Positions 1 through 35,169 of a DNA stretch of 35,169 bases are shown one piece after another (within the stretch, counting starts at the first letter, position 1; each line of letters opens with the position of its first letter). The stretch comes from Ghiorsea sp. (GTDB lineage: Bacteria; Pseudomonadota; Zetaproteobacteria; Mariprofundales; Mariprofundaceae). The position numbers and the translations under genes are program-made. The notes beneath the pieces are model-generated. The model was not told the origin of the DNA and searched no databases. It saw only the letters and a list, made by a program, of their open reading frames with translations. The DNA lies in the NCBI GenBank assembly GCA_027055255.1, contig JALUNK010000084.1:1-35169 (forward strand). Direction: 5' to 3'.

Positions 1-3000
1 GTATCGCCAACTGCTTACACATTTGATATCACACCTGCTGCAAGCTCGACCACAAGCATCACCATTGATTTGCCTGCTAATGTTGCAGTCGATGGCGGTG
101 GCAACGGCAATGGCGCATCCAGTCAAGCGGTTGTTCCTGTTGATACAGTGATTCCTAGCTTATTATTGACAGCACCAACAACCATACAAAACACAACTTT
201 CTCGGTGACCGCCACATTCTCTGAAGCAGTTACAGGTGTGGCTCTCACTGATTTTGTTGTGATAGGCGGCACCACTTCTAACTTTGCCGTTATCAACCCA
301 TACACTTACACCTTTGATGTAACACCTCCGCCAGCAACAGCAGGGAATATTACTATTGATGCCGCTGCTGGCATTGCTGCTGATGCTGCAGGCAACCTTA
401 ATACGGCGGCTACTCAGGCTATAGTTGCCATTAACACCGCTATTCCATCCGTAAGCATTACACCGCCTGCAGGCGCACAAAATGGTTTATTTAGCGTGAA
501 TGTAAGTTTCTCTGAAGCTGTTACAGGTCTATTGTTAACCGATTTCACTGTGACTGGTGGCACCCCTTCAAATTTATCGGGTACGGGTGCCAATTACACT
601 TTCAATATCACCCCTAATGCTACGTCTACGGTACCTGTATTTATCAATTTGCCAGCAAATGCCGCACAAAACGCTGCGGGCAACGGCAACAGCGCAGCCG
701 CACAGGTTAGTGTGCCGATTGATACGATTATACCCACGGTATCCATGTCTGCGCCTGCAGGGCCATTGAATACACTATTTACTGTGACCACCACATTCTC
801 CGAGCCTATGGTAGGCGTTGCGCTTACAGATTTTACTGTTTCAAGTGGCACACCTTCAAACTTTGTAACGATTAATCCTTATACCTATGCCTTTGATGTA
901 ACACCTGCGGCAAACACAGCCACCAATATCACCGTTGACCTTGCCGCCAACAAAGCCACGGATAACGCTGGCAATGGCAACATTGCTGCTGCTCAAATTT
1001 CGATTATTGCCGATACAGCAGCCCCATCTGCTTCTATAGGGCTTACGCCACCCGCCACAGGCACACAAATTGGACCTTTCAATATGGATCTGACCTTCTC
1101 TGAACCTGTCACAGGTCTGTTATTATCCGATTTCACGGTGACTGGTGGCACAGCAACAACCTTGGCAGGTACAGGCGCTGCCTACACACTGAGCATCACA
1201 CCCAATGCAAACTCCTCAACCAATGTTACCATAGATTTACCAAGCAATGCGGCAACCGATGCTGTGGGCAATCCAAGCACTGCGGCAACACAAGCTGTCA
1301 TTGCCATTGACACCATTGTACCCGGCGTCTCTATATCCGCGCCAACCACCACACAAACAGGTGCATTTGTCGCTAACGTTACCTTCACTGAAGCTATCGT
1401 AGGTATTGCCGCTGGTGATTTTATTATCACAGGTGGAACAGCAACAAGCTTCACTGGCTCGGGCACAGCATTTTCCTTGAATATTACACCACTTGCCAAT
1501 TCCGTTGCCAACGTAACCATTAAACTACCTGCAGAAATAGCTACCGATGCAGCAGGAAACCCAAATACAGCATCTGCATTGATTACTGTCCCCATTGATA
1601 CAACCATTCCAAGCGTTGCAATTACTGCCCCTACTGCCACGCAAACAGGTATATTTGCCACCACCATCACTTATTCTGAAGATGTGTATGGTGTTGCTTT
1701 GGCAGATTTTACAGTCTCCGGTGCTACAACATCAAACTTTGCTGTCGCCAACCCTTATACATATACATTTGATGTCACACCTGCATCCAATTCCACAGCT
1801 TCAGTGACCATAGATGTAGCTGCGAATACCGCGACTGACCCTGCTGGCAATGCAAACACTGCCGCCACGCAAGCAGTTGTACCCATCGATACGGTTATCC
1901 CAACGGTTACACTAACTCCACCTGCTGGAACGCAAATTGGTACCTTTGCCCTTCCTGTTACATTCTCTGAACCAGTAACTGGCCTTGTCGCAGCAGATTT
2001 TAGTGTTGCCAATGCTACAGCCAGTAATATTACAGGCTCACTTTCTAGCTACAGTGTTGATATTACGCCCAATACCAATTTCACAGGTAATATCAGCATT
2101 GCCCTACCTGCCAACACTGCTTTTGATAGTGCCGGCAATGGCAATACTTCCTCAACAACTGCCGTTATTGCTGCTGATGTTCAACTGCCCACTGCCATAC
2201 TTTCTGTGCCAGCATCGCCTGCAACCAAAACAGGTGCGTTTACCGCCACAGCAACATTCTCAGAGCCTATCAGCGGCATATCTCTATCCAGCTTCACTGT
2301 TTCAGGTGGTGCAACCAGTAATTTTGTCAATGCAGGCAGCAATGTTTATACCTTTGACATCACCCCACCTATCAATTCAACAAACAATGTCACCATTGAT
2401 TTATATGCCAACGCAATCATCGACCTTGCAGGCAATGGCAATCCTGCGGCAACGCAAGTGATTGTACCCATTGATACTGTTGCTCCGACTATTGTAATTA
2501 GCCCAACATCTGGTACACAAACAGGATTATTTACAGTCAACCTCACCTCTTCAGAAGCGCTATCTGGGTTAACTTTGGCAGATATTGCCGTCACCAATGG
2601 TACAGCATCCAATCTAACACCCGTGGGCATCAACTATACTGTGGACATCACACCGAATACAGGAATCACGAATAATTTAACCATAGATATTGCAGCCAAT
2701 ACAGCCACCGATGCGGCAGGTAATGGTAATAGTGCCGCCATACAATCCGTAGTTGCCATCGATACACAGCCTCCAGTGGTCACGTTAACACCGCCAACAG
2801 GCAAACAAACTGGGCTCTTTAGCGTTGCTGCAAGCTTCTCTGAGACTGTTACGGGCATCACCGCATCTGACTTTGTTGTTGCAGGCGGAACACTGTCTAA
2901 CTTTGCAGGCGCTGGTACATCATACAGCTTTGATATTACGCCACCGCTTGCTTCTACCACGCCTGTTACCATTGATGTCTATGCCAATAGTGTCAGCGAT

Positions 3001-6000
3001 GCAGCAGGCAATGGTAATGCAGCGACACAAGCTGTGGTTGCCATTGATACCGTTTCGCCAACTGTCAGCATCACACCGCCAGCAGGCACGCAGTCTGGAT
3101 TATTTAATGCAGGTATCACCTTCTCTGAAGCCGTTACAGGCTTTGTAGCAACTGATGTTACCGTTGTGGGCGGCACGGCATCAAACCTTGCTGGTTCAGG
3201 CGCAAGCTATACTATGGACATCACACCCGATGCAGGTCTTGCTGGGAACTTAACCATAGATGTATATGCTAATGTTGCCCAAGATGCTGCCAGCAATGGT
3301 AATAGCCCCGCCCCACAAGCAATCGTGCCTATTGATACGAAGAAGCCAACTGTAACCGTTTACAAACCATCTGGAACACAAAATACCGCATTTACTGTTG
3401 ATGTGATATTTAATGAAAACGTAACAGGGCTAACGCTTTCAGACTTTATCGTTACAGGTGGTACACCATCTAACATTTACGCCCTAGGTGGCTCACCTTG
3501 GTATTATAGGTTTACCATCACACCCAATACGAACTCAATCGCAGATATCACCATTGATTTACCTGCCAATAGCGCCATTGATCCTGTTGGCAATGGTAAT
3601 ATTGCAGCTGCCCAAGCTGTGGTCTCTGTTGACACCGCTGCACCTATTATTTCTTCGCCGGGTAACCCTTATAATTTCGATGTGAATGAAGATACATACG
3701 CAAGTTTTGCCATTGTAGCCACCGATAGCTCTGCTATCACATACAGCTTGTATAATAATATCCAGCCTACAAACGGCACCGTCACCGTAGATACATACAC
3801 CAGCCAAACCACTTATACACCAAACCCTAATTACTACGGGCCATATGGCGCGCGTGACCCCTTCAAAGTGCAAGTTACTGATGCAACAGGCTCTTATGCT
3901 TTATTGGATGTTCGCCCTCGGGTGAAAAACGTGAATGACTTCCCAGTGATTCAAAGCTATGCGACTGGCATCACTTTAAACGAAGATGTGCTAACAACCA
4001 TTGCTTCAACCGACATCTACGCCACAGATATTGATAACAGCAACAGTCAAATTACCTTCGTGCTTGAAACTTCCCCATCTTCAGCGCTGGGTAGAATGGA
4101 ACGCTCTGGTGTGCCATTGATTACAGGAAGCACATTTACTCAAAATGACCTCGACCTCAACATTATCAAATTTGCCCCCGCACAAGATGTGTATGGTGCA
4201 ACCAATTTCTCCTTTAGGTATAGGGATTTGGATTCTGGTTACCTGCCTACGTATGCATCACCATCGCTTGTTTTCCCTATCAATATCGCTTCAGTCAATG
4301 ATACGCCAACTGTGGATACTAATAGCACTTTGTTTACCACCCAGAATGCGGCGGCAACCCTTATCAATGATGCACTGCTGCATGCAACAGACCCCGATAA
4401 CTTAGCTACGCAAATCAGCTATACTGTCACCACTTTGCCCGCAAAAGGCACATTAAACTTAACCACATTTACCCAAGCTGATATTACCAATGGTTTGCTC
4501 ACCTACACGCCAAATGCAGGCATCACGGGTATAGATAGCTTTAGTTTCAGTGTGACCGATGGCGTGATAGCAACGCCCATCACAGCCACATTTAATATCA
4601 GTATCACAGCGCCCCAAGCAGCGCTTCACGCAAGCAGCTCTGATGGCGTATTGATAAATAGTAGCGCCAATATCTCAGCCAGTGTCACTGATTTTTATAC
4701 GAATGCAGCATTTGCCAATCAATGGGTTCGTTTCACCATTCAAACTTCGCCTTATGCCACATTTGTAGCCAATGGCTTGCAATCCATAGATGTATACACC
4801 GATGTCGCAGGCCTTGCCACAGCAGGTATCACCGATACCTATGCAGAAACTGTGCCTGTATTGGTGGAAGCCGTCAGCCTTGGTTTAAACCAAACCGTAC
4901 AACAAATCTTTGGCGATAATACAGGGGTAAACACCGTAATCACAACATCCCCATGCAATACCACTTGGGATTTGACTGGCTCGCCTTATTACATTCAAAA
5001 TAATGTCACGCTTGCATCAGGCTGCCGCTTACAAATCGACCCTTATGTGATTGTGAAGTTCAATGCTAATAAGAACTTAACCGTAGGCTCTGGTGCCACG
5101 CTTGATGTCTATGGGCAAGCTGGGCAAGAAGTTTATTTCACATCTGTCAATGATGATACTGTAGGTGGTGTTGCTGCGCCTTACTCTACAAGCGTAAGTA
5201 ACGCGGGTGATTGGAGCTACTTACAGTACTCAGTAGGCTCGTTTGGCACCATGAGACATGCTCAAATTCGCTATGGTGGTGGCGGTGGTTTTATTGCAGC
5301 ACTACGCGCATATTCAGATATAACGATTGATACGGTGAGCATTCTAGATTCTGGCGGTAACGGTTTATCGACCCTTGCAGGCTCACCTCAAGTGAACAAC
5401 ATTACCGTCAGCAACTTTGGTTCTTATGGTGTTTATATGGGAGATACATCTTTCCCAACCTTTACGGGCACAAACAGTGTTTCTGGAGCGCTAGCTTCAA
5501 AAGCTTCGGTTTATGCAACAGGTGTAAACGTCAATGCTGCCATGGATGGCTTTACCATTACAGGTGGTAAATACAATGTTTGGCTTGATGCAGGTGCCAA
5601 TGCCACATTCACCAACTCAGTATTTGATGCTGCGGTTGATGAAGCCATCTATTTAACCAACACCAATGCCGTATCCATAGATAGCAGCAACACCATCAGC
5701 AACACCCCAGCGCCCTATTTAATCACCCAAGGCTTCTCTAGCGCGGATATTTATGCTGTGGTCGATGCTGCCTCAGTTTCCGACCTATACAGCGTGCACC
5801 TAACGGGCACATTAACCAATGCCAACAGTGTGCTGACCGCTGACCCACTGGGCACTGGTAATTCTGTGTACCGAGTGGTTGGCAATACATACGTTGCCAA
5901 TAATGCAAGGCTTCAAGTTGACCCCTATACAGTGCTTAAATTCAATAGTGCTAAAGGATTGTTTGCAAATAGCGGCAGCATACTGGATGTATGGGGTGGC

Positions 6001-9000
6001 ATTGGCGCACCTGCTATTTTCACCACAGTCGAGGACAACACTGTTGGCGCGATCTTGCCGGGTTCAACAGGTTCACCGGTGCTTGGCTCTTGGAACGGCA
6101 TTGAATACAGAGAAGGTTCTTTGGGCGGCACATTCCGCAATGCAGAAGTTCGTTATGCGGTCGATGCTTTGCATGTGGATGGTTCATCGCCCACCATTGA
6201 AAATTATAAAGCCCTAGAGTTTAGCGTTTCAGGCTTATACTTCTCAGCGCTATTCTCACCTACGTCTTCAAATTCTATTATTAATAATATCACCTTAACC
6301 ACCAGCGATACGAGCAATCGTCCACTATATATCCTTGATACATTTAATTCGGGGACGCCAGTAACCCCCACCATCAATGGCGGCAGCATCACCACTGCTT
6401 CTACCTCTCCAAGTTACGGTGCGATTCATATCTATGGTAGAGGCGCCAAGCCAAGCATTTCAAACATGACCATTAACGGCGGATATTATGGCGTGTATGC
6501 ACTCAAACATGCTGGCGGCACATTCAGCAACAACACATTCACCAACAATACAGTGAATGTGTATATCAACGGCGATGGCTCGGCAACATTTACAGGCAAT
6601 ACTTTTGATGGCGCTGCAAACGTGGCTGTGCAGCTGACCGACACCATTCCAGGCAATGTCTTCATCAACAATACCAATACCATTCAAAATACACCTGCCC
6701 CATATTTGGTGACAGGCTCTAGCTTCCCTGCTGGCTATGTTGCAGCAACTATCGATGGCGCAACCGTTCAAAACAGCAATAGCCTTGATATTTCCGGCAA
6801 CTATTTCGCTGCGAACTCCATCTTGGTTGCCGACCCTCTTGCCACAGGCTCATCTGTGTATCATGTTACAAGCAACCTTTATGTTCGGGCTGGCGCACGC
6901 TTACAAATTGACCCCTATGCCGTATTAAAATTTGATGCGGGTAAGGGTCTCTTTGTAAATAATAATGCTGTGCTGGATATTTATGGCGCTGTTGGTGCGC
7001 CTGCCGTGTTCACCAGCGTGAATGATGATTCTGTGGGTGCCATCCTTGTTGGCTCTACGGGCTCTCCCGCGATTGGCTCATGGGGCGGCATTGATTATCA
7101 AGGTGGCTCCCATGGCAGCGTGCTTAATGCCAACATTGATTATGCTGATTATGCCTTGTATGTGCGCAATACTTCGCCACCTATTACCAACTTCAAAGCC
7201 ACTCAATTTTCTATTTCAGGCTTAATGGTAGAATCTGGTACAGGGGAAACCACAAACCCAGCCATCAATAACCTTATACTCAGCACAACAGACACATCAA
7301 ATTATCCGCTATACTTTAGGGGTAACACCAGTGCCACTGCCGTAGTTACACCTACGCTCAACGGTGCGACCATCACTACCTCATCTACCAACGCAAGCTA
7401 TGGTGCTGTTCATATGTATGGTAAAGGGGTTCACCCAAATCTGGATAATGTAACTACTCATGGTGGATTCTATAGCCTTAGAGCCAATGATGGCGCCAGT
7501 ACAACGTTGACCAATGCCGTCTTTGATGGAGCTATTGATTCAGCTATTTATGCCAGCAACGCGGGCACATTAAATATCAACAGCAGCAATACCATTCAAA
7601 ATACAGGTGGTGCGGCTTATTTGGTGAGTGGTAATTTGAATAACATCGACACCTATGCCACCGTGGATAGAGCAAGTGTTGTTGATCCATACAGCTTGCG
7701 TTTGACGGCGTATTTCTATGATTTATATACCGTACTTACCCCAGATCCTTTGCAAACTGGCGGCGGCAACCCACTGGATACTTATGCTTCGGTTTATCGC
7801 GTCACTGGTAATACCTACATCGCCAACGGTGCACGTATGCAGATTGACCCCTATGCTGTGCTTAAATTTAATAATAATCGGGGATTATTTGTAAATACGG
7901 GTGGCACGCTTGATGTCTATGGCTCGCCTACTGCGCCTGTCACCTTCACCACTATAAACGATGATAGCATTGCAGTAGCAGTTAGCGGCTCAACAGGAAC
8001 GCCAACGCTAGGCTCATGGGGTGGCATTGATTACAAACGCAATTCAAGCGGCACATTCCGCAATGCAGAAGTCAATTATGCGAATACTGCGCTGTATGTG
8101 TATGCTTCTTCACCCACCATTGATGGCTTAACTGCCCATGAATTTTCGGATAATGGTTTGTTTATTGATGGTTATTTGAGCACAGATACTGCAAGCCCAA
8201 TTGTTAGTAATATCAAGCTATCAACAGCAGATACAAACAATTTCCCGCTACGCATCAGAGATGATATTAATAATGGCAGCACCATAACCCCTGTAATTAA
8301 TGGCAGCAGCATCACGACTGCTTCCACGAACTCGAGCTGGGGTGCTATCCATATCACGGGGCAAGGTGCTAACCCCACGATTTCCAACATAACGGTTAAC
8401 GGTGGTTATTATGGTGTGTATGCGAGCACCCATGCTGGCGGCACCTTTAATAACAACACATTCACCAACAATACCGTGAATGCATACATCAATGGCAATG
8501 GTGTCGCCACATTTGCCAGTAATACATTTGATAATGCTTCATACGCCGCTGTGCAGCTTATCAATACCACTGCAGGCAACGTGCATATCGACAGCAGTAA
8601 CACCATCCAGAATGCAGCAGCACCCTATGCAATCACCCAAGGCTTCCCTGCCGCAGATGTGTATGCAACGCTGAACACAGCAAGCATTGCAGACCCGTAC
8701 AGCATCAATTTACAAGGCACATTCACCAATACCAACAGCATATTAATAGCCGACCCACTAGGTACAGGTTCATCAGTCTATCGGGTGGTCGCTAACGTAA
8801 ACATCGCCAACGGTGCGCGTATGCAAATTGACCCTTATGCCGTGCTTAAGTTTAATAATACTAAGGGGTTATTTGTAAATACAGGTGGCACGCTTGATGT
8901 CTATGGCTCGCCTACTGCACCTGTCATTTTCACCACTGTAAACGATGATAGCATTGCAGCAGCGCTTAGCGGCTCCACTGGCACACCACTACGCGGCGCT

Positions 9001-10410
9001 TGGGGCGGCGTTGACTACCAACGCAATTCAAGCGGAACATTCCGCAATGCAGAAGTCAATTATGCAAACACTGCAATGTATGTGATTGCCTCTTCACCCA
9101 CCATTGATAGCTTAACTGCCCATGAATTTGCGGATGCGGGCTTATATATTGATGGTTATTTGAGCACGGATGCTGCAAGCCCAATAGTTAATAATATCAC
9201 ACTATCAACAGCAGATACGGGCAATTATCCTATACACATTAGAGATGATATTAACAGTGGCAGCACCATAACTCCTGTGATTAATGGCGGCAGCATTACC
9301 ACCGCTGCTGCGGGTCTCTATGCAGCTATCTGGGCAGAAGGTCAAGGCTCTAACCCCACGATTTCCAATTTGACGATTCGTGGTGGTCATTATGGTTTGT
9401 ACGCGGGGCCTACTGCCAGTGGTACATTCAATGATAACATCATTAAGAATGCCATCAGCATTGGTGCGGAAATGAATACAACTGGCGTTGTCAACATGAG
9501 CAACAACCGTATTTTAGGCAATCCTACTGGCATCTTGATTAGCAATGCCGACCCAACGAGCGTGATTGAAAACAATCTTATTCGCTCCAATAGCACTGCA
9601 GGTGTTAGCGTTGCTGCAACCCAAACTACGCCGGGGCTAGCCCTAAGAAACAACTTGATTGTTGAGAATGGAACAGGTGTACACATCCTTGAAAATGCAG
9701 CAACGCAAACTGGCGGCGTGTTAACCATGCAAAGCAATACCATTGCCAACAATACAACGGGGCTTGTCCTTGATACTTATGCAAGCGCAACCATCACGGA
9801 CAATATCGTGGCGAACAATACGACCAACTTAAACAACCTATCAACATCAGCCAGCGGCACATACAATGCTACCAATGATGCAAGCTTTATTCATGCAAGC
9901 GATGTGGTTGGCTCGCCCATGCAGTTGCTCAATGCATGGTATTTAGATGGCACACCAGCCACGCTCTCGCCTGCGATTGATGCAAGTGTCTTGCGTACTG
10001 CTGCAGGTGTGGGCTACTTAGGCTCTAATCCTTATGCTGAGCCATCGCTGGCTGACATCAATCAGCTTGATATTGGCTATCATCATGCTGCCCAAGATGT
10101 CACTGCAAATATCAATGCAGCACAGAGCACTGTGGTTGCCGATACACTAGCTCCTGTTGCAGGCGGCGTGGTCACGGTGATTGCCACAGTCAAAGATTCA
10201 GCAGGTAATACGCTTGGTGCAGGGCTGACTTTAAGCTCCGCCATCACCGTCAATAGTGGTGCTACACTCACCCACCCTGCCTTCCCCGTGGATTTGGGCG
10301 ATGGTAGCTATGTATTTAAATTCACAGCGCCTGTAGCCACCACAGGCTCAAACACCGTTGATATCAGTGCCAATGGCATATTGATTGGCTCAGTAACCAT
10401 TGTCTGGTAA
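1..10410 (+). CDS. Giant secreted Ig-like/cadherin-like/beta-helix repeat protein, 5' truncated by window edge
   Basis: Frame is open from base 1 to TAA at 10408-10410. Tandem ~95-100 aa Ig-like units (..DTxIPxVxIxxPxGTQTGxFxVxxxFSExVTGLxLxDFxVxGGTxSN..YTFDITP..VTIDxxANxATDAAGNGNxAATQxVVPI), then NEDT cadherin-like units, a Big_1-like unit and long beta-helix repeats. Supplied ORF starts at internal Met 70. Confidence 0.93.
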   Translation, partial: VSPTAYTFDITPAASSTTSITIDLPANVAVDGGGNGNGASSQAVVPVDTVIPSLLLTAPTTIQNTTFSVTATFSEAVTGVALTDFVVIGGTTSNFAVINPYTYTFDVTPPPATAGNITIDAAAGIAADAAGNLNTAATQAIVAINTAIPSVSITPPAGAQNGLFSVNVSFSEAVTGLLLTDFTVTGGTPSNLSGTGANYTFNITPNATSTVPVFINLPANAAQNAAGNGNSAAAQVSVPIDTIIPTVSMSAPAGPLNTLFTVTTTFSEPMVGVALTDFTVSSGTPSNFVTINPYTYAFDVTPAANTATNITVDLAANKATDNAGNGNIAAAQISIIADTAAPSASIGLTPPATGTQIGPFNMDLTFSEPVTGLLLSDFTVTGGTATTLAGTGAAYTLSITPNANSSTNVTIDLPSNAATDAVGNPSTAATQAVIAIDTIVPGVSISAPTTTQTGAFVANVTFTEAIVGIAAGDFIITGGTATSFTGSGTAFSLNITPLANSVANVTIKLPAEIATDAAGNPNTASALITVPIDTTIPSVAITAPTATQTGIFATTITYSEDVYGVALADFTVSGATTSNFAVANPYTYTFDVTPASNSTASVTIDVAANTATDPAGNANTAATQAVVPIDTVIPTVTLTPPAGTQIGTFALPVTFSEPVTGLVAADFSVANATASNITGSLSSYSVDITPNTNFTGNISIALPANTAFDSAGNGNTSSTTAVIAADVQLPTAILSVPASPATKTGAFTATATFSEPISGISLSSFTVSGGATSNFVNAGSNVYTFDITPPINSTNNVTIDLYANAIIDLAGNGNPAATQVIVPIDTVAPTIVISPTSGTQTGLFTVNLTSSEALSGLTLADIAVTNGTASNLTPVGINYTVDITPNTGITNNLTIDIAANTATDAAGNGNSAAIQSVVAIDTQPPVVTLTPPTGKQTGLFSVAASFSETVTGITASDFVVAGGTLSNFAGAGTSYSFDITPPLASTTPVTIDVYANSVSDAAGNGNAATQAVVAIDTVSPTVSITPPAGTQSGLFNAGITFSEAVTGFVATDVTVVGGTASNLAGSGASYTMDITPDAGLAGNLTIDVYANVAQDAASNGNSPAPQAIVPIDTKKPTVTVYKPSGTQNTAFTVDVIFNENVTGLTLSDFIVTGGTPSNIYALGGSPWYYRFTITPNTNSIADITIDLPANSAIDPVGNGNIAAAQAVVSVDTAAPIISSPGNPYNFDVNEDTYASFAIVATDSSAITYSLYNNIQPTNGTVTVDTYTSQTTYTPNPNYYGPYGARDPFKVQVTDATGSYALLDVRPRVKNVNDFPVIQSYATGITLNEDVLTTIASTDIYATDIDNSNSQITFVLETSPSSALGRMERSGVPLITGSTFTQNDLDLNIIKFAPAQDVYGATNFSFRYRDLDSGYLPTYASPSLVFPINIASVNDTPTVDTNSTLFTTQNAAATLINDALLHATDPDNLATQISYTVTTLPAKGTLNLTTFTQADITNGLLTYTPNAGITGIDSFSFSVTDGVIATPITATFNISITAPQAALHASSSDGVLINSSANISASVTDFYTNAAFANQWVRFTIQTSPYATFVANGLQSIDVYTDVAGLATAGITDTYAETVPVLVEAVSLGLNQTVQQIFGDNTGVNTVITTSPCNTTWDLTGSPYYIQNNVTLASGCRLQIDPYVIVKFNANKNLTVGSGATLDVYGQAGQEVYFTSVNDDTVGGVAAPYSTSVSNAGDWSYLQYSVGSFGTMRHAQIRYGGGGGFIAALRAYSDITIDTVSILDSGGNGLSTLAGSPQVNNITVSNFGSYGVYMGDTSFPTFTGTNSVSGALASKASVYATGVNVNAAMDGFTITGGKYNVWLDAGANATFTNSVFDAAVDEAIYLTNTNAVSIDSSNTISNTPAPYLITQGFSSADIYAVVDAASVSDLYSVHLTGTLTNANSVLTADPLGTGNSVYRVVGNTYVANNARLQVDPYTVLKFNSAKGLFANSGSILDVWGGIGAPAIFTTVEDNTVGAILPGSTGSPVLGSWNGIEYREGSLGGTFRNAEVRYAVDALHVDGSSPTIENYKALEFSVSGLYFSALFSPTSSNSIINNITLTTSDTSNRPLYILDTFNSGTPVTPTINGGSITTASTSPSYGAIHIYGRGAKPSISNMTINGGYYGVYALKHAGGTFSNNTFTNNTVNVYINGDGSATFTGNTFDGAANVAVQLTDTIPGNVFINNTNTIQNTPAPYLVTGSSFPAGYVAATIDGATVQNSNSLDISGNYFAANSILVADPLATGSSVYHVTSNLYVRAGARLQIDPYAVLKFDAGKGLFVNNNAVLDIYGAVGAPAVFTSVNDDSVGAILVGSTGSPAIGSWGGIDYQGGSHGSVLNANIDYADYALYVRNTSPPITNFKATQFSISGLMVESGTGETTNPAINNLILSTTDTSNYPLYFRGNTSATAVVTPTLNGATITTSSTNASYGAVHMYGKGVHPNLDNVTTHGGFYSLRANDGASTTLTNAVFDGAIDSAIYASNAGTLNINSSNTIQNTGGAAYLVSGNLNNIDTYATVDRASVVDPYSLRLTAYFYDLYTVLTPDPLQTGGGNPLDTYASVYRVTGNTYIANGARMQIDPYAVLKFNNNRGLFVNTGGTLDVYGSPTAPVTFTTINDDSIAVAVSGSTGTPTLGSWGGIDYKRNSSGTFRNAEVNYANTALYVYASSPTIDGLTAHEFSDNGLFIDGYLSTDTASPIVSNIKLSTADTNNFPLRIRDDINNGSTITPVINGSSITTASTNSSWGAIHITGQGANPTISNITVNGGYYGVYASTHAGGTFNNNTFTNNTVNAYINGNGVATFASNTFDNASYAAVQLINTTAGNVHIDSSNTIQNAAAPYAITQGFPAADVYATLNTASIADPYSINLQGTFTNTNSILIADPLGTGSSVYRVVANVNIANGARMQIDPYAVLKFNNTKGLFVNTGGTLDVYGSPTAPVIFTTVNDDSIAAALSGSTGTPLRGAWGGVDYQRNSSGTFRNAEVNYANTAMYVIASSPTIDSLTAHEFADAGLYIDGYLSTDAASPIVNNITLSTADTGNYPIHIRDDINSGSTITPVINGGSITTAAAGLYAAIWAEGQGSNPTISNLTIRGGHYGLYAGPTASGTFNDNIIKNAISIGAEMNTTGVVNMSNNRILGNPTGILISNADPTSVIENNLIRSNSTAGVSVAATQTTPGLALRNNLIVENGTGVHILENAATQTGGVLTMQSNTIANNTTGLVLDTYASATITDNIVANNTTNLNNLSTSASGTYNATNDASFIHASDVVGSPMQLLNAWYLDGTPATLSPAIDASVLRTAAGVGYLGSNPYAEPSLADINQLDIGYHHAAQDVTANINAAQSTVVADTLAPVAGGVVTVIATVKDSAGNTLGAGLTLSSAITVNSGATLTHPAFPVDLGDGSYVFKFTAPVATTGSNTVDISANGILIGSVTIVW
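148..3640 (+). repeat. About 12 tandem Ig-like domain-coding repeats, period ~285-300 bp
   Basis: The D-T-x-[IVA]-P junction recurs near 148, 436, 718, 1009, 1309, 1596, 1890, 2178, 2473, 2761, 3046, 3337 and 3631 in the same frame. Confidence 0.9.
4930..9400 (+). repeat. About 5 long (~0.9-1 kb) beta-helix-coding tandem repeats
   Basis: The block ...[RM]LQ[IV]DPYxVxKFNxxKGLFVNxGxxLDVYG...FT[ST]VNDDS[IV]..GSWGGIDY recurs with the IDPY Asp codon at 5038, 5920, 6910, 7846 and 8830 (spacing 882, 990, 936, 984 bp). The last two copies are the most similar. Confidence 0.88.
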
Positions 10411-10500
10411 TATGATGTCTATAACTTTGCATTTATATGTTTTACCGTCTATAACTAGGGATAGATATGATTTTGATAATGACTAACCGTGGGTGCTGAT

Positions 10501-13212
10501 ATGCGTATTTTATTTTTAATTTCAGCTTTGCTGCTCGCATCTTGTAGCGCGGATCAGCAAAACAATAATACTTCAACGGATGTATCTGTATCGTTGGGGC
10601 AAAGTGTTGCCTCGGGTGCTATCAGCAGTGGTATTCCTGCGAATGTTCAATCCGTAACCCTTGAGGTCTTAGCCGCCAATGGCACAGTGATTGCAGGGCC
10701 TTTGGTTGCCAATCGCCCAAACTTCACACTAAAAATCCGTGTGCCCAATGGCAAAAAGGTTCAACTTCGACTTCGTGCTTATTCTAAAGTCAATGCAGGT
10801 GGTAAAATTCTCCATGAAGGTTTATCCAAGCCTTTAGATTTGAAAGGCAAGCCTGTCACCGTTTCCATGACCATGAACTTGTCAGTCAGCATACTTGCTT
10901 CTTCTACGCCAATTTTTCGTGGTGCTTCAATCAACTTGGCAGGTTTTGTTTCAGGAAGCACACCCCCTGCTACTTCTCCTTTGATTTGGAGTGCAACAGA
11001 TGCATCAGGAGCAACTGCGACTCCTCCCAATGTTACTGATAGTTATGGCGGTCTTGTAACATGGATAGCGCCTGACAGCCCAGGCGCCTACATCATTTAT
11101 GCGGAAGTAGATAGAACCGTAAACAAGTCTCAAGAAGCTGGTATCAAAGCTTCTGCAAACATCACTGTGATCAACCAAGACCCTTACGTTGCCGCAAGCT
11201 CTAAACTACCACTTATCGCCAATGTTGGATCAACCGTAGATTATTATACATATCTGACGATTGCTGATCATGATGCAAGCGACACACTAACTTTTGATAC
11301 AACTAGTCTGCCTGCTTGGGTCATCATAACACCCAGTGCGAGCAAAAACCCGCTATCGCTTGATATACGCCTTAGCCCAACTGTTGATGTAGCACCTCGT
11401 GTTTATGCCTTTACCCTTCGTGTAAGTGATGGCTTTGGTGGCTCTGTCTCTGGCGAGGTTAAGGTCACTGTAGCGCCCAGTGGGCCAACAAACATTTCAT
11501 CTGCAAACAAAAACAATACCCCTTGCAATACAGTTTGGACAGCTGGCGGCTCGCCTTATATTATCGAATCGCCAGTAACTATTGATACTGGTTGCAAACT
11601 TCAAATTGATGGGGGAGCTACAGTTTTATTTAATAAAGGTAAAATTATCTCCGTCAATGGAACCCTTAATGTGCTAGGAACCAGCCCACTCCCTGTGTCT
11701 TTCGATTCTTATACAGCTCCCTCTAATTGGGAACGAATTGAATACCTTGAGGGCTCTTCTGGAACCATGCAGTTTGCACAAATTTCATTTGCAGGGGTTG
11801 GCACAAAACCGACCACAGATAGCGCTTTATTTATCGCTTCTAATATTAATCTATATTCAGTTTTCATGGTTGGGTCAAAATCTAAGGGTATATTTTTTGC
11901 ATCTGGCACGTCCACAGCTTCCGACTTAGCCATAATCGGTACAACGAGCAACCCCATTTATATCAATGATTCATTTATCACTACGCCTGGGAATGCTGTT
12001 GATGTCTCAATCACTGGAAATAATTATATTAGCAACACAGCAAGCGTATCGACCATTCTTGTCACGGGCGCCAATGCTACCGCAGCCATTTCAGGCTTTG
12101 AAACAGACGGGGGCAACCGAGGTATAACCATTGATAACGGTGCCACAGCAAGCATTAAAAATAATGCATTCCACAGTGCTATAGATGCTGGCATAGCCTT
12201 AAGCATTGGTGCCAACCCAACGGGAAAAGTAGTATTGCAAGATAATATTATCTCTGGAAATGCAAATGTTGGTATTAGCGTTGTAAAAGCTGGTCTTGGT
12301 TCGCTAATACAAAGTAATATCATTAGGGGCAACACAAAAGGAGGCATCGACATTCAAGCCTCTCAAGCCCAACCTATTGATATATACAATAACCTTATTG
12401 TTGAAAATCAAGGCAGTGGTATAACCGTTCGTTCACCCGCTGTAACACAAGTTAATATATTCAACAATACCGTTGCTGATAATTATTCAGCATTGGCAAC
12501 AGGTGCAGGTTTATATCTAGGTGCAAGCGCTTTGGTTACTGCGGAAAATAATATTTTTGCATCCAATGCAACAACTATAACCCTTCCGTCAACACCTCAA
12601 GACATCTATACTGCTGGCGCAGCGCTCACAACAAATAATAATATTGCAACAGATGCTTCGCTAACGGGAATCAATTTCTCCGCAGCACCAACTTTTATTG
12701 CTGGGTGGTATTTAACTGATGGATTTAACTTTGCTGGCATCGCCACCACCCCTTCGCCAAGTGGCATAAATAATGGGTCTGCTCTTTTTAGCAACTTTCC
12801 TTTTTTATCACCAACATCACCAACCCCTCCTTACCTTTACGCCCAAGCTGCAACTTCTGATGCAGGAACGACTGTGGACTTAGGCTACCACCAAGCTCAA
12901 GTTGCAGTGCCCGTAACGCAAGCAAGCATTCAAAGTGTGGTAGATATTAATGCTAACACTTCAAGGGTTATCTTTGCATTAAGCGATGCTTCAAACAATG
13001 TTGTTCTCCAACCCGAGAAACTAACCATCTCCATTCAATCTGGTGTACCATCTGCTCCAACTATCATTTCACCAGTTTATCAGGTTGGTCAAGGCTTGTA
13101 TGCTGTGGATATAGATCACACTGGGATTACAGCACTCACGAAATCAGTCACTTTCCAAGTTGTTTTACCTTACCTTGCTAACCCTTTCACTTTTACTGGT
13201 GTAACCTACTAG
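10501..13212 (+). CDS. Beta-helix repeat lipoprotein, paralogous module to the giant protein
   Basis: MRILFLISALLLASCSADQQ has a signal peptide and lipobox LLASC. Contains a CNTxWxxxGSPYxI...GCxLQIDxGxxxxFN module shared with the giant protein and a D[LI]GYH[QH]AQ C-terminal motif. ORF track starts at 10489; ATG at 10501 fits the signal peptide better. Confidence 0.85.
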   Translation: MRILFLISALLLASCSADQQNNNTSTDVSVSLGQSVASGAISSGIPANVQSVTLEVLAANGTVIAGPLVANRPNFTLKIRVPNGKKVQLRLRAYSKVNAGGKILHEGLSKPLDLKGKPVTVSMTMNLSVSILASSTPIFRGASINLAGFVSGSTPPATSPLIWSATDASGATATPPNVTDSYGGLVTWIAPDSPGAYIIYAEVDRTVNKSQEAGIKASANITVINQDPYVAASSKLPLIANVGSTVDYYTYLTIADHDASDTLTFDTTSLPAWVIITPSASKNPLSLDIRLSPTVDVAPRVYAFTLRVSDGFGGSVSGEVKVTVAPSGPTNISSANKNNTPCNTVWTAGGSPYIIESPVTIDTGCKLQIDGGATVLFNKGKIISVNGTLNVLGTSPLPVSFDSYTAPSNWERIEYLEGSSGTMQFAQISFAGVGTKPTTDSALFIASNINLYSVFMVGSKSKGIFFASGTSTASDLAIIGTTSNPIYINDSFITTPGNAVDVSITGNNYISNTASVSTILVTGANATAAISGFETDGGNRGITIDNGATASIKNNAFHSAIDAGIALSIGANPTGKVVLQDNIISGNANVGISVVKAGLGSLIQSNIIRGNTKGGIDIQASQAQPIDIYNNLIVENQGSGITVRSPAVTQVNIFNNTVADNYSALATGAGLYLGASALVTAENNIFASNATTITLPSTPQDIYTAGAALTTNNNIATDASLTGINFSAAPTFIAGWYLTDGFNFAGIATTPSPSGINNGSALFSNFPFLSPTSPTPPYLYAQAATSDAGTTVDLGYHQAQVAVPVTQASIQSVVDINANTSRVIFALSDASNNVVLQPEKLTISIQSGVPSAPTIISPVYQVGQGLYAVDIDHTGITALTKSVTFQVVLPYLANPFTFTGVTY

Positions 13213-13268
13213 CCAGCTTTACTTTCCTCGGTTACCCTTCACCTTCATAAATTGAAGGTGAGGTTTCC

Positions 13269-14744
13269 ATGATTCAAATCAGCATTGCAACATCAAATCA
13301 AAGTAGTATGTCTGTTTATCCCATCTTGGAGGGTAAAGCTTTAACAGCAGCAGGAAAAAGCGTTCAATCTGAACAAGCCATTGCTCACTTTTTAGCCTCG
13401 GGTGAGCATCATGGCAAATACGGCATCATACGTACTATTTACCAAGCTGACGCGCGCACTGTGTTTATTGGTGCTGGCGACTTAGGCAAACTCACCCTGC
13501 AAAAGCTTAGAGCCTTAGCCTCGAAGGTTGCCCTGAAACTGAATAAAAACAGCGTTGAAGCTGCGGACATTTATCTTAGCGAGCTTGATATTGATGGCGC
13601 TAGCCTAGCCAATAAAGTGCAAGCCATAGCCGAAGGCATTTGGCTGGGTTTATACACCTTTGATACCTACCAAACTAAAACCAAAGAAGATAAAATACAG
13701 CTTACATCGGTCAACATTGTGATTGATGGTGATGAGAGCAAAGCCAAAGCTGCACTTGATACAGCCAAAGCCATCGCAAGCGGCACGATTTTCGCGCGCA
13801 ACCTTGGCAATGAGCCCGGTAATGTTTGCACCCCTGAATATTTGGGCGAGCAAGCAGCCGCCTTATCCCATCCTAAGCTTAAAACCACAGTTTTGGACAA
13901 AGCAGCCATTGAAAAAACAGGTTTTACTGCCCTGCTCGCGGTTAACCAAGGCTCCGATATTGAACCCCGCTTTATCGTCATGGAATACAATGGCGCAGGC
14001 AACAATGATGCGCCTATTGCTTTGGTCGGCAAAGGTCTCACATTCGATGCAGGCGGCATTTCCATTAAACCCGCTGCACAAATGGATGAAATGAAGTTTG
14101 ACATGTGCGGCTCAGCGGCTGTGCTTGGCATTTTCAAAGCCATCACTGAGATGAGTTTGCCTATCAATGTGCTTGGTGTGATTCCATCCACGGAGAATTT
14201 ACTCGGTGGCAGCGCATATAAACCCGGTGATATTGTGACCACCTATAAAGGTTTAACCATTGAAGTGCTGAATACTGATGCAGAAGGCCGTGTGATTCTA
14301 TCGGATGCCCTTGCTTATGCCGCAGAGCAAAATCCTGCTGAAATCATTGATTTTGCAACGCTGACTGGTGCATGTGTGATTGCTTTGGGTGGACAAGCCA
14401 CAGGTTTGATGGGCAATTCGGATGACATCAAGCAAGGATTAATCGCATCAGGGCAAAAAACGCACGACAGAGTGTGGGAAATGCCCATGTTTGAAGAATA
14501 CCAAGAACAAATTGATTCCAAAATTGCTGATATTAAAAACACAGGTGGTAGAGAAGCAGGCACCATCACCGCAGCATGTTTCTTATCCCGCTTCGTTGAT
14601 AATATTCCTTGGGCGCATTTGGATATTGCAGGCACAGCTTGGAATATGAAAGGCACTGATATTTCACCCGTAGGCGGTGCAACGGGGGCTGGTGTACGCT
14701 TGGTCGTGGATTACTTGCAGAATAAAGCAAGTGACGTGAGCTAA
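13269..14744 (+). CDS. pepA: Leucyl aminopeptidase (M17 family)
   Basis: Family signatures GKGLTFDAGGISIKP, MKFDMCGSAAVLG and NTDAEGRVILSDALAYA, full length 491 aa. Confidence 0.95.
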   Translation: MIQISIATSNQSSMSVYPILEGKALTAAGKSVQSEQAIAHFLASGEHHGKYGIIRTIYQADARTVFIGAGDLGKLTLQKLRALASKVALKLNKNSVEAADIYLSELDIDGASLANKVQAIAEGIWLGLYTFDTYQTKTKEDKIQLTSVNIVIDGDESKAKAALDTAKAIASGTIFARNLGNEPGNVCTPEYLGEQAAALSHPKLKTTVLDKAAIEKTGFTALLAVNQGSDIEPRFIVMEYNGAGNNDAPIALVGKGLTFDAGGISIKPAAQMDEMKFDMCGSAAVLGIFKAITEMSLPINVLGVIPSTENLLGGSAYKPGDIVTTYKGLTIEVLNTDAEGRVILSDALAYAAEQNPAEIIDFATLTGACVIALGGQATGLMGNSDDIKQGLIASGQKTHDRVWEMPMFEEYQEQIDSKIADIKNTGGREAGTITAACFLSRFVDNIPWAHLDIAGTAWNMKGTDISPVGGATGAGVRLVVDYLQNKASDVS

Positions 14745-14794
14745 CGCACGTCACATTCACTAATACTGTATAGGTTGCGCATCAGAGGAACATT

Positions 14795-15946
14795 ATGAGC
14801 TTAAATTTTTGGCGCGACATTCCAGCATATATAGATTTTAATACATCCTTTGATGCCAACACCTACATCCCTTTTGACCCATCATGGCATCTATTCATTG
14901 CTGACATTCAAGGCAGTACAAAAGCGATTCAAGAAGGGCGATATAAAGATGTAAATATGGTGGGTGCAATGTCTATCGTGGCTGTGTTAAACGTGTGCCA
15001 AGACATTGAAATTCCTTTTGTTTTTGGTGGCGATGGCGCTTCTTTACTGGTGCCTGAAGCTTATGTGGAGCAAGCGAAAACTGCCCTACTCGGTACCAAA
15101 GCAAAATCAGAGCAAGATTTTGATCTTCATTTAAGAGTTGGCTCTATTGCTGTGCAAGCATTGAATGATAAAGGCATTGATTTACTCGTTGCTAAACATG
15201 AAATTTCAAATGATTATAAACAAGCCATTTTTTATGGCGGCGGCATGAGCAAGGCAGATGCTTTGATTAAAGGTGATGCTAGCTATTGTTATGACATTCC
15301 AGATGATTTACCTGAAGTTGATTTTAGTGGCTTGGAATGCCGCTGGCAGGATATCCCCTCACCCAAGGAAGAAACCCTTAGTTTATTAGTGTTTGCAGAT
15401 AACCCAAAAACATACAAAAATCTCTTAAGCTATATTGCCAAACATATGGGCGGTTATACCCAACGAAATCCCGTACAAGAAAAAAAACTGAACCTATCCC
15501 TATCTTTTTCCCAGTTGGCGCATGAAGCGAAAGCCAAGGCTAAAGGGTTTAAGCGTGTTATACTCACCAAAAAACTGTGGCTAGCCAATATTCTTGGTAT
15601 CATTTTGATGAAGCTGGATGCCAAGCTCGATGATTCATCTTGGGGCCAATATAAAAACCAAGTCATGCACACCACCGATGCTGAAAAATTTGATGATATA
15701 TTGCGTATGACTTTTGCCGCGAATACCCAAGAGCGTATGAAACTTGAAAAATATTTAGGGAAAAAACATAAACAAGGTGAACTATGCTATGGCATGCATA
15801 TTACCAATCGCGCTTTGATGACATGTTTGGTGTTTGAACGCATGGGCAGCCAAGTCCATTTTGTGGATGCTGCTGATGGTGGTTATGCCATGGCATCCAT
15901 TGGCTTAAAAAAACAACTCAAAGAAAAATCCTGCGAAACTGCATAA
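14795..15946 (+). CDS. DUF3095-like protein, possible divergent nucleotide-cyclase fold
   Basis: MSLNFWRDIPAYxDF... with FIADIQGSTKAI and FGGDGASLLVP, consistent with my recollection of DUF3095. Confidence 0.75.
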   Translation: MSLNFWRDIPAYIDFNTSFDANTYIPFDPSWHLFIADIQGSTKAIQEGRYKDVNMVGAMSIVAVLNVCQDIEIPFVFGGDGASLLVPEAYVEQAKTALLGTKAKSEQDFDLHLRVGSIAVQALNDKGIDLLVAKHEISNDYKQAIFYGGGMSKADALIKGDASYCYDIPDDLPEVDFSGLECRWQDIPSPKEETLSLLVFADNPKTYKNLLSYIAKHMGGYTQRNPVQEKKLNLSLSFSQLAHEAKAKAKGFKRVILTKKLWLANILGIILMKLDAKLDDSSWGQYKNQVMHTTDAEKFDDILRMTFAANTQERMKLEKYLGKKHKQGELCYGMHITNRALMTCLVFERMGSQVHFVDAADGGYAMASIGLKKQLKEKSCETA

Positions 15947-15975
15947 AAAAAGGAGCTACGTTTCCGTAGCTCCTT
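15945..15975 (-). terminator. Rho-independent terminator downstream of tRNA-Glu
   Basis: GGAGCTACG-TTTC-CGTAGCTCC perfect 9-bp stem (15952-15973) with an A7 run on + at 15945-15951, i.e. a T-tract on -. Confidence 0.8.
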
Positions 15976-15984
15976 AATCCTATG

Positions 15985-16061
15985 TGGCATCCCCAACCGG
16001 ATTCGAACCGGTGTTGCCGCCGTGAAAGGGCGGTGTCCTAGGCCGACTAGACGATGGGGAC
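15985..16061 (-). tRNA. tRNA-Glu (anticodon TTC), CCA encoded
   Basis: Reverse complement GTCCCCATCGTCTAGTCGGCCTAGGACACCGCCCTTTCACGGCGGCAACACCGGTTCGAATCCGGTTGGGGATGCCA. 7-bp acceptor, CCGCC/GGCGG anticodon stem with loop CTTTCAC, and GGTTCGAATCC T-arm. Confidence 0.97.
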
Positions 16062-16144
16062 ATAGTCGTTTCAGACGCGGCGAACTTTATCGCCAAGGCT
16101 TACGCTGTCAACAAGCAATTCGTCTGCGCAAAGTTCATCAATAT

Positions 16145-16864
16145 TTAGCGTTTCATCAGTGTCTTAAAGTCTGCCGTTGCTTGCTTCAAACCCACAAAAA
16201 CAGCATCCGCCACAATCGCATGCCCAATATTCAAACCCATGATTTCTTTAATATCCACCATAGGTTTTGTGTTATCTAATGTGAGACCATGACCTGCATG
16301 GACTATCAAACCTATTTTATCCGCATATCTCGCAGCTTCTTGAATGCTTTTAAGCTCTGAAAGCTGTTTATCACCGTTAAAGTTGGCGTAGTGCCCTGTA
16401 TGCAATTCAATCACAGCAGCTTGAATATTTTTACTGGCATCAATTTGAGCTTTGTCTGGGTCGATAAACATAGATACGGCACAGCCTGCATCATTAAGGC
16501 GCGCCACAACATCAATCATACGCTCTATATGTCCCGCCACATCCAAACCACCTTCTGTAGTCAGCTCTTCACGGCTTTCAGGCACCAAACACACAGCTTG
16601 TGGTTTAAGCTTGCAAGCTATAGCCACCATTTCATCAGTAGCTGCCATTTCCATATTCAGATGCAGCTCCCCTGCTTGCGCCATAGCCGCAAGATTTTCC
16701 ATATCTTTATCTTGGATATGGCGGCGGTCTTCCCGCAAATGCGCTGTGATGCCATCTGCACCCGCTTCTAGACAATCTTTTGCTGCTTGAATGGGGCAAG
16801 GGTAAGTTGTGAGCCTTGCTTGCCTTAATGTGGCGATATGGTCGATATTTACACCTAGATGCAT
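16145..16864 (-). CDS. pdxJ: Pyridoxine 5'-phosphate synthase
   Basis: MHLGVNIDHIATLRQAR...GADGITAHLREDRRHIQDKD...LNMEMA...VCLVPESREELTTEGGLD is diagnostic. Confidence 0.97.
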   Translation of the reverse strand: MHLGVNIDHIATLRQARLTTYPCPIQAAKDCLEAGADGITAHLREDRRHIQDKDMENLAAMAQAGELHLNMEMAATDEMVAIACKLKPQAVCLVPESREELTTEGGLDVAGHIERMIDVVARLNDAGCAVSMFIDPDKAQIDASKNIQAAVIELHTGHYANFNGDKQLSELKSIQEAARYADKIGLIVHAGHGLTLDNTKPMVDIKEIMGLNIGHAIVADAVFVGLKQATADFKTLMKR

Positions 16865-16874
16865 TTCAATCCCC

Positions 16875-17549
16875 TTACTTATTTGCTAACCTTATGTTTT
16901 CACTTCTTAATTGTGCCTGTTCCTCACGCCAAGCTTGTATCTTGGCATGGTCACCACTTAATAAAACTTTAGGTACTGATTTTCCTTCGAACACTTCAGG
17001 GCGTGTGTAATGCGGCCAATCCAACATGCCATCTTCAGTGAATGAATCCAGCACCGCAGATTCAGGGCTGCCCAACACATTTGGCAGCAAACGAATCATC
17101 GCATCCAACACGCACATCGCCGCAGGCTCTCCACCAGAAAGCACATAGTCACCCAAGGATAATTCTTCATCCACATAGTCTACAATGCGCTCATCAAAAC
17201 CTTCATAACGTCCACACAGCAAAGTCACACTGTCTTTTGCTATATATTCCAAAGCTTTGGCTTGGGTAAATTTATTGCCTGTAGGCGTGAGCATCACCAC
17301 ATGTGTATTGGGCTGACGTTTACGTGCCTCTGCAATCGCAGATACCACAGGCTGTGCCTTCATCAACATGCCAGGGCCACCACCATATGGTGCATCATCT
17401 ACGTTTTGATGTTTACCCGTGGCAAAGTCACGAATTTGGATACAATCCACTTGCACTGCACCGTCTGCAATCGCACGTTTAGGAATAGAGCAGCTTAGAG
17501 GCGAGTTAAAAAACTCAGGGAATAAAGTTAAGACTTGGGCGTGAAACAT
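16875..17549 (-). CDS. trmD: tRNA (guanine-N1-)-methyltransferase
   Basis: VLTLFPEFF, YGGGPGMLMK, LLCGRYEGFDERI and LSLGDYVLSGGEPAA signatures. Confidence 0.97.
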   Translation of the reverse strand: MFHAQVLTLFPEFFNSPLSCSIPKRAIADGAVQVDCIQIRDFATGKHQNVDDAPYGGGPGMLMKAQPVVSAIAEARKRQPNTHVVMLTPTGNKFTQAKALEYIAKDSVTLLCGRYEGFDERIVDYVDEELSLGDYVLSGGEPAAMCVLDAMIRLLPNVLGSPESAVLDSFTEDGMLDWPHYTRPEVFEGKSVPKVLLSGDHAKIQAWREEQAQLRSENIRLANK

Positions 17550-18058
17550 GCATCCATTCCATCAAGAAGGTTTACTTCAATGATTTTCTTATCCAAGTCC
17601 ACAAGCTCAACCACATCTTCAATAAAGGGTAACAGCCACTCGCCTGACACTTCCATATCAACTGTGGTTTTAATTTCTAAATTATCTTGTGCACCGAATT
17701 CATGTAAAGCTGTAACCTCGCCAAGCTTGTTACCATATTGATCGCTTACCATGCAACCAATCAGGTCTTGCCAAAGAAACTCATCCTCATCCACTTCCAC
17801 TTCATCTTCAGACACAAAAATTTTCATGCCCTTCAAATCTTCTGCCTGTTCAATCGTTTCTATGCCTTCAAGCTTAGCAAGAATACGCTTTTTATGCTGG
17901 TGGCAGTCCACCACGGTATATTCCGTCACTTCGGATTCATCTTTGCCCACATACCAACGCAAATACCCGGCAACTGCGTTAACAGGCCGGGTATGCGAAA
18001 ACACGATGAGCGAACCCTTTAACCCATGTGGGTTAAGAATGTCGCCAATGTATAACAA
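17528..18058 (-). CDS. rimM: 16S rRNA processing protein RimM
   Basis: IGDILNPHGLKGSLIVFSHT, PRC-barrel-like C-terminus (LLPFIEDVVELVDLDKKIIEV), and rpsP-rimM-trmD context. Overlaps trmD by 22 nt. Confidence 0.95.
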   Translation of the reverse strand: MLYIGDILNPHGLKGSLIVFSHTRPVNAVAGYLRWYVGKDESEVTEYTVVDCHQHKKRILAKLEGIETIEQAEDLKGMKIFVSEDEVEVDEDEFLWQDLIGCMVSDQYGNKLGEVTALHEFGAQDNLEIKTTVDMEVSGEWLLPFIEDVVELVDLDKKIIEVNLLDGMDACFTPKS

Positions 18059-18060
18059 AC

Positions 18061-18303
18061 TTATGCTTTAGAAGATTGTTTGATTAGATATGCGACGCGG
18101 TCAGATACTTGTGCACCTGTGCCAGTCCATTTATTAATTGCTTCCATATCCAATTCAATCACTTCTGGATCTTTACAAGGGTCAAAATACCCTACTTTTT
18201 CAATGAATGCACCATCGCGACGGTTGCGAGAGTCCATTACGACTACTGCATAAAAAGGACGTTTCTTGCGTCCACCACGTTGTAAGCGAATAACTGTTGC
18301 CAT
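18061..18303 (-). CDS. rpsP: 30S ribosomal protein S16
   Basis: [42 protein letters not shown]. Supplied ORF is extended upstream; the conserved start is at 18303. Confidence 0.97.
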
Positions 18304-18393
18304 GTAACTAATACCTCCGATAAGGATGGCGCACTTTAACGGCAAGATTTGTAATGTCATCAGCAAATTTACAATCTGCACCGACCATCCGAT

Positions 18394-19158
18394 TTAAATG
18401 CCTTCTCCATCCAAAAAATTCTGGATTTTATCATGTTCTTTTTTCATATCTGCCACAATTTCTTTTTCTTGCTGCGGCTCTTTTACCCTGCATTTATCTG
18501 TGTCCATCTGAATATTATCCACGCGGGCATTCACATCATCCATCATCTGCAGTACATGCTTAATCGCCTCTGCCACAGGGTTGGGCATCAAATGGTGATC
18601 AAGATTAATCTTACCATCTTCAAGCATAGTGTCAGTTTTACCTACCACTGAGCCTGGAATACCGACCACAGTGCTATAAGCTGGCACATCTTTAAGCACC
18701 ACAGAGTTAGAACCCACACGCGATTGCTCACCAATGGTGATTGGCCCTAAGATTTTCGCACCCGCACCAATCACGACACCCTTCTCTAAAGTTGGATGTC
18801 GTTTTTCTGCCAGCCAAGTCGTACCACCAAGGGTTACACCGTGATACAGGGTCACATCTTCTTCAATTTCTGTGGTTTCACCAATTACTACACCCATACC
18901 GTGGTCAATAAAGAATCTACGACCAATGGTTGCACCTGGGTGAATTTCAATACCTGTAATCCAACGGGCAATATGCATGGTAAACCGCGCCACCCAATGC
19001 AAACCCATTCGCCAAAAAGCATTCGCCAAACGATAAAACCAAATCGCATGCAGACCAGGGTAGCATGTCAGCACAGTCCAAACAGAGCATGCCGCAGGGT
19101 CACGCTCAAATGCTGTTTGAATGTCTTCTCGAATACCTTTAATCATAGCCTCGCTCAA
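18394..19158 (-). CDS. cysE: Serine O-acetyltransferase
   Basis: Hexapeptide left-handed beta-helix: [46 protein letters not shown]-terminus ends in ...GEGI. Confidence 0.94.
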
Positions 19159-19163
19159 TTGTG

Positions 19164-19889
19164 TTATATTTTATATGCTAGCATGGATGTGAAGTTAAAA
19201 CATTGAAACCATGTCTGCACTTCATCAAAGCCTGCTGCTGTTAATCGCGCATGATGCGCCGAGATAGGCTCTGGTATCAACACATTTTCTAAAGACTGAC
19301 GCTTTCTGCTCACTTCAAGCTCAGAATAACCTTGCGCTTTTTTAAAAGATTCATGCAACGCAACATGTTGCTGCTGCTCAAATTCATCGGCAAAGCTTAC
19401 CTTTTCAGAGAGCACCAATACCCCACCCTTGCGCATGCCCTGATAAATACCTTGCAACAGGTTTAATCGCTCCTCTTTGGCAATAAATTGTAGGGTAAAG
19501 TTTAAAACCACCACCGATGCATCAGATATCTCCACACCTTGTATATCTGCTTCTTGCAACACCACAGGCACAGGGCTTTGTGCTATATGTTGCTTACACT
19601 TCTCCAACATCGCGGCTGAATTATCGACACCAATAATTCCGCAACCTGATGCTTTGATACCATGCGCCAATGCCAATGTGGATGCACCTAGCGAACAGCC
19701 CAAGTCATACAGCTTGCTATTCTTTTGCGCGTAAAGCTCTGCAATCACCGCAAGCATTTGCAGGGTTAACCCGTAACCCGGCACAGAACGTTGAATCATA
19801 TCTTCAAACACACGGGTGACTTCTGCATCAAAGATGAATGCTTCTATATATTTATGCTCAAATAGGTTATCTTGCTTTCTGTAAGACAT
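19164..19889 (-). CDS. cmoA: Carboxy-S-adenosyl-L-methionine synthase
   Basis: SAM-dependent fold with CmoA-type signatures: [43 protein letters not shown]...[21 protein letters not shown]. Confidence 0.92.
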
Positions 19890-19951
19890 GAGCCAACTGT
19901 ACCGACAACATGATAAATAAAACAGTATTACAACCTCTAATGGGAGTAAAC

Positions 19952-21565
19952 ATGAACAAATTAAGCATTGCTAACTGGGACAAGCTAAAACCTTTAAAAC
20001 CTAAACCTGTATTGGTTAAGAACGTCGATTTGGTCGTTATCAAATGGGAAGATGAACAAAATGTATCCGTGCTCTTTGGGCGATGTTTGCATCGTGGTGC
20101 TATGCTTGCTGATGGGCATGTCTCAGGTGAAAACCTTATTTGTGGTGTGCATGGCTGGGATTTTCAATATAAAACAGGCGTTAGCGCGTATGATAGTAAA
20201 GAAGTCCTGCATAAATTCTCTGCTTGGATTGAAGATGACCAGGTTTGGGTGGATACAGATGAAATTAAAGCATGGGAAGCAGAAAACCCACAAGCATATG
20301 CACGAGATAGCTATCAAGGTCAGTTTGCTGATTTACATGGCACAGAAGATGAACCGCACACCAATTATATTCAACACCTTGCCACCCATGGCTTAAATAA
20401 AATAGGTCATCATGGACGCGTTGCAGCCATGGGTATTCCTGCACATGAATTACCCCAATGGAATGATATCCAATTTGTCACCAAACAGTTGTATGAAGTA
20501 CCTTTATTGGATGATGAGCCCGTTGGCACAGATGTCATTATCGGTAGCCAAGCTAAAAAACCTTTAAAGTTGGATATACCTCTTTTTATCTCCGACATGA
20601 GTTATGGGGCATTATCTGAAGAAGCCAAGGTTGCACTCGCCAAAGGTGCAGAGCTTGCTGGCACAGGTATTTGCTCAGGTGAAGGTGGTATGTTACCCGA
20701 AGAACAAGCAGCCAATAGTAGATACTTATACGAGCTGGCATCAGGTCGCTTTGGATATAGCATGGATAAAGTTCAACAATGCCAAGCTTTTCACTTCAAG
20801 TGTGGGCAAGGCGCAAAAACGGGCACAGGAGGTCACCTTCCTGGGCATAAAGTGCAAGGTAAAATCGCTAAAGTCCGCCAATTAAAAGAAGGTCAAGATG
20901 CTATTTCACCTTCTCGCTTTCCTGATTGGGATAATATTCAAGCCTACCAAGATTTTGCTGCTGAAGTTAGGGAAGCAACGGGAGGTATCCCTATTGGTGT
21001 AAAATTATCAGCTCAACACATTGAAAAAGATATTGATGCAGCCATCGATATTGGCGTAGATTATATTATTCTTGATGGTCGTGGTGGAGGTACAGGCGCT
21101 GCCCCACTATTATTTCGAGATAATATATCCGTACCCACTATTCCTGCGCTTGCTAGAGCGCGTCGCCATTTGGATAAGCAGGGACAAAAACATATCAGCC
21201 TTATCATCACAGGAGGGCTTAGGTTGCCTGAGGATTATGCCAAAGCCTTAGCTCTCGGTGCAGATGCAGTAGCCCTATCCAATGCTGCGATTCAGGCAAT
21301 TGGTTGTTTGGGTATGCGTGCATGCCACACCAACAATTGCCCCGTCGGCATTGCCACACAAAAGCCAGACCTACGCGCAAGATTACCTGTAGATTTAGCT
21401 GCAGAACGTTTAAAACGATTCTTTGAAAGCTCAACTCATCTCATGCAAGTGATGTCTCGCGCCTGTGGTCACCATCATCTCAATCAGTTTTGCCTTGATG
21501 ATTTAACCACATGGAAAAAAGAAATGGCAGAACTTTCTGGCGTAGACTTTGGAGGCATACGATAA
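19952..21565 (+). CDS. Rieske [2Fe-2S] domain fused to glutamate-synthase-type FMN/[3Fe-4S] domain
   Basis: N-terminal CLHRG...CGVHGW Rieske ligands. C-terminal ISDMSYGALS, GICSGEGGMLPEE, GVDYIILDGRGGGTGAAP and CLGMRACHTNNCPVGIATQ (GltB-like). ATG at 19952 chosen over 19910. Confidence 0.88.
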   Translation: MNKLSIANWDKLKPLKPKPVLVKNVDLVVIKWEDEQNVSVLFGRCLHRGAMLADGHVSGENLICGVHGWDFQYKTGVSAYDSKEVLHKFSAWIEDDQVWVDTDEIKAWEAENPQAYARDSYQGQFADLHGTEDEPHTNYIQHLATHGLNKIGHHGRVAAMGIPAHELPQWNDIQFVTKQLYEVPLLDDEPVGTDVIIGSQAKKPLKLDIPLFISDMSYGALSEEAKVALAKGAELAGTGICSGEGGMLPEEQAANSRYLYELASGRFGYSMDKVQQCQAFHFKCGQGAKTGTGGHLPGHKVQGKIAKVRQLKEGQDAISPSRFPDWDNIQAYQDFAAEVREATGGIPIGVKLSAQHIEKDIDAAIDIGVDYIILDGRGGGTGAAPLLFRDNISVPTIPALARARRHLDKQGQKHISLIITGGLRLPEDYAKALALGADAVALSNAAIQAIGCLGMRACHTNNCPVGIATQKPDLRARLPVDLAAERLKRFFESSTHLMQVMSRACGHHHLNQFCLDDLTTWKKEMAELSGVDFGGIR

Positions 21566-22173
21566 CGTCACATATCTTATATACATTCCGCCGCTGCCCC
21601 TATGCCATGCGTGCGCGGCTTGCTATGACATACGCTGGTATCAAAGTCGAACAACGTGAAATCCTGCTCAAAGATAAACCGCAAGCTATGTTGGATGCCT
21701 CCCCCAAAGGAACTGTGCCTGTACTGGTGTTTGAAAACGGGCAAGTGATTGATGAAAGCTTAGACATCATGCTTTGGGCTTTAGAGCAACATGACCCTAA
21801 TGATTGGCTAAGCCATCAAGAACAAGCTATTCCCCTGATTGATATAAACGACAATGCCTTTAAACCTTGGTTGGATAAATATAAATATGCCGACCGTTTC
21901 CCCGAACATTCGAAGGCATACTACCGTAAACAGGGCGAAACCTTTCTACAAACACTAGAGACTCTGTTAGAGCAACATACTTTTTTACATGTGAACCAAC
22001 CTAGCTTAACCGATTACGCTATCTTCCCTTTCATTCGCCAGTTTTCCTTTGTAGATTTAGTTTGGTTTGAACAAGCGCCCTACCCCAAGTTACAAGTTTG
22101 GTTAAACAAACACTTACAAAGTAACCTCTTTGAAAAAGTCATGGTCAAACACCCCGTTTGGATGCAAGAGTAG
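21562..22173 (+). CDS. Glutathione S-transferase-like protein; start codon uncertain
   Basis: HILYTFRRCPYAMRARLAMTYAGIKVEQREILLKDKP..LDASPKGTVPVLVFENGQVIDESLDIM is a glutaredoxin/GST N-terminal thioredoxin fold. ORF track begins at ATG 21511 inside the upstream gene. Confidence 0.8.
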   Translation: MTSHILYTFRRCPYAMRARLAMTYAGIKVEQREILLKDKPQAMLDASPKGTVPVLVFENGQVIDESLDIMLWALEQHDPNDWLSHQEQAIPLIDINDNAFKPWLDKYKYADRFPEHSKAYYRKQGETFLQTLETLLEQHTFLHVNQPSLTDYAIFPFIRQFSFVDLVWFEQAPYPKLQVWLNKHLQSNLFEKVMVKHPVWMQE

Positions 22174-22177
22174 CGCA

Positions 22178-22780
22178 ATGAATTGGCTAAAATATCTTCT
22201 AATACTTTCCTTATTGTTTACGGTAAGCTGCACTAAAAAACCGCCACAAAACATGGACGATAGTTGCGCTATCTTTCAAGAGAAAAGTAGCTGGTATGCC
22301 TACACCAAACATGCCTATAAAAAATGGGGCGTGCCTATTCATGTGCAACTCGCCATCATTCATCAAGAATCACGGTTTACCGCTAAAGCATTGCCACCAA
22401 AAGACTATTTATTGTGGTTTATCCCATGGGGCAGAAAATCTTCGGCTTATGGCTATGCCCAAGTCAAAGACGCAACATGGGATTGGTATAAAGAAAAAAC
22501 AGGAAACCGCAGTGCCAGCCGCAGTGATTTTGAGGATGCCACTGACTTTATTGGCTGGTATGCTGACTACACTTATAAAACTTTGGGTGTATCCAAATGG
22601 GATGCTTACAAACAGTATTTAGCCTACCACGAAGGGCATGGTGGCTACAAACGCCGAAGTTATCTTAAAAAACCGTGGCTGGTAAAAGTTGCACGAAAAG
22701 TTAAAAAGCGTTCTCTTATGTATCAAGCACAATTAAAACGCTGCAAAAGTGAATTAGAAAAAAGTTGGTGGCAGTTTTAG
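22178..22780 (+). CDS. Lipoprotein with lysozyme/SLT transglycosylase-like domain
   Basis: MNWLKYLLILSLLFTVSCTKK signal and lipobox; VQLAIIHQESRFTAKALPP...SSAYGYAQVKDATW is SLT-like with a catalytic-type Glu. Confidence 0.82.
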   Translation: MNWLKYLLILSLLFTVSCTKKPPQNMDDSCAIFQEKSSWYAYTKHAYKKWGVPIHVQLAIIHQESRFTAKALPPKDYLLWFIPWGRKSSAYGYAQVKDATWDWYKEKTGNRSASRSDFEDATDFIGWYADYTYKTLGVSKWDAYKQYLAYHEGHGGYKRRSYLKKPWLVKVARKVKKRSLMYQAQLKRCKSELEKSWWQF

Positions 22781-22786
22781 TTGGGG

Positions 22787-23848
22787 TTATAACTGACTAG
22801 CACGTTGCCTAAGTAGATGATCTGCAAGCGTTAAGGCAAGCATCGCTTCAGCGATAGGCACAGCGCGAATACCCACGCATGGGTCATGACGACCTTTGGT
22901 AATAATGTCAGTTTCATTGCCATCCATATCAATGGTTGGACGCGGCTTCAGAATAGATGAGGTTGGTTTCAAACCCATACGTACATGAATGGTATCACCG
23001 TTAGATATGCCGCCCAATACACCACCTGCATGATTGCTTTGAAAACCATCTTGACGAATCGCATCACCAAACTCAGAACCTCTGGCTTCAACGCAGGCAA
23101 ACCCATCACCCACTTCTACAGCTTTCACTGCTTGAATACTCATCATGGCTTTGGCTAAGTCAGCATCGAGTCTATCAAATACAGGCTCACCTAACCCAGT
23201 TGGCACACCTTGCGCTTCAACCGTCACCGATGCACCGATGGAATCCCCTGTTTTTCTAAGCTTATCCATAAAGTCAGCCATATCTTTTGCAGCACTAGCA
23301 TCAGGTGAGAAAAATGGATTGTTATAAATTTCATCGAAAGAAAAGTTGCTTGGGTTAATTTTAATTGGACCAATTTGGTCTACCCAACCACGAATGCTCA
23401 CTCCCGAACTGGCAAGGAACTTACGCGCTACAGCCCCTGCTGCAACCCGCATGGCTGTTTCTCGTGCAGATGAACGACCACCACCGCGATAATCTCTAAA
23501 ACCATACTTCTCATGGAATGTAAAATCTGCATGACCCGGACGAAATTTATCTTTAATATCAGAATAATCTTTACTGCGCTGGTCTGTATTACGAATCAAT
23601 AAACCAATCGGGCAACCTGTAGTCTTCCCCTCAAACACACCCGATAATATTTCCACTTCATCGGCTTCTCTGCGTTGTGTAGTATATTTAGATTGCCCAG
23701 GTTTACGTTTGTCCAAATCAGGTTGAATATCAGCTTCAGATAGTGCCACGCCAGCAGGACAACCCTCAACAATAGCCACCAAGGCTTTGCCATGCGATTC
23801 ACCTGCTGTACTTACACGGAATATTTGACCTAAACTAGAACCTGACAT
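22787..23848 (-). CDS. aroC: Chorismate synthase
   Basis: [52 protein letters not shown]. Confidence 0.97.
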
Positions 23849-24001
23849 CTGCTATCCCTAACCCTTTAAATACAAAAGCATCATCAATAATGATTTAACT
23901 TGCCTGAATATTGTTCGCTAGCAAGGCAGAATAAGCAAACTTACAACTGTAAGTGCGCGTTTCTAACGCCGCTAAAGAATAATAGGTAGGTAAGAGAAAC
24001 A

Positions 24002-24781
24002 TTATTCGCCCGGGTCACCTGCACCAACATGAAAGCCTGCATCCACATAATGCACTTCCCCAGATACACCTGATGATAAATCTGAAGCTAGATAGGCAGT
24101 GGTATTGCCCACTTCATCTTGTGTTACATTACGACCAAGCATGGAGCCACGTGCACTTTTTGCCATCAATGCTTTAAAATCACCCACTGCAGATGCAGCT
24201 AATGTGCGAATTGGGCCTGCAGAAACCGCATTGACACGAATGCCACGCTGCCCCAAATCTTGTGCTAAATAACGCGTGGATGCTTCAAGTGCAGCTTTGG
24301 CTACACCCATCATGCCATATCCTGGCACTGCACGCTCAGCCCCCAAGTAAGTCATGGTCACCATGCTACCACCATCATTCATAATTTTTGCAGCGCGTTG
24401 CGCACACGCAATAAAAGAATAAGCTGAAATATCCATCGCCAACTGAAAATCAGCTCTAGAAGCTTGAGAGAATGGGTTGCGCAGCGCATCTTTATTCGCA
24501 AAAGCAATCGAATGCACCAAAAAGTCTATCTTACCCCACTTTTCTTCAACTTTTGCAAAAAATGCATCCATTTCTGCATCATTTCCAACATCCATAGACT
24601 CAATCAATGTTGCATTCACTTGTTCTGCAAGTGGGCGCACACGCTTCTCGAGTTGCTCACCCAAATAGTTAAAGCCAAGCTCAGCACCTTCACGATGGCA
24701 AGCTTGCGCAACACCCCATGCAATAGATTTATTATTAGCCAAACCAAGAACTAAACCTTTTTTTCCTTCAAGAATACCCAT
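24002..24781 (-). CDS. fabI: Enoyl-[acyl-carrier-protein] reductase (NADH)
   Basis: MGILEGKKGLVLGLANNKSIAWGVAQ, YLGAERAVPGYGMMGVAKAALEASTRYLA, AGPIRTLAASAV. ATG at 24781 preferred to 24799. Confidence 0.96.
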   Translation of the reverse strand: MGILEGKKGLVLGLANNKSIAWGVAQACHREGAELGFNYLGEQLEKRVRPLAEQVNATLIESMDVGNDAEMDAFFAKVEEKWGKIDFLVHSIAFANKDALRNPFSQASRADFQLAMDISAYSFIACAQRAAKIMNDGGSMVTMTYLGAERAVPGYGMMGVAKAALEASTRYLAQDLGQRGIRVNAVSAGPIRTLAASAVGDFKALMAKSARGSMLGRNVTQDEVGNTTAYLASDLSSGVSGEVHYVDAGFHVGAGDPGE

Positions 24782-24865
24782 GGAATCCCCTTTTAACATA
24801 TTTAATAACGCTTATTTAATTTTGTCGAACTATAACAGAACAAACCTTTTTCGCATCCTACAGAC

Positions 24866-25495
24866 TTATGGTTTCCAGTTTATAAAACCTTGCAGCAAAT
24901 CCATACCAACCTGTTGGCTCTTTTCAGGGTGGAATTGCATACCCAATACATTATCTCGACCAATCACTGATGCAAATGGAAAATCACCATATGAACAGGC
25001 TGCAAGCAAGTCATCCGTATTTCTTGGGGTGCAATAATAAGAGTGAACATAATACACTTGATCACCTTTATGGATGTCTTTGAGAACCTCATGGGGCTCT
25101 CCATCCGGAAGCACCACATCATTCCAGCCCATATGCGGAATTTTAAAACCACGCTCTACATGATCTTCGGGAAAATGTTTCACTTCCCCTTCAATAAGAT
25201 TCAAACCTGCATGTACGCCAAACTCATATGAGCGCGTCATCAATACCTGCATACCAAGGCAAATACCAAGGAATGGCGTACCCTTAGCCACCGTTTCTTT
25301 AATCGCATCAGCCATACCCGTTTCTTTCAGCGTTGCCATGCAATCACGAAATGCGCCCACACCTGGTAATACAATTCTCTCATATTTGGCAATATCATCG
25401 GCTTGCTTCACCAGCTCAACTTCACCGCCAACTTTTTCTAACGCCTTATCAACCGAATGTAAGTTGCCCATACCATAATCAATCAATCCAATCAT
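24866..25495 (-). CDS. hisH: Imidazole glycerol phosphate synthase glutaminase subunit
   Basis: IDYGMGNLHSVDKALEKVG, LPGVGAFRDCM, PFLGICLGMQVL, GMQFHPEKSQ. Confidence 0.96.
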   Translation of the reverse strand: MIGLIDYGMGNLHSVDKALEKVGGEVELVKQADDIAKYERIVLPGVGAFRDCMATLKETGMADAIKETVAKGTPFLGICLGMQVLMTRSYEFGVHAGLNLIEGEVKHFPEDHVERGFKIPHMGWNDVVLPDGEPHEVLKDIHKGDQVYYVHSYYCTPRNTDDLLAACSYGDFPFASVIGRDNVLGMQFHPEKSQQVGMDLLQGFINWKP

Positions 25496-25498
25496 AAA

Positions 25499-26086
25499 TT
25501 ATAGTGAACCTTTGGTGCTTGGAATACCGCTTTGGCGTGGGTCTGCTTCCACAGCCATACGCAAAGCGCGACCGAATGCCTTAAACACAGTCTCTGCAAT
25601 ATGGTGATTATTGATACCTCTTAAATTATCAATGTGCAAACTCATGCGCGAATGATTAACCACAGCCTGAAAAAACTCTTTAAATAAATCTACATCAAAG
25701 TTACCGATTAATTCTTTAGGAAAATCAACATGATACTCCAAATCAGGGCGACCTGATAAATCAAGCACCACACGCGACAAAGACTCATCCAATGGCACAT
25801 AAGCATGACCATAGCGAACGATGCCTTTTTTATCACCAATGGCTTCTCGCAACACTTCACCCAAACAAATGCCAATATCTTCCACTGTGTGGTGGTCATC
25901 AATATCCGTGTCACCTTTGGCTTCGATATTCAAATCAATCAATCCATGACGGCTGATTTGCTCCAACATATGATTCAGGAAAGGGATAGGTGTGTTTAAG
26001 GTGCAATCGCCTGTACCATCAAGATTAATGGAAAGTTTAATTTGTGTTTCTTTGGTATTTCTTTCAATACTTGCACTGCGACTCAT
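25499..26086 (-). CDS. hisB: Imidazoleglycerol-phosphate dehydratase
   Basis: [52 protein letters not shown]. Confidence 0.96.
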
Positions 26087-26088
26087 AT

Positions 26089-27393
26089 TTATTCCCCTTT
26101 ATCACCTAAACGAAGTTCTAATGTGAGGGCGTGACATTGCAAACCCTCTCGATGTGCGAGGTGTGCGGCTTCTGCACCAATCGCTGCCACACCTTCAGGT
26201 GTAGAACGGATAATACTCGTACGTTTTTGGAAATCATACACACCCAACGGGCTAGAAAAACGTGCAGTACGGTTGGTGGGTAACACATGATTTGGCCCTG
26301 CCATGTAATCACCCAAGGCTTCAGGCACAAAGTGACCCAAGAAAATCGCACCCGCATGTTTAATGCTTGGCAACAAAGCATCAGGATCATCCAATGCCAG
26401 CTCCAAATGCTCAGGCGCAATGATATTCACCGCTTCAGCAGCTTCATTTAAGTCTTTTACAATCACAAATGCACCATGATTATCCACGGAGGCTCTCGCA
26501 ATTGTTGCGCGCTCCAATACAGACAAATGCTGCTCAATCGCCGCTTCTACTTTATTCGCTAAATTTTCGTCTGCGGTGATAAAAATGCTTTGTGCGGCTT
26601 CATCATGCTCTGCTTGGGATAGAAAGTCTGCTGCCAACCATTCTGAATGCCCACCATCAGCCACCACCACAATTTCAGATGGCCCTGCAATCATATCAAT
26701 GCCACAAGTGCCGAACACTTGGCGTTTGGCTGCAGCCACAAACTTATTACCAGGGCCTACAATTTTATCCACGGCTGGAATGGTTTCCGTACCATAAGCA
26801 AGGGCTGCCACAGCTTGCGCTCCACCCACAGCAAAACCGATTTGCACACCCGACACATAAGCTGCCGCCAAGACCAACGCATTGACTTCGCCCGCAGGTG
26901 TGGGCACCACCATGATAATCTTTTCTACACCCGCAACTTGCGCTGGCACTGCATTCATCAGCACTGATGATGGATATGCCGCTTTGCCGCCCGGCACATA
27001 CAAACCTACGCTATCCAAAGCCGTAATTTTTTGCCCCAGCGTTAGCCCTGCATCATCAGTGTATGCCCAGTCTTTTTGAACCTGTTTTTCATGGTATGCA
27101 CGAATCCTGTCTGCCGCGAGCTGTAAAGATTGCCTATCCATATCCGATACAGAAAACCAAGCCTTTTCCATGGCTTCACGGCTAATCACCATCGTTTCGG
27201 CAGTGCAATCCCAGCCATCAAACTTGGCTGTATATTCACAAAGTGCTGCATTACCACGCGTTTTTACATCACTCAGAATATCAGCCACAAGGTTTTGTAC
27301 ATCCTCACCCGTATCAGTTTCACGCGAAAGCAAAGCATCCAATTGAGCCTTATAGTTTTCATTTGTTGAATAAATGCGTTGAATCTTACTCAC
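26089..27393 (-). CDS. hisD: Histidinol dehydrogenase
   Basis: [80 protein letters not shown]. Confidence 0.97.
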
Positions 27394-28076
27394 TTATTAC
27401 GCTCCATCTCTCTATCTTCCACAGCTTCTCGTAATTTATTGATAACAGCTTGCACTTGTTTTTTCTTGGTCACAAAACTTGCAGGGTTCGCAATCAAACG
27501 GCTGGACACATCAAACAGGGTTGTTTCTTCAATTAGCCCATTGGCTTTGAGTGTATTGCCAGTCTCGACCACATCAACAATGCGATCAGCTAAACCCACC
27601 AAAGGTGCAAGTTCCATCGAACCATACAAATGAATCACATCAGCATGAACACCTTGTTCACGGTAATAGGCTTCGGTAAGGGCATCATACTTTGTTGCCA
27701 CACGAATGCGCCCACCACTAACGGATGAATCACCTGCTTCTATCGCTTCTTTGGGGCCACACACACACAAGCGGCACTTACCAATCTTCAAATCCAATGG
27801 TTCATATACATGCGGTTTGTGTTCAAGTAATAAATCACGCCCTGAAATGCCCAAATCCGCTGCACCTTTTTCCACGTACGTACACACATCCGCAGCACGA
27901 ATAATTAAAAAGCGAATCTTGCTTCCTGCCCAATCATTAGGCCCATCCACCATCAATTTTCGGGTGGTTTGCACATCTTCTTTGGGCATCAAATCAGCAA
28001 ACTCTAGCAAAGGTAGCGTTTGCTCTAAAATACGACCTTTGGACAAGGCTATGGTTAACACTGGTTTATCTGACAC
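27390..28076 (-). CDS. hisG: ATP phosphoribosyltransferase, short (HisZ-dependent type) form
   Basis: TIALSKGRILEQTLPLLEFA, YVEKGAADLGISGRDLLLE, GRIRVATKYDALTEAYY. 228 aa, without the C-terminal regulatory domain of long forms. Confidence 0.95.
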   Translation of the reverse strand: MSDKPVLTIALSKGRILEQTLPLLEFADLMPKEDVQTTRKLMVDGPNDWAGSKIRFLIIRAADVCTYVEKGAADLGISGRDLLLEHKPHVYEPLDLKIGKCRLCVCGPKEAIEAGDSSVSGGRIRVATKYDALTEAYYREQGVHADVIHLYGSMELAPLVGLADRIVDVVETGNTLKANGLIEETTLFDVSSRLIANPASFVTKKKQVQAVINKLREAVEDREMERNK

Positions 28077-28091
28077 TTTTTAATCCTTTTC

Positions 28092-29360
<1,269 letters not shown>

Positions 29361-29498
29361 CTATAACAATTAGCCGCAGAGTAACCATATAAAGCCTTAC
29401 TCACAACCACATCTTGGAATACACCATTTACTTCACCCCTCAACCTTCTTAGGTTTGGCAAAATATCTTTTAAAACCAATTGAAATATGGAGTTATAC

Positions 29499-30320
29499 AT
29501 GAACCATTTACAACAAGTCATCGAACAAGCATGGGATACCCGAGATTCTTGGGATATGCATAGCGTAGACTCTGAAATACGCGAAGCAGTTGTCCGTTGC
29601 ATAGACTTGCTTGATGATGGTGGCATTCGCGTTGCAGAGCGTGATGAAGATGGTGTTTGGAAAACCAATGAGTGGATGAAGAAAGCTGTTTTGTTGTATT
29701 TCAAACTACACGATAACCAAGTGGTTCATGGCGGTGACACACAATATTATGACAAAGTACCACAAAAATTCGCCAACTGGGGCGAAGATATGTTCCGCAA
29801 GGGTGGCATGCGTGTGGTTCCAAACGCAACAGTTCGTAAAGGCTCCTTTATTGCATCTAAAGTAGTTTTAATGCCTTCTTACGTGAATATCGGTGCCTAT
29901 GTGGACGAAGGTACCATGGTAGACACATGGTCAACAGTGGGTTCATGTGCCCAAATCGGTAAAAACGTACATTTATCAGGCGGTGTAGGTATTGGTGGCG
30001 TATTAGAACCATTGCAAGCCACACCAACCATCATTGAAGATAACTGCTTTATCGGTGCCCGATCTGAAATTGTTGAAGGTGTAATTGTTCGCGAAGGCTC
30101 TGTGATTTCAATGGGTGTATATATTGGAAAATCAACACGTATTGTGAATCGAGCAACTGGTGAAGTGACCTATGGTGAAGTACCACCATATTCTGTTGTC
30201 GTTTCAGGTTCTATGCCTGGCGCATCGGGTGGCCCGAATTTATATTGCGCAGTGATTGTCAAAACTGTGGATGAAAAAACACGCTCAAAAACAGGTATTA
30301 CTGAACTCTTAAGGGAATAG
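29499..30320 (+). CDS. dapD: 2,3,4,5-tetrahydropyridine-2,6-dicarboxylate N-succinyltransferase
   Basis: [70 protein letters not shown]. Confidence 0.96.
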
Positions 30321-30443
30321 ATATAAAAAATATTCTTTCATAAGACAATAACATTTTTGTGATTTAACCCTATATATGTATGATTGCGCACAATATACAT
30401 TGAATTGTTTTACGGATTCGTATCCACGGAGGGATAAGTAACC

Positions 30444-31001
30444 ATGTCAAAAAAGGCAGAAGTAGACCAAGCACAAGCTGCAGAAGTGGGTAATGTTGAC
30501 CAAATACGTGATATTATCTTTGGCTCACAAATGCGCGATTATGAACAACGTTTTGCCCGCCTTGAAGAGCGTGTTTTAAACGAAGCTGACTCACTTCGTA
30601 ATGAAACCAACCATCGCTTAGAGGCATTGGAAGAGTACATCAAGCAGGAAGTCAGCAGCCTTGTTGACCAAGTTGCAAATGAGCGTGGTGAGCGTGAAGA
30701 AGACACGCGTCACTTGACCGGTGAATTATCAAAAAATGCTAACGAGACCGATAAAAAAATATCACAAGTCCAAGAGAAACTAACCCAAAACTCAGGTGAT
30801 TCTAGGGACGCTTTGCTTGAGCAATCTAAAACATTGCTCGCTGAAATCCAAAATGTTCGCACCACACTCAATGAGCAAATGAATAAATCAACGGATGAGC
30901 TTGCCGATAGCAAAACAGACCGTAGAGCTTTGGCTGATATGTTTAGTGAAGTCGCCCTACGCTTAAATGGTGAGTTCAAACTTCCTGAAGGAAAAAAATA
31001 G
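30444..31001 (+). CDS. Coiled-coil protein of unknown function, first gene of putative signalling operon
   Basis: 185 aa, Glu/Gln/Lys/Asn-rich heptad-like sequence. GGAGGG Shine-Dalgarno just upstream of ATG. Confidence 0.8.
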   Translation: MSKKAEVDQAQAAEVGNVDQIRDIIFGSQMRDYEQRFARLEERVLNEADSLRNETNHRLEALEEYIKQEVSSLVDQVANERGEREEDTRHLTGELSKNANETDKKISQVQEKLTQNSGDSRDALLEQSKTLLAEIQNVRTTLNEQMNKSTDELADSKTDRRALADMFSEVALRLNGEFKLPEGKK

Positions 31002-31025
31002 TAGCGCACTCATAAAGTCCTTGCC

Positions 31026-32684
31026 ATGAGTGCTAACTCAAACCCAAACAACGAAGCAGCTATGCAAGAGCTTCGCAAACTCTTATTTGAAAAAGAGTCT
31101 GTTCGCCTTGATGAGCTTGAAAAACTATTGCTCGACCAAAAGTTGCATGCTCAAGAAGTGGCTAAAGTTTTGGCTGAGGCAGTTGACATACGTAACCAAC
31201 AAGATGAAGAACTAGGCAAATCATTAGCACCAACCATTGAAAAGTCGATTAAAGAGTCCATTGCCAAAGATCCAAAGTCACTATCGGATGCATTATTCCC
31301 AGTGATGGGCCCTGCCATCCGTAAGTCCATTAACAATTCTATTGCCGAAATGTTACAGTCCTTGAATCAAACCTTAGAAAATTCTTTTTCCGCACAGGGT
31401 CTAAAGTGGCGACTTGAAGCATTACGCACAGGGAAACCTTTTGCTGAAGTCGTTATGCTTAACACCTTGGTATACCGCGTTGAACAAGTCTTTTTGATTC
31501 ATAAAGAAACAGGCTTACTGCTTCAACACTTATCCTTTGACCCATCGCTAGATGAAGATGCAGATATCGTTTCTAGTATGCTTACAGCAGTGCAAGATTT
31601 TATCCATGATTCATTTTCTGGCAGCACTGACCAAGGCATCGAAAACTTGCGCATGGGTGACCTAGAAGTGATTATCGAAAGTGGGCCAGGTAGCGTTTTG
31701 GCTGTGGTTTGCCGAGGCAATACTCCCCGTTCTTTTAATGAAAAAATTCAAGAAACTATCGAACACATTCAACAAACATTTAATAAAGAACTTAAAGATT
31801 TTAATGGCGATACTGAACCCTTTCTTGGCTTGGATGAATATCTACAACCTTTATTGGTATCCGACTTCAAAGGTGATGATGACAAAAAAAAGAAAAAGTC
31901 TCCTATCAAAGCTATCCTTGTTGTTGCACTTATATTGATCGCATTCTTGGGCTGGTGGGGCCTTGAAGAAGCTGAGCAACAACAAGCCCAAGCCAACTGG
32001 GATAAATATATATCACGCCTGCAAACTGAAGAAGGAATTGTGATATCCAATATTCAAGAGGATGAACAAGGTTATACTATTCTTGGGCTACGAGACCCTT
32101 TAAGTATTGACCCATACAGCTTATTATCTGAATATCATATTGATTCAAAGGTTAATTTTTTGATGCAGCCTTACCATGCGCTACAAGAGCCATTAATCTT
32201 AAAACGCGTTGCTCAATTGTTGCAACCACCCAAATCCATTCAACTAAGTATGAATCATGGCACATTAACCATATCGGGCGTTGCATCGAATACTTGGCTA
32301 TCACAAGCTGAAAAAGCAGCACTTTATGTGGCAGGTGTGGAAAATGTTGATAGCAGCCAAGTTTCTGTGCTGAGTAGTGTGTTTGAAACACCGCAAAACG
32401 ATGATATCAAATTAGACAACTCTCTTTCAAGCCAACCCAAAAAGACCATTCATCGTAACAAAAGAAAAATCGTGAAAAAAGCTAGTGACTCAGATATTTT
32501 AAAACGCGCTATCAAACTACTCAACCCCCCTCCCACTATAGAGATGATCTACGCAAAAGGTGTCCTATATGTATCAGGAAAAGCATCCAAAAGTTGGATA
32601 GCTTTTGCTCGCGAAAATTTTGATAAAATTGCAGAAGTAGAAAGCTTCAACACCTCAAACTTTACAAGTAAAGGTATCCAGTGA
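31026..32684 (+). CDS. Single-pass membrane protein with cytoplasmic N-domain and BON/OmpA-like periplasmic repeats
   Basis: 552 aa. KKKKKSPIKAILVVALILIAFLGWW TM preceded by basic residues (positive inside). Two similar C-terminal units: RVAQLLQPPKSIQLSMNHGTLTISGVASNTWLSQA and RAIKLLNPPPTIEMIYAKGVLYVSGKASKSWIAFA. Confidence 0.8.
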   Translation: MSANSNPNNEAAMQELRKLLFEKESVRLDELEKLLLDQKLHAQEVAKVLAEAVDIRNQQDEELGKSLAPTIEKSIKESIAKDPKSLSDALFPVMGPAIRKSINNSIAEMLQSLNQTLENSFSAQGLKWRLEALRTGKPFAEVVMLNTLVYRVEQVFLIHKETGLLLQHLSFDPSLDEDADIVSSMLTAVQDFIHDSFSGSTDQGIENLRMGDLEVIIESGPGSVLAVVCRGNTPRSFNEKIQETIEHIQQTFNKELKDFNGDTEPFLGLDEYLQPLLVSDFKGDDDKKKKKSPIKAILVVALILIAFLGWWGLEEAEQQQAQANWDKYISRLQTEEGIVISNIQEDEQGYTILGLRDPLSIDPYSLLSEYHIDSKVNFLMQPYHALQEPLILKRVAQLLQPPKSIQLSMNHGTLTISGVASNTWLSQAEKAALYVAGVENVDSSQVSVLSSVFETPQNDDIKLDNSLSSQPKKTIHRNKRKIVKKASDSDILKRAIKLLNPPPTIEMIYAKGVLYVSGKASKSWIAFARENFDKIAEVESFNTSNFTSKGIQ

Positions 32685-33172
32685 TACAAAAAAAAATATG
32701 TGTGTTGGGTGCAGCTGGTGTTGGGAAAACCAGTTTAACCGCTCAGTTTGTTTACAGTAAATTCTCAGATAAGTATCTATCCAGTATGGGTGTTAAGATT
32801 GACAAAAAGGTTATTGATATAGATAACACACAAGTCAACTTGATGATTTGGGATGTGCATGGTGAAGAGAAGTATAAAAAGATACCGACCAGCTACCTGC
32901 GTGGCTCCTCTGGTATTCTCATGGTGATTGATGGCACTCGCCCCGATACAGTTACCGTTGCTAAAGACATTCATCAACGTGTTCGTGATGAACTGGAAGA
33001 AGTACCCATTATTTATTTACTCAATAAGTCTGACTTACAAGATGCTTGGAGCATTCATGATGGCTTGATACAAGAACTGGAAAGCTCTAATCGACCTGTC
33101 TTCTTAACCAGTGCCAAAACGGGAACCAACGTTGAGAATTCTTTCACGGCCATCGCCAAAGCCATGTTATGA
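32681..33172 (+). CDS. Ras/Rab-like small GTPase
   Basis: P-loop GAAGVGKTSL, switch II-like WDVHGEEKYKK, NKSD and TSAKTG. 163 aa; GTG start overlapping the upstream TGA (GTGA). Confidence 0.9.
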   Translation: MIQKKICVLGAAGVGKTSLTAQFVYSKFSDKYLSSMGVKIDKKVIDIDNTQVNLMIWDVHGEEKYKKIPTSYLRGSSGILMVIDGTRPDTVTVAKDIHQRVRDELEEVPIIYLLNKSDLQDAWSIHDGLIQELESSNRPVFLTSAKTGTNVENSFTAIAKAML

Positions 33173-34188
33173 GCAAAGCAGTAATACCCGAACGCATAAA
33201 CCAATGGCTGGCTACAAGCCAACTAAACAATTTATCTCCTGCTTGGATTCAACTTGAAAAAGGTACTGCGCTTGTTCAATCAGTTGATGGTGCATGGACT
33301 GTCTACTTTGAAAACAAACCAACCCTGCAAACTGAGGCATCCGTGGTCTGCGATGTTCTGCAAGGTATGTTGCCTATTCAAGAACCTTTTGAACTTCCAC
33401 ATATACAACTTAAGGATGACCAATACACCGACATTATTGCACTTGAAGATAAAACATGTGATTGGTTATTATTCCTCAATGTCACCCAAAAGGTTCTCGA
33501 GCTTCAACAATACCAACAAGCCGCTAATGAACTTCATTTACTTAAAGATCAACTTGATAGAACACTAAGCAGACATGTCGGTCAAGAAATAGCACAACTT
33601 GCTATCGATGGCGATATACAGCTAAAAAGTGATGGTGAACGCAAAACAATAAGTACATTGTTTGTCGATATTCGTGGCTTTACCAATTACAATGAAAAAG
33701 TCGATGCACAGGAAGTCATGAACACACTCAATGCCTACATGCATGAAATGTTACAATCCATTCTTGATAACCATGGCATCATCGATAAAATTATGGGTGA
33801 TGGTATTATGGCAATATTTGGTATCGTAGGCTCTGAAAATACACATGTTGAAGATGCTTTTCAAGCAGGGCTAACCATTCAGCAACGTATTCTAGCACTC
33901 AATAAAAAACGCAGACAAAACAAACAAGAAGCCTTGGGCGTTGGTATAGGCATTGCAACGGGTGAAGCAGTACTTGGCATCCTAGGCTCACATGAGCGTC
34001 GTGCATTCACTGCAATCGGTAAACATGTCAACCTTGCAGCCCGATTAGAATCAAATGCGCGCGCCGGTGAAATTTTATTGGATCAAGTCACACTAAACAC
34101 CTTAAAAAGGACACCCAAACATCACATGGTCAACTTAGAACTCAAGGGGATTGGTAAAGTTGATGTCTGCATCGTGGCATTGAACTAA
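33169..34188 (+). CDS. Class III adenylate/guanylate cyclase
   Basis: TLFVDIRGFTNYNE, DKIMGDGIMAIFG, GVGIGIATGEAVLGILG, FTAIGKHVNLAARLES. ATGA overlap with the GTPase stop. Confidence 0.92.
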   Translation: MSKAVIPERINQWLATSQLNNLSPAWIQLEKGTALVQSVDGAWTVYFENKPTLQTEASVVCDVLQGMLPIQEPFELPHIQLKDDQYTDIIALEDKTCDWLLFLNVTQKVLELQQYQQAANELHLLKDQLDRTLSRHVGQEIAQLAIDGDIQLKSDGERKTISTLFVDIRGFTNYNEKVDAQEVMNTLNAYMHEMLQSILDNHGIIDKIMGDGIMAIFGIVGSENTHVEDAFQAGLTIQQRILALNKKRRQNKQEALGVGIGIATGEAVLGILGSHERRAFTAIGKHVNLAARLESNARAGEILLDQVTLNTLKRTPKHHMVNLELKGIGKVDVCIVALN

Positions 34189-34874
34189 ACGTCTAAAACA
34201 TCACCAAGGTATAAGTTTACATTTGTCATGTTCAAAAGATAACCTGCATCAGTTTGTTTCAGGATATTGATCTGAACCAGTTTTTTAAGCTCGCGCGTTA
34301 CTGATTCACGTTGGCAGCTCAGCAATTTGGCCATCATTGCATGGCTTGGAAGATTAATGAATATTTCGCCAGACTCTAGATCATCACCCACTTGTTCAGC
34401 CAACGACTTAAAGTAATAACATAGCTTCATACCGATGTTCGGCTGACTCAAACGACATACAACTTCATGTGTTTTGAGATAACGAAGAAGAAAGTGAGAA
34501 GTTAACTTTTGTAAAAAAATACAATCTTTCATCTTTTCTTTAAATTCATCATTCCCAATTTCTAACAAACAAGATGCTGACGTAGCCACAACTGTTGCTG
34601 TACGAATATTTGAATCAAACATGGCAAGCTCACCAACCAAGTCACCTTCTTTAAGTTGATAGAGTAATGTTTCATGACCAGAACCCGCAATCAGTCGAAC
34701 ATCCAAACGACCACTCTTCACCAAATAACAGTGCTTTTTAGCGTTATCCCCTTCATAGAGAAACACATCACCTTTTTTTAACCAAATTTCTTTTGTTCCT
34801 TGGAAATCTGTACTTTCAAATCGTTTATCTAATTTCATATTAATGCTTTCCATAAACCCTGTAATCAATGTCAC
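34185..34874 (-). CDS. Crp/Fnr-family regulator with cNMP-binding-type domain
   Basis: GELAMFDSNIRTATVVAT resembles a phosphate-binding cassette. C-terminal LPSHAMMAKLLSCQRESVTRELKKL winged HTH. True start may be 34841 (MKLDKRFE). Confidence 0.88.
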   Translation of the reverse strand: MTLITGFMESINMKLDKRFESTDFQGTKEIWLKKGDVFLYEGDNAKKHCYLVKSGRLDVRLIAGSGHETLLYQLKEGDLVGELAMFDSNIRTATVVATSASCLLEIGNDEFKEKMKDCIFLQKLTSHFLLRYLKTHEVVCRLSQPNIGMKLCYYFKSLAEQVGDDLESGEIFINLPSHAMMAKLLSCQRESVTRELKKLVQINILKQTDAGYLLNMTNVNLYLGDVLDV

Positions 34875-34881
34875 AAACTAT

Positions 34882-34922
34882 ATATCACCAATGTCGAACA
34901 TATTGGTAACAAATATCACCAA
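34882..34922. promoter_or_regulatory. Putative operator region: direct repeat ATATCACCAA plus inverted repeat ACCAAT-N9-ATTGGT
   Basis: Direct copies at 34882-34891 and 34913-34922 (31 bp apart); inverted repeat 34887-34907, between the divergent regulator and response regulator. Confidence 0.4.
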
Positions 34923-34942
34923 CAAAAACAAGGGGGAACTTT

Positions 34943-35169
34943 ATGATGCCGCTGAAAATAGGAGAAAACGTGATTTTATTAGTAGATGATGATGCAGACG
35001 TTCTAGAAACATGCCAATTTGTATTAGAAGCGGCTGGTTTCCATGTTATTCCTTGCACTTCAGGTGCTGAAGCCATCAAAGTATTCCACACCTATGAAGA
35101 TGAAATCAACACCGTCATAACTGATTATAAAATGCCTGAAATCAATGGGTTAGAACTCATCCAAACGCT
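34943..35169 (+). CDS. Response regulator receiver-domain protein, 3' truncated by window edge
   Basis: VILLVDDDADVLETCQFVLEAAGFHV...VITDYKMPEINGLELIQT with phospho-acceptor Asp in TDYKMP. AAGGGGG upstream of ATG. Confidence 0.88.
   Translation, partial: MMPLKIGENVILLVDDDADVLETCQFVLEAAGFHVIPCTSGAEAIKVFHTYEDEINTVITDYKMPEINGLELIQT

Follow-up and report, generated by a model that had tools for sequence, protein, structure and literature searches.

The window, that is, the whole stretch of 35,169 nucleotides analysed here, derives from a Ghiorsea-type Zetaproteobacterium (Mariprofundaceae), the draft genome of which totals 1.99 Mb in 234 contigs; relatives of the source are Ghiorsea and other Mariprofundaceae. 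Judged from gene layout and encoded products, the locus is a four-gene membrane-signalling operon, in which a Ras-like GTPase is found beside a class III cyclase, the latter being a predicted adenylyl cyclase. Genes and features are located as follows.

30444-31001, plus strand: gene for the coiled-coil protein (185 aa; predicted cytoplasmic)
31026-32684, plus strand: gene for the membrane protein (552 aa; N-terminal region in the cytoplasm, a single TM helix, BON-like repeats in the periplasm)
31395-31814, plus strand: predicted longin/roadblock-like domain (membrane protein residues 124-263; from conservation as far as Nostoc, and Foldseek)
31899-31958, plus strand: predicted inner-membrane helix (membrane protein residues 292-311, SPIKAILVVALILIAFLGWW; from sequence)
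32223-32369, plus strand: BON-like repeat (membrane protein residues 400-448; Pfam BON E 0.005, below cut-off; repeats also in homologues)
32681-33172, plus strand: gene for the Rup (Ras-like) small GTPase (163 aa; Pfam Ras 6e-32)
32849-32866, plus strand: GTPase G3 motif WDVHGE, without Gln61 (from alignment)
33169-34188, plus strand: gene for the class III nucleotide cyclase (339 aa; Pfam Guanylate_cyc 7e-24)
33169-33618, plus strand: cyclase output adaptor, PAS-like domain plus signalling helix (residues 1-150; found beside Rup GTPases only)
33517-33519, plus strand: cyclase Q117, the invariant Gln of Group 1 Rup outputs (from alignment; PMC4316618)
34185-34874, minus strand: gene for the Crp-like regulator, convergent (Pfam cNMP_binding 1.5e-18)

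The coiled-coil and membrane protein genes are separated by a 24-nt gap. The membrane protein and GTPase genes overlap at a GTGA (32681-32684), the GTPase and cyclase genes at an ATGA (33169-33172), and the convergent Crp-like ORF overlaps the cyclase 3' end by 4 nt. An earlier note on this DNA had described the four same-strand ORFs, the gap and all three overlaps exactly as they are found. The Pfam scores listed above confirm its identification of a Ras-like GTPase, a class III cyclase and a cNMP-binding protein.

The GTPase is a small, single-domain protein, and its G motifs are eukaryote-like; G1, G4 and G5 are intact. G3 reads WDVHGEE, with Glu in place of the catalytic Gln, and this Gln is absent from all nine aligned members. 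Lack of the G3 glutamine and a four-gene neighbourhood distinguish Group 1 Rup GTPases (Wuichet and Sogaard-Andersen, 2014; PMC4316618). Besides the GTPase, the published neighbourhood encodes a coiled-coil protein, a second protein combining an unknown domain, a TM segment and often an OmpA domain, and an output protein, which is typically a GGDEF/EAL protein or a histidine kinase, and features an N-terminal region carrying an invariant glutamine (PMC4316618). By motif and gene content, the window cassette is a Group 1 Rup system. The cassette is not without precedent, as the same neighbourhood is published, and is found elsewhere with GGDEF-EAL, HD-GYP and histidine kinase outputs. A class III cyclase output is not mentioned in the main text of the 2014 paper and, measured against that text, would be a new variant of the neighbourhood. 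As of 2014 no Rup protein had been characterised (PMC4316618), and later reports on Rup function were not found in the literature searched, which leaves out most subscription journals. In the GTPase tree, the window protein groups with those of alphaproteobacterial, gammaproteobacterial and cyanobacterial cassettes. Zeta cyclase, Alpha cyclase and Gamma GGDEF-EAL systems each fall in a well-supported group of their own; the tree does not resolve the order in which these groups branch.

A GTPase profile, used at a threshold of E 1e-20 or better, matched 48 of 399 Pseudomonadota genomes, 31 of them Mariprofundaceae. Gene order and strand are the same in all 31 GTPase-bearing zetaproteobacterial genomes, some cassettes being split by contig ends. 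They are also kept in Alpha- and Gammaproteobacteria and in cyanobacterial loci, where the output domain varies; phyla other than Pseudomonadota are represented by Nostoc alone. Recurrence of the four-gene cassette in these lineages is far beyond chance. Neighbourhoods and the adaptor search described below, taken together, place a class III cyclase after the GTPase in all 31 Mariprofundaceae. Among Alphaproteobacteria, the same holds for seven sampled genomes (G182, G561 and five belonging to group g52). Rhizobial plasmids similarly host cyclase outputs. In one of these, from Mesorhizobium sp. WSM1497, the RefSeq products are named OmpA family protein, Rab family GTPase, and adenylate/guanylate cyclase domain-containing protein. 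GGDEF-EAL outputs are found in Alteromonadaceae and relatives, histidine kinases in two genomes of family f50, in the alphaproteobacterial genome G510 and in Nostoc, HD-GYP proteins in the second Rup copies of genomes G053 and G054. Four divergent loci and one locus of the Alteromonadaceae group have no adjacent output; at several of the divergent ones coiled coil, membrane protein and GTPase are all present. Because such cassettes exist, the GTPase may have other effectors. As far as homology and gene order tell, the cyclase is one exchangeable output of the Group 1 Rup neighbourhood.

The catalytic set of the cyclase is complete. The metal aspartates D167 and D211 are kept, as are the transition-state residues N288 and R292 and the purine-specifying K207/T281 pair, a combination familiar from bacterial adenylyl cyclases, and the enzyme is predicted to make cAMP. 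The first 150 residues of the protein matched neither Pfam families nor, by sequence, PDB entries. In the AlphaFold model (pLDDT 83) this adaptor is PAS-like according to Foldseek (E about 7e-4), and a PAS-like fold is predicted for it. Q117 is located near the start of a long helix running into the catalytic domain. Alphaproteobacterial cyclases contain the adaptor as well (hhalign 98.7%, E 3e-16), and so does a histidine kinase output (hhalign 96%, E 3e-9). A second adaptor subtype is common to GGDEF-EAL and HD-GYP outputs (hhalign 98.6%), and the two subtypes align weakly, around the helix hosting the invariant Gln (hhalign E 0.011). Q117 is conserved in all the Rup-linked cyclases aligned, and EAL, HD-GYP and histidine kinase outputs have a Gln at the corresponding position.

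In an independent search of the same 399 genomes, all of the 38 adaptor matches, found in 36 genomes, lie directly after a GTPase gene; all 36 genomes are GTPase-positive, and no match was detected in GTPase-negative genomes of the set. Three matches were identified in 72,556 plasmid records, and all three have the GTPase at the adjoining position. These counts are non-independent owing to shared ancestry; the pattern nonetheless spans Zeta- and Alphaproteobacteria. In both collections the adaptor was never found away from the GTPase, and this co-conservation supports the idea put forward in the earlier note. The genome features 8 class III cyclase matches besides the cyclase of the operon, and none of the seven further cyclases that entered the catalytic-domain tree from this genome has the adaptor. 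In this tree, Rup cyclases from Zeta- and Alphaproteobacteria lie far apart, on long separate branches. A single clade of the two was not rejected by the AU test (p 0.29 and 0.40), and so either one or several cyclase recruitments are possible.

For ORF 30444-31001, Pfam gave only non-specific coiled-coil matches; a profile of the protein also matches genes in the cassettes of other lineages. Its N-terminal motif, IRDIIFG, is kept in nearly all the lineages seen, as R-x-[ILV]-[ILV]-F-G near the N-terminus; in other ORFs, amounting to 249,024 residues, this strict pattern was seen 4 times. The membrane protein starts with a segment, LR.LLF/LLG, which is a looser likeness of the same motif, and both may represent a common docking peptide. 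For the membrane protein of the window, the weak BON match is the only one provided by Pfam, and no roadblock or longin match was obtained from that source. The protein ends with BON-like repeats and has no OmpA domain; homologues carry C-terminal BON repeats, an OmpA peptidoglycan-binding domain, or both.

A longin/roadblock-like identity of the conserved cytoplasmic region had been foreseen from its strand-helix pattern ahead of modelling. In the AlphaFold model, of moderate quality (mean pLDDT 58 over the whole protein, about 50-85 in the domain), residues 148-257 feature the element order b-b-a-b-b-b-a. The top PDB matches of the domain by Foldseek are AP sigma, TRAPP, Mon1-Ccz1, Ragulator, an Asgard roadblock protein and MglB (E 2e-4 to 2e-3), and many of the longin/roadblock proteins matched bind or regulate small GTPases. 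Compared by hhalign to 20 bacterial roadblock sequences, the domain gave a collinear match of 93 columns with P 0.0019, at a probability of just 15%; nine control profiles gave P 0.25 or worse. Sequence searches of PDB chains with the N-terminal region yielded only chance-level matches to Bcl-2/BAK helices (E 0.04 or worse). The unknown domain of the Group 1 Rup membrane protein likely has a longin/roadblock fold, which falls short of proof; the proposal of this predicted fold is new here.

The Crp-like protein retains residues for contact with cAMP, namely counterparts of E. coli Glu72, Arg82, Ser/Thr83 (Thr here), Arg123 and Thr127, and has His where E. coli Crp has Ser128. Residues are given in E. 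coli numbering, the PDB chain being one higher as it counts the initiator Met. The C-terminal HTH_Crp_2 domain scores slightly under the Pfam cut-off. A Crp gene adjoins the cassette in three genus groups of Mariprofundaceae. It is mostly convergent in g1, lies downstream in g8, and in g4 is either convergent or placed upstream in the same direction; the neighbourhoods examined in g2, g11 and Alphaproteobacteria do not have it. Being confined to g1, g4 and g8, it is ruled out as a core component, against the earlier note, which counted it within the cassette, and could be an accessory reader at most. As several more class III cyclases are encoded in the genome, it need not read that of the operon. 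In alignments, no shared palindrome resembling a Crp-type operator was apparent in the intergenic region between Crp and response regulator genes, or upstream of the cassette. The reading of the locus as a route from G-protein to cyclic nucleotide is retained for GTPase and cyclase, which are co-conserved, and given up where it made Crp part of the cassette.

We consider it rather probable that the locus encodes a Group 1 Rup GTPase system gating an adenylyl cyclase output from an envelope input. An envelope or periplasmic cue would be perceived by the membrane protein, which crosses the membrane once, through its BON/OmpA part. The cytoplasmic longin/roadblock-like domain and the coiled-coil protein would make up a platform setting the nucleotide state of the GTPase, in a GEF- or GAP-like manner. 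In one of its states the GTPase would bind the N-terminus of the cyclase, made up of PAS-like adaptor and signalling helix, and so switch cAMP synthesis; the invariant Gln is placed close to where this helix begins. In some Mariprofundaceae the neighbouring Crp-like protein may read the cAMP made. The analysis itself establishes the layout of the genes, their conservation, the linkage of adaptor and GTPase, the retained active-site residues and the predicted folds; binding events, direction of signal and control, gating of the cyclase by the GTPase, GEF or GAP roles, cue and regulon are all inferred.

The invariant Gln lends itself to a different arrangement, in which the cyclase is upstream of the GTPase or acts as its scaffold. 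The GTPase has no Gln61, while all outputs keep one Gln, and the PAS-like adaptor could be a GAP that completes the GTPase site, as was speculated in 2014 (PMC4316618). The output would then mainly turn the GTPase off, and cAMP would be a parallel product. This seems unlikely, since the Gln is close to the start of the helix that follows the PAS-like domain, where conserved residues are often structural, and since output-less systems with the same GTPase exist. Moreover, the change of Gln61 to Glu need not abolish hydrolysis, as known from Ras mutants. Quite unlikely is also that the main task of the GTPase is to place the cyclase at the envelope, in a scaffolding or polarity role similar to that of MglA, with no gating of cyclase activity. 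The roadblock-regulated MglA does work in cell polarity, a positional role suits the coiled-coil and peptidoglycan-binding parts, and the variety of unrelated enzymes serving as outputs fits a docking module. Yet PAS-plus-helix adaptors set just before catalytic domains usually transmit conformational signals, and the conserved G motifs imply a cycling switch. That the cluster came together by chance, its signalling genes being unrelated and serving no common purpose, is very improbable, being contradicted by the neighbourhood data, which document linkage in four bacterial lineages and an adaptor exclusively adjoining the GTPase.

Gating of the cyclase by the GTPase, the reading we prefer, may be extended, tentatively, to Rup systems at large. 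These could represent a modular bacterial G-protein platform. Its receptor would span the membrane and contain a longin/roadblock regulator of its own, a Ras-like GTPase would be the switch, and a PAS-like adaptor of plug-in type would lead to cAMP, c-di-GMP or a phosphorelay. Such a platform would provide a bacterial Ras-adenylyl cyclase pathway, and a receptor containing a TRAPP/Ragulator-like fold. Within one compact operon, a Ras-like GTPase is combined with a domain that may regulate it and an enzyme that is easy to assay. Bacterial Rup function can thus be tested directly, with cAMP as a simple read-out, and the cyclase variant offers a bacterial counterpart, open to testing, of the control exerted by Ras on adenylyl cyclase. 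If the longin/roadblock assignment is true, the regulator so far missing for Rup GTPases may be this domain. A fold known for the regulation of Rab and Rag in eukaryotic cells, and of MglA in bacteria, would then be connected to the closest bacterial relatives of Rab and Ras, a point of relevance for the origin of GTPase-longin/roadblock pairs.

The cassette shares with Group 1 Rup systems the coiled coil, the protein with unknown domain and TM segment, the GTPase devoid of the G3 Gln and the output carrying the invariant Gln. It differs for the output, a class III cyclase, predicted adenylyl, instead of the typical GGDEF/EAL protein or histidine kinase, and for the membrane protein, which ends in BON-like repeats without the OmpA domain often found (PMC4316618). 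As in MglA/MglB and in actinobacterial conservons, a small GTPase is tied to membrane signalling and has a roadblock-fold partner, the fold being predicted here. In contrast, the GTPase belongs to another family, the partner is a predicted domain inside the membrane protein, and there is no CvnA kinase. In yeast, the Ras-like GTPase Ras is paired with the class III adenylyl cyclase Cyr1, and a similar pairing is predicted here. The leucine-rich-repeat Ras-association region is missing, however, and the window features a PAS-like adaptor, with GTPase and cyclase encoded in one operon; the logic is alike, the wiring is not homologous. CyaC and CyaB (PDB 2w01, 3r5g) are among the closest solved catalytic domains and have in common with the window cyclase the complete catalytic residues, but differ in the N-terminal regulatory domain.

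The coiled-coil protein carries at its N-terminus a motif fitting the consensus R-x-[ILV]-[ILV]-F-G, near-universal among the loci L091-L132, and a looser motif resembling it is found at the N-terminus of the membrane protein itself. The similarity of the two sequence motifs suggests that the proteins may have a docking partner in common. Their positions in the window, and that of a further gene start, are as follows.

30507-30524, N-terminal motif of the coiled-coil protein
31074-31091, N-terminal motif of the membrane protein
34943-35169, + strand, response-regulator receiver protein, start only, divergent from the Crp-like gene

Several relatives feature a short ORF at the position matching this response-regulator start.

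One Ghiorsea genome (G031) hosts two cassettes, on contigs C20 (L054) and C4 (L041/L130); the GTPase frame is disrupted by several stops in one copy, two separate ORFs make up the membrane protein in the other, and the N-termini of both cyclases have identical scores. At L119 (G005 contig C178) a single cyclase is preceded by two Rup GTPase genes in tandem. Divergent cassettes at L093, L099, L100 and L105 comprise membrane protein and GTPase, in most also the coiled coil, with no output gene adjoining. Separate roadblock/LC7-family genes, unlinked to the Rup operon of the same genome, are found in G000 on contigs C114 and C136 (L134-L136).

In two Mariprofundaceae genomes (G053, G054; L108, L110) a second Rup GTPase is followed by an HD-GYP protein, which has a Rup-type adaptor at its N-terminus. 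The 2014 paper on Rup (PMC4316618) does not mention this type of output in its main text.
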